The notes under the pieces: generated by a model
Seen by the model: the letters and a program-made list of their open reading frames with translations, nothing else
What the model was told of the DNA's origin: nothing
Database searches by the model: none
Translations under genes and position numbers: made by a program
NCBI GenBank assembly: GCA_024653355.1
Contig: JANLFQ010000002.1
Location: 124,001 to 188,000 of the forward strand
DNA: 64,000 nucleotides
Reading direction: 5' to 3'
Source of the DNA: a candidate division WOR-3 bacterium
GTDB lineage: Bacteria > Hydrothermota > Tepidihabitantia > Tepidihabitantales > Tepidihabitantaceae
Part shown: in pieces, positions 1-64,000 of the stretch
How positions within the stretch are numbered: the stretch's first letter is position 1
How the letters are laid out: each line of letters begins with the position of its first letter

Positions 1-1697
1 CATTCATAAACTGACCAGCGATAGGTCATCTGACTGAACGCCGCATTGCGGTAAAAGTCCTTAGCCAGCGCATAAGCCTGACCCTGATTCCACCCCTTGA
101 TGTAGTTGTTGTAAAACTCCATACACAGATTCTCCGAAGGTCCCATATTAGGAGGTGCACCCCAGCCATAACGGGCGTTCAAACAGGTTGAAACCGCACC
201 GCCGTTGGTGATGTTGACAAACTGTTCTGCCAGACAGTCGTACTGGTCAAAGTTACCGCAGTCGCATGCCATTGAATTTACTATCATCGGCTTGGCGCTG
301 TTGGTAAGCGAGCCTAAGTTTGAAGTTGAAAAAGTAGCACCAAAGGCGCTGACAGACCCATGACCGGCAAAGTGGAAAAGATGCCTCCCATTGTTAATGC
401 TCGCCACACACTGACTCGGGCTCATACTGTAAACCGAATCCACCAACCAGTTGCCGATATCGGAAAGCGCCAGCGCAATATTTTTGTTCACAATCCTGCC
501 GTAGTAGTCGATGTTTGTCCACAAATACTCAAACGGCAAAAGGACATTGTGAAGGTAGGTTGTGTCCGGATGCCGCTCGTAAAGACTGTCTTTGTAAAGA
601 AAGTTGGCGCAATTGCTGGCGTCGTCCAGTGGCAGTCTGCCAACGATGATGTCAGAGTAAAGGTCAACCGAATCTGGGTTAAAGTTTGTGTAGGAGTATT
701 CACCAAACTGACCGTTGTTGTTTGCATCCCAGGAACCATCAAGGTCCGAAAAGTACAGGTCAGCGGGCACATTGTAAGGCGAATAGGGCAGATAACCGTG
801 ACGACAGGGCACATGCTGAACATCACCTGCTAAAATCACATACTTCAAACCCTGATGGGCAAACTTGTCTTTGAGCATATTCCGAATCTTCTCCGGATTG
901 TCCCGGCCGGGATATCGGGCATAAATCGTTTCGGTCGGCACAATCTCGGTAAAATAACCCTTGCGCCGCAGATAGTTGCGGAAATTGATCAGTGCCGGTG
1001 CCAGTGTTGAAGATGTCACAATCACCACATCCAGTTCCGGGTTGTCCAGTTCCGCGCTCAAAGGTGCCCAGCGACTGACATCCTGAGCATTGACTACCAG
1101 CGCGGAAACCGCCTCACCTGCCAGTTCCACCTGTCCCGGGCTCAGCACCGCCTGAGAAAAAACGTTGTTTTCGTACTCAATTTCAATCTCTGCCCGGGTC
1201 GCAAGCAGCAGTCTGCCTGATACCGGATGGTAACGGAAAGGGCAGAAAAGAAAACCACCGATGCGAAAACCGGCTTTTGAACCGGCAGGCACGCCGGTAA
1301 CCAACTCCGCTGGATAAGCCTCAGCCGAACTGTAAACCGCTGCTTTTGGTTCAACAAAAGGTAGCGAACTGAATTGTGACAAAGGCCGCATCGGCTGCAC
1401 CGGATAAATCCTTACACCCTGCGCCAGTTCCTGCCAATCTACACCCTTTATCCGCACCGCAACCAGCCGGGCATCAGGTGGAATAAGCACATTGCCCGAA
1501 ATTACCGGTAAAAGCGGTTCACCCGGTTCTGTAGTCGCAACTACCGTAAAACCTGGTCCGGGCGGCATCAGTTGCACAACCGTGAAATCGCCTTCGTTGT
1601 GCAACCGAACCTGCTCTGGGGAAATTGTCAATGGGACCGAAACGGTTCCGGCAAAAAGCAGATTAATGCCAACCGTTAACAACAGCAAACGGTTCAT
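1..1697 (-). CDS. C25 (gingipain-like) cysteine protease, C-terminus beyond left edge
   Basis: Secreted cysteine endopeptidase of family C25. The reading frame is open from an ATG at 1695-1697 to the left edge, about 565 residues, so the C-terminal part (probably Ig-like and sorting domains) is missing. An AGGAGG ribosome site lies just upstream of the ATG, and the first ~17 residues form a signal peptide (MNRLLLLTVGINLLFAG). The catalytic pair is visible: His446 in HFAGHG and Cys478 in NSMACDCGNFD, the order and spacing expected for gingipains. A pro-region of roughly 200 residues precedes the catalytic domain. It resembles the first third of the giant C25 protein at 20469-25943. Family membership is clear; substrate is unknown. 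Confidence 0.9.
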   Translation of the reverse strand, partial: MNRLLLLTVGINLLFAGTVSVPLTISPEQVRLHNEGDFTVVQLMPPGPGFTVVATTEPGEPLLPVISGNVLIPPDARLVAVRIKGVDWQELAQGVRIYPVQPMRPLSQFSSLPFVEPKAAVYSSAEAYPAELVTGVPAGSKAGFRIGGFLFCPFRYHPVSGRLLLATRAEIEIEYENNVFSQAVLSPGQVELAGEAVSALVVNAQDVSRWAPLSAELDNPELDVVIVTSSTLAPALINFRNYLRRKGYFTEIVPTETIYARYPGRDNPEKIRNMLKDKFAHQGLKYVILAGDVQHVPCRHGYLPYSPYNVPADLYFSDLDGSWDANNNGQFGEYSYTNFNPDSVDLYSDIIVGRLPLDDASNCANFLYKDSLYERHPDTTYLHNVLLPFEYLWTNIDYYGRIVNKNIALALSDIGNWLVDSVYSMSPSQCVASINNGRHLFHFAGHGSVSAFGATFSTSNLGSLTNSAKPMIVNSMACDCGNFDQYDCLAEQFVNITNGGAVSTCLNARYGWGAPPNMGPSENLCMEFYNNYIKGWNQGQAYALAKDFYRNAAFSQMTYRWSVYE

Positions 1698-1746
1698 AAA
1701 TCCTCCTTTTAATTGGGTTTGACCGAGCCGCCAGCACAACAAAAGA

Positions 1747-1774
1747 ATTATCACTCAACAATAGTCAAAGTCAA
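1747..1774 (-). promoter_or_regulatory. Promoter of the C25 protease (leadered)
   Basis: On the minus strand TTGACT (1769-1774), a 16-nt spacer and GATAAT (1747-1752). It predicts a leader of roughly 45 nt ending in AAAAGGAGG before the ATG, so this gene uses a Shine-Dalgarno start, unlike most genes here. Confidence 0.5.
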
Positions 1775-1784
1775 ATAAAAACCG

Positions 1785-2777
1785 CTAACCGGCGCGCGCT
1801 GCCCAAACCTCTTCCCAGACCCGAACAAAGTTCAAACCAAGAATCTTTTTAATGTCCGTCTCCGTGTAGCCCATCTTTACCAAACCTTGGGTGATTTCAG
1901 GTAGCCGGGTCACATCCTCAAGCCCTTTCAAACTACCGGAAAATCCGTCAAAGTCGGAACCAAACCCGACAACACCGGGCCCAAAACGCTGTACAACATA
2001 GTCAATAGAACGCAACACATCGTCCACCGATGCCCGCTTGGGATTTGGGTTTAGAAATGAAGGCAGGAAAACCTGTCCCATCACCCCACCATTCTGGGTT
2101 AAAAGGGCAAGTTGCCGGTTCTTTAAATTGCGATTGTGTCTTCGCAAACCATAAACCCCGGAGTGAGAGGCGATGACCGGTGCGGTGCTCAACTCTACCG
2201 CCTGGTAAAATGTCTTTTCTGCCGAATGGGAAACATCAACTATCATCCCTAACCGGTTCATCAACCTTACCGCCCTTTTACCAAGCGCCGACAGACCCTG
2301 ATGGGGTTTATTTTTGTCCCAACTGGCATCGGCAAGTTCGTTTGAGTTGCACCAGGTCAGGGTCAAAACCCTCACCCCGGCTTTAAACCACCGTTTCAGC
2401 CGGGAAATGTCACCCTCAACCGCATGCCCACCCTCAACCCCGATGACAATAGCGATTCTACCTGAACGCACAATCCGTTTCAAACCGTCAGGCGAAAGAG
2501 CCAGCCCGACCCGGTTGCGGTTCTGGGCACAAATCTTTTTTATAACCTGGCAGCCGTTCATCACAAACCGGTCAAACTCGCCGGGCTTTAACCTATTGGG
2601 GTCTGGAAACAGCGCAAAAACCTGCACCTTCACCCCACCCGAAACCAGCCGCGGCAGGTCCAGATGGCCAATTCGGCTGCGCCGGGTGATATCTCTTTCT
2701 CCTGAGATATGGGCAAGAATCGTATCGCAGTGCATATCAACCACTAACGAACTGAAATGCAACCTTTCCGGCGTCAT
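1785..2777 (-). CDS. M19 family membrane (renal-type) dipeptidase
   Basis: Zinc-dependent dipeptidase of family M19, amidohydrolase fold. Visible metal-site and family motifs are DMHCDT near the N-terminus, EGGHAVEGD, VDVSHSAEKTF, ASHSGVYGLRRHNRN and GFGSDFDGF, in the usual order. The frame stays open to an upstream ATG at 2816, but a promoter (TTGACC-16-TAAACT) lies inside that extension and points at the ATG at 2777. I therefore start the protein there, giving 330 residues beginning MTPERLHF, a normal family length. No signal peptide is visible from this start, so it is probably cytoplasmic. It is divergent from the M23 peptidase gene, with about 90 bp between starts. Confidence 0.9.
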   Translation of the reverse strand: MTPERLHFSSLVVDMHCDTILAHISGERDITRRSRIGHLDLPRLVSGGVKVQVFALFPDPNRLKPGEFDRFVMNGCQVIKKICAQNRNRVGLALSPDGLKRIVRSGRIAIVIGVEGGHAVEGDISRLKRWFKAGVRVLTLTWCNSNELADASWDKNKPHQGLSALGKRAVRLMNRLGMIVDVSHSAEKTFYQAVELSTAPVIASHSGVYGLRRHNRNLKNRQLALLTQNGGVMGQVFLPSFLNPNPKRASVDDVLRSIDYVVQRFGPGVVGFGSDFDGFSGSLKGLEDVTRLPEITQGLVKMGYTETDIKKILGLNFVRVWEEVWAARAG

Positions 2778-2785
2778 AGGCGGTA

Positions 2786-2813
2786 AGTTTAACACCCGCC
2801 GAAACCGGGTCAA
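2786..2813 (-). promoter_or_regulatory. Leaderless promoter of the M19 dipeptidase gene
   Basis: Minus strand: TTGACC (2808-2813), 16-nt spacer, TAAACT (2786-2791), then 8 nt to the ATG at 2777. Transcription should start within about 2 nt of the start codon. This decides the start of the dipeptidase. Confidence 0.6.
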
Positions 2814-2833
2814 CATAAACCGCCAAAATTTTC

Positions 2834-2861
2834 TTGACAGCCAGGGTGATTACGATAAAAT
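2834..2861 (+). promoter_or_regulatory. Leaderless promoter of the M23 peptidase gene
   Basis: TTGACA (2834-2839), 16-nt spacer, TAAAAT (2856-2861), then 6 nt to the GTG at 2868, so the GTG sits at predicted +1. It is back-to-back with the dipeptidase promoter; the two -35 boxes are 20 bp apart. Confidence 0.65.
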
Positions 2862-2867
2862 CGTTTT

Positions 2868-3731
2868 GTGGAACGGCTCCAGGTTCTGGTTCACCTGACC
2901 CGACGCAACAAGGCTTTGACCGTTTCCTTTCCTATCTACTATATATATGTCGCGGTCGCGGTAATATTCGGCTTCTTTGTTTTTAGCGGGGCATTTACCC
3001 GGTTCGTGGTTAATCGGTTTACCGACCGGGGCCTTTTAAACCACCTTATTGCCGAAAACAGCCGTTTAAGCAAACAACTTACCGCCTATGCTGCGGCGGT
3101 GGACAGTTTCCGACAGTTCCTTGCCTTCACAGAACAAATGGACAATAAACTCCGGGCTGCGGTCAACCTGGGCTTGGTGCCGGCTGATGTTCGCCTGATG
3201 GGTATTGGTGGCAACCAGCCTCCGACCCCGGCACCAGAGGTTGATGAACTTCTCCGCCGGGCTAAATTCACCCAGCGGTCGCTACTTGAAATCGACCGGG
3301 CGGTAACCAAAGAACAGGAACGGTTAAAGTGTACCCCTTCAATCTGGCCTGTTCAGGGCTGGGTCACATCCGGTTTTGGCTATCGCCAGGACCCGTTTAC
3401 CGGGAAAAGGGAGATGCACGCCGGTATGGACATCGTTGCCCCGCGGGGCACTCCAATTGTCGCCACCGCAGATGGAAAGGTGGTTTATGCGGGTTGGAAA
3501 TCGGGCTTTGGCAAAACCGTGGAAATTGACCACGGCTGGGGCATAAGGACATTCTATGGCCACTGCAACACCATCCGGGTTGCGGTTGGCAAGCGCGTCA
3601 AACGGGGTGAAGTAATCGCCACGGTCGGTGCCACCGGGCAGGCAACCGGCAATCACCTCCACTACGGCGTAACCGTTAACGGCAACTGGGTCAATCCTGC
3701 CGACTACATCCTCTCCGGGCGGGGCAGATAG
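2868..3731 (+). CDS. M23 family metallopeptidase (LytM/peptidoglycan hydrolase type)
   Basis: Envelope-anchored zinc peptidase that probably cleaves or regulates cleavage of peptidoglycan cross-links. The 287 residues comprise a short cytoplasmic N-terminus, one membrane segment at about residues 21-45 (IYYIYVAVAVIFGFFVF), a periplasmic helical or coiled-coil stretch to about residue 145, and a C-terminal M23 domain. That domain has the metal motifs MHAGMD and HLHYG, plus GYRQDPFTGKREMHAG typical of LytM proteins. The GTG start is fixed by a promoter whose predicted +1 is the GTG itself. The 3' end overlaps the convergent lamin-tail gene by 28 bp. Confidence 0.92.
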   Translation: MERLQVLVHLTRRNKALTVSFPIYYIYVAVAVIFGFFVFSGAFTRFVVNRFTDRGLLNHLIAENSRLSKQLTAYAAAVDSFRQFLAFTEQMDNKLRAAVNLGLVPADVRLMGIGGNQPPTPAPEVDELLRRAKFTQRSLLEIDRAVTKEQERLKCTPSIWPVQGWVTSGFGYRQDPFTGKREMHAGMDIVAPRGTPIVATADGKVVYAGWKSGFGKTVEIDHGWGIRTFYGHCNTIRVAVGKRVKRGEVIATVGATGQATGNHLHYGVTVNGNWVNPADYILSGRGR

Positions 3732-4990
3732 CCCAATCTTTTAATCAAAGTACACGGCTGTTTTGCCGAAACCTTGCGTCCGGCATTCCGGTATTCAAGA
3801 TAAACCACATAGATTCCAACCGGCGCCATCCCGCCTTGGTCTGTCCTACCATCCCAGTAAACCAATCCCTGTTTTTCAGACACCAACCGTCCCGCAAACA
3901 GGGTCCGAACCGTCCTGCCTGACAGGTCAAAAATCTTGATACTCATTCTGCCTCCGGGTTCGGGTAAATCAAAAGTAATCGGCAGGCTATCTTCATAACC
4001 ATCATAGTCCGGACTGAAGGTCGTTAAATTCAGGCTCAAAAGTTTATACGACCCGCGCGGCGTAACAAAAATTCGGGCAAAGTTGTTCACCGTGTCCTTA
4101 TCACCCGGGCACAGAACCCGGCACCACAAACCGGTCCGGGCTTGTGGACAAGTTGTTTTAAAAACAAACAAACTTTCCTGTTTGGGGCTTAAACATCCTA
4201 CCCTCAGTTCTACAAAAACTTCGCCTTTATCCCAGCCACACAATAGTTGCCATTCTGGCGCCGGCACAAACCCGGAATTTTTTACCCCAACCTGAAAATT
4301 AAACTGCGCTTTTGGTTCTGGTAGAACACTGTCCAGCAAAAACAGCGCACTGACAGCCAGGTCAAAGTAGGAACTGACCGCATTCTGCCTGCCTGGGGTC
4401 GCACCGAACGAATCCGGGCACACCGCCCAGTTATCTGCCCGGTCTGGTGCATTGATGTCTATCCGCTCCCAGGAAAAACCGTCACCGGCATCATACGGAA
4501 ACCCATCACCCGGCTCCGAAGGTGTGCCAAAGGTTGTCGTATCGCCATAAGGTGCGGCAACAGTTATCGGGTCATTCCCTGCCAAGCCGTTACCAATCGT
4601 GGTGTTGCCAACCGTTAAAATCAAGGTTGAATCGCCAAATCGGTATGGCTGGAGATAGCCACCTGAACCACCGCTGTCGGTGTACTCCGGGTCCAGAATC
4701 ACCGCAAACCTACCGGGCTTGAGCCAGGTGGTACCGATAACCACATTGGGGCTTGTCCGTAAAATTGAGGAGTCGTTCCAGGCAACGATTCGGTCAATCG
4801 CATCACCATCATCAATCGTATAGTTAAACAGGTCTATCGCCTCGCGCCCGGCATTGTACAACTCAACAAACTCGTTACGGTCCTCAGGAAACAAAATGCC
4901 ACTTCCGCCTTTAGGGTTTGCCATCACCTCATTAATAACCAGTTGCCCGGGGACAAAAATCACCAATAGAACAAGATGAGCCGCCAACAT
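3704..4990 (-). CDS. Secreted lamin-tail-domain protein with C-terminal FlgD-like/T9SS sorting domain
   Basis: Extracellular protein of 428 residues with no recognised enzyme motif. A hydrophobic N-terminus (MLAAHLVLLVIFVPGQ) acts as signal peptide. Residues about 17-150 match the lamin-tail domain pattern (LVINEVMANP, NEFVELYNAG, DLFNYTIDDGD), a beta-sandwich common in secreted bacterial proteins. A middle CARDB-like stretch follows. The C-terminus (TFSPDYDGYEDSLPITFDL, then IKIFDLSGRTVRTLF and WDGRTDQGG) is the FlgD-Ig-like module used by type IX secretion cargo. The ATG is 8 nt behind a TTGACC-17-TAAGGT promoter, so the mRNA should be nearly leaderless. Function unknown; surface attachment or scaffolding is a guess. 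Confidence 0.8.
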   Translation of the reverse strand: MLAAHLVLLVIFVPGQLVINEVMANPKGGSGILFPEDRNEFVELYNAGREAIDLFNYTIDDGDAIDRIVAWNDSSILRTSPNVVIGTTWLKPGRFAVILDPEYTDSGGSGGYLQPYRFGDSTLILTVGNTTIGNGLAGNDPITVAAPYGDTTTFGTPSEPGDGFPYDAGDGFSWERIDINAPDRADNWAVCPDSFGATPGRQNAVSSYFDLAVSALFLLDSVLPEPKAQFNFQVGVKNSGFVPAPEWQLLCGWDKGEVFVELRVGCLSPKQESLFVFKTTCPQARTGLWCRVLCPGDKDTVNNFARIFVTPRGSYKLLSLNLTTFSPDYDGYEDSLPITFDLPEPGGRMSIKIFDLSGRTVRTLFAGRLVSEKQGLVYWDGRTDQGGMAPVGIYVVYLEYRNAGRKVSAKQPCTLIKRLGYLPRPERM

Positions 4991-4998
4991 CGGGATTA

Positions 4999-5027
4999 AC
5001 CTTAAACCATAGTTGGCTGCGGGTCAA
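4999..5027 (-). promoter_or_regulatory. Leaderless promoter of the lamin-tail gene
   Basis: Minus strand TTGACC (5022-5027), 17-nt spacer, TAAGGT (4999-5004), 8 nt to the ATG at 4990. Confidence 0.6.
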
Positions 5028-5339
5028 CAGTTGCCCCAAAAGCCCTATCAGGTTGAAAACGCCCCCGCCATAATATCCCAATAACTATTCACCCAACCAC
5101 TCAGGGAACCGTTCCCTGAACGACTCAGAAAACAGCTCGGTGAACCCTTTTCGACGCGGTTTTCTGCTTAAATTTCATTATGATACCTCAATATGACCCC
5201 TTTTGTCATCTCGGTTTACCTTTTGGGCTTTTCACCGCAACCCAATTGGTCATTTATCCGGCAAAGGCGTTATCGTTTGGTTGGTCTCTTCAGGTGTGAG
5301 GAGACCGCCGCGCTCCGCTATTCTGCCCGGTTTCCGGGC
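5028..5339. other. Intergenic stretch without a gene
   Basis: About 310 bp between the carbonic-anhydrase-like gene and the lamin-tail promoter. It holds a perfect inverted repeat at 5101-5119 and a second weaker one near 5281-5306 (GGTCTC...GAGACC, no T-run). I see no convincing small gene or RNA. Confidence 0.5.
5101..5119. promoter_or_regulatory. Perfect 9-bp inverted repeat, operator-like
   Basis: TCAGGGAAC-C-GTTCCCTGA, a 19-bp near-palindrome with a single central base. It lies about 75 bp upstream of the lamin-tail -35 box. The 1-nt loop rules out a hairpin terminator, so a dimeric regulator site is the more natural reading. Confidence 0.35.
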
Positions 5340-5723
5340 TCACTGCACTAAATGCACCTGCCATTTTTCATCCACCCATAGTTTAACAATTCGGGTGTTG
5401 AATCCCCAGGACTTAACTACCTCCTCTGCCTGGTTTAACTGGTCTAACTGTACCGTTTTGTCTGCCGGATTGCCTGCGCAGTCAAAGTGCGCCACAAGGG
5501 CGACTATCTTCGCCCCGTGCTTTTCGACCGATATCGCCACCCGCCTTTTAATCGACTCAATCGTAGCATAATCCCGATTTTCCGCAACGATTTTGTTCGG
5601 ACCGGGTTCGGTCACCGCATCAACATAATCGAGCCCGAACTTCTTTTTAAGAAAATCAATCACCGGCAGTTGTACCCTGCCGTCCATACAGTTGATCGCA
5701 ACACCAAAAGTTTTCTGGTCCAT
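5340..5723 (-). CDS. Mini beta-carbonic-anhydrase-like protein
   Basis: A 127-residue protein carrying the complete beta-carbonic anhydrase metal signature: Cys12-x-Asp14-x-Arg16 in NCMDGRVQ and His79-x-x-Cys82 in AHFDCAGNP. These are the residues that bind zinc and form the Asp-Arg dyad in beta-class enzymes. It is much shorter than usual beta enzymes (roughly 165-220 residues), lacking the N-terminal arm and most C-terminal helices. It starts 8 nt after glnA stops and has only a weak ribosome site (CCGGACA), so it is probably translated from the glnA transcript. Either CO2/bicarbonate chemistry or a non-catalytic metal-binding role is possible. Confidence 0.72.
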   Translation of the reverse strand: MDQKTFGVAINCMDGRVQLPVIDFLKKKFGLDYVDAVTEPGPNKIVAENRDYATIESIKRRVAISVEKHGAKIVALVAHFDCAGNPADKTVQLDQLNQAEEVVKSWGFNTRIVKLWVDEKWQVHLVQ

Positions 5724-5731
5724 TGTCCGGT

Positions 5732-7051
5732 TTACAGTATCGGCAGATACCGTTTTATCTCAAACTCGGTTACCTGCGCCTTGTACTCGTCCCACTCCTG
5801 ACGCTTGTTGCGCAAAAAGAAGGTAAACAGCTCATCACCCAGTGTTGACCGTACCAGCTCACTCTTCTCGGTCAACCTTATCGCCTCGGAAAGGTCTTTG
5901 GGCAGGCAGGCGATTCTTGCCTGGGCACGTTCCTCTTCGGTCATCCGATAGATGTTGTCGGTGGTTGGTGGTGCGAGCGGCATCTTTTCTTCCACCCCTT
6001 TGAGTCCGGCGGCAAATATCACCGCAAACGCCAGATAGGGGTTGCATGCCGGGTCCGGTGAACGGTACTCAATCCGTGCCGCCTCAGGCCGGGTTGGAGA
6101 AAACGCCGGCACCCGCACCAGGGCGCTGCGATTGACCCTTGCCCAGGACACATAGACCGGTGCCTCAAATCCGGGCACGAGCCTTTTGTAAGAGTTGACC
6201 CATTGATTGGTGATTGCGGTTATCTCCGGCGCATACTTGAGCACACCGGCGATGAAATGCCGGCAGATGGGCGAGAGGTTCATATCGTCTTTTGCCGAAT
6301 AAAAAGCGTTTCTGCCGTTACGGAAAAGAGAGATGTGGGTGTGCATCCCGGAACCGTTTACCCCGAAAATCGGCTTGGGCATAAAGGTGCAGTGGATGTT
6401 GTGCCGCTTTGCCACCTGCCGGGCAACAAACCGGCAGGTGACCACATTGTCTGCCATCGTCAAAGCATCGGTGTAGTGCAGGTCAATCTCGTGCTGGCTC
6501 GGTGACACCTCGTGATGGCTGTACTCGACCCCGACACCCAGTTTCTCCAGGGCAACAATCGTCTCCTCGCGCACCTTTTCCGGTAATGAGGTGGGCGTCA
6601 GGTCAAAATATCCGCCGCGGTCCAGCAAACTTGGTTCCTCACCGTTCTGAAAGTAAAAGCATTCCAGTTCGCAGCCGGCATAAAGGGAAAAACCCATTTT
6701 TTTTGCCTTGTTCACAACCCGGCGCAGTACCTGCCGGGGGTCAAATTCCACCGGTTTGCCATCGGGTGTGTACACATCACAGAACATCCTTGCCGCCCTT
6801 TCGCCCTGCACCTCCCAGGGCAGAACCGCAAAACTGCCCGGGTCAGGCTTGACAACCATATCCGACTCCTCAATCCGGGCAAACCCTTCAATCGATGAGC
6901 CGTCAAAACCCAGCCCGTGCCCCAGCGCTCGCGCCAGTTCCCGGGGGGAGATGGTAATCCCTTTGAGAAACCCTAAAACATCGGTAAACCACAACTGGAC
7001 ATAGCGTACCTGGCTTTTCTTTATCTTACTCATCACTTCAATCGCACCCAA
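5732..7051 (-). CDS. glnA: Type I glutamine synthetase
   Basis: Makes glutamine from glutamate, ammonia and ATP in the cytoplasm. Motifs in order: LGFDGSSIEGF, the ATP/metal-site motif NGSGMHTH, KRLVPGFEAPVYVSW, and RIEYRSPDPACNPYLAFA. The length (439 residues) and IYRMTEEE region fit the GSI-alpha subtype without a clear adenylylation motif. The frame is open to 7141, but the promoter at 7086-7113 lies inside that extension. I choose the TTG at 7049-7051, 5 nt behind GGGAGG; it reads (M)GAIEVMSKIKKSQV and aligns with usual GSI starts. Followed by the carbonic-anhydrase-like gene in the same operon; divergent from the PEGA gene. Confidence 0.95.
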   Translation of the reverse strand: MGAIEVMSKIKKSQVRYVQLWFTDVLGFLKGITISPRELARALGHGLGFDGSSIEGFARIEESDMVVKPDPGSFAVLPWEVQGERAARMFCDVYTPDGKPVEFDPRQVLRRVVNKAKKMGFSLYAGCELECFYFQNGEEPSLLDRGGYFDLTPTSLPEKVREETIVALEKLGVGVEYSHHEVSPSQHEIDLHYTDALTMADNVVTCRFVARQVAKRHNIHCTFMPKPIFGVNGSGMHTHISLFRNGRNAFYSAKDDMNLSPICRHFIAGVLKYAPEITAITNQWVNSYKRLVPGFEAPVYVSWARVNRSALVRVPAFSPTRPEAARIEYRSPDPACNPYLAFAVIFAAGLKGVEEKMPLAPPTTDNIYRMTEEERAQARIACLPKDLSEAIRLTEKSELVRSTLGDELFTFFLRNKRQEWDEYKAQVTEFEIKRYLPIL

Positions 7052-7085
7052 TTCATCCTCCCTTTTTTCCTTTTTGCCACCGTAG

Positions 7086-7113
7086 AAGATACACCCCCTC
7101 ATTTTAATGTCAA
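7086..7113 (-). promoter_or_regulatory. glnA promoter
   Basis: Minus strand TTGACA (7108-7113), 16-nt spacer, TATCTT (7086-7091). It predicts a leader of about 28 nt containing GGGAGG before the TTG start at 7051. No nitrogen-regulation site was recognised. Confidence 0.55.
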
Positions 7114-7174
7114 GAGTTGTAAAGCCCGTTGCTACTCCCACCGTTCCTTACTACAGAGCAAACCCCATTTCTGT

Positions 7175-7203
7175 TTGACTGAATTGCGCTTTTCCGCTAC
7201 CCT
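7175..7203 (+). promoter_or_regulatory. Leaderless promoter of the PEGA gene operon
   Basis: TTGACT (7175-7180), 17-nt spacer, TACCCT (7198-7203), 6 nt to the ATG at 7210, which sits at predicted +1. The -10 is weak alone but the geometry matches the other leaderless starts. Confidence 0.5.
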
Positions 7204-7209
7204 TTTGTT

Positions 7210-7656
7210 ATGGTGGTAACCTTTTTGTCTCTTGCCCTTTTCCTTGGTCAAACCAATCCTTCACCCGGCTTTCTCACGGTCCGCTCGGAACCACCGGGAT
7301 TTAAGATTTTTGTTGAAGGTGATTCCGTGGGTTTTGCCCCGTTTGAGCGCCACCAGTTAAACCCGGGCCGTTACTGGGTGACGATTGTGTCTAACGACAG
7401 TTTGGAAACGCTCTATCGGCGGTTGCGTTCCGGTGCGCTTGGCGAACGGCTCAACGCCCTCTGGACATTAGCCCGTATTGACGGCGCCACTTCCCAAATC
7501 GAGGTTTTACCGGGAGTTGAAACCCGAATTTTAATTGACCGGCAAACGATGGAGAAAAATGCCTGTCGGGCAAAATGGCTGTTGTTCGGTGGCGTGGGTG
7601 GAATTTTTACCGTCGGGCTCGTTTGCGGTGTCATCATCGGGTTGGTCGCCAATTGA
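7210..7656 (+). CDS. PEGA-domain envelope protein with C-terminal membrane anchor
   Basis: A 148-residue protein with a signal-like N-terminus (MVVTFLSLALFLGQ) and a PEGA-type beta domain at about residues 20-65 (LTVRSEPPGFKIFVEGDSVGFAPF, written here only as its start and end: LTVRSEPPGF ... VGFAPF). A C-terminal membrane segment follows at about 122-147 (WLLFGGVGGIFTVG). PEGA domains are small repeats found at bacterial surfaces; no enzyme is implied. First gene of a run whose next member starts 4 nt after its stop, so it is probably co-transcribed with the radical SAM gene. Confidence 0.7.
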   Translation: MVVTFLSLALFLGQTNPSPGFLTVRSEPPGFKIFVEGDSVGFAPFERHQLNPGRYWVTIVSNDSLETLYRRLRSGALGERLNALWTLARIDGATSQIEVLPGVETRILIDRQTMEKNACRAKWLLFGGVGGIFTVGLVCGVIIGLVAN

Positions 7657-7659
7657 CAG

Positions 7660-8742
7660 ATGAGCCGGTTTCTGCTCCTTGCTGGACTGATGTTTTTGAG
7701 CCTCGCACCCGCACCGCAGAAGGGGAAAACCGTACTTACCGAAGCCCGTTACTACCGAAAACTGGAAAACAAAATGGTCCAGTGCCAGTTGTGCCCCAGG
7801 CGCTGCCTCATCGCTCCGGGAAAAAGGGGTTTCTGTCGGGTACGCGAAAACCGCAACGGTACCCTTTACTCGCTGGTCTACGGTAAACCCTGCTCGATCA
7901 ACCGCGAGCCGATAGAAAAGGCGCCCTTTTTCCACTTTCTACCCGGTGCCCAGCGCCTGACCCTTGCCACGGTTGGCTGTAATCAACGTTGTAAGTACTG
8001 CCAGAACTGGGAAATTTCGCAGGCAACACCCGAAGCGGTGCCGAGCCAGGAACTCACTCCTGAAGAGGTCGTCTCCCTTGCCGAAAAACTCCAACTGCCC
8101 ATCATCTGTTTTACCTACACTGAACCGATTGTCTTCTTTGAGTATATGATGGACATCGCCCGCCTGGCGCGCGCCCGGGGCATCAAAACTGCGGTCGTAT
8201 CCGGTGGTTATATCAACCCGGAACCCTTGCGCGAACTCTGCTCAATGGTCGACGCGGTCAAAATTGACCTGAAAGGTTTTACCCCTGACTTCTATCGCAC
8301 GGTGTGTGGCTCAACCCTTGAACCGGTACTGACGGCAATTAAAACGGTTGCCCAAACATCCTGCCACTTAGAACTGGTCAACCTTGTTGTCCCGGGGTTC
8401 AACGACGACACCGCAACCATTCGCCAGATGTGTTCCTGGATAAAAGAAAATTGCGGGGACACCATTCCCCTTCACTTTACCCAGTTTCATCCCGACTACC
8501 AGTTACAGAATGCGCCGGTAACACCGGTTAAAACCCTGGAAAGGGCAATCGCCATCGCCCGTCAGACCGGCTTGAAGTTTGTCTACATCGGCAATGTCCC
8601 GGGTCATCAGGACGAAAACACCTACTGTCCTGAATGTCACCGCTTGCTCATCCGGCGTCAGGGTTATACCGTAATTGAAAACCGTATTGTCAATGGTAAA
8701 TGCCCATTCTGTAATACCCGCATCTCGGGGGTGTGGCGATGA
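7660..8742 (+). CDS. amrS: AmmeMemoRadiSam-type radical SAM enzyme
   Basis: Radical SAM protein of the PflA-like/AmrS group. The 360 residues have an N-terminal hydrophobic segment (MSRFLLLAGLMFLSLAPAP), then the AmrS signature CQLCPRRCLIAPGKRGFCRV, followed by the [4Fe-4S]/SAM motif Cys107-x3-Cys111-x2-Cys114 in VGCNQRCKYCQNW. Near the C-terminus are further Cys pairs (YCPECH and CPFCNTR) that look like a rubredoxin-like zinc or iron site. The AMMECR1 and Memo partners are not in this window. It overlaps the DUF362 gene by ATGA. The hydrophobic N-terminus is odd for an oxygen-sensitive cytoplasmic enzyme; a later internal start is possible but none has a good ribosome site. Substrate unknown. 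Confidence 0.85.
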   Translation: MSRFLLLAGLMFLSLAPAPQKGKTVLTEARYYRKLENKMVQCQLCPRRCLIAPGKRGFCRVRENRNGTLYSLVYGKPCSINREPIEKAPFFHFLPGAQRLTLATVGCNQRCKYCQNWEISQATPEAVPSQELTPEEVVSLAEKLQLPIICFTYTEPIVFFEYMMDIARLARARGIKTAVVSGGYINPEPLRELCSMVDAVKIDLKGFTPDFYRTVCGSTLEPVLTAIKTVAQTSCHLELVNLVVPGFNDDTATIRQMCSWIKENCGDTIPLHFTQFHPDYQLQNAPVTPVKTLERAIAIARQTGLKFVYIGNVPGHQDENTYCPECHRLLIRRQGYTVIENRIVNGKCPFCNTRISGVWR

Positions 8743-9770
8743 GTCCTTCGGTAGTCTGGTTTGTGCCGCCTGAACGGGTGGCAGATGGTGTCGGCTTAAT
8801 CCTTGAGCAGTCCGGGTTCTTCAACCGCACCCGTTCCCGCAAAAAGGTGGGCATCAAAGCCCATTTTGGCGAAGCCGGCAACAACAACCACATCAGCCCG
8901 GAACTAATCCGTGCCGCCGCCATCGCCTGTGTCAACCACGACCTCCAGCCGGTCGCAATCGAAACCACCGCCCTTTATCGCGGCCGGCGCCAGCGCGCCT
9001 CGGAACACATCAAACTTGCCCAGGAGCACGGGTTTACCATTGACCGGACTTTGGTACCAATTGAAATCCTTGACGGCGAGTACGGCGAGCACTTTTACCC
9101 GGTAGCGCTCGACTTTTCTCCCCAAACCAGCGCCTTTCTCGCCGGCAAACTGCGGTTTATTCGTTACCTCATCAACCTCGCCCACTTTAAAGGCCATTTT
9201 GTTGCCGGGTTTGGCGGGGTGATAAAAAGTATTGCGATGGGTTTGGCAGCAAAGGCGGGCAAACTGGCGATGCACTCCTCGTCAAAGCCCTATGTGGATG
9301 AAGAGAAGTGCCTCAGTTGTGGCAACTGTGTTGACTACTGCCCCCACGATGCGATTGACTTTGTCCATTATGTTGCCCGCATCGGCCGCAGTTGCGTTGG
9401 GTGCGGGGGCTGTCTTGCCATCTGTCCGCACGGTGCCATTAAAATCAACTGGGACGCCGCCTCGGAGTCGGTGCAGAAGAAACTCGCCGAATACTGCTAT
9501 GCGGCGCTCAAAGACCGCATCGCAATTCACTTTAACATCCTGCTCAATGTTACTCCAAACTGCGACTGCTACCCCCAGACCGAAAAACCGATTTTGCCTG
9601 ATGTCGGGTTATTTGCCTCTTTTGACCCGGTGGCGTGTGACCAGGCGGCTTGGGACCACACCCGTTCCGCGCTGAACGAAATCTATCCCCACCTCAACCC
9701 TGAGACTGTGCTAATGCGTGGTGCCGAAATCGGCTTGGGCAATCGCAACTACCAGGTCGTGAACTTCTGA
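8739..9770 (+). CDS. DUF362-domain protein with two [4Fe-4S] ferredoxin motifs
   Basis: A 343-residue cytoplasmic protein. The N-terminal DUF362 domain (KKVGIKAHFGEAGNNNHI) is followed at about residues 185-235 by two classic ferredoxin motifs, CLSCGNCVDYCPHDAI and CVGCGGCLAICPHGAI, predicting two [4Fe-4S] clusters. I start at the ATG at 8739, which overlaps the upstream TGA as ATGA, rather than the GTG two codons earlier. Linkage to the radical SAM gene suggests electron supply to that enzyme or a shared maturation reaction; this is inference from position. Its stop overlaps the scpA start (TGATG). Confidence 0.85.
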   Translation: MSPSVVWFVPPERVADGVGLILEQSGFFNRTRSRKKVGIKAHFGEAGNNNHISPELIRAAAIACVNHDLQPVAIETTALYRGRRQRASEHIKLAQEHGFTIDRTLVPIEILDGEYGEHFYPVALDFSPQTSAFLAGKLRFIRYLINLAHFKGHFVAGFGGVIKSIAMGLAAKAGKLAMHSSSKPYVDEEKCLSCGNCVDYCPHDAIDFVHYVARIGRSCVGCGGCLAICPHGAIKINWDAASESVQKKLAEYCYAALKDRIAIHFNILLNVTPNCDCYPQTEKPILPDVGLFASFDPVACDQAAWDHTRSALNEIYPHLNPETVLMRGAEIGLGNRNYQVVNF

Positions 9771-10471
9771 TGAACGACACCCTGGTTAGACTCGAGGTTT
9801 TTGAGGGCCCGCTGGAACTTTTGCTCTACCTCGTGCGCAAAAATGAACTGGATGTGTTTGATATCCCGATTGCCCGTCTCACCGACGACTACCTCGCCCT
9901 GCTGCGGGGCGAAAACCTTTTGAACCTTGATGCCGCCAGCGACTTCCTGGTAATGGCGGCGGTACTGTTGCGCCTCAAAACCCGTGCCCTCTTACCCCGC
10001 ACGCCCGAAGAGGACCTCACCACCCCGCAAATTTCGCTCGAGCAGATTGTCGACGCCTATCGTTCATTCCAGGAGGCGGCACGGCACCTTGCCACGCGCG
10101 AAGCCCAGCAACGGCAGCGCTTTCCCCGTCAGGGTGAATCACCACCGCCGCTCCTCGCCGAATCTGAAGACATCGCCCTGCTTGCCCGTGCCTTCAGCCG
10201 GCTCCTTGCCCGGCTCAAACCTCAACCGACCGTTTCAATTGAGCCCCAGCGCATCAAAGTTGGCGACAAAATCGCCGTCCTCCGCAACCTGCTGAAAGAC
10301 AAAGAATCCCTGACATTTGAAGAGGCGGTGACCGGTGCCACCATTACCGAACTCATCGTCACCTTTCTTGCCCTGTTAGAACTGGTGCGCCTCGGTGAAG
10401 TGCGGGTCTTCCAAGAAAATGCCTTTGCCCCGATTCTGCTCCGGCGTCAAACACTTGACAGTTGCCGATAA
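9770..10471 (+). CDS. scpA: Segregation and condensation protein A
   Basis: ScpA kleisin, the bridge subunit of the bacterial SMC condensin. At 233 residues it is a normal length. The N-terminus (VRLEVFEGPLELLLYLVRKNELDVFDIPIARLTDDY, recognised as the pattern FEGPLELLL ... DVFDIPI) is diagnostic, and the C-terminal winged-helix part ends FLALLELVRLGEVRVFQE. It is translationally coupled to the DUF362 gene by TGATG. The usual partner scpB is not adjacent. The promoter of the next gene lies inside its 3' end. Confidence 0.93.
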   Translation: MNDTLVRLEVFEGPLELLLYLVRKNELDVFDIPIARLTDDYLALLRGENLLNLDAASDFLVMAAVLLRLKTRALLPRTPEEDLTTPQISLEQIVDAYRSFQEAARHLATREAQQRQRFPRQGESPPPLLAESEDIALLARAFSRLLARLKPQPTVSIEPQRIKVGDKIAVLRNLLKDKESLTFEEAVTGATITELIVTFLALLELVRLGEVRVFQENAFAPILLRRQTLDSCR

Positions 10472-10482
10472 CCGTTTAACAT
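10455..10482 (+). promoter_or_regulatory. Leaderless promoter of the Mth938 gene, inside scpA
   Basis: TTGACA (10455-10460), 16-nt spacer, TAACAT (10477-10482), 6 nt to the GTG at 10489, exactly at predicted +1. The -35 lies within the last codons of scpA. Confidence 0.65.
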
Positions 10483-10488
10483 CAATCT

Positions 10489-10833
10489 GTGGAGATTAAG
10501 GCAACTGGCTTCGGCTGGATTGAAACCGACCGCGCCCGATTCGATACCGATATCGTCATCTATCCCGATGGCCGGATTGAAAACCGCTATCGGCACCTGA
10601 CCGGTGACAACCACACCGTCGGCAAAAAGGAGGTGGTGCGGGTGCTCGCCAACACGAAAGCCCAACTGGTCATCGGCACCGGCCAGGAAGGTATTGTGCA
10701 ACTGAGTGCTGATGCCCTTCAATTTCTCCAGGACAACAACATCGTCTACCACCTTGCTCCCACCCCGGAAGCGATAACAATTTACAACCGCCTCGACCCA
10801 CCCAAGGCGGCAATTTTTCATGTCACCTGTTGA
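10489..10833 (+). CDS. Mth938/NDUFAF3-like (DUF498) protein
   Basis: A 114-residue single-domain protein of the Mth938 fold. The family pattern is seen in FGWIETDRARFDTDIVIYPD near the N-terminus, and the conserved core VLIIGTGQ-like segment is VIGTGQEG, followed by YHLAPTPEAITIYN. In eukaryotes relatives assist respiratory complex I assembly; in bacteria the role is unknown. The GTG start coincides with predicted +1 of its own promoter. Confidence 0.8.
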   Translation: MEIKATGFGWIETDRARFDTDIVIYPDGRIENRYRHLTGDNHTVGKKEVVRVLANTKAQLVIGTGQEGIVQLSADALQFLQDNNIVYHLAPTPEAITIYNRLDPPKAAIFHVTC

Positions 10834-10842
10834 TCAACAACA

Positions 10843-11319
10843 ATGAAACTTTACACCCTTGGTACTGGGCATCGTCCGGAATACGAATTCAGCCGGCTTT
10901 TGTACAAATTTGGCATCCAGGTTTTGTTCGACATCCGTTCCCACCCCGGACCGATTGCGGAAAAACTGCCCCACCTTTCCCGTGCCGGGATGGAAAAGTT
11001 GTGCTCGGACAACAAGATCAACTATGTGTTTCTGGGCAACGAACTGGGTGGTGGCTGCCGCGCTTTGCTTGCCGTGCCTGACCGCCGGGCGGTAAAGAAC
11101 TGGCTTCAGACCGAAGAGGTGCAACGGGGCCTTAAAATCATCAGCAGCCGGGTTCCCACCCGCGTCTGTTGCATACTATGCTCCTGCTACACACCGGAGT
11201 TCTGCCGCCGGCTCATCCTTGCCGAAGAGGTTGCCCGCCAGGGAGCAGAGGTGGTTCACATCCTTGAAGAGGACCGGTTCTGGCAACCCCAGAAACCTAA
11301 ACCGCACCGGCCTCGATGA
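10843..11319 (+). CDS. DUF488 family protein
   Basis: A 158-residue cytoplasmic protein of the DUF488 family. The family start is seen as [10 protein letters not shown] and [10 protein letters not shown], and the usual Cys/His-rich C-terminal motif as [15 protein letters not shown]. Biochemical role is not established for the family. It starts 9 nt after the Mth938 stop and overlaps nadA by ATGA, so it is likely translated from the same message. Confidence 0.8.
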
Positions 11320-12218
11320 ACACCGCGTTGATAAAAGAGATTCAAGAGTTAAAAAAAAGCCAGCGGGCACTGATTCTCTGCCACAACTACCAGCCACCCG
11401 AAATCTACGAAGTCGCCGATTTTATCGGTGATTCGCTCGAACTGGCGCGTCAGGCACAAAATGCGGACTGCGAACTGATTGTATTCTGCGGCGTCAGGTT
11501 TATGGCTGAGACCGCCAAACTCCTCAACCCCCAAACCCGGGTGGTGCTTGCTGAACCCCGGGCGGGCTGTCAGATGGCAAATATGATTACCGCTCAAACC
11601 CTGCGGCGCAAAAAAGCGGAACTGGGTGCCGACCTCGTTGTCGCCTATGTCAACACCGATGCCGAAGTCAAGGCCGAAGCGGACATCTGCTGTACCTCGG
11701 CAAATGCGGTTAAGGTCGTTAACGCGCTACCCGCCGCCCGTCGCATCCTTTTTGTACCGGACAAAAACCTCGCCCTCTGGGTGGCGCACGAAACCGGGCG
11801 TGCCCTCATCCCCTGGGAAGGATTCTGTTATGTCCACGCCTTTTTCACCCCGGAAGATGTTGCGCGGGCAAGAAAAGAACACCCAAACGCCGTCGTCATC
11901 GTTCACCCCGAATGTAAACTGGATGTGATTGCCGCCGCTGACAGAGTGGCTTCAACCGGTGGGATGCTGCGGCTCGCCCGTGATTATCAAGAAGTCGTTT
12001 TGGGCACCGAAATCGGGATGTGCTGGCGCATCCGGCGCGAATATCCCGGCAAAATCTGCCATCCATTGCGCCGCACCGCAATCTGCCGCAATATGAAACT
12101 GACCACTTTAGAAAAGGTCCGCGCCGCCCTGCTCGGCACCCAACCGGAAATAGTCATCTCCGAGGAAATCGCCACTCGTGCCCGCGCCGCCTTGCAGCGG
12201 ATGATGGACATTTCTTGA
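11316..12218 (+). CDS. nadA: Quinolinate synthase A
   Basis: Condenses iminoaspartate with dihydroxyacetone phosphate to quinolinate, the precursor of NAD, using a [4Fe-4S] cluster. The 300 residues begin with the typical [19 protein letters not shown]. Candidate cluster cysteines lie in [16 protein letters not shown] and TAICRNMK, the three expected places. nadB and nadC are absent here. The TGA stop is part of the TTGACA -35 box of the next gene. Confidence 0.95.
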
Positions 12219-12242
12219 CACAATTTGTCAAAATGGTAAAGT
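12215..12242 (+). promoter_or_regulatory. Leaderless promoter of the outer-membrane-protein gene, sharing nadA's stop
   Basis: TTGACA (12215-12220) includes the nadA stop TGA (12216-12218); 16-nt spacer; TAAAGT (12237-12242). Predicted +1 is 12249, the GTG that directly follows the ATG at 12246. Confidence 0.6.
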
Positions 12243-12245
12243 TTA

Positions 12246-12758
12246 ATGGTGCTAACTGCTTTACTTGCCGGCTTCTTAATTTTTACAGGCTTTGACTTCG
12301 GGGGCAGGGTCGGCGCAGCATTTCCCACGGGCAGTATCACTCGCAACATCCGTTCCAGCACCCTGTTGGGTGCCGAGTTAGGTTACACCTTTACCCGGCA
12401 CCGTTTCGGAATACAGTACACATTCCTTGACTTCGCCGGTAAGCAGAACAGCCCTTACGAAATGACCGTTCATGAACTCGCCCTTTTGTACAGTTATGCG
12501 CTGGTTAGCAAATCAAACTGGGGGCTTGCCTTTGGTGCCGGACCCGGTTACGGTTACATCCGGCGCAACTATCGCAGCGCCCGGGAAAGCGGGACCGCAC
12601 CTGATGCTCACCTCAACCTGTTTGTCTATCAACAGGAGCGTCATAGCCGGGTCTGTGCCGGCATCGACAACATCATCTTCTTCAATGCACCAGCAAATCG
12701 GGCATTGGTGTTTACCTACTTCCCGGCGGTGTATGCCGAGGTGGGCTATGCATTTTAG
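12246..12758 (+). CDS. Predicted small outer-membrane beta-barrel protein
   Basis: A 170-residue protein with a signal-like N-terminus (VLTALLAGFLIFTGFDFGG) followed by alternating aromatic/glycine beta-strands (LGAELGYTF, FGIQYTFLDFAG, WGLAFGAGPGYGYI), ending in an aromatic residue (EVGYAF). This is the pattern of porin-like or OmpW/OmpA-like barrels. Start is either the ATG at 12246 or the adjacent GTG at 12249, which falls on predicted +1. Function unknown. Its last 11 nt overlap the lipoprotein gene. Confidence 0.65.
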   Translation: MVLTALLAGFLIFTGFDFGGRVGAAFPTGSITRNIRSSTLLGAELGYTFTRHRFGIQYTFLDFAGKQNSPYEMTVHELALLYSYALVSKSNWGLAFGAGPGYGYIRRNYRSARESGTAPDAHLNLFVYQQERHSRVCAGIDNIIFFNAPANRALVFTYFPAVYAEVGYAF

Positions 12759-13377
12759 AAACCATTTGACCATCGTTCTCGTTGCCTCTATCTCTCTGTT
12801 CATCTTCTCTTGCTCCGACACGCTCCTCTATCGTGCCGGCGCCAACTACTTCCCGCTAACGGCAGGGACGAACTGGAAGTATCTTGCTGGTATTGACACC
12901 ATTTATGTTGAAGTTGACACCGTGCCGGCGGTAATGCTCAACCAGAGTTGTATCCGGGTTTACCGCAATGGCGCACCGGAATACTACCTGAGTAGCCCGA
13001 CCGAAATCCGGCGTTTGTTCACCAACACCATCTCCCGTCCCAACGCCCCGGATACGGTTGAACACCGGTTTGCCCTCGTCTATCAACTGCCCTTTGTCGT
13101 CGGCAACAGTTACCTTGAACGGTTTGATACCACCTTAACCTATGGTCCCGATACCGTTAACTACACCCATATCCTCGCCGTACGGGTTGCGGCAATAGAA
13201 AATGTCTCAACCAGCGCCGGGACCCATTACGACTGCTATCGGCTTGAATTTGAGGAGAAGATTTTTGCCCGGGACACGACCGAAACAAACTGGACCGAGT
13301 GGCTGGCGCCCGAAACCGGCATCGTCAGACGCCAGACCGCTCAAGGTGAAGAGGTGCTGGTCGAATACCGGCGCTGA
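12748..13377 (+). CDS. Predicted lipoprotein
   Basis: A 209-residue protein of unknown function. The ATG at 12748 gives MHFRNHLTIVLVASISLFIF followed by Ser-Cys, a signal peptide with a lipobox-like cysteine. The mature part has a LTAGTNWKYL motif and beta-rich sequence with conserved-looking WTEWLAPETGIVRRQ near the end, a pattern seen in many short secreted proteins of this type of bacterium. The frame is open further upstream, but that part is in another frame of the outer-membrane gene. Overlap with the barrel gene suggests co-expression. Confidence 0.68.
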   Translation: MHFRNHLTIVLVASISLFIFSCSDTLLYRAGANYFPLTAGTNWKYLAGIDTIYVEVDTVPAVMLNQSCIRVYRNGAPEYYLSSPTEIRRLFTNTISRPNAPDTVEHRFALVYQLPFVVGNSYLERFDTTLTYGPDTVNYTHILAVRVAAIENVSTSAGTHYDCYRLEFEEKIFARDTTETNWTEWLAPETGIVRRQTAQGEEVLVEYRR

Positions 13378-13387
13378 AAGGAACAAG

Positions 13388-14140
13388 ATGCCCCCGCGCG
13401 ACTACATACCAGTAGCACCGGTCTGGGAACGCAATCCCGACGACAGTGACATCTGGCGCCGTGTTGTCGTAATGCCTTCCCTCGCTTTGAACCAGGCGGA
13501 AATGGAGTTTCTCGGTCCAATCGCCGGCAAAAGGGTTTGTGTCATCGGCACCGGCGACGGTATGGCACCGCTTGCCCTTGCCGCAATGGGCGCAAAAGTA
13601 CGGTTGATTGACCCTTCAAACAGCGGTCTGGATGTGGTTATGGTTCGGGCACAAATCGTTGGTGTGGAACTGGACTATCAGGAAGCAGAGTTGACAAACC
13701 TCTCATCTCTCGGAGAGAATGTTTGCGAAATCGCCTATGCGGCTCAGGTTGCCGGGCTGATTGAGGATTTAGGCACATTTTACCAGGCGGTGTTTTCCAT
13801 ACTTGAACCCGGTGGCCGTTTGGTTGTCAACGAATACCACCCAATTCGTCGCATCTGGAAGCAAGAACCAGGACCACCCCGGCTCGCCTTTTCCTATTTT
13901 GAACGCCGCCGGCCCCGGGGTGAAGAAGATTTTGAAGAGGGTTTTGCCACCCCGGGCAAGGCGTTTGGCAGGTACAACTATCACTGGACCGTGTCGGACC
14001 ATTTTTACTTCCTGTCCCGGGCAGGATTTCAGGTTGTCGGCCTGGAAGAGGTCGGCGATGTCCGGCAGCACTGGGAAATGCCGAACCTGTCCGGCATGCC
14101 CGAACAACTGGTGATTGCCGCCGACAAACCCAAAAAGTAA
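13388..14140 (+). CDS. Class I SAM-dependent methyltransferase
   Basis: A 250-residue cytoplasmic methyltransferase. Motif I is GKRVCVIGTGDGMAPLALAA, followed by an acidic residue at the end of strand 2 (VRLIDPS) and a post-I region PGGRLVVNEYHPI. The C-terminal region (GRYNYHWTVSDHFYFLSRAG) resembles small-molecule methyltransferases of the UbiE/type 11 group. The ATG at 13388 is preceded by GAAAGGAAC. The substrate cannot be read from the sequence. It lies between the lipoprotein gene and the S8 protease promoter. Confidence 0.8.
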   Translation: MPPRDYIPVAPVWERNPDDSDIWRRVVVMPSLALNQAEMEFLGPIAGKRVCVIGTGDGMAPLALAAMGAKVRLIDPSNSGLDVVMVRAQIVGVELDYQEAELTNLSSLGENVCEIAYAAQVAGLIEDLGTFYQAVFSILEPGGRLVVNEYHPIRRIWKQEPGPPRLAFSYFERRRPRGEEDFEEGFATPGKAFGRYNYHWTVSDHFYFLSRAGFQVVGLEEVGDVRQHWEMPNLSGMPEQLVIAADKPKK

Positions 14141-14142
14141 AA

Positions 14143-14170
14143 TTGACATAAACGGCCTTTTGTTTAAGAT
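14143..14170 (+). promoter_or_regulatory. Promoter of the S8 protease gene (leadered)
   Basis: TTGACA (14143-14148), 16-nt spacer, TAAGAT (14165-14170). It predicts a leader of about 40 nt with AGGAGG (14205-14210), 6 nt before the ATG. Strong Shine-Dalgarno start, unlike the leaderless genes. Confidence 0.7.
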
Positions 14171-14216
14171 GTAATATCGTCGGTTAATTAATTTTTAAAC
14201 TATCAGGAGGCATCTG

Positions 14217-16901
14217 ATGAAACTGCGAATCTTGGCGTTAACCGCTCTGGTTATCGCAACCACTTTTGCCTGGCCCGACCTAAAGCGGCCGGTGGTGCGC
14301 ACCACCGATGGCGCAGAGTACCTTGCGGGCCAGTTGATTATCGAACTGAACCCGGAACTTCGGGGTAAGGTCAATATCACCGCCGCTGACGGCATCGCCC
14401 TCTTTGGCATTCCCGCGCTTGACGCACTCAACCGGAAGTGGCGGGTTAACGAAATTGCGCCCCTCTGGCGCCGGCCCACCGCTGACCCAATTGCCCAAAA
14501 GTACGGTTGTGACCTGCAGTACCTGATTCAGTTTGATGTTGACCAGGCGCTGGCACCGGTTGCCGCCGATTACGAAAAACTGCCTGAGGTCGCCTACACC
14601 TGCCCCAACGGTTATATGCGCTTTGACGAAGTCCCCAACGACCCCTACTACTCCTATCAGTGGCACTACACCAACCTTGGCGCACCCACCGCCTGGGAGG
14701 TGGCAAAAGGCAAAGCCCGGGTGGTAAATTGTGTCCTTGACGACGGGCTCGACATCTTCCACCCTGATGTCAAGGCAAACCTCTGGATCAATACCCCGGA
14801 AGATGTCAACGGCAATGGCCAGTTTGACACCCTGCCCTATCCGGACGGCGATATTGACGGTATTGACCAGGACATGAACGGCTATGCCGACGATGTTGTC
14901 GGCTGGGACTTCCTCTATGGCGACCCGGTTCCCATGCCCGATGGCGTTGACACCCACGGCACCCACTGCTGGGGCATCACCAATGCGGTAACGAACAATG
15001 CGACCGGGGTTGCCGGTACAACCTGGAACTCCCGCTCGATGGCGTTACGCTGTGGCTCGGGCGGCGGGATATCAATCTTTGCTGCCATCGGCGCCATCTA
15101 CTACCTTGTACCTATGAACGCCTGGTCAATCTCAATGAGTTTTGGCTCTTCATCGCCTTACCAGCCAATGGCGGATGCCTGTCAGTACGCCTGGGAGTCA
15201 GGTTTGGTTCTCTTTGGCTCGGCGGGCAACGACGGGTTGGAGGTGATGCGCTATCCTGCCTGCTACAGCGGGGTTGAAAATGTCGCTGCTTCTACCTCAA
15301 ACGACACCAAGGCGTCTTGGTCCAACTACGGCGTCTGGGTTGATGTTACCGCTCCCGGACAGGGTATTTATTCAACCCTGACCCGCGCTGCCGGTTCCTA
15401 CGGCTCGCTGGATGGGACCTCGATGTCCTGCCCGCTTGCTGCCGGTGTTGCCTGCTGGATAAAGTCTTTTGACACCACAATTTCCAACGCCACCTGCATC
15501 CAGATGCTGCACGACGCCTGCGACTCAATGCCTGACCCGCTCTATGCCCAGGGAAAACTGGGTGCGGGCCGGGTGTCAATGGCAAATGTTGTCCTGCCCC
15601 TGTACTACTGCAATCTGACTTTGACCGGCTGGCGCTTTAACGACCAATCAGGCAACAACAACGGTCAACCTGACCCCGGGGAAACTGTTGCCCTGATTGT
15701 CACTTATGCCAACAGTGCCGGCTGGCGCAATGCCACCAATGTCTCGGCAACACTCACCACAATCGGCACCGATGTCACCGTGGTCAAAACCAACGCCTCC
15801 TTCCCGGACATCCCGGCGGGCTCAAGCGGCTCCTGTTCTGCGGACTCGTTTGTTATCCATATCGCTGCCAGCGCACCACCCCAGCGCATCCGGTTTCTGC
15901 TCACCGTACGCGCAACCCCGGACCCTGCCTATCCCGACACCAACTTCATCGCGGTGTGCGGCTCACCCCGCGTTTTAATCGTTGATGACGATGCCGGACA
16001 AAACTATGAACGTTTTTACACTTCGGCTTGTGACTCCAACGGCATACTCTACCGCACCTATTCAGTCCAGACCGCAGGTTCACCGCCGGCCGATACGCTC
16101 AACCGTTACCCGGTAGTTATCTGGTTCACCGGTGACGCAACCAACAACACCCTGACCCCAACCGACCAGGCAAACCTGACAACCTACCTGAACAACGGCG
16201 GTAAACTCATCCTCTCCGGACAGAACATCGCCCGGGAACTGAACGGCACCTCTTTCCTCAGCGACTACCTCCACGCTCAGTTTGTTGCCGACTCTACTGG
16301 CAAACCATTCCTGCCCGGAATTTTGGGCGACCCGATAACCCGGGGCGACACGATGGTTCTTGCCGGTGGTGGTGGCGCCGGCAACGCCCGCTCAAGCGAT
16401 GCGATTTATCCGCTGGGTGGTGCTGTTGCCTGTGCCCGGTTCAAAGACTACCCTGACACCACCGCCGCTGCCCTTATTCGCTACGCCGGCAACTACAAAC
16501 TGACTTTCTTCCCGGTTGCGTTTGAAGCGATTGACCACTCCTCCCGCTATCTCCAGCGCTGGACATTGATCAAACGGATTTTCGAATGGTTTGGTGAAAG
16601 GGTACCGGGTGTTGAAGACCAGCCGCTCTGGCATTCTCGCCGACCTTACACCCTCCACATTACGCCCAACCCCATCAACCGGATGGCAACGGTGGAATTC
16701 ACCGCACCGGTTACCGGAACGGTTGAACTCTCGCTCTACACCCTCACCGGTACACTAAAAGCCACCCAGCGCAAACAGGTCAACTTCGGCGATTATGTGC
16801 GGATGACACTCAGTGCTCTTGACCTTGCGAGTGGCACCTATCTTGTACAGTTAAAAACAGCCGCTGGTGTGTACGCCCAGAAGGCAGTGGTTCTTCGGTA
16901 A
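14217..16901 (+). CDS. Secreted S8 subtilisin-like protease with T9SS sorting domain
   Basis: An 894-residue extracellular serine protease. Signal peptide MKLRILALTALVIATTFA; pro-region to about residue 150; S8 catalytic domain with Asp near 174 (CVLDDGLDIFHPDV), His near 247 (DTHGTHCWG) and Ser near 402 (GTSMSCPLAAG). After the protease domain comes a CARDB-like/Ig-like part, then a region with an IVDDDAGQNYERFYT pattern seen in other secreted proteases. The last ~80 residues (TPNPINRMATVEF, LSLYTLTGTL, SGTYLVQL) are a Por/T9SS type A sorting domain. A rho-independent terminator follows the stop. Confidence 0.95.
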   Translation: MKLRILALTALVIATTFAWPDLKRPVVRTTDGAEYLAGQLIIELNPELRGKVNITAADGIALFGIPALDALNRKWRVNEIAPLWRRPTADPIAQKYGCDLQYLIQFDVDQALAPVAADYEKLPEVAYTCPNGYMRFDEVPNDPYYSYQWHYTNLGAPTAWEVAKGKARVVNCVLDDGLDIFHPDVKANLWINTPEDVNGNGQFDTLPYPDGDIDGIDQDMNGYADDVVGWDFLYGDPVPMPDGVDTHGTHCWGITNAVTNNATGVAGTTWNSRSMALRCGSGGGISIFAAIGAIYYLVPMNAWSISMSFGSSSPYQPMADACQYAWESGLVLFGSAGNDGLEVMRYPACYSGVENVAASTSNDTKASWSNYGVWVDVTAPGQGIYSTLTRAAGSYGSLDGTSMSCPLAAGVACWIKSFDTTISNATCIQMLHDACDSMPDPLYAQGKLGAGRVSMANVVLPLYYCNLTLTGWRFNDQSGNNNGQPDPGETVALIVTYANSAGWRNATNVSATLTTIGTDVTVVKTNASFPDIPAGSSGSCSADSFVIHIAASAPPQRIRFLLTVRATPDPAYPDTNFIAVCGSPRVLIVDDDAGQNYERFYTSACDSNGILYRTYSVQTAGSPPADTLNRYPVVIWFTGDATNNTLTPTDQANLTTYLNNGGKLILSGQNIARELNGTSFLSDYLHAQFVADSTGKPFLPGILGDPITRGDTMVLAGGGGAGNARSSDAIYPLGGAVACARFKDYPDTTAAALIRYAGNYKLTFFPVAFEAIDHSSRYLQRWTLIKRIFEWFGERVPGVEDQPLWHSRRPYTLHITPNPINRMATVEFTAPVTGTVELSLYTLTGTLKATQRKQVNFGDYVRMTLSALDLASGTYLVQLKTAAGVYAQKAVVLR

Positions 16902-16920
16902 GTTGGTCACATAAACAGTT

Positions 16921-16953
16921 GGGGGCGGCAGAAATAGCCGCCCCTTTACTTTT
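16921..16953 (+). terminator. Rho-independent terminator of the S8 protease gene
   Basis: Stem GGGGCGGC (16922-16929) / GCCGCCCC (16937-16944) with a 7-nt loop, followed by TTTACTTTT. The T-run is only on the plus strand. Confidence 0.85.
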
Positions 16954-17681
16954 CATCGACCGCGACTGAGCCGTTCTGCAAGTTCCTCCGGCAAACCGAC
17001 CTGGCGCATTTTTCTCTGGGTTGTCCGGATATCGTACTCCACCCGATAAAAACTTACCGACCGTTCGGTCAGATTGACAATCAAACAACAAGCCTTGGGG
17101 TCGCCGTCGCGGGGCTGACCCACACTGCCGGCGTTCAGTAGATATTTAGCATCGTCCCGGAGATAGAAACCTTCACCGGCTTTCAGTTGAACCGCCCCTC
17201 CCGAAATCCTTTCCACCGCCATCGGAATATGGGTGTGACCAACAATACAGATGTCCTGGGTAAAAGCGCCCATCTCGCCCGCAACATCTTCCAGACTCAA
17301 TAAGTAGTCCCAACTCGCTGGGTCGGACGGTGCCGAATGGACCATATGGATTGGACCGAACTGGTAAATCAACGGCAGATTCGCAAGATAATTCGCTTGC
17401 GCCGGGCTCAACTGTTTTTTCGTCCAGTTTATTGCGAACCGCGCTAAAGGGTTAAACAAGTCAACATTGGTCCTTCCCAAAACACCCCATTCGTGATTGC
17501 CGGCAACCGTTTTTGCCCCGATTTTCTGCACCGCATCTATGCACTGCTGTGGGTCCGGACCATAACCAACCACATCCCCGGTGCAGAGCACCATCTGCAC
17601 CCCTTTTTGGGCAAACAGGTCCAAAACAACTTTTAAAGCCTCAAAATTGCCGTGGATATCACTCAACACCCCGAGAACCAT
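16953..17681 (-). CDS. Calcineurin-like metallophosphoesterase
   Basis: A 242-residue cytoplasmic phosphoesterase. All metal motifs are present in order: LSDIHGN, GDVVGYG, GNHEWG, MVHSAP and GHTHIP. It resembles the YfcE/Mre11-like small phosphodiesterases; natural substrate unknown. I use the ATG at 17681, preceded by GGTGGGGAC; a GTG three codons earlier is also possible. It overlaps the 3' end of nusB by about 23 bp, so it is the last gene of the ribBA-ribH-nusB operon. Confidence 0.88.
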   Translation of the reverse strand: MVLGVLSDIHGNFEALKVVLDLFAQKGVQMVLCTGDVVGYGPDPQQCIDAVQKIGAKTVAGNHEWGVLGRTNVDLFNPLARFAINWTKKQLSPAQANYLANLPLIYQFGPIHMVHSAPSDPASWDYLLSLEDVAGEMGAFTQDICIVGHTHIPMAVERISGGAVQLKAGEGFYLRDDAKYLLNAGSVGQPRDGDPKACCLIVNLTERSVSFYRVEYDIRTTQRKMRQVGLPEELAERLSRGR

Positions 17682-18108
17682 CGTCCCCACCCATTTGCCG
17701 ATTAAAACAGTCCTTAAACACGCCGTCCAGAACCCCGTTCACAAACTTACCGGCATTGTCATCGCCAAACTTCTTGGCGATATCCACCGCCTCATTGATC
17801 GCGACCTTGGGTGGCACATCGTCAAAAAAAAGAATTTCCGCGCAACCCATCCGTAGAATTGCCCGGTCGATAAATGTCAGCCGCTCCAGGCGCCACCGCT
17901 TCAGATGCTTCTTTAACACACGGTCAATCTCATCGCGATGGTTCTCAACCGTTTGAACGAGCCGCCGTAAGTAACTTTCCGCCTCCTCCGACGGGTTCTT
18001 CCGCACGCAAATTTCCTGAATCACCGCCTCGGGCTCATCCGCAACCAAATCAAGCCGGTAAAGCACCTCAACCGCACTCTCCCGTGCCAATCGGCGCTGC
18101 GTCATCAC
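17659..18108 (-). CDS. nusB: Transcription antitermination factor NusB
   Basis: RNA-binding factor that joins NusE (S10) on boxA of rRNA transcripts. The 149 residues are a normal length, with the family pattern RRLARESAVEVLYRLDL at the N-terminus, then DRAILRMGCAEILFFDDVP and VAINEAVDIAKKFGDDNAGKF (pattern AINEAVDIAKKF ... FVNGVLDG). ribH-nusB linkage is a widespread bacterial arrangement. Starts 46 nt after ribH. Confidence 0.95.
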   Translation of the reverse strand: MMTQRRLARESAVEVLYRLDLVADEPEAVIQEICVRKNPSEEAESYLRRLVQTVENHRDEIDRVLKKHLKRWRLERLTFIDRAILRMGCAEILFFDDVPPKVAINEAVDIAKKFGDDNAGKFVNGVLDGVFKDCFNRQMGGDDGSRGVE

Positions 18109-18154
18109 GCCCCCCTGTTGGCGCGCAGTTCGAATGGCACCTTTCCTCGGGCGC

Positions 18155-18616
18155 TCAGCCCTCTATCTGCAAGTTGGCAAGTTCAATTACCGCCAGCGCC
18201 GCCATCCAGCCCTTGTTTCCCTGCTTGGCACCGGCACGTTCCAGCGCCTGTTCCAGACTTTCCGCCGTGATGATTCCGAAAGAAACCGGCACCCCGGTAT
18301 CGTAAGACACTTTCGCCAGCCCCTTTGTCACCTCAGCCGCGATGTACTCGGCATGCGGCGTGTCGCCCCGAATCACCGCTCCTAAACCGACGATGCCGTG
18401 GTAACGCTTGGACCGTGCCAATCCCAGAACAACCGCGGGCATTTCAAACGCCCCCGGCACCCAAACGACATCAACACCCGCGGCTTGGTGCCGTTCAAAA
18501 CAGTCAAGGGCACCATCCAGCAACGCCCGGCTTATCAAATCGTTAAACCGGGAAACGACAACGGCAAATCGCTTACCGCTGGCGTCCAGCAGCCCTTTAA
18601 AGTCACGCCTTTCCAT
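18155..18616 (-). CDS. ribH: 6,7-dimethyl-8-ribityllumazine synthase
   Basis: Makes the direct precursor of riboflavin from 5-amino-6-ribitylamino-uracil and dihydroxybutanone phosphate. Family motifs: [34 protein letters not shown] with its catalytic His, and [20 protein letters not shown]. At 153 residues it is a typical length. The start overlaps the end of ribBA by 14 bp, consistent with translational coupling. Confidence 0.97.
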
Positions 18617-19856
18617 TTCTCACCCCTTTCTCAATATCGCCTAAGATATGACCCAGGCGGTCCCTTTTGGTAACAAGATAACACAGGTTGCGCCGATTGG
18701 GTTTTACCACAATCGGCACCCGCTCGACAATCTTCAAGCCAAAACCTGCCAGCCCGACCACCTTACGGGGATTGTTGGTCAAAAGCCGGATTGACGACAG
18801 GCCAAGGTCACAGAGAATTTGCGCCCCAATCCCGTAATCCCGCAAATCAGCCGGAAACCCCAGCGCCAGATTCGCCTCGACCGTGTCAAGCCCCCGGTCC
18901 TGGAGCGCATACGCCCGTAATTTATTGGTCAAACCAATGCCCCGCCCCTCCTGTCTCATATAGAGCAAAACCCCGCAGCCCTCACGGCTTATCATCTTCA
19001 TCGCTTCCGCCAGCTGCTGGCCGCAGTCGCAGCGCAGGGAATGAAACACATCACCGGTCAGGCACTGGGAATGAACCCGCACCAGGACCCGCTCCTTTCC
19101 CGCAACATCGCCTTTGACCAGAGCGAGATGGGCATACTGCTCAACCTCATCCTCATAGACAATCAACTTAAACTCACCAAACTTCGTGGGCAAATTTGTT
19201 TCCACAACCCGGCGCACAAGCACCTCGCGCTGCCGCCGGTACTCAATCAAGTCTTTAATTGTCAGAATCTTTAACCCGAACTTTTTTGCCAGTTGCTGCA
19301 ATTCGGGCAGGCGTGCCATCTTGCCGTTGTCCGCCATCACCTCGCACAAAACCCCGGCAGGATAAAGACCGGCAAGCCGCGCCAGGTCAACTGCCGCTTC
19401 GGTATGGCCGGCGCGCACCAGCACCCCTCCGGACCGCGCCATCAAGGGAAAAATGTGGCCCGGTCGCGCCAGGTCTGTGGGCTTGGTTTTGGGATTCACC
19501 AGCGCCTTGATTGTCACTGCCCGGTCGTGCGCCGAAATCCCGGTCGTTGTGCCCTTAACCGCATCAACCGAAACTGTCCAGGCGGTGCCGTGTAATGCTG
19601 TACTGTTCTGAACCGCGGGCAAAAGGTCCAGTTCCGCGCACCGCTCCGGAGTCAGCGCAACACATATTAAACCCCGGCCATGTTTTGCCATAAAGTTAAC
19701 CTTATCCGGTGTAATCTTCTCCGCAGCGCAGATTAAATCACCCTCGTTCTCGCGCGCCTCATCATCCACCACGATAACCAACTTACCCTTTCGAAAATCC
19801 TGCAGAACCTCCGGCACGCTGGCGAACACGCCGTGGGACAGGGACTTACTTTTCAT
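18603..19856 (-). CDS. ribBA: Bifunctional DHBP synthase / GTP cyclohydrolase II
   Basis: Two-domain riboflavin enzyme of 417 residues. The N-terminal DHBP synthase half (to about 205) shows [13 protein letters not shown] and [15 protein letters not shown]. The C-terminal GTP cyclohydrolase II half has the zinc cysteines in [18 protein letters not shown] and the catalytic region [19 protein letters not shown]. Both halves look intact. First gene of the riboflavin operon. No FMN riboswitch consensus was seen in front; the promoter predicts a leader of only 2-3 nt, which leaves no room for one. Confidence 0.96.
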
Positions 19857-19865
19857 ATATTAAAT

Positions 19866-19894
19866 AAATTACCACGAATCGCCCGATAAGTCAA
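19866..19894 (-). promoter_or_regulatory. Near-leaderless promoter of the riboflavin operon
   Basis: Minus strand TTGACT (19889-19894), 17-nt spacer, TAATTT (19866-19871), 9 nt to the ATG at 19856. Confidence 0.6.
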
Positions 19895-20297
19895 GGACAC
19901 AATACTTTGTTGTGTTGACCAATAACGAAAATATCACAGGTTATGCCCGAACAATCGCCGCCTCCTCTTGTTTATTTTTTACCCCTCCCCTGCCCGGTAA
20001 CAGTTCCGGGGATTACCTCCTGCGCCCATTGATTTTCCACCTCTTTTACCACTATACCGACACACCGAAAACGATTCCCCGCACCGTTTTTATCCCTATC
20101 TTATTGATAACCCATAATCTTATACCAAACACCCAATCAGCCACCACCTGCCAATAAACAAACCCGGGAACCTGCCGAAATATTTTTTATACCGCTATCA
20201 GGTCTGTTTTAATCTCCACTCCAAAGATGGTGTCCAACTCTAACATCCTGAACTCAATCCGGGCCCCTAACCGTAGCGCCCACAACAAAAAATTAAC
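19895..20297. other. Intergenic stretch without a recognised gene
   Basis: Between the divergent ribBA and C25 promoters. Two short open frames occur (plus 19912-20157 and minus 20187-20417), but neither has a ribosome site, a promoter in the local style or protein-like composition. I see nothing else here. Confidence 0.45.
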
Positions 20298-20326
20298 TTG
20301 ACACCGCGCACATTTTAAGGCAAAAT
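20298..20326 (+). promoter_or_regulatory. Probable promoter of the giant C25 protease gene
   Basis: TTGACA (20298-20303), about 17 nt, CAAAAT (20321-20326), within an AT-rich stretch with alternative -10s. It predicts a long leader of about 135 nt. Confidence 0.45.
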
Positions 20327-20391
20327 ATATCAGGCGCGGAAAGGCGTGGTGCTTATGACCATCTACTTCGGTCTGGCGAAACAAACCACCC

Positions 20392-20410
20392 TCCACCACA
20401 ATTTGGTGGA
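20392..20410 (+). other. Stem-loop in the C25 protease leader
   Basis: TCCACCA-CAATT-TGGTGGA, a perfect 7-bp stem with a 5-nt loop, about 60 nt before the GTG/ATG region of the C25 gene and inside its predicted untranslated leader. It is not followed by a T-run, so it could stabilise the mRNA rather than terminate it. Confidence 0.35.
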
Positions 20411-20468
20411 AAGTCATCCGGTAAAATCCTATTCAGTAAAACACCTGTAAAACAAAGGAGGTGCCAGA

Positions 20469-23400
20469 ATGAGGCACAAAGTCATTGTTACGCTTATCAC
20501 ATTGTCATTTGGACTGACCGGCTATTCAGTCGGTACTGGTTGGTCGAAAACATTTCAATTTTCGCCTCAGTCATTTACTGTGGAACAGATTTACCGGGAT
20601 GGCAGGGCATTCACTATCCTTGCCCCCAAACAAGACCCGCAACTCAACCGTTACCATCTGACGGTTGACTACACCCGGGAAACGGGCAAACCAACCCTTC
20701 CCATTTACCTGTTCACTCTTGTCATCCCCCAGGGAATGAAACCGGGCTCAGTTATGGTCACGCCGGAAAACATCTTGACATTAAAGGCAGAAAACCCACC
20801 GTTCCCGGCGCAACCACCGGTGCCGATTTCCCAGCGCAACCTGCCGCAATTTGTCGAACCCGACCCTACAGTGTATCAGGGTACTAACCCCTGGCCCGAA
20901 AACCTAATTTCAGTCAGTTCGGTTGGCATCAAATCCGGGTTCCGGCTTGTAACCATCACCCTGAATCCGGTCCGCTATGACCCTAAAACCCAATCTTACA
21001 TCATCGCCTCCAGATTAAGTCTATCAATAACATACGAACCCGACCCCTCGGCGGAAAACATCACCTTGACCGAAAAGCAGCGCAAACTTTTCTCGGCTGC
21101 GGTCCAATCCATCGTTGCAAACCCAGAAGATGTGTCGCGCTACGCACCCCCCAAAAAGGAAACCGACTTTGGCACCTACGACTATGTCATAATAACCAAC
21201 AGCACCCTTGAACCCTATTTCCAGCCCTTGGTCAACTGGCGGACCAGAATGGGCTACTCAACCGTTGTCCGCACCACCTCCTGGATAAACTCCAACTACT
21301 CGGGTCGGGACCTCCAGGAAAAAATCCGCAACTTCATCCGGGACTACTTCAACAACTATGGCACAATGTGGGTGCTCTTGGGCGGCGACATCAGCGTCGT
21401 TCCCTGCCGTCAGGCGCGCGCCACCGTTGGTAGTTACATCGGTAACATCCCGTGCGATTTGTACTATGTTGACCTCCAGTGGTCCTGGGACTCAAACAAC
21501 GACAACATCTTTGGTGAGTATGGCAGGGACACAACTGACCTGTACTACGACCTCTATGTTGGTCGGGCAAGTGTTGACGACACCAATCAGGTGAAAACCT
21601 TTGTCAATAAGGTCATCACCCATGAAACAAATCCGCCCACCGACTACCTGCGCCGCATCCTCCTTGTTGAAGCCTCTCTCTGGAGCGGCTACAACGACTC
21701 AATGTGCAACGACTCAATCCGCAATCTTCTGCCTTCGGGCTGGACTGAGGTCCGTATTCACTATCCAACCAACAGAACGATGGTGCGCGACTCGCTTAAC
21801 CACGGGTTCCAGTTCGCCCATCTCGTGGGCCATGGCGACGATACCGCCGTTTACCACTCATCAACTTTCTACTCAGCCGGTGTCACCTCGGGCCACAACA
21901 ACGGTTCCCGGGTTGGTTTGATAAACTCTATCGCCTGCTATCCGGGAAACTTTGAGTTCTCGGACTGCCTTGCCGAGGCGAGCCACAACTGCGCCACCGG
22001 TGGTGCCCTCAATGTCATTATGAACTCCCGCTACGGCTGGGGTTCACCACCGAATCTCGGTCCTTCGGAAAAACTGGACATCCGTTTCTACGACTACTTC
22101 TTCAATCACGACACAATGCCCATCGGCTTAACCCATGCCGAATCTAAAGAAGTTTATCGGAATTTGGCTAACAACAGTGACGGTGTCTGGCGCTGGTGTT
22201 ACTTTGAACTGAACTACTTCGGTGACCCGCTCCAGTTGATGTATGAACAAATTCCGGCGCAACTTGACGCCCAATTCGCTTCACCAATCAACATCGGCAT
22301 CCAGAACTTCACCGTTACCGTCCGCTCGGGTTCAAACCCGGTATCTGGTGCCCTGGTTTGCCTCTGGAAAGGTAGCGAGGTGTACACCCGTAACTACACC
22401 AACGCTGCCGGACAGGTTACATTCTCCATCAACCCAACCACCCCAGGCTATCTCTATGTAACTGCGACCAAACCAAACTACCTGCCGGACCGCGACTCAG
22501 CTCAGGTTATCGCCACCAACCTTGATGTCGGGGTTACGCGCATCATCCAGCCAACCGGTACTGTCGATTACGGCACCCCCATCGTACCTCAGGCGCGCGT
22601 CCGCAACTACTCACCGGTACCGGTCACAAACTGCCCGGTCCGCTTCACCATCGGCTCGTCATACACCGCGGACACCATCATCCCTTACATCGGCGCCCAG
22701 GACTCTGCCCTTGCCACCTTTTCGGTATGGACCGCCCAACCCGCTGGCAACCTTGCGGTCCGGTGCTCCACAATGCTCGCCGGTGATACCTACCCGGCAA
22801 ACAATCGCCTCAGCAGCTCGGTTTTTGTCCGCTATCGCGATGTTGGAGTAGTCTCCATCTCGGTACCGGCAACGGTTGACTCAGGCACCGTTGTCCCGCT
22901 TCAAGCCACGGTACGCAACTACGGCAACACCAACGAAACCTTTTCGATTGTCCTGTCTATAAGCGGCACCGGCTACAACCAGACCCGCACCAAAACCCTT
23001 GCCGCCGGCACGATTGACACCGTTAACTTCCCCTCCTGGACCGCACTGCAGCGGGGCACGCGCACGGTACGGTGTTCCACCGAACTTTCTGGTGACAACA
23101 ACCCGGGCAACGACCGTGCAACCGCCAATGTGTTTGTCCGGGTCCGCGATGTCGCCTGTACAAAGATTCTCTCGCCGATTGGCAATGTTGACTCGGCATC
23201 AAGTTTACCGGTCCAGGCTCGGGTCCGGAACTTCGGGAACACAACCGAAAACTTCCGGGCAATCTTCCGTATCACCGGCACCACCACCTGGCTTGACAGT
23301 GCTCTGGTAAACAACCTCCCCCCGGGTGAGTCAGTTAATGTCTTTTTCACCAACTGGCCCTGTGGTCCGCGCGGGAACTACACCACCGCCTGCTCAACTA

Positions 23401-25943
23401 AACTTACCGGTGATTTGGTTCCGGCGAACGACCGTGTAACCGGCTCATTCGTTCTTGCGGTACACGACATCGCTGCGCGGGCGATTGTGTCGCCTTCGGC
23501 TTTTGTGGACTCCAACTCAACGGTGCCAGTTCGGGTAACGGTCGCCAATTTCGGCTCGGTCGAGGAGAATGCCCGAGTTTTTGTTCGCATCGGCTCCTTT
23601 TACAACGACTCTTTGGTAACAACGATTAACCCCGGGGCGCTCGATACAATCAACTTGACACCCTGGCGGGTCAACGCCCCGCGTGGCACTCTGCCGGTTC
23701 GCTGTTCGGTCTATGTGGCAAACGATGCCAACCGCAGCAACGATACGATAGGGTCAAGTACAACTGTGCTGGTGCACGATGTCGCGGCGGTTGCCATTGT
23801 TGCACCGGTGGGCGATGTTGATTCGGGCGCCGTGGTTGCTCCTCGGGTTCGCATCCGCAACTTCGGTTCAACCGGTGAGGTGTTCTTCTGCCGGTTCACC
23901 ATCACTGATGGCTACCTTGCGCAACTGTCCGTCTCTCTGTCCGCGGGCGCCGATACGGTGATATCGTTCCCGGACTGGTATGCTAACACTCCGGGGCTTT
24001 TCAGCACCCGCTGTACCACATTACTGTCTCGGGACCAGAACCCATCTAACGACCGTGCCATTGGAACGGTCAGCGTGGTTGGTACCGATGTCGGGGTTGT
24101 TCAGATTGTCGCACCGAGCGGTGATGTCGACCCGGGTGATATAACTCCGATTGCCCGCGTTGCCAACTACTCGCCCACTGCCCGCTCGTTTAAAACCTTC
24201 TTAAAGATAACGGGCGCCTCAGGCACGGTGTTCTCCGATTCCGTCCTTGTCAACCTCCTGCCCAAAGACTCAACCCGTGATGTTCAGTTTTCAACCTGGC
24301 GCGCCAATCCTGGAATTTACACTGTGCGTTGTTCAGTTGGGCTCGGCGACCCGAATCCAAGAAACGACACCCTTTCAACTGTCTGTCGGGTAGTGATGCG
24401 GGATATCGGGCTGGTTTCGCTTTCACCCCAGGGTGATATGCGACCGATGATTGTTTCACCCATCGCCCGGGCAAAGAACTTTGGTTCAATCCCGAGCGCG
24501 TGCCAGGTATTTCTGACCATCATTGACACGGTCAGTGGCCGTCAGATTTATTACGATTCGGTCGCAGCAACAGACCTTGCCCCAGGCGAAACCCGGGATT
24601 TGCGTCTGCCACCCTGGGCGGCAACCATCGGTTACTATCGGCTGATTGCCGCGGTTGTCGCGCCCGGTGATGCCGAACCGGCAAACGACAGTTTGAATGT
24701 GAAACTGCGTGTCTCGCCCGGTGCCCTTGGCTGGCAACGCCGGCCCGATTTGCCGCCGGGTGCCAATCCGGTAAAACACGGTGGCGCCCTGACCGGCATT
24801 GAAACCGATTCCGCCCGAATCTACGCCCTGCGTGGTAACAAAACGCTCGACTTTTATGCTTACAATGTGCCGACCGGTATCTGGCGCGGGCTCCCGGCAA
24901 TGCCCCAAGGTCCATCAGGTAAACCGGTGCGCAAAGGTGGTGCGCTCTGCTCAGATGGTGAACGGTATGTTTATGCGACAAAAGGTAACGGTACGCTCGA
25001 ATTCTGGCGCTACGATGTCATTGACAACACCTGGACGCAACTGCCCGATGTACCCGCCGGCAGCAAAACTTTAAAGGGTGGCACCGGCTTAGCCTATGTC
25101 AACAGGGATAACAGCGGCTTTGTTTACCTTCTGAAGGGTTCTAACACCTTCGAATTCTATGTCTATTCAGTCGAAACCAACACCTGGCGTGCTCTGGCTC
25201 AGGCGCCCGCTGGTCCTTCTGGGAAAAAGTTTAAGTCCGGCTCGGCGCTCTGTGCCCACGGCTCAGACCATCTCTATGCCATCAAATCAAAGGTCAACGA
25301 GTTTTACGAGTATTCAATTGAAGAAGACGCCTGGCATACGAAGACACCGGTGCCTGATTACTCATCTTCGGGCAAGCGTTCGCGCTGTGGAGAGGGGTGC
25401 GGTATTACCAGTGATGGTGACAATACACTTTACGCACTTACGGGCGGTAACCGTAACTACTTCTACTGCTTCAATTTGACGACGAACAACTGGTATGAAC
25501 TGTCAGAGATGCCCGAAGGACCTGCAGGTAAACGGGTAAAGGCAGGTGGTGCCTTAACCTTCCTGCGCCGGCAGGTCTGGGCATTGCGAGGCAACGGCAC
25601 CAACGAGTTCTACGTGTACATTCCCGACACGATGAACCTATTTTCACCACCGGCGCCACGGCGCAACGGAATATCGGCTGACCTTACACCCCGGACCGAA
25701 AACTCAATTATCGCGCTTACGCCCAACCCGGCACATCACATATTGACCATCACGGCGCCGGCTAACGCACCGCTCAAGATAGAACTCCTCAACTCCCTTG
25801 GCACTCTGGTCAAATCCGAGTTTTTCCCAGCCGGCCCAATACATCGCATTGATGTCTCCGACTTAACAAATGGCATCTACCTCATTCGTGTGTCAACCCC
25901 ATCCGGTATCGTACAGACAAGAAAGCTGGTCATCCAGCATTAA
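20469..25943 (+). CDS. Giant C25 gingipain-like protease with CARDB repeats, kelch-like repeats and T9SS sorting domain
   Basis: A 1,824-residue secreted protein. ATG with AAAGGAGG upstream; signal peptide MRHKVIVTLITLSFGLTGYS. Pro-region to about 230; C25 catalytic domain to about 590 with His455 in HLVGHGDD and Cys490 in INSIACYPGNFEF. A carboxypeptidase-regulatory-like Ig domain follows (PVSGALVCLWKGSE). Then come about eight CARDB-type repeats of ~95 residues, each opening with a D(V/I)(G/A) strand plus 'P.G.VD.G' and ending 'RCST.L.GD..P.ND'. Residues about 1420-1725 hold kelch-like beta-propeller repeats (YALRGN, YATKGNGTLEFWRYD, YLLKGSNTFEFYVY). The end (TPNPAHHILTI, IELLNSLGTLVKSEF, NGIYLIRVSTPSG) is a T9SS type A sorting domain. 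Probably surface-displayed. Confidence 0.94.
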   Translation: MRHKVIVTLITLSFGLTGYSVGTGWSKTFQFSPQSFTVEQIYRDGRAFTILAPKQDPQLNRYHLTVDYTRETGKPTLPIYLFTLVIPQGMKPGSVMVTPENILTLKAENPPFPAQPPVPISQRNLPQFVEPDPTVYQGTNPWPENLISVSSVGIKSGFRLVTITLNPVRYDPKTQSYIIASRLSLSITYEPDPSAENITLTEKQRKLFSAAVQSIVANPEDVSRYAPPKKETDFGTYDYVIITNSTLEPYFQPLVNWRTRMGYSTVVRTTSWINSNYSGRDLQEKIRNFIRDYFNNYGTMWVLLGGDISVVPCRQARATVGSYIGNIPCDLYYVDLQWSWDSNNDNIFGEYGRDTTDLYYDLYVGRASVDDTNQVKTFVNKVITHETNPPTDYLRRILLVEASLWSGYNDSMCNDSIRNLLPSGWTEVRIHYPTNRTMVRDSLNHGFQFAHLVGHGDDTAVYHSSTFYSAGVTSGHNNGSRVGLINSIACYPGNFEFSDCLAEASHNCATGGALNVIMNSRYGWGSPPNLGPSEKLDIRFYDYFFNHDTMPIGLTHAESKEVYRNLANNSDGVWRWCYFELNYFGDPLQLMYEQIPAQLDAQFASPINIGIQNFTVTVRSGSNPVSGALVCLWKGSEVYTRNYTNAAGQVTFSINPTTPGYLYVTATKPNYLPDRDSAQVIATNLDVGVTRIIQPTGTVDYGTPIVPQARVRNYSPVPVTNCPVRFTIGSSYTADTIIPYIGAQDSALATFSVWTAQPAGNLAVRCSTMLAGDTYPANNRLSSSVFVRYRDVGVVSISVPATVDSGTVVPLQATVRNYGNTNETFSIVLSISGTGYNQTRTKTLAAGTIDTVNFPSWTALQRGTRTVRCSTELSGDNNPGNDRATANVFVRVRDVACTKILSPIGNVDSASSLPVQARVRNFGNTTENFRAIFRITGTTTWLDSALVNNLPPGESVNVFFTNWPCGPRGNYTTACSTKLTGDLVPANDRVTGSFVLAVHDIAARAIVSPSAFVDSNSTVPVRVTVANFGSVEENARVFVRIGSFYNDSLVTTINPGALDTINLTPWRVNAPRGTLPVRCSVYVANDANRSNDTIGSSTTVLVHDVAAVAIVAPVGDVDSGAVVAPRVRIRNFGSTGEVFFCRFTITDGYLAQLSVSLSAGADTVISFPDWYANTPGLFSTRCTTLLSRDQNPSNDRAIGTVSVVGTDVGVVQIVAPSGDVDPGDITPIARVANYSPTARSFKTFLKITGASGTVFSDSVLVNLLPKDSTRDVQFSTWRANPGIYTVRCSVGLGDPNPRNDTLSTVCRVVMRDIGLVSLSPQGDMRPMIVSPIARAKNFGSIPSACQVFLTIIDTVSGRQIYYDSVAATDLAPGETRDLRLPPWAATIGYYRLIAAVVAPGDAEPANDSLNVKLRVSPGALGWQRRPDLPPGANPVKHGGALTGIETDSARIYALRGNKTLDFYAYNVPTGIWRGLPAMPQGPSGKPVRKGGALCSDGERYVYATKGNGTLEFWRYDVIDNTWTQLPDVPAGSKTLKGGTGLAYVNRDNSGFVYLLKGSNTFEFYVYSVETNTWRALAQAPAGPSGKKFKSGSALCAHGSDHLYAIKSKVNEFYEYSIEEDAWHTKTPVPDYSSSGKRSRCGEGCGITSDGDNTLYALTGGNRNYFYCFNLTTNNWYELSEMPEGPAGKRVKAGGALTFLRRQVWALRGNGTNEFYVYIPDTMNLFSPPAPRRNGISADLTPRTENSIIALTPNPAHHILTITAPANAPLKIELLNSLGTLVKSEFFPAGPIHRIDVSDLTNGIYLIRVSTPSGIVQTRKLVIQH

Positions 25944-25960
25944 ACACATCTTAAACGATG

Positions 25961-25984
25961 CGGGGCGTCCTGATGGACGCCCCG
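25961..25984. terminator. Hairpin between convergent C25 and ammonia-lyase genes
   Basis: Perfect 10-bp stem CGGGGCGTCC / GGACGCCCCG with a TGAT loop. The following plus-strand tail (CTTGCTTAA) is only weakly T-rich, so termination may be shared by both strands or partly factor-dependent. Confidence 0.6.
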
Positions 25985-26001
25985 CTTGCTTAAAAGCCGC
26001 T

Positions 26002-27525
26002 TTATTTCAGGGGACCAACTTCGGCCTCAACCTGCGCCAAGAGCTCGCCCGAACTCGCCAGCGCTTTCAGCCGGTTGATGTCGTACTGCAACGGCCGGTC
26101 CTCTTCCAGCCTTTCAACAACTGACCGTATCGCTTGATAAGCCCGGTTTGTCCCGACACCAAGTCTCAATGGTTTGCGGAATTCAACCGCTTGCGCCCCG
26201 GCGAGCAGTTCAATCGCAATCACATACCAGGCGTTCTCGAGAATCTGTGCCATTTTCCGGGCTGATGTAAAGGACATAGATACAAAATCTTCCTGGTCGG
26301 CAGCCGCCGGAATCGAACCGGTTGATGCCGGTGCGGACAGAATGCGGTTTTCACAAATTAGCATCCCCTGCGTGTACTGGGTCAACATCAAGCCCGAAAA
26401 CATACCGGCGCCCTTGGTCAAGAAAGCCGGCAGCCCGACCGAAAGGTTGCGGTTTAAAAGCCGGTTCGTCCGTCGCTCAACCAAAACCGCAATCATCGTT
26501 ACCGCCGTACCGGTCAAATCCAGCGCTAACGCCAGTGGTGTTCCCTGAAAATTCGCACCCGTGAGGTAAGCCTGGTCTTCTGGGAAAAACAGCGGATTGT
26601 CGCCAACCCCGTTCAACTCGGTCTCAAACATCTGTCGTGCCCAGACAAGCGCATCCTTAGCACCGCCCACCACCTGGGGTGTTGACCTTAGCGCATAGGC
26701 GTCCTGAACCTTTTTGCCCGGCTGTTTCAGCATCTCGGATTCGGCGGTTAGCCGCCGGATATTCTCGGCACATGCAATCGCACCCGCATAGCCCCGCACC
26801 TTATGAATCCGCTCGTCGTACGCTGCCATATTGGCATTGAGCACTTCAAGCGTCAGCGCCGCCGCAATCTCAGAAGTTTTTATCAGCCGCTGGGCATCAA
26901 ACAGCTCCAGCGCGCCCATCCCCGCGGTCATATTGGAACCGTTAATCGTTGCCAGTCCATCCCGGGCTTCAAATTCAATCGGCTTCAGTCCGGCAGCAGC
27001 CAGCGCCTCCGCACCTTTCATCCGGCGACCTTGGAATATTGCCTCACCTTCACCCAAAAGTACCAGCGCCATCTGACTCATCGGTGACAGGTCGCCACAG
27101 GCACCAACTGAACCCCGGTCAAAAACAACCGGAGTTACACCGCGATTGAGCATCTCTACCAGAAGCTCAACGACCGCCAGTCTGATACCCGAATGGCCAT
27201 TCGCCAACACATTTATCCGGGAACAGATTGCAGCCCGCACCACCTCTTCGGGTAACGGCTCGCCGCATCCGGCAGAATGGGAATAAACAAGATACCGCTG
27301 AAACTGCCTTATCTGTTCCGGCGATAATACAACTTCGGAGAGCTCGCCGATGCCAGTGGTAATCCCGTACATCACCGCCCGCTGGCGAATTTTGTCCTCA
27401 ACAAACTCCCGACATCGATTTATCCGTTCTCGCGCCGCAGCCGAAAGTTCCACCTTCTCCCGGTCCCTTGCCACCCGAACAATATCCTCAATTTTCAAAC
27501 CTTTACCATCCAGTACAATCGCCAT
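26002..27525 (-). CDS. hutH: Aromatic amino acid / histidine ammonia-lyase with an Ala-Cys-Gly MIO triad
   Basis: Lyase family that removes ammonia from histidine, tyrosine or phenylalanine via the MIO cofactor. 507 residues, intact, start behind GGGAGG. The family core YSHSAGCGEPL and GVTPVVFDRGSVGACGDLSP is clear. The triad that cyclises to MIO is normally Ala-Ser-Gly; here it reads Ala-Cys-Gly with Cys at residue 143 (codon TGT at 27097-27099). Substrate-site motifs are mixed: SH as in histidine- and tyrosine-lyases, but GANFQGTP resembles phenylalanine lyases rather than the NFHG of HutH, and QEDFVSM replaces QEDHVSM. No hutU/hutI neighbours, so histidine as substrate is uncertain. Follows the Mut7-C gene by 14 nt. 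Confidence 0.85.
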   Translation of the reverse strand: MAIVLDGKGLKIEDIVRVARDREKVELSAAARERINRCREFVEDKIRQRAVMYGITTGIGELSEVVLSPEQIRQFQRYLVYSHSAGCGEPLPEEVVRAAICSRINVLANGHSGIRLAVVELLVEMLNRGVTPVVFDRGSVGACGDLSPMSQMALVLLGEGEAIFQGRRMKGAEALAAAGLKPIEFEARDGLATINGSNMTAGMGALELFDAQRLIKTSEIAAALTLEVLNANMAAYDERIHKVRGYAGAIACAENIRRLTAESEMLKQPGKKVQDAYALRSTPQVVGGAKDALVWARQMFETELNGVGDNPLFFPEDQAYLTGANFQGTPLALALDLTGTAVTMIAVLVERRTNRLLNRNLSVGLPAFLTKGAGMFSGLMLTQYTQGMLICENRILSAPASTGSIPAAADQEDFVSMSFTSARKMAQILENAWYVIAIELLAGAQAVEFRKPLRLGVGTNRAYQAIRSVVERLEEDRPLQYDINRLKALASSGELLAQVEAEVGPLK

Positions 27526-27539
27526 AAACTCCTCCCTTT

Positions 27540-28019
27540 CTAACCTTTACTCTTAACATCTTTCAACATATTCTGCACATGACTGCCGGGCCAGTAAATC
27601 CGACGACACTTCGGACAGCGCCGAAACTCATAATGAATCTGATAAATAAAAAACGGCACCGCCGGCCGTGCCTCATCCCGGGTTATCCTTGCCAGCGGCT
27701 CATTGCAAACCAGACACCGTGATAGCAGTCCGGCTTCGCCCTTTTTCTCCAAAGCAGCCTGCCTCAAACCCAGCCGGTTTTTTAACTCTGCTATCTGCTC
27801 CACCGGCTTTTCTTTCTCAACAAACAAAACCCCGGGCAAATTTTGCAGTCGCCGGTTGCGGGTTAAAAAAACCCTGCCTTCAGCACGGGCATCGCGATAC
27901 GCTGCCATGCCGCTACGGTTCCTTTCATACCTAACATCCAGACCGTACAGCCGTAACTTCTGTGCCAGTTTACCCAGCATCACATCACAGTAAAGCCGGG
28001 GCGAATCCGCAGATTTCAT
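27540..28019 (-). CDS. Mut7-C RNase-domain protein with zinc ribbon
   Basis: A 159-residue predicted RNase of the Mut7-C/PIN-like group. The N-terminus (PRLYCDVMLGKLAQKLRLYG) and acidic/arginine core (RVFLTRNRRLQ) follow the family. The C-terminal half is a zinc ribbon: CLVCNEPL and RRCPKCRRIYWPGSH. Such genes are widespread in thermophiles, target unknown. First gene of a pair with the ammonia-lyase; its ATG lies 9 nt behind a TTGATT-17-TAAAGT promoter. Confidence 0.85.
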   Translation of the reverse strand: MKSADSPRLYCDVMLGKLAQKLRLYGLDVRYERNRSGMAAYRDARAEGRVFLTRNRRLQNLPGVLFVEKEKPVEQIAELKNRLGLRQAALEKKGEAGLLSRCLVCNEPLARITRDEARPAVPFFIYQIHYEFRRCPKCRRIYWPGSHVQNMLKDVKSKG

Positions 28020-28028
28020 CAGTTGATA

Positions 28029-28057
28029 ACTTTATCCAAAATCATAAATACAATCAA
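28029..28057 (-). promoter_or_regulatory. Near-leaderless promoter of the Mut7-C/ammonia-lyase pair
   Basis: Minus strand TTGATT (28052-28057), 17-nt spacer, TAAAGT (28029-28034), 9 nt to the ATG at 28019. Confidence 0.55.
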
Positions 28058-28203
28058 GCCCTGCTTGACCATGCCAAATCAAGGCTGTTGAAAATCGTCG
28101 CCATATATATTACCATTCCGGCGGGTCTCATCGCAAAATCGGCTACTTCATGATTCTCTACTCGCCAAAACCTAGCCGGCATGTTTTACAGAAACAAAAG
28201 ATA

Positions 28204-28233
28204 GCGCCGATTGCACCAAACTCGCAATCGGCG
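28204..28233 (-). terminator. Probable terminator of the nuclease island
   Basis: Perfect 10-bp stem CGCCGATTGC (28205-28214) / GCAATCGGCG (28224-28233) with a 9-nt loop. On the minus strand it is followed by CTATCTTTTGTTTC, so it would end transcripts of the 28358-29794 genes. The rest of the 338-bp gap at 28020-28357 shows no gene. Confidence 0.6.
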
Positions 28234-28357
28234 TCTAACGACAGCTTTACTGGTAAAATTATCAGCGATAAGTTAAATTTGGGCGCGGCAAATATGTTGT
28301 GAGGGCTGAAAGTTATGAATTTTTAATGCACTATTAGGCATAGTGCTCCGTGGTGAA

Positions 28358-28873
28358 TCATAAGAGTCCCCATTTTTTCAAATACCGTTCATCCCATTGG
28401 GTATCAAAGTCAATCCGATTTTTGCTTTTTTCCCCGATAATTTTTTGCATTTCCAGATAATTCTCTTTGCTTATCTTAGTTAACGAGGTTCTGCTTTTTC
28501 CCAATTTCTGTTGAATAAATGAATCTATTGGACAATGCAACCTCCTCTTTATCCTGGCGTCGTTATTTCTTGTGAGATAAAAGTGATATTTCAATATAAC
28601 ATTAATGGGTTTTTGCGCCTGTCCAAAAGATATTCCCAACTTGGTAGATAGGTTATCTATTGATTTTATAATGTCATTCTCGGTTAGTTTGTTTCTATCC
28701 ATTCTGGTGGTGAGGTCCTCAATTTGTTCAAATACGCATTTTCTAATTTTTTCCAATTTCAATTTTCTTGTTTCGTTATTTTCTCCTGCGAATTTTTTAC
28801 CAATAGACCTTGAAATCAACGTTGCGTTGTAAACCATCAAATAAACACTTTTCTGATGTATAGTTAGTGCCAT
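28358..28873 (-). CDS. Hypothetical protein beside the predicted nuclease
   Basis: A 171-residue lysine/isoleucine-rich helical protein I do not recognise by name. An AAGGGGTG ribosome site precedes the ATG. Notable segments are SFGQAQKPINVILKYHFYL and LHCPIDSFIQQKLG, which look like conserved blocks, and a C-terminal ENYLEMQKII ... FDTQWDERYLKKWG. It is visibly AT-richer than the surrounding genes and prefers AAA/ATT/TTT codons, as does the neighbouring nuclease gene, suggesting joint horizontal transfer. It lies 96 nt downstream of that gene and is probably co-transcribed. Roles to consider: nuclease partner, antitoxin-like control or modification-linked protein; none is shown. Confidence 0.7.
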   Translation of the reverse strand: MALTIHQKSVYLMVYNATLISRSIGKKFAGENNETRKLKLEKIRKCVFEQIEDLTTRMDRNKLTENDIIKSIDNLSTKLGISFGQAQKPINVILKYHFYLTRNNDARIKRRLHCPIDSFIQQKLGKSRTSLTKISKENYLEMQKIIGEKSKNRIDFDTQWDERYLKKWGLL

Positions 28874-28969
28874 ATTTATTCACCCCTTATAAACATTTCG
28901 TTTAACGATTCCAGCGTAAAAATATTAAAGTTCGGGTTTTAATTCGAATATCTTCTAAAGAAGTCGTGG

Positions 28970-29794
28970 TTAAACTTCAATCAGGTATCTATCCTTAACT
29001 TTTTCAATATGTGGTTTATTACTCTCATCTTTTGATAAATCATCCCAGAGGTCTAGGTAACTCATACTGATAAAGTTAATCCCTGTTTTTTTAATCTTCT
29101 CGGAAAATTCCGCCAATTCCTTATTGTGGTTTTCGTATTTCTCAAAATTCTGATAATTCTGCGGGAGCCAGTAGAGGTAAACCAGGTGAATCTCTTTTTC
29201 CCCTTGGTATTTTTTAATTAATCCGATGCTATGTCTGATTAACTGTGCAACATCAAGGTATAATTTTTGATTTTCATATTCGTTGATTATCTCAAAAAAT
29301 TCTCCCTTTAAATAAGGGAGTTTTTCTGGGCAATAAGAACGAGAAAACTCTGCTTTTGTCGTCGTTAAAATCTCGGTAAATTTTGACTCAATGCCGAAAA
29401 CGGCTTTGTCGTTTTCCAGAAATAAATCAAGATTGGGTGGCGTGCCTTGCAGGCCAGTGGGGAGTTTCTTCTCAAATTCCATCAATATGAACCCGGTGTG
29501 TCCTAAAAATTTGAATCGGTCAGGACACTTTTTCCAGTACCCAAAAACATTAACTACCAGGGCAGCAGAAGAGTGGATTGCGAAAAACTTCTTCTTAAGT
29601 TCTTGCCCACCACCCTGCTCAAGTTCTTTAATGATGAGGTTTAAAGCATCCTCCGGGATATCATCCAACAAATTAACCTTGACATCTTTTACATAACCAT
29701 CTTCATTAAAATGAATATTGGGGTTCAATTCGCCAAATTTTCCCCATAAGAGTTTCTTGACTTTTCCTTCCGTGGCTCTGCGTTTGTTACTCAT
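28970..29794 (-). CDS. Predicted PD-(D/E)XK restriction-type endonuclease (PGN_0703-like)
   Basis: A 274-residue protein. The central block PPNLDLFLENDKAVFGIESK has the spacing of a PD-(D/E)XK nuclease active site (Asp, then Glu-x-Lys). The preceding AIHSSAALVVNVFGYW and following LYLDVAQLIRHSIGLI resemble the PGN_0703 family of putative restriction endonucleases; that assignment is from memory of the family. No methyltransferase is nearby. Visibly AT-rich compared with neighbours. The ATG follows GAGGAGGGGC only 25 nt after the 3' end of tRNA-Lys, with no clear promoter of its own, so it may be read through from the tRNA operon. A 12-bp palindrome abuts its ribosome site. Confidence 0.7.
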   Translation of the reverse strand: MSNKRRATEGKVKKLLWGKFGELNPNIHFNEDGYVKDVKVNLLDDIPEDALNLIIKELEQGGGQELKKKFFAIHSSAALVVNVFGYWKKCPDRFKFLGHTGFILMEFEKKLPTGLQGTPPNLDLFLENDKAVFGIESKFTEILTTTKAEFSRSYCPEKLPYLKGEFFEIINEYENQKLYLDVAQLIRHSIGLIKKYQGEKEIHLVYLYWLPQNYQNFEKYENHNKELAEFSEKIKKTGINFISMSYLDLWDDLSKDESNKPHIEKVKDRYLIEV

Positions 29795-29802
29795 TGCCCC
29801 TC

Positions 29803-29814
29803 CTCAATATTGAG
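29803..29814. promoter_or_regulatory. 12-bp palindrome abutting the nuclease ribosome site
   Basis: CTCAATATTGAG, a perfect palindrome, whose minus-strand end runs into GGAGGGG before the nuclease ATG. Position between tRNA-Lys and the gene suits an operator or an mRNA-level control site. Confidence 0.3.
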
Positions 29815-29819
29815 CGCAA

Positions 29820-29892
29820 TGGGCCGTGCAGGATTCGAACCTGCGGCCACCGGGTTAAAAACCAGGTGCTCTGCCTGCTGAGCTAACGGCCC
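29820..29892 (-). tRNA. tRNA-Lys(UUU)
   Basis: Full cloverleaf on the minus strand: acceptor GGGCCGT/ACGGCCC, D arm GCTCAGCAGGCAGAGC, TTC arm GCAGGTTCGAATCCTGC. Anticodon TTT in loop TTTTTAA. The anticodon stem CCTGG/CCCGG has one U-C mismatch. No encoded CCA. Confidence 0.93.
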
Positions 29893-29910
29893 AAAACTTT
29901 TCCGGCAAGG

Positions 29911-29996
29911 TGCCGGAGGCCGGAGTCGAACCGGCACGACCCAAACGGGTCAAGGGATTTTAAGTCCCTTGCGTCTGCCTATTCCGCCACCCCGGC
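29911..29996 (-). tRNA. tRNA-Leu(UAA)
   Basis: Class II tRNA with a long variable arm (GACCCGTTTGGGTC). Acceptor GCCGGGG/CTCCGGC, anticodon TAA in loop CTTAAAA. Minus strand. Confidence 0.95.
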
Positions 29997-30007
29997 AAAC
30001 AGCCCAA

Positions 30008-30079
30008 AGGCGGCACGGGGATTTGCACCCCGGAATTGCGGTTTTGCAGACCGCTGCCTTGCTACTTGGCTATGCCGCC
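30008..30079 (-). tRNA. tRNA-Cys(GCA)
   Basis: Acceptor GGCGGCA/TGCCGCC, anticodon stem GCGGT/ACCGC with loop CTGCAAA (anticodon GCA), discriminator U as expected for Cys. Minus strand. Confidence 0.95.
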
Positions 30080-30087
30080 AGAAAAAA

Positions 30088-30160
30088 AGCGGGAGACGGG
30101 ATTTGAACCCGCGACCCCCACCTTGGCAAGGTGATGCTCTACCAGCTGAGCTACTCCCGC
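30088..30160 (-). tRNA. tRNA-Gly(GCC)
   Basis: Acceptor GCGGGAG/CTCCCGC, D arm GCTCAGCTGGTAGAGC, anticodon loop TTGCCAA (GCC), T arm GCGGGTTCGAATCCCGT, discriminator U. Minus strand. Confidence 0.96.
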
Positions 30161-30179
30161 ACTCAAACCCAAAACCATA

Positions 30180-30252
30180 TGGCCCCAACCGGAGTCGAAC
30201 CGGTGCCTTCACCTTGAAAGAGTGATGTCCTAAACCGCTAGACGATGGGGCC
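30180..30252 (-). tRNA. tRNA-Glu(UUC)
   Basis: Acceptor GGCCCCA/TGGGGCC, anticodon loop CTTTCAA (TTC), T arm ACCGGTTCGACTCCGGT. First gene of the five-tRNA cluster (Glu-Gly-Cys-Leu-Lys in transcription order). Confidence 0.95.
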
Positions 30253-30277
30253 TTTTGGCCCATCACCCTTAAATATA

Positions 30278-30305
30278 ATATTAATTGAAAACCGCCCGGT
30301 GTCAA
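30278..30305 (-). promoter_or_regulatory. Promoter of the tRNA cluster
   Basis: Minus strand TTGACA (30300-30305) with the ppiD-like gene's stop TGA inside it, 16-nt spacer, TAATAT (30278-30283). Start expected about 20 nt before tRNA-Glu, with a GGGCC/GGCCC hairpin at the tRNA 5' side. Confidence 0.65.
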
Positions 30306-32125
30306 TATCCCCGAAACAGACGTAGGTCTCTTGATTCTGGCTCCTCGGTGATTTTCTGCCACAACTCTTGAAACAGACGCTGCTGTTTTTGTTCGATGAA
30401 TTTATCGGCTGTCATAACCGGCGGTTCGGCCTGCCGCTTGCTATCGCAGCGAATGATGAAACTACTCCAGTTGGTCTCAATCGGACCTGTGGTCTGACCT
30501 GGTTCCAGTGCCAGCGCCGCCAATACGAACTCCGCACCAAACCGGCCTCGTGCCATATAGTCATAAATACCCTTGATCTCTTCTTGAATCAACTCAACCC
30601 CGGGGTGCTCGCTCGCATACTGTTCCAGCGCCTTCCCAGCCTTGATTTCGGCAACCGCATCCTGTGCCTTCTTGCGCCACAACTTCTTTTGCTCCTCCTG
30701 ACGCAGTTTCCAGCGCACCGCCTCTTTTACCTGTTCAAAGGGCGCCGGCTTAACCGGGACAATCTTGCTCAACTGAAAAACATAAAACCCGTAAGGACCG
30801 CGTAGCGGAACATCAAGGATATCACCTGGATTTGCCTCCCGTGCCCATTCCACCAGTTGGCCCGGGTTGTAAATCTCCACCGCCCAGTTCAGCTTCTTTT
30901 TCCCAACAATGCGTGCCGGCGTCGGGGCAATTGTCAAATTCTCGCGCGCCGCCACCGAATCAAAATTGTCCGCCTGTGCCTGGTCGATAAAAGTCTTCAC
31001 CCGGTCGAGCAGCGCCAGTTCCCGGCTCTCGTCCGGCTTGATGCGCACGCGAACCCGCCGGACCCAGACGGTGTCGTTGCGAGCGCTATCAAGAAATACA
31101 ATCTGCCAGCCGTTTTCGGCGACAACCGGTCGGCTGAACTGTCCGGGCTTTAAGCGCCGTATCACCGATTCGGTTGCCGGGAAAAATTGCGATAAGGTCA
31201 AGGCAACGGCTGCGGTCTCTGGTTCGAAATCACCAAAGGTGTAGGAAACCATCTCAAAACTGTCGCGGATACTTGTTGGGTCTGCCGCCTGTAACCGTCG
31301 GTAAGCCTCTTCGATACGCTCCCGCGCCGCCACCGAATCCTGTTGGGTAACACTAAAGGGAAAGAATACAAAACGTACTTCCCGGATTTCCTCTTTAGGC
31401 TGATACTCTTTAATGTGCGCGCGATAATAGGCGCGCATCTGGGCTTCGGTGGGCTCAAACTTCTTTTCCTCTTCCGTTAGGGAGCCTGGTCCGAAACGCA
31501 GGGCGGTAACACTGGTAACGGTGTTCGCCCGGGATAGGGCATCTTCAACCTCGGCTTCACTCACCTGTAAGGCACCAGCAACATACATCTGTAACTTTTG
31601 GGGCCGCAACTGCTCGTAAATCTCCCGGGCATATTGCGCGAAGAACGGTCGGTTTTGCGGGTTCTGGAGCGCCTGAAGGTACTTCGTGGTGTCAAACTTA
31701 CCATCAGTCATTAAATCGGGATGGTCTTGCAGCGCCTGCGGGGGAAAGTGGGTGATAATCCACTCCAGTTCGCCCTCGGTTATGTTCAGTTTTGACTCCT
31801 GCAAAACCTTATTCCAAGTCAGCTCTTTTATCAGGTAATCCCAGGTAAGATGTTCAATTCTCGTCTCGTCTTCATTTGTCAGGTCACGGAACAGGCTGTC
31901 CTTTCGATACTTCTGGGTAATGAACTCCCGTACCTGCCGATATTCGTCAAATCCGATGGTCTGATTGCCCACCTTACCAACTCCACTCGAAAGAATCTGG
32001 CGCCGACCACCTCTTTCCCGGTAGCGGATGAGCTGCCACAATTCGCTCATCAGAAACCCGGCGATAAATGCCGCCGCGACAATAAACATAATCACCTTAA
32101 CCCGTTTGCGCATTGTACTCAACAT
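30302..32125 (-). CDS. PpiD/SurA-like membrane-anchored peptidyl-prolyl isomerase
   Basis: A 607-residue periplasmic folding factor. One N-terminal membrane segment (VIMFIVAAAFIAGFLMSEL, about residues 10-28) is followed by a SurA-N-like chaperone domain (VGNQTIGFDEYRQ, and the tail of the domain ITEGELEWII). Parvulin-like rotamase modules lie near residues 240-360 (IREVRFVFFPFS, VVAENGWQIVFLDS) and 380-500 (GPYGFYVFQLSKI). The parvulin His/Asp motifs are degenerate, as in PpiD. The domain architecture MRKRVK-TM-SurA_N is PpiD's. The ATG is 8 nt behind TTGACA-16-TAAAAT. Its own TGA is part of the tRNA promoter. Confidence 0.88.
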   Translation of the reverse strand: MLSTMRKRVKVIMFIVAAAFIAGFLMSELWQLIRYRERGGRRQILSSGVGKVGNQTIGFDEYRQVREFITQKYRKDSLFRDLTNEDETRIEHLTWDYLIKELTWNKVLQESKLNITEGELEWIITHFPPQALQDHPDLMTDGKFDTTKYLQALQNPQNRPFFAQYAREIYEQLRPQKLQMYVAGALQVSEAEVEDALSRANTVTSVTALRFGPGSLTEEEKKFEPTEAQMRAYYRAHIKEYQPKEEIREVRFVFFPFSVTQQDSVAARERIEEAYRRLQAADPTSIRDSFEMVSYTFGDFEPETAAVALTLSQFFPATESVIRRLKPGQFSRPVVAENGWQIVFLDSARNDTVWVRRVRVRIKPDESRELALLDRVKTFIDQAQADNFDSVAARENLTIAPTPARIVGKKKLNWAVEIYNPGQLVEWAREANPGDILDVPLRGPYGFYVFQLSKIVPVKPAPFEQVKEAVRWKLRQEEQKKLWRKKAQDAVAEIKAGKALEQYASEHPGVELIQEEIKGIYDYMARGRFGAEFVLAALALEPGQTTGPIETNWSSFIIRCDSKRQAEPPVMTADKFIEQKQQRLFQELWQKITEEPESRDLRLFRGY

Positions 32126-32133
32126 ATTAAGGA

Positions 32134-32161
32134 ATTTTACTTAAAGTTTATCTTGTGTCAA
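32134..32161 (-). promoter_or_regulatory. Leaderless promoter of the PpiD-like gene, sharing the PAS gene's stop
   Basis: Minus strand TTGACA (32156-32161) contains the TGA stop of the PAS gene (32158-32160); 16-nt spacer; TAAAAT (32134-32139); 8 nt to the ATG at 32125. Confidence 0.7.
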
Positions 32162-34362
32162 TCGGACGAGCCGGTGGTTATAAAACCAAGGACATAACGC
32201 TTGCCCCCTATCTCATAGGTAGTCACTTCGGCTTTGAGCCGGAAAACGGTACCATCTTTGCGCCGACCATCGACTTGATAATGAACGGGCGCCGGTTTAC
32301 CTTTTAGACGGGCCGCGGCATATTCTGCAATCCGTTTTTCCTCGTATTCAGGAATAAGCTCTTTGACGGGCTTGCCGATTAACTCCTCTAACGAATAACC
32401 AAACATTCGGGCAAACGCCGGGTTGGCATAGACAATTCGGCCTTCGGTTTGCGCGGCAATGCCGTGGGGCGAGGTTTCCAGAATCGCCTTGGCGTGCAAC
32501 CAGGCTTCTTCCGCCTGCTGGGTTAATTGTTTCTCGCCGCTTAAATCCCGAACAACAACCAGCACCGCGGGCCGTCCTTTCCAGAGGAACGGGGCATTGA
32601 CGACCTCTATCGGAACATAGCTGCCATCCCGCCGCCGGAACCTTTCTTCAACCGGCGCCCCGGGCTTTTGTTGTTCAATTACATCTCTAATCCGCTTGAT
32701 TGCCAACGGCCGGTCTTCCGGATGAACAACGTCCAGAACGTTCAATCCAATGACCTCTTGCGGGTCGTCATAGCCCAGCAATCGAGCACCCGTTGGATTG
32801 ACCATCACTATCTTGCCATCCTGATGGACGCCGATGCCGATTGGGGCGGTGTTCATCAATGTCTGGTAGGCAACCATCCTTTCCTGTGCCTCGGCTTCAA
32901 CCTGACGGATTTCGGTTACATCCTGGGCAACACCAACAACACCAATCAGCACCCCTTCATCGCTGCGTAACGGTTCAACCTGGCCCTGATAACTTCGCCC
33001 TTGATAGGAAAAGTTGATATGGACCGACTCTCCTTTCAGCGCCTGAAGATGCGCCTCATTGACCAGGGGCTCTTTAAAGAACTCCTCAACTTTTTTGCCT
33101 GTCAACTCCTCGGGGGTTAAGCCCAACTTACTCAAGGCGGACCCCAGTGCTGAAGTAATTCGCAGTTCAATATCGGTGGTCCAGACAAACGCCGGTATTG
33201 AGCGAAATAACAGTTCCAGCCGGGCTTCATCCTCCTTTATTTTCTCGAGGAGCTCCTTCTCTCGGGTGATATCCCTCATATTAACCAGGATAAAGCCTTT
33301 GCCCCCCACCTCGATAAAAGTTGCCGCAACTTCTGCCCAGATACGGCGCCCATCCGGCAGGGTCGATACCACATTGATGTGAAACTCACCCCGGTCAAAA
33401 AGCACCGCCCTAATTTCCGGAAAAAGCGGCTTAACATCGTCCGGCACCAAATCCCGCAGCCTTTTCCCGATCATCGCCTCGCGGGTCGTCTGGAACATCT
33501 CAGCTCCCTTGACATTTACATCAACAATCGTCCCGTCGACCGTTTCCAGAAACAGCGCGGTGGGACTCGCTTCAAACACCCGGCGAAACTTCTCCTCAGC
33601 CAAAAGTTCGGTTGCCCGCGCCGCGACCTCCTTAGTTATGTCCCGACCCGCAACAATAATGTGCCACTCCCGGCCACCTTCAACAACCGCAGCCCGGACC
33701 GCAACCTGCCTGACTTCTCCAGAAAAAGTCTTGACGCCGATTACCGCATTATGCCTGCCCTGCCGGAACAAAATGTTGCGGAACGAAGTCAGCTCCGTTT
33801 TCTTCGCGGGCTCGACAAAATCCCCGATGTTTCTGCCAACAAGAAATTCTGGATTGGGAACGGCAAGCAGTTCCGCCGCCGCATCGTTAGCCTTGACAAT
33901 ACGGCCCCGCGAGGTAAGAATCAATACCCCATCGGTGGTCAATTCGCTGAGGGTGGCAAACCTTTTCTCAATCTCCTCAACCTGCTCATAGGGATGCCAG
34001 AAATGAGTGACATCCCGTCCGACACAAACCACGCCGGCAATCATCCCCTGGTCATTCCGTACTGCCGTCGCATAGAAATAGAGTCCAACCCGCGCCGCGT
34101 CTTTACGGCGGGCTTCAAACCCATTGGCAAACTCCTTTCCTGCCAGTACCGCTTTTATATCCAGACCGGAGTTAGGAAACACCACCGCCCAAGGCTGACC
34201 AATAACCTCCTCTGCGCTGAACCCCAAAACCCGCTCCGCCTCTTCGTTCCATTCGACGACCCGACCATTCTGGTCTAACATCACCACGATATCACCAGGT
34301 TGAATGGCAATATTGGTAAAGGCTAGACCAGTTTTTTTCCTCTTTGGCCTTGCCGGCGTCAT
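32158..34362 (-). CDS. Orphan multi-PAS sensor protein without output domain
   Basis: A 734-residue soluble protein made almost wholly of PAS domains. Six units can be counted from their 'G.I...N....' cores and PAC ends: DQNGRVVEWNEEAERVLGFS, SRGRIVKANDAAAELL, VDGTIVDVNVKGAEMF, ELRITSALGSALSKLG, QDGKIVMVNPTGARLLGYD and TEGRIVYANPAFARMFGYS, each followed by a '..V.RDIT' type end. There is no membrane segment and no histidine kinase, GGDEF, EAL, phosphatase or helix-turn-helix part; the sequence stops directly after the sixth PAS. The stop is genuine because it also serves in the next promoter. Probably a signal-binding scaffold acting on a partner protein. Confidence 0.85.
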   Translation of the reverse strand: MTPARPKRKKTGLAFTNIAIQPGDIVVMLDQNGRVVEWNEEAERVLGFSAEEVIGQPWAVVFPNSGLDIKAVLAGKEFANGFEARRKDAARVGLYFYATAVRNDQGMIAGVVCVGRDVTHFWHPYEQVEEIEKRFATLSELTTDGVLILTSRGRIVKANDAAAELLAVPNPEFLVGRNIGDFVEPAKKTELTSFRNILFRQGRHNAVIGVKTFSGEVRQVAVRAAVVEGGREWHIIVAGRDITKEVAARATELLAEEKFRRVFEASPTALFLETVDGTIVDVNVKGAEMFQTTREAMIGKRLRDLVPDDVKPLFPEIRAVLFDRGEFHINVVSTLPDGRRIWAEVAATFIEVGGKGFILVNMRDITREKELLEKIKEDEARLELLFRSIPAFVWTTDIELRITSALGSALSKLGLTPEELTGKKVEEFFKEPLVNEAHLQALKGESVHINFSYQGRSYQGQVEPLRSDEGVLIGVVGVAQDVTEIRQVEAEAQERMVAYQTLMNTAPIGIGVHQDGKIVMVNPTGARLLGYDDPQEVIGLNVLDVVHPEDRPLAIKRIRDVIEQQKPGAPVEERFRRRDGSYVPIEVVNAPFLWKGRPAVLVVVRDLSGEKQLTQQAEEAWLHAKAILETSPHGIAAQTEGRIVYANPAFARMFGYSLEELIGKPVKELIPEYEEKRIAEYAAARLKGKPAPVHYQVDGRRKDGTVFRLKAEVTTYEIGGKRYVLGFITTGSSD

Positions 34363-34379
34363 CCCAATACTCCGACGCC

Positions 34380-34408
34380 ATAATACCGATTTAAAATGAG
34401 TTTGTCAA
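34380..34408 (-). promoter_or_regulatory. Promoter of the multi-PAS gene
   Basis: Minus strand TTGACA (34403-34408), 17-nt spacer, TATTAT (34380-34385), close to consensus. ATG 17 nt after the -10, with GGAG in the short leader. Confidence 0.7.
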
Positions 34409-34429
34409 CTGTTGAAGCGGGCGTTATCG

Positions 34430-35803
34430 CTATTGGGGACGAAAGTATTTGTCAAGGTACGCTTCGCGCACCCGTTTCAGCTCGGCACGGGGAAACATCG
34501 CCAAAAGTTCCCAGCCCAGATTTAGCGTCTGTTCGATCGTCCGGTTCTCGTACTCACCCTGGGCGATGTACCGTTCCTCAAAAACCTGGGCAAATTTAAG
34601 ATAAACCCGGTCCGCTTCCGAAAGGGCGGCTTCGCCTAAAATCACCTGCAACTCCTCTGCCTCCTTGCCCCGGGCATAGCAGGCATAAAGTTGATTGAAA
34701 AGGTCGGCGTGGTCTTCGCGCGTTTTACCGGCACCAATACCCTTGTCTTTCAGTCGGGACAGGGATGGTAAAACATCAATCGGTGGGGCAATGCCCTTGT
34801 GGTGCAGAGCCCTTGACAGAATTATCTGCCCTTCGGTGATGTAACCGGTAAGGTCAGGAATCGGATGGGTTTTGTCATCTTCGGGCATCGTCAAAATCGG
34901 CATCATCGTAATCGAACCTTCGCGGCCCTTAATCCGGCCACACCGTTCGTAGATTGATGCCAGGTCGGTGTAGAGATAACCCGGGTAGCCGCGGCGCCCG
35001 GGAATCTCTTTGCGCGCCGCCGATATCTCGCGCAACGCCTCGCAGTAATTGGTCATATCGGTTAAAATTACCAGGACATGCATCCCGAGGTCAAACGCCA
35101 GATATTCCGCCGCGGTCAGCGCCGTGCGCGGGGTTGCAATCCGCTCAATCGCCGGTTCGTTTGCCAAATTAAGAAAGAGAACCGTCCGTTCGATGGCGCC
35201 CGATGCGGTGAAACTCTGGATAAAGAAGTCCGCCTCTTCAAAGGTTATGCCCATCGCGGCAAACACCACCGCAAACGACTCTTCCCTGCCCAGCACCCGT
35301 GCCTGGCGGGCAATCTGGGCAGCAAGCCGGTTGTGCGGCAAACCGGTGCCCGAAAAAATCGGCAGTTTCTGACCCCGGACCAGGGTGTTCAAACCATCAA
35401 TCGCCGAGATTCCGGTCTGAATAAACTCGTTTGGATACTCTCGGGAGTAGGGGTTAATTGGTGCGCCGTTGATGTCGGCACGCTTCTGGGGAATCAATCG
35501 TGGTCCGCCATCGCGCGGCTCTCCTAAACCATCGAAAACCCGGCCCAGCATATCCTCGGCAAGCGCCAGTTCAATCCCGCGCGCAAGAAATCGCACCTTC
35601 GCCCGCGGGACATCAATCCCGCTTGTGCCCTCAAAGACCTGGATGAGCGCCCGGTCCTCTTCGGCTTCCAAAACCTCACCCCGCCGCCTCTCGCCATTGG
35701 GTAGGGTGATTTCAACCAGTTCCGCATACTTGACACCAGCAACCCCTTCGACGACCATCAAAGGTCCGGCAATTGAGTGCACAGTTTGAAACTCTTTAAT
35801 CAT
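34430..35803 (-). CDS. atpB: V/A-type ATP synthase subunit B
   Basis: Regulatory non-catalytic nucleotide-binding subunit of the V1/A1 head. The 457 residues match subunit B throughout: [29 protein letters not shown] in place of a Walker A loop, [18 protein letters not shown] and [12 protein letters not shown]. Overlaps subunit A by 8 bp. Last V-ATPase gene here; subunit D, which often follows, is absent. Confidence 0.97.
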
Positions 35804-37574
35804 AATTTTTGCTCAATCCGTTTATTTCCGCCTCCAGCTGCCGGTGCAGGGCGTTAAGCGCCGATTCAAACTCCTCTTCGGGAATAAACTTCATGCGGGC
35901 GATTCGCTCGCGCACCGGTAGTTTCTCAATCTGGTCTATCTCTGCCCCGCGGTTCAAAGCCTCGCGGGTTAAGGCGTAAAACTTCAGTATCACCGCCAGC
36001 ATTGCTGCCTGCTTTTTTAGCGAGGTGTAGGTGTCGATCTCGTGGAAGGCGTTCTGGTGGAGGAAATCTTCGCGTAAGGAGCGGGCAACCTCCAACACCA
36101 GCCGGTCTTCGGCCGAAAGGGTGTCCTTGCCCACGAGCCGAACAATCTCCTCCAGTTCTGCCTCCTTTTGCAGTAGCGCCATCGCCTGCCGGGCATGCTC
36201 GGGAAAATCGGGCTGGGTTTTTTGCGCCATTGCCGCGGCAACAACATCGGTATAAAGTGAATAAGAACGCAACCAGGAAATGGCGGGGAAGTGCCGCTGG
36301 AATGCCAGTTTGTCTTCGAGAGACCAGAACACCTTGACAACCCGTAATGTTGCCTGCACTACCGGGTCGTTAAGGTCGCCGCCAGGAGGCGAAACCGAAC
36401 CAATAACCGTCAGAGAACCCGCCATCTCTTTTCCCTGATACCTTCCCAGACAAATGACCCGTCCGGCACGCTCGTAAAACTCGGCGATGCGGGTCGCCAG
36501 GTATGCCGGATACCCCTCTTCACCGGGCATCTCCTCAAGTCGTCCGGAAATCTCCCGCATCGCTTCTGCCCAGCGTGAGGTTGAATCGGCCTGAAGTGCC
36601 ACCGAATAACCCATATCACGAAAGTATTCACCAATCGTGATTGCGGTGTAAACCGAGGCTTCCCGTGCTGCCACCGGCATATTTGAGGTGTTGGCAATGA
36701 GCACCGTCCGTTTCATCAACGGTTCGCCGCTCTTCGGGTCCTTCAGTTTGGGAAACTCCAAAAGGACATCGGTCATTTCGTTGCCCCGCTCCCCACAGCC
36801 AACAAAAATCACAATATCGGCATCAGACCATTCCGCAAACTGGTGCTGGATGACCGTTTTGCCGGAACCAAAAGGCCCGGGCACACAGGCGGTGCCACCT
36901 TTCGCAATCGGGAAGAATGTGTCGATAATCCGCTGGCCGGTCAAGAGCGGTTCATCAGGTGCCAGACGGCGCCGCACCGGTCGGGGCTGGCGCACTGGCC
37001 AGCGCTGAACCATCGTTAACCTTTGCTCTCCGGTCTCGGTTTCTAAAACCGCCACCGTGTCGGTGACGCAAAAATCACCTTCCGCGATTTCCCGCACCCT
37101 ACCCTGAACTCCGGGCGGGACTAAAATCCGGTGTTTAACCAGAACGGTCTCGGCAACTTCACCAATAACATCGCCCGGACCGACCGTGTCTCCTTTCTGG
37201 CTCAGGGGAACAAAATGCCATTTCCGCTCTCGGGAAAGAGCTGGTACCTCAATACCCCGGGTGATAAAATAGCCCGCCTTCTCCTCAAGCAGGTGTAAAG
37301 GTCGCTGGACACCATCATAGATGGTCTCCAGAAGCCCGGGACCCAGTTCCACTGAAAGCGGCTCATAAGTTGGGTAAACCGGTTCCCCCGGACCGATGCC
37401 GGCGGTCTCTTCATAAACCTGAATCGCCGCTTCGTCGCCGCGCAGTTGGATAATTTCGCCCAACAACCGCTTTTCTGAAACCCGTACCACATCGTACATC
37501 TTCGAGCCCGCCATACCCCGGGCAACAACGAGCGGTCCGGAGACCCGAATGATGGTACCTGTTACCTCACTCAT
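35796..37574 (-). CDS. atpA: V/A-type ATP synthase subunit A
   Basis: Catalytic subunit of the V1/A1 head, 592 residues. It has the Walker A motif GPFGSGKT near residue 235, the subunit-A-specific insertion at about residues 110-190 (the non-homologous region), and [19 protein letters not shown] typical of the A subunit. Overlaps subunit F upstream and subunit B downstream by 8 bp each. Confidence 0.98.
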
Positions 37575-37908
37575 AACTCTCCCCCGCCTTCACATCAAGC
37601 ACATCGGCACCGCAGGCACGGCGCACCGCGGCGCGCAAACGCGTCTCCCCGGCATCGCTACCGGTAAACGGCAATGCCACTAAACAGGGCAGCGCGGAAT
37701 TGTGGAACTTTTCAATTAGCGGTTGTAAAATTTCGGTAAGGTCGTCGGTAAAAAATACCAACTGGTAGCCGGTGTTAATCAAACTCTGGACAAGTTCAAC
37801 CGGGTCGGTACCGGGCTCAACCGGAAACACATCAAGCCCGACGCCCCGGAATGGCGTCACCACCGCGCCCGGTCCAACAACCGCAACCCGTCCCGCATCA
37901 GAATCCAT
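37567..37908 (-). CDS. atpF: V/A-type ATP synthase subunit F
   Basis: Small central-stalk subunit, 113 residues, with the family start RVAVVGPGAVVTPFRGVGLD and the FFTDDLTEIL core. Position between C and A genes supports the call. Overlaps both neighbours. Confidence 0.88.
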   Translation of the reverse strand: MDSDAGRVAVVGPGAVVTPFRGVGLDVFPVEPGTDPVELVQSLINTGYQLVFFTDDLTEILQPLIEKFHNSALPCLVALPFTGSDAGETRLRAAVRRACGADVLDVKAGESYE

Positions 37909-38926
37909 AAACCACCACCTCTTGACACTGTTTCATATCCCAGCCCGCAAGTTTTGCCGCATAAATCTGCCGCAGATTGGTCAACTCGTTTTCCCGCAAC
38001 AAAAAGAAGCGCCACAGCGGTTCGTAGCCAAGGGCAATATAGCGGGCGCAGTTGATGTAGTCAAGCAAAAGTTGTCGTATCATCTTCTCAATTGGCAGCA
38101 AACTCTCTCCCGCCTCCTGTGCTTGCCTCCCCGCCAAGAGTATCGCACCATAATGCGGCGCGAGCGTCACACCTTTCCCCGCGCCCGACTCCGATTCGTA
38201 AGCCCGTTGCAGATTTTGCCGGCTAATTTCCCCTCCCGGCAAAAAGGCGGCTTCTAATGTTGCAACAGTCTCGTTTAAAACCTTGAGCCGTATTAAGGTC
38301 CTGATGTTCATCAGGTCGGCATAAAGCCGGAAGTAACCGTAGGCAAAGTCGTTACCCGCTGCCAAAGTCAGCGCCTGTTCCTGCTCCAGTTTATCAAGCA
38401 AAAGGTCAATCATTGATGGATCCTGCTTCGCGCGCGCCAGGCGCAGCGCTTCCTGGGCGCGACGGTGGGCTAAGACCAGGACATTCTGTTCTGTGAACGG
38501 CCGTTTTAGTTCGGTCGCGGTTATTGCGTTGAGCTCGTTCAGACCCCACTGACCACCGAACAACAAATCCTCGGCAGCGGTACTTTTTTCCTGATAACGG
38601 TTTTTCAAAATCACCTTGAGATTAAAGATATCGGCTTGATTTCCGATAAGCGCCTTTAACCACGGTTCCGCTGCATATGTTTTACAGAACCGGATGTTTT
38701 CCTGGTGAGCGGTGGTAAAAATCTGGGTTGGTTCTGTGTTCTCTTTGACAAATTGACCGTAACGGGTTTCACTAAGCGCTGCGAGGAAATCTTCAACTCC
38801 GTTTGCCTTCAACAGTCGCTCATACTGACTTCGGTCCAGAAGCGATGTTTCTTGTGCACGCACCCTGCCATTGGCAAACCCGTAGTTGGGATTTTCGCTC
38901 CAGCGTATCTGGCAAAATGTTCTCAC
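37898..38926 (-). CDS. atpC: V/A-type ATP synthase subunit C
   Basis: The subunit that sockets the central stalk on the membrane ring (AC39/d-like). 342 residues, with NPNYGFANGRVRAQETSLL at the N-terminus and the repeated three-fold helical pattern including NLKVILKNRYQ and LMNIRTLIRLK. GTG start 9 nt behind a TTGACT-16-TATATT promoter, so the operon starts here: C-F-A-B. Subunits E, I and K, which usually precede C, are not adjacent. Confidence 0.9.
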   Translation of the reverse strand: MRTFCQIRWSENPNYGFANGRVRAQETSLLDRSQYERLLKANGVEDFLAALSETRYGQFVKENTEPTQIFTTAHQENIRFCKTYAAEPWLKALIGNQADIFNLKVILKNRYQEKSTAAEDLLFGGQWGLNELNAITATELKRPFTEQNVLVLAHRRAQEALRLARAKQDPSMIDLLLDKLEQEQALTLAAGNDFAYGYFRLYADLMNIRTLIRLKVLNETVATLEAAFLPGGEISRQNLQRAYESESGAGKGVTLAPHYGAILLAGRQAQEAGESLLPIEKMIRQLLLDYINCARYIALGYEPLWRFFLLRENELTNLRQIYAAKLAGWDMKQCQEVVVYGF

Positions 38927-38935
38927 AAGAGTAGA

Positions 38936-38963
38936 AATATATTTAAACCAAATTAAAAGTCAA
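38936..38963 (-). promoter_or_regulatory. Near-leaderless promoter of the V-ATPase operon
   Basis: Minus strand TTGACT (38958-38963), 16-nt spacer, TATATT (38936-38941), 9 nt to the GTG at 38926. Confidence 0.65.
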
Positions 38964-39313
38964 CAACTGTATTGAACTAACTTAACAACAGTCGCATTTA
39001 GGATGTGCTACCGGTTCACAACTCATCGTTTTATTACCTACAAAACACCTGCTTTATATTATCTATTTATAATTACACACTAATTTTAAATAGACACAAT
39101 TAAGTTTGCCTTTATATAACATCATTTATAGGATTTATTTAATGTGATGGGGCTGATGGTAATCGGTATATGTGGGATTCGTTGTATGTTGTTATAATGT
39201 TTAATGTTATAAGGCAATGCTACTGTGTAATGTAAGGTGGATTGTTTATGGGTAGTGTGACAGTTTTATAAAAAGTGAAGGGCTCCACAAACTTTTACAC
39301 ACCGTTTTCCTTA
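38964..39313. other. AT-rich intergenic stretch after dnaA, origin candidate
   Basis: About 350 bp of strongly AT-rich sequence (for example TTATTTAATGTGATG and TTATAATGTTTAATG) between the dnaA 3' end and atpC. It has DnaA-box-like but degenerate sequences (TTTTACACA near 39293). No open frame or RNA gene is convincing. It could be the unwinding region of a replication origin. Confidence 0.35.
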
Positions 39314-40648
39314 TCAGTGGTTGTTTATAAGACGGGAAATTCGTTCAATCTGGCTGGCAAACAATGGGTCGCGGGATTTCAAGGTGTTAATTTTTTCTAT
39401 TGCATGCATCACCGTTGTGTGGTCTTTACCACCAAAATGAAAGCCAATATCCTTTAATGAAAGGTTTAACACATTACGCATTAAGTACATCGCAACCTGC
39501 CGGGCAAGCGCAACCCTTTTTGTTCGGGAAGTGCCCTTCAACTCCTGCACTGGAACCTGAAAATGCTCGGCAACCTGGTTGATGACCCGCATTGGGTCCA
39601 ATGGGTCGTCGTGCTGGATTAAATCTTTTATTGCCGCTTCAGCCAGTTCCGCGTTTACCGGCCGACCGGTTAGTGAATGCATCGCTATCAAACGTACCAG
39701 CGAGGCTTCAAGGGTGCGGATGTTAGAGCGCACCCGGTTGGCGATGTAACAGGCAATCTCTTCACTTAACTCAAAATTTTCCTGTTTTGCCCTCTGGAGT
39801 AATATGGCGACCCGGGTTTCCAGTTCAGGGGGTTGAATGTCGACCACAAGACCGCTTCCTAAACGGGAAATCAACCTTTCCTGAAGGGTCGGGATATCTT
39901 TCGGTGGTCGGTCGCTGGTAAAAACCACCTGACTCCCGGCGTCCTGGAGGGCATTGAAGGTGTAAAATATCTCTTCTTGCAGGCTTTCCTTACCGACGAG
40001 ATAGTGCACATCATCCAGAAGGAGCAAATCCAACCCCCGGTACTTTTCTTTGAACTCCAGCCGGGTGTTTTTCTCAATCGCCTGAATCAACTCCAGAAAC
40101 AGCACTTCCGCCGGCGTATAACAGAGTCTTAAACCAGGATGGGATGTTAGGGCGGCATTGCCAATCGCCTGAATTAGATGGGTTTTACCCAGACCGACAC
40201 CACCATAAATGAAAAGCGGGTTGAAAACCTTACCGAGGTTTTGTGCCACATTACGCGCCGCTGCCCAGGCAAGCCGGTTACTTTCACCTACGATAAAAGT
40301 TTCAAAGGTATAACGGCTCTTTAACTTAAACTGCGAAGCATTATTAAGGGTGGAATGTGCCGAAACCGTTGGCTGGGGCTTAACAACGGGATGGACTTTA
40401 CCATCAGCCGGAACCAGAAACTCAACCTGCAAATCCCTGCCGGTTACCGCTTTGAGCGCACTGGCAATCTCGTTCCTGTAGTGGTGCTGTAGCCAGTCGG
40501 CAAAAAAGTTGTTCGGGACCGCAACCTGCACGGTTCCGTTCACCATATTAAAAACACGGGTAGGCGCAAGCCAGGTTTGGAAAGCCTGCGGATTCACCCT
40601 GAGTTTCAGCAACTCCAGTACTTCAACCCAGACCTGCTCGCCATTCAT
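39314..40648 (-). CDS. dnaA: Chromosomal replication initiator DnaA
   Basis: Initiator ATPase, 444 residues. Domain I at the N-terminus (QVWVEVLELLKLRVNPQAFQ), then the AAA+ domain from about residue 105 (YTFETFIVGESNRLAWAA) with Walker A GGVGLGKTH and Walker B LLLLDDVHYLVG. The C-terminal DNA-binding domain carries the signature FGGKDHTTVMHAIEKI. dnaN is not adjacent. Two DnaA boxes lie in its leader, fitting autoregulation and an origin nearby. Confidence 0.98.
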   Translation of the reverse strand: MNGEQVWVEVLELLKLRVNPQAFQTWLAPTRVFNMVNGTVQVAVPNNFFADWLQHHYRNEIASALKAVTGRDLQVEFLVPADGKVHPVVKPQPTVSAHSTLNNASQFKLKSRYTFETFIVGESNRLAWAAARNVAQNLGKVFNPLFIYGGVGLGKTHLIQAIGNAALTSHPGLRLCYTPAEVLFLELIQAIEKNTRLEFKEKYRGLDLLLLDDVHYLVGKESLQEEIFYTFNALQDAGSQVVFTSDRPPKDIPTLQERLISRLGSGLVVDIQPPELETRVAILLQRAKQENFELSEEIACYIANRVRSNIRTLEASLVRLIAMHSLTGRPVNAELAEAAIKDLIQHDDPLDPMRVINQVAEHFQVPVQELKGTSRTKRVALARQVAMYLMRNVLNLSLKDIGFHFGGKDHTTVMHAIEKINTLKSRDPLFASQIERISRLINNH

Positions 40649-40683
40649 AAACCTGCTTCACTTACCACAAAGTTTAGCCCGAC

Positions 40684-40704
40684 TTTTCCACAAGTTTTTC
40701 CACA
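40684..40704. promoter_or_regulatory. Two tandem DnaA boxes upstream of dnaA
   Basis: TTTTCCACA at 40684-40692 and again at 40696-40704, each one base from the TTATCCACA consensus, in the same orientation with a 12-bp period. Located 36-56 bp upstream of the dnaA ATG. Confidence 0.7.
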
Positions 40705-40759
40705 TAAATATGTGTAGTAAGTGTCGTATAATAAAATAGATATAAAATAATGAATAACT

Positions 40760-40768
40760 CTGTCCACA
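40760..40768. promoter_or_regulatory. Third DnaA-box-like sequence
   Basis: CTGTCCACA, in the same orientation as the pair at 40684-40704, with an AT-rich stretch of about 55 bp between (TAATAAAATAGATATAAAAT). Confidence 0.4.
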
Positions 40769-40847
40769 GTTGTCCGCCTTTTATTTTAAACCGGCATTGA
40801 TAATAGAGTAAATATACCCGATGTCAATAAATGATGTTCAGGTTTTG

Positions 40848-43109
40848 TTAAGAAATCGGCACAACCACCTGACCGATGGCAACGCCACCATCGTTGAGCG
40901 GAACCGCCTCATTGTGATAAACCTTTATGCCCCTTCGGCTGAGAAGTTTTACCAACCCCTCACGGAGCAAACGGTTTTGCATACTGCCACCTGATAGGCA
41001 CACCTGATTAATACGGTAATTTTTTGTTAAATCTGTCAGCATCTCAGCCAAGCCATTTACCAGGGCGAGATGAAAACCAAGTGCTATCTGGGGCGATGGT
41101 ATTCGAGAAAGGGTTTGCGCCACGACCCAGCGTAGGATTGGCAGCGGGTCGAGTTCAGCGGAAAACGGTGGCGGTTTAACCGTTAACTTGCCCGCATCAA
41201 CCGCCGCCTTTTCCAGGGCGATTGCCGCTTCACCCTCAAAAGTTGCCCGGCGGCAGATACCGGTAATTGCGGCAACCGCATCGAACAGCCGACCCAGACT
41301 TGATGTTACATAGGGCAAATCCTGCTCTCCCCTATTCGGCGTTAAGCCGAGGGCACGAACTTCCGAACGCGTTACACCCGCCTGTTCGCAGTAGGCAAGG
41401 GCAACCTTTACCGGGTCAGCAATCATACCACCGCCAGCATTGTGCCTTAGATAGCCGAGATGAGCCAGCCGCTTCCAGGAAAGGTCTGGTTGCACAAGAA
41501 CCGTTTCACAACCCCAGATTGCGCCGTCAACGCCGTACCCGGTGCCATCACATGCCAAGCCAATCACCGGTGGAGTTAAATTGTGCTCGACAATTACCGA
41601 AAGTATGTGGGCATAATGGTGCTGGACCCGATACAATTCAGCGCCCCACCTTCTACTCAACCTTTCTGCCAGCCGGGTTGAACTGTAATCCGGATGGAGG
41701 TCGCACACCACCCTTTGAGGGTGAATACCCGTCCAATCGATGAGCCGCTCCAGCGTTTGCAAGAAAAACTGTTCGTTGCCGATAGAGTTCAGGTCGCCGA
41801 TGTGCGGGCTTAAAAAAAGTTTATCACCTTGGGCAAGACAGAAGGCGTTCCGGCCATCACCACCCACCCCAAGGGTTGGATGTTTCACGTGAAACATTTT
41901 ACCGAGTGCGATGTGCTGGGGCGCATAGCCGCGCGCCCGGCGCACCATTATCGCCTTCTTTTTTTCAACGAGCACCACCGAGTCGTCGCAACGGTTGGCG
42001 ATTTCCCGATTGTGGGTCACGGTGTAGTGAAAAACCCTTTTTAGGTTGTTCTTTAGTTCTTCGTCGGTGCAAACAATCGGCTCATCGCTCCTGTTGGCGC
42101 TCGTCATCACCAGAACTGCCGGTTTGCCGGTAATCTGGCGCAGGGTGTAAAAAAGCAGGGTGTGGAGCGGTGTATAGGCCACCATTACGCCCACATAAGG
42201 GTTTTCTGGTGCGACAAGGGGAGAGAGCTGGATTTTTGGGTTGGGCAATTTTGGTGCTAAAACAATCGGCGCCCGGGGTGATTTCAGGGTTTGGAGAGCA
42301 AACCTATTCAGTTGACAGAAAAGGCGGGCGACATTGGCATTTTCCACCATAACCGCAAAAGGTTTGCCCGAGCGTTCCTTGCGCATCCGCAATGTTTTAA
42401 CCGCCCGGTCTGATGTTGCGTCACAGGCGAGGTGAAACCCGCCCAGCCCCTTTATTGCCACCACATTTCCCTTGATGAGCGCCTTTGCGGCGCCAATTAA
42501 CGGTTCTTGGGACAGTTCTGTGCCGTGTTTATCAAATAGGGTTAAAGAGGGGCCACATACCGGACAGGCGAGCGGTTCCGCATGGAAGCGGCGGTTCAGC
42601 GGATCACGGTACTCAGCGGCGCAGTTCGGGCACAGGCTGAATTGGTGCATCGTGGTCCTTTCCCGGTCATAAGGCAGGTTCAGGATTATGGTGTATCTTG
42701 GGCCACATTGGGTGCAGTTTATGAAAGGGTAGTGGAAACGCCGGTCACCAAATGAGAAAAGTTCTTTTTTACATTCATCACACAGGGCGATGTCAGGTAA
42801 GACAAAAGCCCCCAATTCTTTCGATTTTACATCGCTATGGGCGATGGTGAAATTTTCGTAACACCTTGATTTTTTGTATGATACGATAAAGGATTCAATA
42901 ACCGCCAGGGGAGGGGGTGCAGTGCGGAGCTGGGCGATGAACTTTTTTAGATTCGCGCCTTGGGCGACAATTTTTACACCCGCCTTGGTGTTGGCAACGA
43001 TGCCTTTAATACTCAGTTTCTGGGCAAGACGGTAAACAAAAGGGCGAAATCCGATACCTTGGACCTGTCCCGTGATTGTGATGTGGGCGGTTTTTATGCG
43101 GGGTGGCAT
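40848..43109 (-). CDS. hypF: Carbamoyltransferase HypF
   Basis: Builds the cyano ligands of [NiFe] hydrogenases from carbamoyl phosphate. 753 residues with all modules: acylphosphatase domain (QVQGIGFRPFVYRLA), two zinc fingers at about 105-190 (CDECKKELF, CTQCGPRYT, CPNCAAEY, CPVCGPS), YrdC-like domain (KGLGGFHLACDA) and Kae1-like carbamoyltransferase domain (HHYAHILSVI, ACDGTGYGVDG, LSGGSMQN). No other hyp or hydrogenase gene is in the window. Codons 405-410 (MFHVKH) contain a perfect parS site. It ends 199 bp from the dnaA start. Confidence 0.97.
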   Translation of the reverse strand: MPPRIKTAHITITGQVQGIGFRPFVYRLAQKLSIKGIVANTKAGVKIVAQGANLKKFIAQLRTAPPPLAVIESFIVSYKKSRCYENFTIAHSDVKSKELGAFVLPDIALCDECKKELFSFGDRRFHYPFINCTQCGPRYTIILNLPYDRERTTMHQFSLCPNCAAEYRDPLNRRFHAEPLACPVCGPSLTLFDKHGTELSQEPLIGAAKALIKGNVVAIKGLGGFHLACDATSDRAVKTLRMRKERSGKPFAVMVENANVARLFCQLNRFALQTLKSPRAPIVLAPKLPNPKIQLSPLVAPENPYVGVMVAYTPLHTLLFYTLRQITGKPAVLVMTSANRSDEPIVCTDEELKNNLKRVFHYTVTHNREIANRCDDSVVLVEKKKAIMVRRARGYAPQHIALGKMFHVKHPTLGVGGDGRNAFCLAQGDKLFLSPHIGDLNSIGNEQFFLQTLERLIDWTGIHPQRVVCDLHPDYSSTRLAERLSRRWGAELYRVQHHYAHILSVIVEHNLTPPVIGLACDGTGYGVDGAIWGCETVLVQPDLSWKRLAHLGYLRHNAGGGMIADPVKVALAYCEQAGVTRSEVRALGLTPNRGEQDLPYVTSSLGRLFDAVAAITGICRRATFEGEAAIALEKAAVDAGKLTVKPPPFSAELDPLPILRWVVAQTLSRIPSPQIALGFHLALVNGLAEMLTDLTKNYRINQVCLSGGSMQNRLLREGLVKLLSRRGIKVYHNEAVPLNDGGVAIGQVVVPIS
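41881..41896. other. parS: parS centromere site inside hypF
   Basis: TGTTTCACGTGAAACA, a 16-bp perfect palindrome identical to the widespread ParB-binding consensus. It lies within the linker between the YrdC-like and Kae1-like domains of HypF and 1.2 kb from the dnaA start codon. Confidence 0.92.
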
Positions 43110-43147
43110 CTACGCCGCTGTGTGTTAACCTGTTGATTTTAAATAAT

Positions 43148-44293
43148 TTATACTTGCTTTACCTCTTGTTCCGCAGGCTCGATAATCTCCTCTTCGTCTT
43201 CTGGTGTTTCAAGGATGTTTTTGTCGTCTTTCTTTCTTATGATGATGGCGAGAGAGACAACTGTGCCGGTAAACCATACGGAAAGTCCGTAGCCCAGGAC
43301 CATAAATGCGATCGCATAGCCGCACATACCGAGGAGAATAGAGCCGATGCCATTACTCCAAACTGGATTAGCCCAGTAAGATGGCGAATACACCTGAGGT
43401 AAGCCATAAAGGTTGGCTTCAAAAACAAACATCTGGTGCAGGGGAGAAAACACGCCCCAGTTCGGTAGCGAAATTTTGAATATAAATTCCGCGCCGCTGA
43501 GCATTTCTGCCCACCGTTCGCCCATAAAGGTGCTTAACACCAGAGAGCCGATTCTGCCGGCAAGGCTGGAGCCGAGCCCCAATAAAAAGGAGCCGAATTT
43601 GGCAAGCGCGGCAACAAGGAATGTGTACCAGATTAAACGGGCGGGCTGTTCATTGACACAGGAGAAAACCTCAAACAGCGTGTCAAAGGTGTCGTTGCCC
43701 ATTGCCCCAACAACGCCGGGGGCAAATAAGAGGGTGAACAAGAGTACGATGAGGAGGTAGACGATGAACAGCGCAGCGAAAAAGCCAACGATTGAAAGCA
43801 GCCCGGTGAATATCGGTCCGAAATGGGGGATGGCACCGAGCGCACTGAGGACAAGTCCAGCAACGACGATGAGGGCGATAATGGCGATTATCAAAAGCGG
43901 GCTTGATATCAGTGCCCGGATGTTCTTTAAGGCGTATTGAAACCCGGAACCAGCCTCAAAAAATTCGTTACCCCGCAACTGTTCATAGGCGACCTTGGCA
44001 ACCGCGGCGCCGGTGACCAGCATCACGACTAAAAACCAGACGACGCCCGCACCGTAAATCACCCAGGAAAACCAGGGAAAGGGTAGGTTCGGGTTGGGGA
44101 AAGGTAGCAACCGCTGTGTTTCCCAGATTGATAACCAGTCGTTACCCGCGGCGATGTGGGCGATGTAGGCGAGCAGAGAGTATCCGGCAAATGCGAACAA
44201 AAGCCCCATCATCACCATTCCGACCTTTTTGGCGGAGAACCCCAGCCGCAAAGTACGGAAGATGTCTTTGTAATTAAAATTCAAGCCGGTCAT
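43148..44293 (-). CDS. Polytopic membrane protein of unknown function
   Basis: A 381-residue integral membrane protein with about seven or eight hydrophobic segments, for example VGMVMMGLLFAFAGYSLLAY (about 25-45), WVIYGAGVVWFLVVMLVTG, PLLIIAIIALIVVAGLVLS, VGFFAALFIVYLLIVLLFTL and CGYAIAFMVLGYGLSVWFTG. The C-terminus is cytoplasmic and very acidic (ETPEDEEEIIEPAEQEVKQ). An aligned ribosome site GGGAGG precedes the ATG. It follows the 42-residue membrane protein gene by 15 nt and probably shares its promoter. I do not recognise a family. Confidence 0.8.
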   Translation of the reverse strand: MTGLNFNYKDIFRTLRLGFSAKKVGMVMMGLLFAFAGYSLLAYIAHIAAGNDWLSIWETQRLLPFPNPNLPFPWFSWVIYGAGVVWFLVVMLVTGAAVAKVAYEQLRGNEFFEAGSGFQYALKNIRALISSPLLIIAIIALIVVAGLVLSALGAIPHFGPIFTGLLSIVGFFAALFIVYLLIVLLFTLLFAPGVVGAMGNDTFDTLFEVFSCVNEQPARLIWYTFLVAALAKFGSFLLGLGSSLAGRIGSLVLSTFMGERWAEMLSGAEFIFKISLPNWGVFSPLHQMFVFEANLYGLPQVYSPSYWANPVWSNGIGSILLGMCGYAIAFMVLGYGLSVWFTGTVVSLAIIIRKKDDKNILETPEDEEEIIEPAEQEVKQV

Positions 44294-44308
44294 CTTACTT
44301 CCTCCCTT

Positions 44309-44437
44309 TTATTTTAGAAAGACCTTCAGGACCCAGAAAAGAAAGATGATAATCCCTACCCAGAGCGCCCAGAAAATCCAGCGCAGGGGCAGCCGGTATT
44401 GCCGCTCCGGGAAAAGACGGCGCCCAAACCGAATCAT
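44309..44437 (-). CDS. 42-residue single-span membrane protein
   Basis: A small gene on the minus strand. Translation: a basic N-terminus (MIRFGRRLFPERQYRLPLR), one membrane span (WIFWALWVGIIIFLFWVL) and a short KVFLK tail, then TAA. Support comes from a TTGACA-17-GAAAAT promoter ending 8 nt before its ATG and from the polytopic membrane protein gene starting 15 nt after its stop. It is probably a small partner of that protein, inside-positive with the N-terminus in the cytoplasm. Confidence 0.65.
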   Translation of the reverse strand: MIRFGRRLFPERQYRLPLRWIFWALWVGIIIFLFWVLKVFLK

Positions 44438-44445
44438 CGCAACTT

Positions 44446-44474
44446 ATTTTCCATAAAACCGAACGGGTTGTCAA
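44446..44474 (-). promoter_or_regulatory. Leaderless promoter of the small membrane protein, sharing the M28 gene's stop
   Basis: Minus strand TTGACA (44469-44474) includes the M28 stop TGA (44471-44473); 17-nt spacer; GAAAAT (44446-44451); 8 nt to the ATG at 44437. Confidence 0.6.
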
Positions 44475-46033
44475 TGGGTGACAACGATGCGGGTAGATAC
44501 ACCGGTGCCGCTGCGGAGCAGGTAGACGCCGGGTGAAACCTTTTTGCCCGCTTCATTTCTACCGTCCCAGTAAGGCGTATTTACCCCGAGATGTGCCACC
44601 CGGGTACCAAGCGGCGTGAACACATCAACCGCACCCGGTGCCTGAATCTTAAAAGGTGCCGAGCCGACGGTCGGCGTTACCAAAAGCGGCGTTAGGGTGC
44701 GGTGCACTGGCTGTTCGTTGCTCCCGGTGCCCGGTGGTAACGCCCCAGCCAGTTTCGCAATCGTCGCCACCGCCGCTTTAATCGCTTCTGTTGCCATCAG
44801 CCAGTTGTTGGTGCCGCAGTTTACATAGTAGAGGGGTCCAATCGTATCACCAATCGTGTGATACATTGGGGTAAAGTCGCGTTCAATCCCGCACAGGGCG
44901 ACATAACCGCACTCCCAGAAAGAGTGGTGGTCCGACCAAGGGGCAGAACTTACCAGCCGGCGCCGGGTTTTCAGGGTGGTGTACAGATTGGCGTTGGCGA
45001 TAAAAGAGTCCACCAGCCAGGCGCAGTTCGGGCTTGAGGTCTTGCCAATAACGTCCAGACTGTCCCGGTCTTCTCTGCCATAGGATATCATATCAAAGTT
45101 CAAAACCGCCCGGATGGAGTCGCCCCGGCGCGCGGCGCGGGTGGCAAAACTGTCCGAGCCAAAAAGCCCCTGCTCTTCACCAGTAAAGCCAATGAAATAG
45201 ACCGAGTAGGCAAAGTCGATGTCCTGAAACACCCGTGCCGCCTCCAAGACGGCACTGGTGCCGCTGGCGTTGTCGTCTGAGCCCGGACTACGGTCGGGTG
45301 CCTGGTCCGAGGTGTTGTCGATATGACCACAGATGATGTAAATCTGGCGCGGGTTTTCCTTACCGTGCTTAACGCCGATGACATTGGGTGCATAACTGGG
45401 CCGGAAGGTGTCAAAGGCAACCGAGTCGCAGTTGTAGGAACGGAGTTTTTCGCCCATCCAGGCGACCGCAGCCCGACAGGATTCGGTGGTTGAAAAACGG
45501 GTGTAAAAGTCCTGCAGGCGCCGGATTGTGCCCAGTACCGAATCGGCGTCAACCCTTGACACAATCTCCTGCACCAAACTCTCGGACACCGGATAGGGTA
45601 CGGGCAGGGGATTAAAACCGGCAACCGGCTTTAACGGTTCAAGGTTGATGCGGACAAGCTGGACAGGGAGCCGGTTGAGCGATAGCAACTTTTCTTCCGC
45701 AGTGGCGAGGACAACACCGTTTTGGTCGGTGGTCAGCACCGTGCCCAGTTCGGAAAGCAAACCGCGGTCAAAACCGGGTCCGGTCCAGACATAGAAGATG
45801 GTCTGCTGGCGGGGATTTTCGGTCAGCAACTGGCAAGGCAGCCCCTGCTTTTGAAGATAGGTGTAATCAACTTCTGAGCCGCAAATTAGATAGTAGCCAT
45901 CAAACTCCGCCACCACCGGCAAATGGTGCGCCATTAAATCGGGCATCGGTCGGTCAACACGCAGTAGTAACTCTTTGCCGGTTAACAGTGAAAAGGCAAA
46001 ACCGAGCCAAAACATTAAGCGTGCTTGACGCAT
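44471..46033 (-). CDS. Secreted M28 family aminopeptidase with C-terminal sorting domain
   Basis: A 520-residue secreted zinc peptidase. Signal peptide MRQARLMFWLGFAFSLLTG; propeptide to about residue 200; M28 domain with metal motifs CGHIDNTS, GSDDNASGT, TGEEQGLFGS and a later His in MYHTIGDT. Two zinc ions are expected. The last ~80 residues (VDVFTPLGTRVAHL, WDGRNEAGKKVSPGVYLLR) are a FlgD-like/T9SS type sorting module. Homologous to 59213-61783 over the protease part. Ribosome site AAAGGAG before the ATG. Confidence 0.93.
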   Translation of the reverse strand: MRQARLMFWLGFAFSLLTGKELLLRVDRPMPDLMAHHLPVVAEFDGYYLICGSEVDYTYLQKQGLPCQLLTENPRQQTIFYVWTGPGFDRGLLSELGTVLTTDQNGVVLATAEEKLLSLNRLPVQLVRINLEPLKPVAGFNPLPVPYPVSESLVQEIVSRVDADSVLGTIRRLQDFYTRFSTTESCRAAVAWMGEKLRSYNCDSVAFDTFRPSYAPNVIGVKHGKENPRQIYIICGHIDNTSDQAPDRSPGSDDNASGTSAVLEAARVFQDIDFAYSVYFIGFTGEEQGLFGSDSFATRAARRGDSIRAVLNFDMISYGREDRDSLDVIGKTSSPNCAWLVDSFIANANLYTTLKTRRRLVSSAPWSDHHSFWECGYVALCGIERDFTPMYHTIGDTIGPLYYVNCGTNNWLMATEAIKAAVATIAKLAGALPPGTGSNEQPVHRTLTPLLVTPTVGSAPFKIQAPGAVDVFTPLGTRVAHLGVNTPYWDGRNEAGKKVSPGVYLLRSGTGVSTRIVVTH

Positions 46034-46068
46034 CTTGTGCTCCTTTCTGGTTGAGTCTTTAACATAAT

Positions 46069-46096
46069 ATGATAGCGGTGAGCGAATTTAAGTCAA
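46069..46096 (-). promoter_or_regulatory. Promoter of the M28 peptidase gene (leadered)
   Basis: Minus strand TTGACT (46091-46096), 16-nt spacer, TATCAT (46069-46074), about 35-nt leader with AAAGGAG before the ATG at 46033. Confidence 0.55.
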
Positions 46097-46279
46097 CCCG
46101 ACAAACCGTGTGGGCCACATCGTCCCCAGTGCGCTAAAACGGTTGCGGTGTGCGGTCCGGTAAGACAAAAAACTGCGAAGATGGGGGTTAAAACGGGCGT
46201 TATACTTTAAAGTTACCAGGGGTTGAATAGCCCGCCCGTTGTAAAGTGCCTGTTTTTAAAAAGTTAGGCAAAAGGGTAG

Positions 46280-46325
46280 AAAAATCCCGTACCAACCCCG
46301 GGACTGTTATGGGGATGGTATGGGA
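46280..46325 (-). terminator. Rho-independent terminator of the propeller gene
   Basis: Imperfect 15-bp stem between 46285-46299 and 46311-46325 (13 matching positions) with an 11-nt loop, followed on the minus strand by TTTTT (46280-46284). About 115 nt after the gene's stop. A second palindrome lies just beyond at 46247-46270. The rest of the 408-bp gap at 46034-46441 shows no gene. Confidence 0.75.
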
Positions 46326-46441
46326 AATCACAGGTTGATGGGCAGGGGTTTTTTGTCTTGGGGTAATTTATGTTGTTAATCCGGGCTCGCAATTACAGTT
46401 TTGGTTAAGGGCACAACTGTCTTCTGAACCGGGCTCCGGTG

Positions 46442-47851
46442 TTAGCGCAATTTGACAATTTTTTTCAGGGTGGCACCAGACTGCTGGAAGTAGACCCCAG
46501 ACCGTTTTTGAGGGGTGGCGGGGTTTACCCTTCTGCCGGTAACATCAAACAGGTCATGAAGCGGTTGGGGTGCGGGAGAAAGCACGGTTAACCGCTGCAA
46601 TTGATTGGATTCCGATACCGGCAGCACCGGCGCAAAGTAAATGCCGCGGGCACCGGTTGGTTCGTAGAGGCTGAAGAAAAGTGCCGGGAAAGACGGTTTA
46701 TCTCTGTAAAGCGCTACCAGTCGGGGTCGGGCACCTTCGACCTGGACATTGAGGCGGGGGGCATTAACCCGCGCGGGTGTTGACCACAGTTGGGGTGCAT
46801 ATGAGCGGCTGTTACGCCAGTACAGAACTGTGGGTCCGTTTTCGGTCCGGGCACCGGCATTGTAGCACAATTCAGCACTACCGGTTGCGGTACTGAGCCC
46901 GGGAAACCATTCGTCAACAAACGGCGCACCGAGATTGGTAACTGCTCCCCAGACGTGGCCACCATCGGTTGAGAGGGCATATTCAAGGTCAAGCATCTCG
47001 GTGTCGCGGCGTGCCACGGTCCAGCAAGCCCAGACCGGTGCCCGCCAGTAAGGGTTGATAGGTACCTGGGCAACAACCGGATTAAAACACCTTTCGCTGC
47101 CCGATTTCAGGATGTACAGACCGGACCAACGGCCCGCGGCGCCGTAATACCGATTGGCGGCGTAATGGATTTCCCGGCCGGTGATGGCGTAGCGCCAGAC
47201 ACAGTGGAGGAGTGAGCCGGTGCCAAAGGAAATTTCCGGGTCAAAACAGTTCCAGAACGGCTGACGCTCTTCCCAGCTCCTACCGCCATCTAAAGAGCGG
47301 GTAAAGTAGCCGTTTAACCCGGTGCGGTGTTCATTCACATATAGCAAATAAATGTAGTAGTTGGTGTCGCGGTCGATTGTCACCGAAAAGGCGTCAACCG
47401 TGTCCGGACCTACGGCTAATGGGATTGTCTGGGTGTCCTGCGCTATGGCGTCAAAGCGGAAGAGGTAAAGGTCGCCGTGATTTTCTGCGGTGAGGTAAAA
47501 GATGAACAGGGGTGCGGGTACGGCGGGTGCGAGTAGTTCAATTAACCGGGCGGGCCTGTTGAGGTTGATGGTTAAAACATCTTCCCAGGTGGTTCCCCTG
47601 GTTTGGGAGCGGTAAAGCGTCAGTTTGCAATCCGGACTGCCCACCGCAACCCAGAGGTGTTCTTGCGCGTCAAGAGCAGCACCGAACGCGGTCAAAGGCG
47701 AACTGTCAATCAGAACCGGTAAGGAAATTGCGCCGTCAACTGCCAGCGACTGCTGGGCCGGGTGCTGAGGGCTGGAAACAAATACGGAGTTGACCGTTAA
47801 CCCGGGCCCGGAAAGAGAGAAAAAAAGGCAGATGGCGATGAAAAAATCCAA
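46442..47851 (-). CDS. Secreted beta-propeller (BNR/sialidase-like) protein with short sorting tail
   Basis: Extracellular protein of about 469 residues, function unknown. BNR/Asp-box repeats can be seen (LYRSQTRGTTWEDV, TRSLDGGRSWEE, ALSTDGGHVWG), the hallmark of sialidase-like six-bladed propellers. The C-terminus (HDLFDVTGRRV, KRSGVYFQQSG) is a shortened T9SS sorting domain. The frame is open to 47917, but a promoter lies within that extension and predicts +1 at the TTG at 47851. From there the protein begins (M)DFFIAICLFFSLSG, a proper signal peptide; a GTG one codon earlier is the alternative. No sialidase catalytic residues could be confirmed. Confidence 0.75.
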   Translation of the reverse strand: MDFFIAICLFFSLSGPGLTVNSVFVSSPQHPAQQSLAVDGAISLPVLIDSSPLTAFGAALDAQEHLWVAVGSPDCKLTLYRSQTRGTTWEDVLTINLNRPARLIELLAPAVPAPLFIFYLTAENHGDLYLFRFDAIAQDTQTIPLAVGPDTVDAFSVTIDRDTNYYIYLLYVNEHRTGLNGYFTRSLDGGRSWEERQPFWNCFDPEISFGTGSLLHCVWRYAITGREIHYAANRYYGAAGRWSGLYILKSGSERCFNPVVAQVPINPYWRAPVWACWTVARRDTEMLDLEYALSTDGGHVWGAVTNLGAPFVDEWFPGLSTATGSAELCYNAGARTENGPTVLYWRNSRSYAPQLWSTPARVNAPRLNVQVEGARPRLVALYRDKPSFPALFFSLYEPTGARGIYFAPVLPVSESNQLQRLTVLSPAPQPLHDLFDVTGRRVNPATPQKRSGVYFQQSGATLKKIVKLR

Positions 47852-47857
47852 CACAAA

Positions 47858-47886
47858 AGTAAACACCGGGTCGAGCCCGATGTCAA
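47858..47886 (-). promoter_or_regulatory. Leaderless promoter of the propeller gene
   Basis: Minus strand TTGACA (47881-47886), 17-nt spacer, TTTACT (47858-47863), 6 nt to the TTG at 47851, exactly +1. Decides the start of that gene. Confidence 0.6.
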
Positions 47887-47986
47887 TTCCGGTAAAACCA
47901 CCATTTACCAGACACAAAAAGGAATAATGGGTTTTGTTAAAGTATGTTGTTAAGCGGATAAACGGTTTGTCCGTTGATTTACCACC

Positions 47987-48019
47987 GCCGATATTAGCCC
48001 TACTGGCGAAAAAATCGGC
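47987..48019. promoter_or_regulatory. Candidate autoregulatory half-sites for the sigma-54-type activator
   Basis: GCCGAT (47987-47992) and AAAATCGGC (48011-48019), the second being the exact reverse complement of GCCGATTTT in the palindrome at 49690. They lie just upstream of the activator's -35 box. Confidence 0.4.
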
Positions 48020-48032
48020 AACAATGAGCCAC

Positions 48033-48060
48033 TTGCCAAAAATTTTTCGGCAGTTATAAT
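48033..48060 (+). promoter_or_regulatory. Near-leaderless promoter of the sigma-54-type activator gene
   Basis: TTGCCA (48033-48038), 16-nt spacer, TATAAT (48055-48060), 10 nt to the ATG at 48071; predicted leader about 4 nt. Confidence 0.6.
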
Positions 48061-48070
48061 TTTAAAAATT

Positions 48071-49681
48071 ATGAGTTTGACCAAAAGGAAGCCGGTGGTT
48101 CTTGTCTGTTATGACCTGCGGGACAAGTTCCAGGCGTTGATTACTGCGGCGCGCAATTACGAGGCCGGCAGGCTGTTGCAGGAGTTTGATTTTGAGTACT
48201 GCGGCAGTTTGCCGGACCTGAAGTCCTGGTATAGCCGCAATCGGGGTGATTATGTGGCGTTGATCCTCCTCGGGGTTGACTTTTCGGAAATGGGTCCGGA
48301 GGACAACGGAAAACTGGTTTCGTTTTCAATCAGCGCCCGGCCGGTTGGTGCGCCGGCTGATATCAGAAAGATTCAGGGTCTGATAATCTTTCAGCACCTC
48401 AGGCAGGACCGGATTGATGTTGTGGCGCCGGTACTGTTTAACCTTGATGCGGAACAGTTCGAAGCGGTGCGAAACTTTGCACAATTCCTCTGCGCCACCC
48501 GTAATGCAACCATCGCCTTTGCCACGGGTGACCCGCGCATCAGCGGGCAGGTGGACGATGTCCTTTACGGAATAAACAACTATGCGCTCCGGCCATTGAA
48601 TGAGAACGAACGCCGGAATTGGCGCGAAACGCACAAAATGGTTGTGGGCCGGGCGCGGCGGATGGCATGGCTGGCACATGAGATTGAACGGCTTGCGGTC
48701 ACCGATGGCAATGTCCTGATTTTAGGTGAACCAGGAACAGGCAAGGAACTGGTTGCCCATGCCTTACACCGGAAGAGCTTCCGGTTTTCTGCCGAAGAGC
48801 CGCGGCGCAAGGAGCCGGTTACGCTGAATATGACGGCACTCGACCGCAATCTGGTAATAAGTGAACTTTTTGGCCATGAGAGGGGCGCGTTTACCGATGC
48901 GAAAGCGTCCCGTGCCGGGATTTTTGAAACCGCACGCGGTTCAACCGTGTTTCTGGACGAAATCGGGGATATCGATGAGGAGTTGCAGTTAAAACTTTTA
49001 CGGGTTATTGAGTACCGGAAAATCAAGCGGCTGGGTAGTTCGGTTGAGAAACAGGTTGATGTCCGAATCATTGCTGCAACCAACCGACCGCTTGAAGATT
49101 TACAGGAACGGTTCCGACCCGACTTCTATAGCCGGATGGTGCAGGAGTGTATCTGGATACCATCGCTAAAAGAGCGGTGGGAGGGTGAGTCGCCCTCGAC
49201 AATTGAAGAGGATATTGCGGAGTTTTTTGAGTTTGTTGTTGAGGAGCGAAACCGTGACCCCTGGTATCGGCGCAAGTTAAAGGTTGAACCGGTGGCAATA
49301 AGATTTCTTAGCCGTCTGGTGATACAGTATTTGCGTGGGGAAAACAGTCTTTTCAATGGCAACATCCGTGCCTTACGCGGGTTGATGGAAAGGGCATACG
49401 AACGGGCACAGCACGAAAATGTTAATTCGGTGAGCATTGGCCAGATTGCTGCCGCGGTGGCAACAACTTCACCACCGCGGATGAAAAGCGTATCCGAGAA
49501 CAATAGCGCGGGCGGCTCGATTGAGAAACTTGTCGGCAGTTTAAAACTCGCCGAGATTGAAAAGGTGGCGATAAAAGAGGCACTTAAAGTGACCAACGGG
49601 AACCAGACAAGGGCGGCAAAAATCCTTGGTATACACCGGGACACCTTGCGTAAAAAGATGCAACAGTACCATATCGATTAG
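48071..49681 (+). CDS. Sigma-54-dependent (NtrC-type) transcription activator with unusual sensor domain
   Basis: A 536-residue enhancer-binding protein. The N-terminal ~185 residues are not a canonical receiver; hydrophobic strands such as KPVVLVCYDL and YVALILLGVDF give a receiver-like look without the normal phosphorylation pocket. The AAA+ domain has Walker A GEPGTGKEL, the sigma-54 contact loop as GAFTDA (GAFTGA in the classic form), Walker B STVFLDEIGDID and the arginine-rich sensor RRIIAATNRP-like segment VRIIAATNRP. The C-terminus is a Fis-type helix-turn-helix (NGNQTRAAKILGIHRDTLRK). Directly downstream are repeated GCCGATTT sites and a -24/-12-type promoter, the likely target. Confidence 0.93.
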   Translation: MSLTKRKPVVLVCYDLRDKFQALITAARNYEAGRLLQEFDFEYCGSLPDLKSWYSRNRGDYVALILLGVDFSEMGPEDNGKLVSFSISARPVGAPADIRKIQGLIIFQHLRQDRIDVVAPVLFNLDAEQFEAVRNFAQFLCATRNATIAFATGDPRISGQVDDVLYGINNYALRPLNENERRNWRETHKMVVGRARRMAWLAHEIERLAVTDGNVLILGEPGTGKELVAHALHRKSFRFSAEEPRRKEPVTLNMTALDRNLVISELFGHERGAFTDAKASRAGIFETARGSTVFLDEIGDIDEELQLKLLRVIEYRKIKRLGSSVEKQVDVRIIAATNRPLEDLQERFRPDFYSRMVQECIWIPSLKERWEGESPSTIEEDIAEFFEFVVEERNRDPWYRRKLKVEPVAIRFLSRLVIQYLRGENSLFNGNIRALRGLMERAYERAQHENVNSVSIGQIAAAVATTSPPRMKSVSENNSAGGSIEKLVGSLKLAEIEKVAIKEALKVTNGNQTRAAKILGIHRDTLRKKMQQYHID

Positions 49682-49686
49682 TTAAA

Positions 49687-49731
49687 ACAGCCGATTTTAT
49701 CGGCACAACAGCAGAAAAAGACAGCCGATTT
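49687..49731. promoter_or_regulatory. Putative upstream activating sequences for a sigma-54 promoter
   Basis: ACAGCCGATTT occurs at 49687-49697 and again at 49721-49731, 34 bp apart. The first copy is part of the palindrome GCCGAT-TTT-ATCGGC (49690-49704). They sit about 80-125 bp before the -24/-12 element, the usual distance for enhancer sites, and share their core with the site in front of the activator gene. Confidence 0.55.
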
Positions 49732-49810
49732 CTAAGTCCAAAAGATTTGCTTTTGTGGTGTAACTGTTTAATTTTTGTTAATTTGTGATTTTTTAGCCCG
49801 CAGTATTCTT

Positions 49811-49826
49811 TTGGCATAAAATTTGT
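49811..49826 (+). promoter_or_regulatory. Sigma-54-type (-24/-12) promoter
   Basis: TTGGCATAAAATTTGT fits YTGGCACG-N4-TTGC with GG and TTG correctly spaced; C7, G8 and the final C differ from consensus. No good -35/-10 pair overlaps it. Start expected near 49838. Confidence 0.6.
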
Positions 49827-49835
49827 ATATTTTAA

Positions 49836-49987
49836 GGTAGACGAAGGGTTGGTTCGACCAGACCGAGCCGGAGGAGGCATTTGGAGGGTGTCGCGCTCAT
49901 GGTCCTCGCCTCACCAGTCCAGCACTCTCAATGGGGACCTAATTCTACGGCGTGCCAGTGCCCACGGCACGCCGTAGCGTTTTATTC
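49836..49987 (+). ncRNA. Candidate sigma-54-controlled small RNA
   Basis: A transcript of about 150 nt is predicted from the -24/-12 promoter to a perfect 12-bp terminator. No established RNA family was recognised (not SRP RNA, tmRNA, RNase P, 6S or a known riboswitch by eye). Inside are a GGAGGAGG block that can pair with TCCTCGCC and a GGT..ACC hairpin near the 5' end. Short open frames exist (TTG at 49881 or GTG at 49888 behind GGAGG-like sequence), but one runs through the terminator and the other ends within its stem, so a regulatory RNA is preferred. Remaining gap sequence at 49988-50084 shows nothing notable. Confidence 0.5.
49945..49986 (+). terminator. Strong rho-independent terminator of the candidate small RNA
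   Basis: Perfect 12-bp stem CTACGGCGTGCC (49945-49956) / GGCACGCCGTAG (49966-49977), 9-nt loop, then CGTTTTATT. No protein gene ends nearby, so it needs a separate transcript to explain it. Confidence 0.85.
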
Positions 49988-50084
49988 CGTGCGGTTAAAT
50001 ATCTGTTGGCGGGCAGTTCGGCACCTTAGGTGTCAGGTGCTTTAGGTGGAACGGTCCTCTGGTCTTTTAGATTTGTGAACGAGG

Positions 50085-50112
50085 TTGACAAACTGTTTTA
50101 TCTATTTATCCT
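50085..50112 (+). promoter_or_regulatory. Promoter of the tldD-pmbA-Lon operon
   Basis: TTGACA (50085-50090), 16-nt spacer, TATCCT (50107-50112); short leader of about 14 nt before the ATG at 50133, with only GCGGG as a weak ribosome site. Confidence 0.55.
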
Positions 50113-50132
50113 TTTGAGAAGCGGGTTGATAT

Positions 50133-51497
50133 ATGAAAAATTTTCTTAAGGGAATTCTCGATGGATTGACCGTTGACTACGCTGACATTCGGGTTGAAGA
50201 GAGCGAGTCAACACAGGTGGTCTATTTAGGAAAGGAACTGGAGCGGATTGGCACAAGTTTCGAACGGGGCGGCTGTATGCGCGTTTTCCATCAGGGCAAC
50301 TGGATTACCGCAACCTTCAACACCATTGACGAAAGTTTGAAGGAGCTGGCAGACGAACTGGCGTTACAGGCGCTGGCGTTACCGAGACGGGAAAACGGGT
50401 TGGTATTTCTGCCGGCTCTGGAACAGCGCATCCGCTTACCAAAGGAGCAGCACCCGGCAAGGGTCTCGCTTGCGGAAAAGCACGACCTGATTAAAAATTA
50501 CAATTCGATACTGCTAAACACGCCGGGTATTGTAACCACCGTTTCCGCTTATGCGGACCTGCATCGCATGACATACCTGTACACAACCGAGGACCGCTAT
50601 ATTGAACAGGAGCAGGTTTACACCGGTGTTACCTGTCGGGCGGTTGCGCGGGACGGTGCAAACATTCAAAGTTATGGCGAGACCTTTGGTAAATGTCAGG
50701 GTTTTAACTCGTTGCGCCATCAGGAGGCGCGATTTGAGCGGGTGGCAAAGATCGCTTTAGACCTGTTAACTGCCGAGCCGGTAAAGGCGGGCAAATACAC
50801 GGTGGTCGTTGACCCGATTCTGGGCGGGGTATTTGTCCACGAGGCGTTCGGTCATATGAGCGAAGCCGACTTCATCGCCGAAAACGAGCGCCTGCGGGAA
50901 AAGATGAGGATTGGCGCCCGGTTTGGGGTTGAGCAGTTGACAATTGTCGATGATGCCACCCTGCCCGAGGAAAGGGGCAGTTACCACTTTGATGAAGAGG
51001 GCACGCCGGCACAGCGCACCGAACTCATTCGCCACGGCATTCTCGTGGGCCACCTCCATAGCCGCCAGACCGCGCAGCAGATGCAGGAAGAGCCGACCGG
51101 AAACTGTCGGGCGGTTTCTTATAGATTTGCGCCAATCGTGCGGATGAGTAACACTTATATCGAACCCCGGGACAAAAAACTCGATGAAATGGTGGGTGAG
51201 ATCGACTATGGGCTTTATGTTGTTGGCTCCCGGGGGGGGATGACCGAACTTGAGGCGTTTACCTTTTCGTCCCAGTATGCCTATTTAATAGAAAAAGGCA
51301 AATTGACGAAGATGGTGCGTGATGTCACCCTTTCCGGTAATGTGTTTGAAACGATGATGAACATCGATGCGATTGGCAACGACCTCATAATTCACGGCGG
51401 GCTTGGTGGTTGTGGCAAGGCCGGACAGGCGCCTTTGCCGGTGGGTACCGGTGCACCGCACATTCGGATCAAAAATGTTGTGGTTGGTGGCCGATGA
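50133..51497 (+). CDS. tldD: TldD-type metalloprotease subunit
   Basis: Catalytic subunit of the TldD/TldE (PmbA) heterodimeric zinc protease that degrades unfolded peptides and modified peptides. 454 residues. The active-site motif is HEAFGH (His236, Glu237, His241) in GGVFVHEAFGHMSEADF, and later the family motif GGCGKAGQAPLPVGTGAPHIRI-like end is seen (written in part: GQAPLPVGTGAPHIRI). Followed after 18 nt by the partner gene. Confidence 0.94.
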   Translation: MKNFLKGILDGLTVDYADIRVEESESTQVVYLGKELERIGTSFERGGCMRVFHQGNWITATFNTIDESLKELADELALQALALPRRENGLVFLPALEQRIRLPKEQHPARVSLAEKHDLIKNYNSILLNTPGIVTTVSAYADLHRMTYLYTTEDRYIEQEQVYTGVTCRAVARDGANIQSYGETFGKCQGFNSLRHQEARFERVAKIALDLLTAEPVKAGKYTVVVDPILGGVFVHEAFGHMSEADFIAENERLREKMRIGARFGVEQLTIVDDATLPEERGSYHFDEEGTPAQRTELIRHGILVGHLHSRQTAQQMQEEPTGNCRAVSYRFAPIVRMSNTYIEPRDKKLDEMVGEIDYGLYVVGSRGGMTELEAFTFSSQYAYLIEKGKLTKMVRDVTLSGNVFETMMNIDAIGNDLIIHGGLGGCGKAGQAPLPVGTGAPHIRIKNVVVGGR

Positions 51498-51515
51498 TTT
51501 TGTCAAGGGGGTAGG

Positions 51516-52817
51516 ATGAGAGAAAATTTGCTGGCACGGGCCGAGCAGCAAGCCGACCAGGCGGAGGTGTTTTCAGTTGAAACCGACCGCAGTGAGGTCG
51601 AGTTTCGGCAGGGTAATTTGTACTCCCAGGGCACAAAACTGACCAAAGGCTGGGGGTTGCGGGTAATCAAAGATGGGCGGCTTGGTTTTGCCTCCAGTTC
51701 TCATCCCCAAAAACTGCCGGAGATGGTGGATGCGGCGTGTGCCGCCGCCTCTTACGGCAAGGAGGCACGGTTTGACTTCCCAAAACCGACTGAGCCCCCG
51801 GCAGTAACCACTTTTGAAAATAAGGTGATGCTGGTTTCGGCGGCACGGATGATAGAGTGGGGTCGTGACCTGATCGATGCCCTAAGTTCTCGGGTTCCAG
51901 AGCTGAAGGTTGATGTCAGTTTCAGCCGGGTTTATCAGGAGATCGGGCTGAGCAACAGTGCCGGGCTGGATGTGAGTTTTGAGCGTACCGAGTTGCAGGC
52001 ATCGGTTACCGGGCTTCTGGTCGATGATGGGATTTACTGGTTTTATGACTATATCAACCTCTCGGACGCCAAACCGTTTCCGCTTGATGCGGTGGTGACA
52101 CGGATGGAAAGATTTGTCCGGCTGGCAAAGCGCCGGGCGCGCCTGAAAACCGGTGATTATCCGGTGGTGGTGACGCCACTGGCGCTGGGCGAACTGCTTT
52201 TACCCTTGCAAGTTGCGGTTGACGGCAAACAGCGGGAAAAGGGGACATCGCCCCTGCTCGGCAAGGAGGGGCAGAAGGTGCTGAGCGAGAAGATAACTTT
52301 GATTGACAACCGGTTGCGAAATTTTGGGCTCAAATCTTCTCCTTTTGATGATGAAGGGATGCCAGCGCAGAAGAATGTGCTTTTCGAGGCCGGGGTTTTT
52401 AAGGGTTTTCTATTCGACATCGCCACCGCAGCGGCGTGTGGCTGCGCTTCGACCGGCTCAGCGGTGCGCGGTTACACGGCGCCCCCAAATCCCGGCACGA
52501 GCAATTTAGAACTGGCACCGGGTGGGGCAGAACTTGATGATGTGTTGAGCGGGATTGATGAAGGGTTACTTGTTTACGGATTTATCGGGGGCGGTATGTC
52601 CAACATTCTTGCCGGCGAGGTGACGCTCAATGTTTCCTGCGGTTTTAAGATTGAAAAGGGCGCGGTGGCGGGCAGGGTAAAGGATATAAGCATCGCCGGC
52701 AATGTGTACGAGATGTTGCAACGGGTTGATGCGGTGGGCAGGACCCAGCGTGACTTGGGCGACGCCTTTTTCCCTTTTGTCAGTTTCTCATCTATGAAGG
52801 TGGCGGCAAAGGAGTAG
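51516..52817 (+). CDS. pmbA: TldE/PmbA-type metalloprotease partner subunit
   Basis: A 433-residue homologue of the preceding gene without HExxxH, as usual for the TldE/PmbA partner. N-terminal pattern AEVFSVETDRSEVEFRQGNL and C-terminal GEVTLNVSCGFKIEKGAVAG. GGGGGTAGG precedes the ATG. The pair should form a heterodimer in the cytoplasm. Next gene starts 2 nt after its stop. Confidence 0.92.
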   Translation: MRENLLARAEQQADQAEVFSVETDRSEVEFRQGNLYSQGTKLTKGWGLRVIKDGRLGFASSSHPQKLPEMVDAACAAASYGKEARFDFPKPTEPPAVTTFENKVMLVSAARMIEWGRDLIDALSSRVPELKVDVSFSRVYQEIGLSNSAGLDVSFERTELQASVTGLLVDDGIYWFYDYINLSDAKPFPLDAVVTRMERFVRLAKRRARLKTGDYPVVVTPLALGELLLPLQVAVDGKQREKGTSPLLGKEGQKVLSEKITLIDNRLRNFGLKSSPFDDEGMPAQKNVLFEAGVFKGFLFDIATAAACGCASTGSAVRGYTAPPNPGTSNLELAPGGAELDDVLSGIDEGLLVYGFIGGGMSNILAGEVTLNVSCGFKIEKGAVAGRVKDISIAGNVYEMLQRVDAVGRTQRDLGDAFFPFVSFSSMKVAAKE

Positions 52818-52819
52818 GT

Positions 52820-55300
52820 ATGCGAAAAAATGACCGAATGGCAAAGGAGACGGCTGAGAGCAAGCGCCGCCCGAGAAAAGACCAGTATCAGCGTTTCCGG
52901 GTGCCGATTGATAAACTGCGCTGGACTTGTGACCCGGATGGGCTCGGGTTTAAAACGACCGATGAGATTAAAACCAGCCGGGAGATTGTGGGACAGGAAC
53001 GGGCAATCGGTGCCCTGCAACTGGGGCTGGAGATTGAGACCGCCGGATACAACATATTTGTTACCGGTCCACCAGGAACAGGCCGGGCAACAACTGTCCA
53101 GAAACTGCTGGAGAAAACCAGGCCTATTAAAAACCTGACCGATAAGTGTCTGGTTAACAACTTCCAGGACCCGGACCAGCCGCGGCTGCTTGTTTTGCCA
53201 GCGGGTGAAGGACGGCAGTTGCAGGCGGAGATGGATGAGCTGGTTTCCTATCTGGTTAAAAATGTGCCCCGTTTGTTTGAAGGTGAAGGGTATCAGAATG
53301 CCCGCCAGGAAATCGTCGACCGGTTCAAAGAGCAAGGCGCGGCCCGGGTGCGTGATTTTGAGAAAAAGGTCGCCTCAGAAGGTTTTGCCCTGGTCCAGAC
53401 CGCGCCGGTTTCCCGACCGGAACTGGCACCGATTGTTGACAAGCAGCCGGTGAGTGTTGATGTTCTTGACCGGCTGGTTGAGGAGGGGAAGTTAACCGAG
53501 GAACGGGCGCGGGAGATTAAAGCCCGTTATCGGGAGTTGAGCAGTGAACTGCTGGCAATCTTCAAGGAGATTCGGGAGTTTGAGCGGCAAGCCCGTGAGG
53601 CGCTGGCGAATCTGGACCGGGAAATCGTGACCCCGGTACTTGAGGAACGGATTAACGAAATCCGGGACCGGCACAAGGACCATCGGGTTGATGAGTACCT
53701 GAACGAGGTCAAAACCGCAATTCTTGAGCGGCTGGATCTGTTCCGCCAGCGGGCATCAGAAGAAGCGGGCCGGGGCATTGACCCCTATCTCGAATTTCGG
53801 GTTAATGTGTTGGTTGACAACTCGGGCGCCAAAACGGCACCGGTGGTGTTTGAAACCAATCCCACCTACCGCAACCTGTTTGGTTCCATCGAGCGCGTTT
53901 GGGACCGCTCCGGGCAATGGCGTACCGATTTTACCCACATCAAGGCGGGTTCACTTTTACGGGCGGACGGTGGGTTTCTGGTGGTCAATGCGCTCGACCT
54001 GTTGGTGGAACCCGGTGTCTGGCCCAACCTGAAACGCACCCTGCGTAATCGACAACTGGAAATCGCCGCCTATGACCCGTTTGTTTCGCTTTTCGGAACG
54101 ACGGCGCTGAAGCCCGAGCCAATACCCTTAGACCTGAAGGTGATTATGATTGGCGATGCTACGGTGTATGCGCTGCTTGCCGCCTACGACGAGGAGTTTA
54201 AAAAGGTGTTCAAGGTGCGAGCCGACTTTGATTGGGTGATGGACCGGGACCGGAGTGCGGTGCAGGAGTATGCGCAGGTGATTAAAACGCTTTGTGAGAA
54301 GGAGAACCTGAAGCCGTTTGACAAAACCGGGGTTGCGAAGGTGGTTGAGTACGGGGCGCGTCTTGCGGGAAGGCAGGGTAAACTTTCGACGCGGTTCAAT
54401 GTGATTGGTGATATCCTCAAAGAGGCGAACTACTGGGCAGGTAAAGCCCAGGCAAAGGTTGTCACCGCCGAGTTTGTGCAACAGGCGATTGAGGCGCGCC
54501 GGCACCGGGCGAAGATGATTGAAGACAAATTACAGGAGAGCATTCGGGAGCGGGTTTTATTCATCGATGTTAAAGGCAGCGTCCTGGGTCAGGTGAACGG
54601 GCTGGCAGTTTACGAGATGGTTGAGCACACCTTTGCGATTCCGGTGCGCATTACCGCCAAGGTTGGTGTGGGCAGCGCTGGGGTCATCAGTGTTGAGCGG
54701 GAAGCCGAACTGTCCGGACCAATTCACGACAAAGGGCTCTACATCATTGTTGGCTATCTGCGCAACCGCTATGCGGCGGATATGCCCCTGGTGTTTTCCG
54801 CCTCGATAACATTTGAGCAGTCTTACGGTGGGATTGACGGGGACAGCGCATCGTCAACCGAACTTTACGCTTTGCTTTCCGAACTTGCCGGACTGCCTTT
54901 AAGGCAGGACCTGGCGGTTACCGGTTCGGTCAACCAGAAGGGTGAGGTGCAACCGATTGGTGGCGTGAACGAGAAAATAGAAGGGTTTTTTGATGTGTGC
55001 CGGATAAAAGGTATAACCGGTACGCAGGGGGTTTTAATTCCCAAGGCGAATATCGGAGATTTGATGCTGCGCGAAGATGTGGTTGCGGCGGTTAAACAGG
55101 GTGTGTTTCACATCTATGCGATTGAGACGATTGATGAGGGCATTGAACTGTTGACCGGCGTACCAGCGGGCCGGATGGACCGGAAAGGTGAATACCCACC
55201 GGATTCGGTCAACGGACGAGTTAAAAAACGGCTGCGGGAGTTAGCCGAGATGTTCCGGCGGTTTCGGGCTGAAGAAGGGGGCGCGGGAAGCGCGCGCTAA
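52820..55300 (+). CDS. Lon-family ATP-dependent protease (LonB/YcbZ-like)
   Basis: An 826-residue soluble AAA+ protease. The AAA+ region starts near residue 50 (GQERAIGALQLGLEIET) and has a Walker A loop GPPGTGRATT in which Arg replaces the usual Lys, as is common in this subfamily. A long helical insertion fills about residues 180-320. The C-terminal Lon domain has catalytic Ser676 in GIDGDSASST and Lys719 in GGVNEK, 43 residues apart as in classical Lon. No N-terminal Lon substrate domain. Co-expressed with tldD/pmbA, suggesting a joint proteolysis role. Its 3' end overlaps the convergent DUF502 gene by 60 bp. Confidence 0.93.
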   Translation: MRKNDRMAKETAESKRRPRKDQYQRFRVPIDKLRWTCDPDGLGFKTTDEIKTSREIVGQERAIGALQLGLEIETAGYNIFVTGPPGTGRATTVQKLLEKTRPIKNLTDKCLVNNFQDPDQPRLLVLPAGEGRQLQAEMDELVSYLVKNVPRLFEGEGYQNARQEIVDRFKEQGAARVRDFEKKVASEGFALVQTAPVSRPELAPIVDKQPVSVDVLDRLVEEGKLTEERAREIKARYRELSSELLAIFKEIREFERQAREALANLDREIVTPVLEERINEIRDRHKDHRVDEYLNEVKTAILERLDLFRQRASEEAGRGIDPYLEFRVNVLVDNSGAKTAPVVFETNPTYRNLFGSIERVWDRSGQWRTDFTHIKAGSLLRADGGFLVVNALDLLVEPGVWPNLKRTLRNRQLEIAAYDPFVSLFGTTALKPEPIPLDLKVIMIGDATVYALLAAYDEEFKKVFKVRADFDWVMDRDRSAVQEYAQVIKTLCEKENLKPFDKTGVAKVVEYGARLAGRQGKLSTRFNVIGDILKEANYWAGKAQAKVVTAEFVQQAIEARRHRAKMIEDKLQESIRERVLFIDVKGSVLGQVNGLAVYEMVEHTFAIPVRITAKVGVGSAGVISVEREAELSGPIHDKGLYIIVGYLRNRYAADMPLVFSASITFEQSYGGIDGDSASSTELYALLSELAGLPLRQDLAVTGSVNQKGEVQPIGGVNEKIEGFFDVCRIKGITGTQGVLIPKANIGDLMLREDVVAAVKQGVFHIYAIETIDEGIELLTGVPAGRMDRKGEYPPDSVNGRVKKRLRELAEMFRRFRAEEGGAGSAR

Positions 55301-55876
55301 CCCGCCGGAGATAATAAACTTCAAACCTTCTTCAATACTCAGTGTGGTTTCGGTAATGTCCGCTTCGGGTACCAAGGCAAGCCAGCCGCTGGTTGGATTC
55401 GGTGTCGTCGGGAAAAAGACGAGGTAGGCGCGCCGGTTATCAGCAAGGAGCAGGGGCTCTTCACTGGTGAGAAAACCCACGGCGAACATTCCGCGGCGGG
55501 GATACTCGACAATAACCGTTTTCCGCAGGGAACTGCGCTGGATGAAGACGGCATCGGTGAGCTGACGGGCGGATGTGTAAACAGAACGGGCAAGGGGTAG
55601 GCGCTGGAAAAAACGGTCGACCAAATGGACCAACTGCCGGCCAACGATGCCGGAGGTTAAAGCCCCGATAAGGGTGATGGCGAGAATCAATAATACAAAA
55701 CTGATGATGGTGATAACCGCCGCCGGCAGTTTCTCAAACCAGTGGGGGTAGAGGAGGAGCGGCCGCAAAATTTTCCCCAGGCTGGAGACGATAAACCAGA
55801 GGACAAAAATTGTCAAGCCAACAGGGAGAACGGTAACCAGACCGGTGAGAAAGTAACGGCGGAGCCGGTTGAGCAC
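55241..55876 (-). CDS. DUF502 membrane protein
   Basis: A 211-residue protein with two membrane segments (YFLTGLVTVLPVGLTIFVLW and VITIISFVLLILAITLIGAL) followed by a soluble domain with the family pattern PLARSVYTSARQLTDA and GMFAVGFLTSE, the typical DUF502 body. Function not established. Last gene of the GT2/flippase-like/hisC operon, 21 nt after hisC; overlaps the end of the Lon gene on the other strand. Confidence 0.9.
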   Translation of the reverse strand: MLNRLRRYFLTGLVTVLPVGLTIFVLWFIVSSLGKILRPLLLYPHWFEKLPAAVITIISFVLLILAITLIGALTSGIVGRQLVHLVDRFFQRLPLARSVYTSARQLTDAVFIQRSSLRKTVIVEYPRRGMFAVGFLTSEEPLLLADNRRAYLVFFPTTPNPTSGWLALVPEADITETTLSIEEGLKFIISGGLARASRAPFFSPKPPEHLG

Positions 55877-55897
55877 AGAATGCCCCCGCTATCGGAA

Positions 55898-57022
55898 TCA
55901 GGCGTTGCTCGTTGCGGAGCGGATGATTTCGAGGACCTCCTTAAGCGTCTTGATAAAGCGCCGGTTTTCCGCCTCCCGGCCAATTGAGACGCGCAGGGCG
56001 TTGGGAAAGTTGTACTCTTTCAGGGTGCGGGTGATGACCCCGCGGCGCTGGAGCGCTTCAAAGACGAGCTGGGAGTCAACCGCAAAGTTGATAAAGACAA
56101 AGTTGCCATAACTTTCCAGATAGAACAGTTTGAGCTGTTTGAGTTCTTTGTATAAGAGATTTTTACCAACTTCGTTGACGCGGCGGCTGCGCTGAATGTG
56201 CTTCGTGTCGTTCAGGGCGGCGAGTGCTGCCGCTTGGGCGGCGCGGCTGACATTGAAAGGCAGTCGTACCTTCATCAAACTCTGCACGATTTCCGGCTTG
56301 GCAAACCCGTAGCCAATCCGCATGCCCGCCAAGCCGTGGATTTTAGAGAAGGTGCGGAGGATGAGGATATTTTTATTTTTGTTGTAGTAGTCGAGCCCCT
56401 TTGGGTAATCGCGGGAGGTGATGTACTCGGCATAGGCCTCGTCAAGGATAACAAGTACCCGCTCCGGCACCTCCTCCATAAATGCGTCCAGTTCCTTTTT
56501 AGTGACAATTGTGCCCAGGGGATTTATCGGATTGTCCAGGTAGATGATTTTTGTCCGGGGCGTGATTGAGGCAAGCATCCGGTTGAGGTCGTGGCGGTAT
56601 TCACTGGTCGGCACTTCAATCAGCTGGGCGTTCATCACCCGGGTAGCAACGCGGGGGGCAATGAAGCCACCGGCACTCATAATCAGTTCGTCGCCCGGGT
56701 CAAGATAGGTGAGGCACGCCATATAGATTAAGTCGACCGAGCCGTTGCCGACAATTGTTGAGTCGTAGTCAACCTTAAACCGTTCGGCAAGCTCTTTGCG
56801 CAGGTAAAAGCAGGTGTCTTCCGGGTAGAAGTGGAGCTGGTTGAGGTGTTTGCGTAGTGCAGCGAGCGCCTTAGGAGAAGGGCCGAGGGGGTTTTCATTG
56901 GAGGCAAGTTTTATCACCGGCCCTTTTAGACCCAGTTCCCGGACGACCTGTTCAACCGGTTTGCCCGGTTTGTAAGGTGAAACCTTTTCAATATTCGGTC
57001 TTGGCTGTGGTAAAAACATCAC
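55898..57022 (-). CDS. hisC: Histidinol-phosphate aminotransferase
   Basis: PLP-dependent class I/II aminotransferase of histidine biosynthesis, 374 residues. Visible marks: VIKLASNENPLGPSPKALAA, the cofactor-binding region VGNGSVDLIYMA, NPINPLGTIV, and the Schiff-base lysine in RTFSKIHGLAGMRIGYG. No other his genes are nearby, and some HisC paralogues act on aromatic amino acids, so the physiological substrate is not certain. Start overlaps the flippase-like gene by ATGA. Confidence 0.93.
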   Translation of the reverse strand: MMFLPQPRPNIEKVSPYKPGKPVEQVVRELGLKGPVIKLASNENPLGPSPKALAALRKHLNQLHFYPEDTCFYLRKELAERFKVDYDSTIVGNGSVDLIYMACLTYLDPGDELIMSAGGFIAPRVATRVMNAQLIEVPTSEYRHDLNRMLASITPRTKIIYLDNPINPLGTIVTKKELDAFMEEVPERVLVILDEAYAEYITSRDYPKGLDYYNKNKNILILRTFSKIHGLAGMRIGYGFAKPEIVQSLMKVRLPFNVSRAAQAAALAALNDTKHIQRSRRVNEVGKNLLYKELKQLKLFYLESYGNFVFINFAVDSQLVFEALQRRGVITRTLKEYNFPNALRVSIGREAENRRFIKTLKEVLEIIRSATSNA

Positions 57023-58038
57023 GCCTCCTTTGCGGGGTTGTTTTCTTTAATCGGGCGGGGAGTTAAGGCAAACAAAAGTCCGCCAAGCAGGGCAAAGAAG
57101 AGGTCCAGTCCAAGAAAAATCAGAGCGGTGGCAAGCGCCTGCTCAGCACCCATCTTGCCCGGAAGCCAGTCCGGTGTAAAAAAGGCAAGAAACGCCGCTT
57201 CCCGGACTCCAAGCCCGCCAATCGTCGGGATGTTGACGACAATGTTCAAAAGGGGGATAAATACAAAGTAATAACCCAAGGGAACGGTTGCCCGTACGGC
57301 ACCGGCACAAAAAAACCAGGCAAGCGACAGTGTTGCCTGCACCCCAATCCCCAAGATGAAACTCAATGCCAGTGGTCCGGGTTGGTGGCGATACCTTTTT
57401 ACCGCATCGTAAGCCCGGTCAAGGGTCTGAGTAAGACGGTGCAGTTGAAATGGGAGACGGGAGAAGATGCGGCGGGCAATATTATGGCACCGGTCGTTAA
57501 ACAGTACCACGGTGATAAGAAGCAAAAAGAGCAGAATTAAAAGTAGTAAAAGGATGACAGCGGGTCCGGTCAAACCGGCTTTACCCAGACTCAATGCGTT
57601 GCTGCGGCGCAGGGCGATAAAAAGTGCCAGCAAAACGGCAAGAAATGTTAAACTTTCAAAACCGATGAGGCGGTCAAGAAATGTGGCGGAGAAAGCCTCG
57701 GGTCCTTTTCCCGGTTTTACGGTGTAGGCAATGCGCATCACATCACCCCCGATGGAAGTGGGAAGGAGTTTGCAGAAGAAGAGGCCCAGAGTAAAAACCC
57801 GGGCGAGGAACCAGGCGGAGAAGTGAAGCCCCTGGGCATTGAGAAGAATCTGCCAGCGCCAGGCAGAGACCCAGATGAAAAGGATGTAGGTGAGGAAGGC
57901 AAGAAGGAGGAATTTCAGGTCGGCCTGGCGAATGGTTAGCAGGCAGGCGCCCAGTTGATTCCGGAACAAGAATGCAAGCAGGGCAAGTAAGCCAAATGAA
58001 ATCACAAGACGGAGTACAGTAGAGGCGGCGCGTTTCAC
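57019..58038 (-). CDS. Flippase-like (lysylphosphatidylglycerol synthase TM/UPF0104) membrane protein
   Basis: A 339-residue polytopic membrane protein with about eight segments. The family marks are LGLFFCKLLPTSIGGDVMRI, DRLIGFESLTFLAV and NIPTIGGLGVREAAFLAFF. Relatives (AglD/UPF0104) are implicated in lipid-linked precursor handling. Gene overlap with the GT2 gene on one side and hisC on the other supports a role in a glycolipid or lipid-modification pathway; exact substrate unknown. Confidence 0.88.
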   Translation of the reverse strand: MKRAASTVLRLVISFGLLALLAFLFRNQLGACLLTIRQADLKFLLLAFLTYILFIWVSAWRWQILLNAQGLHFSAWFLARVFTLGLFFCKLLPTSIGGDVMRIAYTVKPGKGPEAFSATFLDRLIGFESLTFLAVLLALFIALRRSNALSLGKAGLTGPAVILLLLLILLFLLLITVVLFNDRCHNIARRIFSRLPFQLHRLTQTLDRAYDAVKRYRHQPGPLALSFILGIGVQATLSLAWFFCAGAVRATVPLGYYFVFIPLLNIVVNIPTIGGLGVREAAFLAFFTPDWLPGKMGAEQALATALIFLGLDLFFALLGGLLFALTPRPIKENNPAKEA

Positions 58039-59006
58039 TTTTCATGCCTTTTTTCCCGGTCCAAGTTGGGGCGCAGCACCTGCTCCAGGTGTTCAATCCG
58101 TTCATTGATATAGGCGAGCGCTTCACCCAAAAAACCGGCGGCAAAGAGTAAAAGTCCGGCAAGGACCGAGAGAATTACGAGGTAAAGCAGGGGGCGAAAA
58201 CCGTGACCGAGGAGGCGCAGGATGATGGCGATTAAACCGACGAGAAAACCGATAAGAAGGCTCACCAAGCCGAGGGTACCGAAGTAAAGCAACGGTTTGC
58301 GCATAAATGTGACCTGGAATCCAACCGCAAGCAGGTCAAGAAAACCGATGACGATGCGGCCGGGTTTTGAGTATTTCGGTTTTCCCGCATAGCGCGGCCG
58401 GAGTTCAACCGGGATTTCAACAATGGAAAATCCTTTCTGCGCCGCCAGGGGAACGATATACCGATGCCAGTCTTTGCGCAGCGAGAGGGCTTCGAGAACT
58501 TCCCGGCGAAAGGTCTTGAGAGCGTTGATGTCGTGGACCTTCAATCCGAACAGTTTCCGGGCAAGCCAGTTGTAGATGGCAGAGACGGTGCGCTTTTCGT
58601 AATGGCCCACTTTGCGCCCGGTCACAAGGTCATACCCCTTTTTTAGAAGTTCAACCTGACTTTTTATGTCGTCAGGTGTAAATTGCAGGTCGGCGTCAAA
58701 GATTGAAACATAATCGCCGGCGGCGAGTTCAAATCCGGCAAGAAGCGCGGCGGTCTTGCCCTGATTTTTATTAAGGCGCCGGGTTTTAAGAAACGGGTAC
58801 TTTTCGCGCAGCGACTCGGCTTTAGTTCCGGTGCCATCGGTTGAACCATCATCAACCACGATTACCTCGTAAGAGTCGTCCAGTTTTTCTGCCAGTTCGG
58901 TCAGGAGGGGTTCGATGTTATCGACCTCATTGTAAGCCGGAACAATCACCGAGACAAGCGGTTTTCGCCGTTCGGCGGCAACTTCGGGTTGTTCTGTAAA
59001 CCCCAT
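58035..59006 (-). CDS. GT2 glycosyltransferase with C-terminal membrane segments
   Basis: A 323-residue polyprenyl-phosphate sugar transferase of the dolichol-phosphate mannosyltransferase type. GT2 core VSVIVPAYNEVDNIEPLL, EVIVVDDGSTDGTG and the metal-site DADLQ in VSIFDADLQF; two membrane segments near residues 225-300 (LVSLLIGFLVGLIAIIL and LYLVILSVLAGLLLFAAGF), then a coiled tail. First gene of the operon; its ATG lies 10 nt behind TTGACA-16-TATATT. Confidence 0.93.
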   Translation of the reverse strand: MGFTEQPEVAAERRKPLVSVIVPAYNEVDNIEPLLTELAEKLDDSYEVIVVDDGSTDGTGTKAESLREKYPFLKTRRLNKNQGKTAALLAGFELAAGDYVSIFDADLQFTPDDIKSQVELLKKGYDLVTGRKVGHYEKRTVSAIYNWLARKLFGLKVHDINALKTFRREVLEALSLRKDWHRYIVPLAAQKGFSIVEIPVELRPRYAGKPKYSKPGRIVIGFLDLLAVGFQVTFMRKPLLYFGTLGLVSLLIGFLVGLIAIILRLLGHGFRPLLYLVILSVLAGLLLFAAGFLGEALAYINERIEHLEQVLRPNLDREKRHEK

Positions 59007-59016
59007 TTCAGTCCAA

Positions 59017-59044
59017 AATATACCAGATTTTGTAGTGTTGTCAA
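59017..59044 (-). promoter_or_regulatory. Near-leaderless promoter of the GT2 operon
   Basis: Minus strand TTGACA (59039-59044), 16-nt spacer, TATATT (59017-59022), 10 nt to the ATG at 59006. Confidence 0.7.
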
Positions 59045-59164
59045 GAGGTGCAGGGGTTATTCAGGCATGTTTTCTATAGCGTATCTGAATGATAACTATT
59101 TGAAAAACAGTGGGTTAGGATAAACAACAGGTTAGAGTGGTTGTTTAAGTGTCGGACTTGTCTT

Positions 59165-59193
59165 TTGTCGGACTGTTAGTAAAATTATATTTA
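59165..59193 (+). promoter_or_regulatory. Possible promoter of the second M28 peptidase gene
   Basis: TTGTCG (59165-59170), 17 nt, TATTTA (59188-59193); short leader with AAAGGAG before the GTG at 59213. Confidence 0.4.
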
Positions 59194-59212
59194 ATACAAA
59201 AAAGGAGTAAAA

Positions 59213-61783
59213 GTGAAAAGGACGGTTTTGATTTTAGGTGTAGCGTTATGTGCCCTGTTTGCCGAAGAGTATCTGGCGATTGTTCCCGGGGTTGCGCCTG
59301 AGCAACTGGCAGAAAAATTTCGTGTTGTGGGGCAGACTGACAATGGCGTGCTGATTGTTGGTAAAAAAGAGCAGATTACAGCGTACGGCGGCAGGGTGCT
59401 GGATTTTGACCCCTTTGACAAGTTGTACTACCGGGTGCGGCTTGTTAACTGGACGGCAAGGGAGGAGCTGGGGAAATGGGCGCGGATTCTCGACTTTGAC
59501 GGCGCGGAGTTTTTGGTCGCGGTCGAGCCGGACAGGGTTGAGCAATTGATGAAGTTGCCGGCGATGTTAGGTCGTGTGGACCTGCAAGGCTGGGTTTTTA
59601 ATAAATCGGAATGGAAGGCGCCCCCAGTTTTTTCCAATCCTTTGGTGGAACAGATAATCTCCCAAGTGTCAGCCGATTCGGTTCTTTCTTATGTCCGGCG
59701 GTTACAGCGCTACCGGACCCGCTACTCAACATCCGACTCCTGCCGGGCAGCGGCAGAATGGATAAGGCAGAAGTTCATCGCCTATGGCTGTGACACGGTG
59801 CTGATGCAATACCACACCTCGGGTCATGCGCCGAATGTAATCGGGATTAAGTACGGGGTGCGCGGTCAGCGCAACCCTTATGCGGTGGTCTGCGGCCATT
59901 TTGACTCTTATGCACCAAGCAATGCACCAGGTGCGGACGACAACGCCTCAGGCACCGCGGCGGTTATTGAGGCGGCACGGGTTACTCAGGGGTTTTCTTT
60001 TCAAAACGACCTGCGGTTTATCGCCTTTTCCGGTGAGGAGTTCGGGCTTTACGGCAGTACATACTATGCGAATCAGGCACGAGCCCAGGGGGACTCAATC
60101 CTCGGGGTTCTGAACTTTGATATGATTGGTTATGTGGATGCGGCACCCGAGAACCTTGATGTGCTGGGGAAGATAGCGAATCCTGCCTGTGAGCCTTTTG
60201 TTGACTGGTTCACCGCAGTGGCGGACACCTACACCGGGCTACCGATTTACAAGCAGATGGTGAACGACAACCAGAATTCAGACCACGGGCCATTCTGGAC
60301 CAAGGGGTATGTCGCATTCTGCGGTATTGAGGACTTCTGGCCGGCAAATCCATATTATCACTCAGCGGGCGACTCAATCGGTGCCGGTTATAACAACAAT
60401 GAGTTCTGCACCCAGGTGACAAAAACCGGTGTTGCGGGATTGGCGCTTCTGGGTGAGCCGGTGCCGTCGAACAAGCCACTGCTGGACTTGCTGCGCTATT
60501 GGGTAGATGACGGTGCGGGCAACAACAACGGGTTCTGGGACCCAGGAGAGAGTGTCGGCGTGTATGTGACTTTGAAAAACTTCGGGGTCGTTGATGCCCA
60601 TGCGGTAAGTGCCCGGCTCAGCACTGCGGACAGTTTTGTCACCCTGTTTGTGGACAGCCTGTTTTTGGGCGATATCCCGGCAAGTGAATCTGTTATCGGG
60701 AGCGAACCTTACACAATGGTCGCAACGGTTAATACCCCGCGCGAGCATCCGGTTCAGTTTGAACTGGTTATCACGGCACAGGAGACCAGCTATCAGAGAC
60801 GGTTTGTCATACCGGTCGGGCGCTATCTCATCACCGACCCGATTCCAGACAACAGCCAGCCACCAATCTACTGGGCGTATGATGACATTGACACCGCCTG
60901 GATTCAACATCCGGTTTACCAATGGGTGGAGGTCAACACCATCGGAACGCGGTTGACTTTTCCCCACAACGACAGCGTAAAGGTGATTAAGATTCCCGAA
61001 GGTTTTGGCGCTTTCCGTTTTTATGGCCGGGTTTACGACTCGCTTTCCATTTCGGCTGATGGCTGGCTCTGCCCGGGCTTCTACCGCCAGCCGCACTACA
61101 CCAATCAACCGTTACCCGGTTCCGGGACACCACCCGGGGTAATCTGTGTCAACTGGGACGACCTGTATCCGGGCTACAACAACGCCGGTTTTGTCTATTA
61201 CCACTACGACTCTTTGAACCACCGGCTGGTGATTGAATACGACAGCGTCTTTTACTACGAGCCCCGCACCGTGCGTGATAAGTTTCAGGTGTTAATCTAC
61301 GACTCTACGGTGCGGACACCAACCGGCGACAATGTGATTGTGTTTCAGTACAAAACCGCAAATTATACGACCAGTTCTACAATCGGGATTCAGGACCCGA
61401 CCCGCACGATTGCGATTCAGGTGCTTTACAACGGTAACTACCATCACGGCGCGGCGCCGATTGTGCCGGGCAGGGCGATAAAGTTTACGACAGTAGAGGC
61501 GACCGGATTAGAAGAAAGCAGGTTGCCGATGCCGGTCAACGGGCTTTTTGGACCGCAGGTTGTTATGCCCAATCCGGCGCGGGGTGTGGTACAAATCCGG
61601 TTGACTCCTGCTGGTAGTCAAGATGCGGAAATTCTAATTTACGACCGTTCCGGAAGAGCGGTTTCCCGGCTAAAAACTTCCCAGGGATGCGGTGTCTGGG
61701 ATACGCGGTCAATTCCCAACGGGATATACTTCCTCAAAGTAAAAGGGGCAAAGGAAGTCAAAAAGGCGGTTTTGATTAACTGA
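59213..61783 (+). CDS. Large secreted M28 family peptidase with T9SS sorting domain
   Basis: An 856-residue secreted zinc aminopeptidase-like protein. GTG start with AAAGGAG; signal peptide (M)KRTVLILGVALCALFA. Propeptide to about 140; M28 domain with CGHFDSY, GADDNASGT and SGEEFGLYGS, and a later HSAGDSIG His. After about residue 420 come a CARDB-like/Ig domain (DDGAGNNNGFWDPGESVGV) and a beta-sandwich region with ISADGWLCPG. The end (MPNPARGVVQIRL, ILIYDRSGRAVSRL, NGIYFLKVKG) is a T9SS type A sorting domain. Paralogue of 44471-46033 but longer. Confidence 0.94.
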   Translation: MKRTVLILGVALCALFAEEYLAIVPGVAPEQLAEKFRVVGQTDNGVLIVGKKEQITAYGGRVLDFDPFDKLYYRVRLVNWTAREELGKWARILDFDGAEFLVAVEPDRVEQLMKLPAMLGRVDLQGWVFNKSEWKAPPVFSNPLVEQIISQVSADSVLSYVRRLQRYRTRYSTSDSCRAAAEWIRQKFIAYGCDTVLMQYHTSGHAPNVIGIKYGVRGQRNPYAVVCGHFDSYAPSNAPGADDNASGTAAVIEAARVTQGFSFQNDLRFIAFSGEEFGLYGSTYYANQARAQGDSILGVLNFDMIGYVDAAPENLDVLGKIANPACEPFVDWFTAVADTYTGLPIYKQMVNDNQNSDHGPFWTKGYVAFCGIEDFWPANPYYHSAGDSIGAGYNNNEFCTQVTKTGVAGLALLGEPVPSNKPLLDLLRYWVDDGAGNNNGFWDPGESVGVYVTLKNFGVVDAHAVSARLSTADSFVTLFVDSLFLGDIPASESVIGSEPYTMVATVNTPREHPVQFELVITAQETSYQRRFVIPVGRYLITDPIPDNSQPPIYWAYDDIDTAWIQHPVYQWVEVNTIGTRLTFPHNDSVKVIKIPEGFGAFRFYGRVYDSLSISADGWLCPGFYRQPHYTNQPLPGSGTPPGVICVNWDDLYPGYNNAGFVYYHYDSLNHRLVIEYDSVFYYEPRTVRDKFQVLIYDSTVRTPTGDNVIVFQYKTANYTTSSTIGIQDPTRTIAIQVLYNGNYHHGAAPIVPGRAIKFTTVEATGLEESRLPMPVNGLFGPQVVMPNPARGVVQIRLTPAGSQDAEILIYDRSGRAVSRLKTSQGCGVWDTRSIPNGIYFLKVKGAKEVKKAVLIN

Positions 61784-61807
61784 TAAGAGTCAAGGATAAA
61801 TTATTGT

Positions 61808-62638
61808 TCAGCGGGCAACAATAAACCGGCTGAGCCATCTTCCCTGAGCGGTCTGGGCTTCAAGGTGGTACACACCGCTGGGCAGGCGACTGACATCAAT
61901 TGTCATTGTTCGAGCGCCAGGACCATGCCACACCTTTCTGCCCAGCGCATCGTAGAGAGCGAGGTCTGCCGCTGGTTCGTCGGTCTGGAAGACGATGCGA
62001 CGGGTTGCTGGATTGGGCGAAATTCGCAGCGAAGGGGTATGAGAGCGAGCAACTTCGCCCGCGCCAGAAGGAAAAGCCCAGCGATAGCCAGCACCGCCAT
62101 TGGTTCCGGCGAAAAGGCTGAGTTCCGGGGCATAGACAAACTCAAGGCTGGTTATCCGCAGACATTCCAGCCCTTCGTTCATCTCCTGCCAGCGGGTTCC
62201 GGCATCGGTGGAAAGCAGCACCCCGTAATCACCGGCGGCAACGATGGTGTCGGCTGCGTTCGGGAAGATTTTTAGCGCCCGCATGCCGCGCCGGGAAATG
62301 AGATTGGTCCAGTTTGTTCCAGCGTCTGTTGACCGGTAGACACCGCCGTTGGTGGCGGCGTAGATAAGATTGGGATTTCGGGGATGGACAGCAAGACTGA
62401 AAACGGTTTCAATTGGTGCCTGGCTTGTCCGAGTCCAGTTAACTCCGTTGTTTGTCGAGCGGTAAACCGCACCCAGGCCCGCAACCTCGCCTGCGGCATA
62501 GACGATTTCGGTCTGAGATGGGGCGCAGGCGAGCGTATAACAGAAACCGGTGCTTGAGCCCGAAAGGTTGTATCGGGTCCAGTTGCTACCACCGTTGGTA
62601 GAGCGGGAGACAACAAAAGACCAGTTGGTCTGGCTCAC
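61808..62638 (-). CDS. C-terminal part of the interrupted Asp-box propeller protein, with T9SS sorting domain
   Basis: In the same frame as the upstream part, separated from it by one TGA at 62774-62776. Reading through that TGA gives a continuous protein, so this is more likely the 3' part of one gene than a separate one. It contains Asp-box repeats (SRSTNGGSNWTRY, YRSTNNGVNWTRT, YRSTDAGTNWTNL, LLSTDAGTRWQEM) and ends in a T9SS sorting domain (ISPNPATRRIVFQT, LALYDALGRKVWH, SGVYHLEAQ). If translated alone it would start at the GTG at 62638, but no ribosome site or signal peptide is there. Confidence 0.65.
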   Translation of the reverse strand: MSQTNWSFVVSRSTNGGSNWTRYNLSGSSTGFCYTLACAPSQTEIVYAAGEVAGLGAVYRSTNNGVNWTRTSQAPIETVFSLAVHPRNPNLIYAATNGGVYRSTDAGTNWTNLISRRGMRALKIFPNAADTIVAAGDYGVLLSTDAGTRWQEMNEGLECLRITSLEFVYAPELSLFAGTNGGAGYRWAFPSGAGEVARSHTPSLRISPNPATRRIVFQTDEPAADLALYDALGRKVWHGPGARTMTIDVSRLPSGVYHLEAQTAQGRWLSRFIVAR

Positions 62639-62773
62639 CGGTCCCCTGCCACCGGTGAAGATTAAGTCGGGATTGGCAGGATGGACAAGGCAGCAACCAC
62701 CATCGTCGTAGTAGGAGTCTTTCTGTTCCCAGACGGACCCGCCGTCGGTGCTCTTAAAGAGCTCGGCTGACCC

Positions 62774-64000
62774 TCAACCCTTGCCTTCCAGGGCGTAAAG
62801 GATGTCGGTGCCGCTACCGGGCGCAATCCCAATCCCGCAGATGTTGCCGCAGGCGAGAAAGTCGGAACACCGGCGCCAAGTGTTGCCGCCGTTCGTGGAC
62901 TTAAAAATCCCGTTCTCATAAAACTCCAGATACACCCGATTGGAGTCGGCAGGACTGACACTGATGGTTGAGATGTGAGCAAACCGCATTCCGGAATGGC
63001 GCTCTGACCAGTTGTTGCCACCGTCGTTGGTCCAGTAAACACCTTTCGGGCAATAGACAAAGGCGCGGTTGGGCACGATTGGGTCGGCAATCATACCGCC
63101 GCCCTTGTCAAGGACGATTCCGGGCTGTGCCACACGCCAGGTTGCGCCGCTGTCGCGGGAGACAAACAGTTGGTAGGATTGGGTTAAAGTGTCGTAACCA
63201 ATCGCATAACCAATTGCGCCATCGGTTAAGGGGAATTGGGCGGCAAGGGCACGGGTAACACCGACGCTTTGCCAGGTTATCCCCGCATTGGTCGAACGGT
63301 AAAGCCCGTACGCTGTGGCGGCAAGGGCGATAGCGCCGTGCTCCGGGTTAACGGACAACACCTGAATCGTGGCGTACGGAGGTAAACCGGTGCTACGGCG
63401 CTGCCAGGTTATCCCGGCGTCGGTTGTCCGATAAACGAGGGAGTCAGAGCATCCGAGCCAGATGACATCTCTAACCGCTGGGTCAAATTCAATACAAAGA
63501 ACTTGCTGGTTAAGGGCGGTTGAGTCAGGAGTCACCCTGACCCAGTGTTCACCGAAATCGGTTGATATGTGCACTGCCGGCAGGTAGTTGCCATTGACAA
63601 CATCATAACCACCGACCAGGAGCCGGCCCGGGGTGTGCGGGTCTGGTTTCAGGGTGAAGTTGAGTGCGGGCAAAGAGCCCGGACGCCAGGATACGCCGCT
63701 GTCGGTTGAAAGAAGTAAATTGCCGCCACCGTCCAGGGCATAAACCCGATGGGCTTGATACGGGTCAATCGCCATTGTTAGGGGGGAGAAACTGCCAAAC
63801 CGGCTCAGTGTCTGCCAGTGGGCGCCAGAATCAACCGTGACAAACACGCGCGGTGTGTCCCGACCTTCATAAGGTATTGCCAGCATCCGGTTCGGGCTCT
63901 GGGGGGCAATTGTTAGAATCTGGATGTTGCCGCCGTCCGGGCCAACTGAAATCCACTCCGCCCGGATTGCTGTCAGGAGAAGAACAATCAGCAAGAGCGA
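62774..64000 (-). CDS. Asp-box/YCF48-like propeller protein, N-terminal part, ends at in-frame TGA
   Basis: Secreted propeller protein. The hydrophobic N-terminus (LLIVLLLTAIRAEW) looks like a signal peptide whose first codons may lie beyond the right edge; a TTG at 63994 is the first candidate inside. Repeats of the Asp-box type (VSTDSGVSWRPG-like, YRTTDAGITWQ, YRSTNAGITWQ, FKSTNGGNTWRRC) fill the sequence. It ends ALEGKG-stop, and the frame continues past the TGA with GSAELFKSTDGGSVW, another repeat, without any frameshift. The function of such secreted propellers is unknown. Confidence 0.7.
   Translation of the reverse strand, partial: SLLLIVLLLTAIRAEWISVGPDGGNIQILTIAPQSPNRMLAIPYEGRDTPRVFVTVDSGAHWQTLSRFGSFSPLTMAIDPYQAHRVYALDGGGNLLLSTDSGVSWRPGSLPALNFTLKPDPHTPGRLLVGGYDVVNGNYLPAVHISTDFGEHWVRVTPDSTALNQQVLCIEFDPAVRDVIWLGCSDSLVYRTTDAGITWQRRSTGLPPYATIQVLSVNPEHGAIALAATAYGLYRSTNAGITWQSVGVTRALAAQFPLTDGAIGYAIGYDTLTQSYQLFVSRDSGATWRVAQPGIVLDKGGGMIADPIVPNRAFVYCPKGVYWTNDGGNNWSERHSGMRFAHISTISVSPADSNRVYLEFYENGIFKSTNGGNTWRRCSDFLACGNICGIGIAPGSGTDILYALEGKG

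Follow-up and report, generated by a model that had tools for sequence, protein, structure and literature searches.

A probable single parS centromere within the hypF coding sequence of a candidate division WOR-3 bacterium

The 16-mer TGTTTCACGTGAAACA, located inside the hypF coding sequence in a 64,000-nucleotide stretch of DNA (the window) from a candidate division WOR-3 bacterium, is very probably the chromosome's apparently single parS centromere, serving a canonical ParABS system. An earlier note on this DNA had read the site as a ParABS centromere within hypF, and the sequence comparisons described below support that reading. The exact site, its uniqueness, its position at the origin, the parA and parB genes, its conserved position, the constraint at the DNA level and the other placements in hypF were computed directly; from these we infer ParB binding, clamp spreading and a role in segregation at the hypF site.

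A motif scan located TGTTTCACGTGAAACA exactly at window positions 41881-41896 (no strand assigned), as a perfect palindrome that is identical to the ParB-binding consensus, as had been claimed, and that belongs by exact match to the 16-bp class of parS sites of the TGTTNCACGTGNAACA kind. Within the window it is the sole match at up to three mismatches, a tolerance at which shuffled sequence gave a mean of 0.39 matches. The earlier note had proposed a search for further copies; none was found at up to two mismatches in the whole assembly (1,881,290 bases in six contigs, 98% complete), in which the hypF site is the only match. A three-mismatch stretch on the same contig (C2:306772) was considered as a further parS and was not convincing. 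An exact 16-mer is expected by chance about 4e-4 times per genome, by arithmetic that assumes equal base frequencies, and far more rarely within 1.3 kb of dnaA. The site is 1233 bp from the dnaA start (40648), in agreement with the 1.2 kb given previously, and, at C2:165881-165896, it is followed after 83 bp by the cumulative G-C minimum of its 358,789-base contig (C2:165979, window 41979). Both distances are those of an origin-proximal chromosomal parS, and because the contig-wide skew minimum, which we read as the origin, falls so close to it, parS is likely located at the chromosome's replication origin.

The host gene (40848-43109, minus strand) encodes a 753-residue carbamoyltransferase HypF that scores 726 bits against TIGR00143, above the equivalog cut-off of 466, and has Pfam matches to the acylphosphatase, zinc-finger (zf-HYPF), YrdC-like (residues 210-391) and Kae1-like HypF_C (residues 409-508) domains of this class. 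parS encodes residues 405-410 (MFHVKH), which lie between the YrdC-like and HypF_C domains and extend over two residues at the start of HypF_C as delimited by Pfam; the earlier placement of MFHVKH in a linker between two HypF domains is thus borne out. HypD is likewise encoded in the source genome. On one side of hypF lies dnaA (39314-40648, minus strand; 444 aa; 499 bits against TIGR00362, cut-off 343.9). The intervening gap (40649-40847, no strand assigned) is a candidate part of the origin: the DnaA box consensus is TTATCCACA, and a scan of the gap that allowed one mismatch to it detected two DnaA-box-like TTTTCCACA sequences, at 40684 and 40696. The other edge of the hypF slot is formed by a gene for a 381-aa membrane protein without a Pfam match (43148-44293, minus strand), which in relatives adjoins hypF or dnaA. 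Directly downstream of dnaA, V-type ATPase subunit genes (35796-38926) replace the usual dnaN, as they also do in genome G026 of family f4, and five consecutive tRNA genes occupy the minus strand at 29820-30252.

The ParABS system that the earlier note had implied, in a claim that depended on the genome having parB, was found. A single ParB (TIGR00180, 189 bits) is encoded at C2:302315, 136 kb from parS, in one operon with parA, which overlaps the parB start. The 260-aa ParA contains a KGGVGKTT stretch and an AAA_31 match, in keeping with a cognate Walker ATPase beside parB. ParB has ParB_N, HTH_ParB and ParB_C matches, a GERR motif, and parS-type R and G at the residues by which ParB and Noc are told apart, the roles of these residues being taken from the available text of PMC7383237. 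R and G occupy these positions in 21 of 21 aligned ParBs, drawn from the 58 genomes with a ParB match, instead of the Q173 and R201 of Noc proteins, and the source ParB scores 226 bits against the Noc model TIGR04285, below its cut-off of 315. Across the class, ParB was detected in 58 of 65 genomes (57 above cut-off), including all 42 with completeness of 90% or more and contamination of 5% or less; 39 of these 42 have parS, and the other three carry a variant form found in family f3 and described below. The distance of parA-parB from parS and dnaA, which reaches 908 kb in genome G003, is unlike the usual origin-proximal par operon.

In the family of the source genome (f1; 18 genomes, source included), parS was found at up to one mismatch in every genome, at one place in 14 and at two in 4, and one such site shares its HypF alignment column and reading frame across all 18, among proteins of 46-86% pairwise identity. 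The earlier note had made its case depend on close relatives keeping the site, and all of them do. Five f1 sites have one mismatch, which is confined to the outermost base. In 16 of 18 genomes the site and a neighbouring dnaA share a contig; of the two exceptions, the G009 contig stops inside hypF and G003 lacks a DnaA match. G003 is a single 3.26-Mb contig, 89% complete, that keeps parS with one mismatch (locus G003:C1:586000-602000) in a HypF shortened to 629 aa, whose match ends at residue 573; this oddity may be an origin rearrangement or an assembly fault.

The codons of the site separate constraint on DNA from constraint on protein. The comparison took HypF columns represented in no fewer than 16 of the 18 f1 genomes (HypF is partial or shortened in G002, G003 and G009); in 158 of these columns the amino acid is degenerate and never changes. 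The parS codons TTT CAC GTG AAA make up the only four columns that use a single codon throughout, with no synonymous change in any of the 18 genomes, as compared with 0 of the other 154 columns, in which the commonest codon has a mean share of 0.59. The odds that four single-codon columns would fall at random on exactly the parS codons are about 1 in 25 million, by arithmetic that ignores kinship among the genomes. The residue before FHVK is M, V or L (T, P or W in left-edge mismatches) and the residue after it is H or Q (R in right-edge mismatches), so that the edges vary just as the palindrome permits. The codon pattern therefore argues that selection is acting on the parS DNA and not on the peptide, and it amounts to the DNA-level conservation in relatives that marks a chromosomal ParABS system.

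The linker itself had been described as probably free to vary, and comparison with 80 outgroup HypFs agrees: four of the five columns 406-410 (406-408 and 410) reach the 90th entropy percentile or higher, with 409 at the 74th, and residues 404-405 are absent in 79 of the 80. Neither FHVK nor VSRET, the peptide read from parS in another family (see below), was found in any of the 80 proteins, and parS was absent at up to two mismatches from all 80 outgroup hypF loci; dnaA, the membrane-protein gene, parA and parB were likewise absent from the stretches examined at these loci.

These comparisons bear on other explanations of the site. If the FHVK peptide worked in HypF, the palindrome would be a by-product of protein conservation, and the invariance of FHVK in 18 f1 HypFs would fit such a role. 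The four invariant codons among 154 columns without a counterpart, the edge residues that follow the palindrome, and a site in family f2 that lies at another place and in another frame all speak against it; we consider a peptide role ruled out by the codon test together with the missing FHVK or VSRET in 80 of 80 outgroup HypFs, and its probability is very small. A chance match is excluded by uniqueness, position and family-wide conservation. The 16-mer might instead bind another protein, for example a Noc-type factor, and the ParB does give a score with the Noc model, at a level below the cut-off; the parS-type R and G in 21 of 21 aligned ParBs, not the Noc-type Q and R, rule out a Noc site, and either of these two explanations, chance or another binding protein, is hardly credible.

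An improbable, if less remote, explanation is that ParB binds here as a regulator which tunes hypF or dnaA transcription, with segregation secondary. dnaA is only 1.2 kb away, and ParB at parS can change nearby expression in other bacteria, according to the available portion of PMC7022226. Such a site, however, would leave ParABS without another centromere, as it is the sole parS found in the genome, and in families f9 and f10 the lone site adjoins other genes, so that a role at dnaA or hypF would not be general. Two observations count against the centromere itself: parA and parB are not adjacent to the site, and G003 combines a shortened hypF with no DnaA, which may be an assembly fault.

With the site read as a centromere, ParB would load at the single hypF parS, close as a CTP-dependent clamp, and slide or spread over flanking hypF and the dnaA/origin region, and ParA would then move the ParB complex, separating sister origins. 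The place taken by the site would be an inter-domain linker of HypF that is hypervariable and tolerates indels, and parS would be inside hypF because hypF fills the slot beside dnaA in this lineage. Transcription of hypF would pass through the site, as with intragenic parS elsewhere, and could hinder ParB.

Relatives of the source family place the site elsewhere. In f2, a non-sister family of the same order, all four genomes with hypF have parS in a loop of the YrdC domain, at residues 325-327 (353 in G022, which is longer), where it is read as NVSRET or NVSHET and differs from the f1 site in both place and frame; nothing of the f1 site is visible in f2, nor of the f2 site in f1. In locus L184 of f2 (G018:C59), a gene with a carbamate-kinase-like start, as judged from its translation, lies at 5307-6278, two genes from hypF; HypF uses carbamoyl phosphate. 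Genus g6, within f1, has a second site at a third place, near HypF residues 658-685 and in the frame V(S/A)RET, that is exact in G015 and has one mismatch in G012-G014, two in G010 and three in G011 (by alignment). The f1 linker and the f2 loop are indel-tolerant among the outgroups; the third place is not, and it is the richest in mismatches.

Where a family has no full hypF, its parS is intergenic and lies beside dnaA. Two sites lie between the membrane-protein gene and dnaA in f4 (G026), and in f5 (G027) one lies beside dnaA and another 3.4 kb farther. In f3 the form TGTTCCACGTGGAACA is present once in each of three genomes, in the gap between dnaA and the membrane-protein gene (L201-L203), and was not found within one mismatch in any of the 25 other genomes of the order. 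HypD is absent from f3 (3/3) and f5 (1/1) and was matched in f4 (1/1, 82% complete), f2 (5/5) and f1 (15/18). ParB position 204 is K rather than R in f3 alone (3 of 21 aligned ParBs, all f3; L204-L206), and in Caulobacter this residue contacts parS, according to the text available of PMC7383237. A new ParB-parS pair was considered for f3 and rejected, since parS of form TGTTCCACGTGGAACA has already been published for Myxococcus xanthus, as the accessible part of PMC7022226 records. A co-change of TGTTCCACGTGGAACA and R204K is possible, and we claim only that the two coincide in the sequences compared.

Farther out, the slot of outgroup family f6 reads membrane protein-hypF-dnaA, and parS lies outside hypF, beyond the membrane protein, in the three of three regions that have all three genes. 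The single parS of f9 and f10 adjoins a 224-aa gene that comes after a dnaE-like gene, as seen at each of the 20 loci tested (L147-L166; the names dnaE and thioredoxin at these loci are a reading of protein starts); in single-contig genomes it is far from dnaA, with about 600 kb between them in the case of G059. Class-wide, the site was detected at up to one mismatch in 57 of 65 genomes, as compared with 1 of 65 for the reversed control, and the five genomes without any form of the site are 53-89% complete.

Because f6 has hypF beside dnaA and parS outside it, hypF was probably in the slot first and parS entered afterwards; with parS inside hypF in f1 and f2, the claim that a centromere was recruited into a coding region is supported. 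The IQ-TREE phylogeny recovers f1 as monophyletic (UFboot 100) and places f2 together with f3 and f5 (99). The placement of f4 has a value of 74 and differs by tree where support is weak: FastTree on DnaA puts it next to f1, and IQ-TREE puts it with f2, f3 and f5 (UFboot 60-74). The DnaA tree omits G003 and G009 (no or fragmentary DnaA) and G020 (89% complete, with no match for DnaA, a full HypF or parS), three of the eight f6 genomes enter the tree and the HypF alignment, and the concatenation includes ParB and the membrane protein for some tips only.

Two or more entries of parS into hypF are the simplest reading of these sequences. We think it reasonably probable that the sole centromere entered hypF at least twice independently, in the inter-domain linker of f1 and the YrdC-domain loop of f2 and in different frames, with a second site at a third place in one genus; that an intergenic centromere accompanies the loss of the hydrogenase maturation genes; and that hypF is a recurrent host because it lies beside dnaA. 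Alternatively, a single entry of parS in the order's ancestor may have been followed by relocation within hypF, to the linker in f1 and the YrdC loop in f2. The host gene is indeed common to f1 and f2, and genus g6 provides an example of a hypF with two sites at once. This history nevertheless seems doubtful, as f2 groups with f3 and f5, which are without hypF and have intergenic sites, and neither f1 nor f2 retains a trace of the other's site.

The locus provides a clean natural case in which a DNA element and a protein share bases, and in which the codon signature isolates selection at the DNA level. A lone centromere can persist inside a gene across the depth of a bacterial family, and at different places in relatives. 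Two questions can be put to the test with this locus: what kinds of protein loop are able to accommodate a centromere, and in what way a sole parS within a gene withstands being transcribed. Literature searches found no paper combining hypF, parS and ParB and no relevant paper on synonymous or coding parS; Livny et al. 2007, reportedly a survey of parS sites, was outside the coverage.

In Bacillus subtilis some parS sites lie in genes, one of them in spo0J itself. The B. subtilis Soj/Spo0J system has the same consensus, TGTTNCACGTGAAACA, and ten parS, eight of them in the ori domain, as compared with one here (available portion of PMC7022226). Pseudomonas aeruginosa has ParA, ParB and palindromic parS near oriC, as here, and differs in having ten parS, four of them near oriC, instead of a single site; nine of its ten sites are probably within coding sequences, so that intragenic parS itself is not new (PMC4368675, as far as its accessible text goes). 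In repABC plasmids sites also lie in coding sequences and have been proposed to be positively selected, and these systems are unlike the present one in being plasmids or chromids with another consensus and multiple sites near repABC (PMC9040568, in the part available). Xanthomonas campestris has one parS per chromosome, as here (PMC7333895, in the text at hand). What is new is the combination of a sole site, one gene, differing positions in relatives and codon-level evidence, and it is unusual for separate lineages to have a lone centromere at differing places of one gene.

Follow-up and report, generated by a model that had tools for sequence, protein, structure and literature searches.

A predicted signal-switched small-RNA unit beside an NtrC-type sigma-54 activator in a candidate division WOR-3 bacterium

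Introduction

Many trans-acting small RNAs elsewhere use Hfq, the Qrr RNAs of the Vibrionaceae among them, and to our knowledge the well-studied circuits in which a sigma-54 activator controls a small RNA come from gamma-proteobacteria. In the Pseudomonadaceae, the CrcZ gene follows cbrB as an independent transcription unit that needs sigma-N and CbrB, and this gene order is conserved across the family (PMC8871633, PMC6296734). Qrr1 needs sigma-54 together with LuxO or SypG (PMC10162802). In Proteus, GlmY adjoins qseEGF, and QseF activates it from a sigma-54 promoter (PMC8745638, PMC6075780).

The locus described here lies in a 64-kb stretch of DNA (the window) from the genome of a candidate division WOR-3 bacterium (G000). 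With CbrB-CrcZ/CrcY it shares an NtrC-type activator, a small-RNA gene directly 3' that forms its own unit, a sigma-54 promoter, activator sites in between, and a gene order that holds family-wide (PMC8871633, PMC6296734). CbrB sites, however, are non-palindromic, whereas the sites here are dyads, and no histidine kinase gene was seen beside the activator in G000. LuxO-Qrr1 places a sigma-54-dependent small RNA under an NtrC-type response regulator (PMC10162802), an arrangement that the locus is predicted to resemble, and a LuxO structure is among the best whole-protein Foldseek matches of the activator; the signal here may be a different one. With the QseF (GlrR)-GlmY/GlmZ system of Enterobacteriaceae it shares a sigma-54 promoter, upstream activator sites and, in Proteus, an RNA gene beside the regulator operon (PMC8745638, PMC6075780). 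There glmY precedes the regulator genes, and no qseE- or qseG-like genes were seen beside the activator here. The initial annotation of the locus had chosen GlmY/GlmZ for comparison, which is apt as logic, but CbrB-CrcZ is closer in gene order. The predicted circuit thus works like CbrB-CrcZ, LuxO-Qrr1 and QseF-GlmY, while the RNA belongs to none of their Rfam families: CrcZ and Qrr gave no match here, and GlmY and GlmZ are unrelated to it in sequence and structure by Rfam. A search of the 18 genomes of the bacterium's family (f1) found no Hfq, with which the Qrr RNAs act and which CrcZ sequesters as Hfq-Crc. A literature search, as far as it reached, found no account of such a module in this lineage.

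Results

The conservation of the segment downstream of the activator was examined by BLAST with the 301 bp at 49700-50000. The sister species (G001) matched at 85% over query positions 113-284, corresponding to 49812-49983 of the window; this match opens at the first base of TGGCAT, the -24 element, and closes behind the terminator stem. More distant genera matched at 74-83% over parts of the RNA. Covariance models built from 9 sequences (R1) and 15 sequences (R2) located the RNA in 17 of the 18 f1 genomes, which span 7 genera, normally with one copy each. No convincing match was obtained outside f1, either with R1 in 147 genomes of the phylum or with R2 in 28 genomes of the order; the best candidate there, in the rpsF-ssb region of G018 (E 0.044), resembles chance. 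The RNA lies directly 3' of the orthologous activator in 15 of the 17 genomes. The remaining pair differ: G002 carries the RNA, still preceded by its promoter, on another contig than the activator, and G008 has a scaffold gap of N at the expected activator place, followed by the 3' half of the RNA. In the 18th genome (G017), a -24/-12-like site follows the activator and the contig then ends. The order that recurs in f1 is activator stop codon, dyad sites, -24/-12 promoter, GACCGAGC and terminator. Judged from sequence, the signal across the 16 relatives is far beyond chance, whereas the evidence from this genome alone is modest.

Next, the predicted promoter of the RNA was considered. The initial annotation had made its reading depend on rpoN, and the genome does encode RpoN (PF04552, E 2e-53). 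The putative -24/-12 element, TTGGCATAAAATTTGTA, lies on the plus strand at 49811-49827 and matches 9 of 11 consensus positions, with GT where the consensus has GC; taken alone, it is modest evidence from a single genome (shuffle p = 0.011). Promoters were scored as the best TGGCAC-N5-TTGCA match in the 100 nt before GACCGAG, with dinucleotide shuffles as the control. Matches of 8 to 11 of 11 were found at 16 loci (11/11 at four of these), and the sum of 158 was far above the shuffled value of 109.1 +/- 3.1, for which the highest of 1000 shuffles was 121. A second contig of G015, excluded from the sum, also carries an 11/11 match. Elements of the TGGCAC-N5-TTGCA type are therefore present at these 16 loci well above the shuffled level. 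Counting 12 nt from the -12 base places the predicted start at 49838, in agreement with the start near 49838 in the initial annotation.

The sequence ACAGCCGATTT occurs exactly twice in the window (49687-49697 and 49721-49731), and the palindrome GCCGAT-TTT-ATCGGC occurs once (49690-49704). The window palindrome, GCCGATTTTATCGGC, is a 7-3-7 dyad shared across genera; its full form, AGCCGAT-TTT-ATCGGCA at 49689-49705, is the predicted main upstream activating site and stands 106 bp ahead of the -24 element. A second enhancer copy, ACAGCCGATTTCTAAGTC, read from the window sequence, is half-conserved and lies at 49721-49738. Across relatives, all 7 genera have a dyad of the form TGCCGNA-NNN-TNCGGCA 3' of the activator stop codon, 81-120 bp ahead of the -24 element. 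The dyad sum score was 156, compared with 116 +/- 3.2 in shuffles; because the consensus had been picked visually from the very sequences scored, this figure is partly circular, and the independent evidence is how little the distances vary. The window dyad by itself gave p = 0.025, again modest for one genome. The loose form GCCGAN5TCGGC has 10 exact occurrences genome-wide, and the dyad alone therefore defines no regulon. The two GCCGATTT-type sites, the palindrome, the -24/-12-like element and the terminator reported earlier downstream of the activator were all recovered at the same places, and the expectation that activator, dyad sites and terminator would be conserved together in relatives was borne out. 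In G018, which belongs to family f2, an 11/12 dyad (TGCCGAAATAAACGGCA) lies past the stop codon of the activator, with 7 nt left before the contig ends (C117:1-81; L017 / L158 end), and family f2 may carry the RNA too.

The predicted non-coding RNA, found with R1 and R2, is about 148 nt long and lies on the plus strand at approximately 49838-49986. Across the family its length from the predicted start is about 125-200 nt, with a variable leader. Two segments, GACCGAGC and GCGCUC, are nearly invariant. In the conserved motif GACCGAGCC (49861-49869, plus strand), G1, A2, C3, C4, A6 and G7 are invariant in 15 sequences, and GCGCTC (49893-49898, plus strand) is found in 14 of 15 aligned sequences, with G014 as the exception. 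The GAGCC of GACCGAGCC and the G(c)GCUC at 49893-49898 are able to form a helix (helix A), which is 97% paired, nearly invariant and has zero compensatory changes. Helix B, in contrast, is supported by covariation: its arms, GGTCCTC (49901-49907) and GGGGACC (49933-49939), both on the plus strand, include four of six model pairs that changed on both sides across genera, and its sequence is GUCCCC/GGGGAC in most genera and GUUUCGGCUG/CAGUCGGAAC in part of g5. The intrinsic terminator (49945-49986, plus strand) consists of a perfect 12-bp stem formed by CTACGGCGTGCC (49945-49956) and GGCACGCCGTAG (49966-49977), a 9-nt loop (AGTGCCCAC) and then CGTTTTATT; 8 of its 11 model pairs show compensatory changes, and 99.4% pairing is retained. 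In G009, R2 also detected a second, diverged RNA copy (C298:4851-4971; L055:1440-1625; E 1.7e-5) that has its own TGGCACGGTGGTGGCG element upstream and the 5' motif CACCAAGGC replacing GACCGAGCC.

In the alignment as a whole, which was fitted to the model and so leans towards structure, 97.2% of cells were paired, compared with 89.4% in shuffles and 33-61% when columns were slid by 1-3, and 12 of 22 pairs had changed on both sides, compared with 4.5 in shuffles. The fold of the window copy gave a z-score of -1.7 (modest, and from a single genome), its minimum-energy structure is without helices A and B, and single-sequence folds vary between genera. Because the alignment favours structure and the single folds differ, both helix A and the fold as a whole are tentative. 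Judged by eye, a pseudoknot joining the terminator loop to the 5' leader fits some genomes only. Searches of Rfam with the window copy and 11 relative loci returned zero matches at E <= 1; the initial annotation had likewise recognised no RNA family. Its conservation marks the predicted RNA as real and as a new family, absent from Rfam, within a known type of circuit.

The activator gene occupies 48071-49681 on the plus strand and encodes 536 aa, as supported by domain matches, models and orthologues. The protein is an NtrC-type enhancer-binding protein, with an AAA+ sigma-54 interaction domain (PF00158, E 2.4e-50), a C-terminal Fis-type helix-turn-helix (PF02954, E 1.5e-16) and the Walker motifs GEPGTGKE and FLDEIG. 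Its sigma-54 contact loop reads GAFTDA in the window copy, replacing GAFTGA; orthologue alignment gave GAFTDA or GAYTDA in g1 and g5, and GAFTGA or GAYTGA in other genera and families. Full-length orthologues, 42-82% identical, are present in most of f1 and, outside it, in three of the order's four remaining families. When named bacterial genomes were scanned with the whole activator alignment, only AAA+ paralogues were found, because the patterns were derived from the conserved AAA+ core.

The N-terminal 190 residues gave no Pfam match above noise, to a receiver or to anything else, in 20 orthologues. In Foldseek searches, the AlphaFold model of this region found Spo0A and other receivers as its top matches (E 1e-4; TM 0.71-0.74 of target), and the model of the whole activator was nearest to NtrX, NtrC1, FleQ and LuxO. 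The N-terminus thus appears, from the model, to fold like a receiver that Pfam misses. Asp70, the candidate phospho-acceptor, is nearly invariant, but the usual receiver Lys position appears as Arg (ALRPL); the acidic pair is partial in g1. Given this combination, the signal to the activator may be phosphorylation or something else.

The initial annotation had also proposed that the activator regulates its own gene, citing AAAATCGGC ahead of the promoter. This 9-mer is indeed present 5' of the activator promoter at 48011-48019, although it is common in the window (5 + 2 copies). It belongs, however, to a likely activator site, the dyad TGGCGAAAAAATCGGCA (48004-48020), which matches 10 of 12 enhancer consensus positions, and the sister species has a dyad at a similar place (9/12). 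The promoter itself, TTGCCA-16-TATAAT (48033-48060, plus strand), is sigma-70-like by consensus (11/12). A dyad precedes this promoter in g1 and g5 and weakly in g2, and is absent in g3. No sigma-54 promoter was found upstream of the activator gene, so autoregulation would act on the sigma-70 promoter. The proposal consequently stands in a restricted form: a further binding of the activator, 5' of its own sigma-70 promoter, is probable in g1 and g5, and autoregulation is plausible only in these genera and perhaps g2.

Discussion

The reading that we favor, with a probability of about 85%, is a signal-switched small-RNA unit in which an activator bound to a dyad drives a sigma-54 promoter for a terminated, trans-acting RNA. 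The activator, which has a receiver-like sensory domain, would bind the 7-3-7 dyad just 3' of its own stop codon, about 80-120 bp ahead of the -24/-12 promoter, and would open this promoter for sigma-54 polymerase at the cost of ATP. The product would be one short structured RNA that ends at the strong terminator and does not run on into the next gene. The family-wide conservation of promoter, dyad, RNA and terminator supports the view of the initial annotation that the locus is a sigma-54-controlled small-RNA module.

The RNA would then act in trans, most likely by pairing with mRNAs through exposed segments (GACCGAGC, GCGCUC and C-rich loops), and would do so without Hfq, a point that weighs against the reading since many such RNAs elsewhere depend on it. 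In the 18 f1 genomes, neither Hfq (PF17209) nor CsrA (PF02599) gave a match, although control bacteria did match. Mechanisms copied directly from CrcZ or CsrB are thus excluded, as far as these models see, and the lack of CsrA sets the RNA apart from sponges of the CsrB/RsmZ type. Pairing with mRNAs is a default guess for how the RNA acts, and binding of a protein is its main rival; RNA duplex energies with the start regions of the activator and neighboring genes were no better than those of shuffles.

According to that rival, synthesis of the RNA is unchanged but the RNA sequesters a different RNA-binding protein, in the manner of CrcZ with Hfq-Crc and of CsrB with CsrA. The segments GACCGAGC and GCGCUC vary less over 7 genera than we would expect of a typical mRNA-pairing seed, and CrcZ has the same gene order (PMC8871633). 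Each motif, however, is present in a single copy per RNA, where sponges usually carry many, and with neither Hfq nor CsrA found in the 18 f1 genomes, we regard sequestration as rather unlikely. We hold a similarly doubtful view of a family-wide riboregulator whose GACCGAGC and GCGCUC segments bind one universal partner, either an RNA-binding protein or a core RNA. If that were true, an atypical receiver-AAA+ switch would have this RNA as its output, and the RNA would represent a new class of riboregulation.

Several readings would do away with the trans-acting RNA altogether. A gene for a TldD/PmbA-type metalloprotease (tldD; PF19289, E 4e-64) follows on the plus strand at 50133-51497, and since the segment is directly 5' of tldD in g1 and g5, it might be a riboswitch-like leader or attenuator with a conditional terminator. 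But tldD is the downstream neighbor only in those two genera, a glycosyltransferase-like gene follows the RNA in g3 instead, and tldD has its own sigma-70-like promoter past the terminator (TTGACA-16-TATCCT, 10/12, at 50085-50112 on the plus strand), with similar promoters read by eye between terminator and tldD in G001, G002, G014 and G006. The varying downstream gene and the separate promoter argue against a leader, no alternative anti-terminator was seen, and Rfam gave no match; we consider this reading highly improbable, and by these sequence comparisons the RNA is a unit separate from the downstream gene. Even less probable is that the RNA serves as a short mRNA encoding a small protein, for example through the 29-codon frame that opens with a GTG immediately 5' of GCGCTC and closes with the TAG at 49975-49977. 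This frame and an upstream GGAGG are present in G000 and G001, but the frame is shifted by one base in G002, has no equivalent bounded by start and stop codons in other genera, and has its stop within the terminator stem; variation tracks base pairing, and no reading frame in the RNA is conserved across relatives. We give the least credence to the idea that the activator transcript simply ends in the conserved block, which would then be no more than its 3' end with a terminator. The block does come after the activator stop codon in most genomes, yet the sigma-54 promoter lies in between in the genomes checked, the RNA and promoter of G002 are on a different contig from the activator, and conservation begins at the promoter rather than at the stop codon.

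Under the favored reading, of a sigma-54-driven, trans-acting RNA, the same wiring serves an unrelated RNA in a lineage that is both distant and uncultured, which suggests that this wiring arose more than once. The locus would offer a ready system for asking how bacteria without detected Hfq or CsrA use regulatory RNAs. The RNA is conserved enough to warrant an Rfam family, and its near-invariant motifs make its partner searchable.

Elsewhere in the window, five tRNA genes (Lys, Leu, Cys, Gly and Glu) are clustered on the minus strand at 29819-30252. Divergent from the activator, and no part of the RNA module, an open reading frame on the minus strand at 46442-47917 encodes a secreted-looking protein with no Pfam or NCBIfam match; its g5 orthologue has a weak BNR_2 (BNR/Asp-box) match below the cut-off (E 9e-4). 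In g1, g3, g4 and g5, genes of the same kind are divergently oriented next to the activator or to its partner gene. The gene preceding the activator in g3 and in families f2, f3 and f5, which was not found in other f1 genera, encodes a membrane protein with weak FG-GAP/propeller-like repeats (L158:1724-4135, minus strand; L156:2007-4292; L160:2475-4274, minus strand; L159:2341-4320). Its cytoplasmic domain has no Pfam match and contains invariant HN...KGN, DH and SD residues, and this protein is a plausible partner of the activator and a candidate new sensor.
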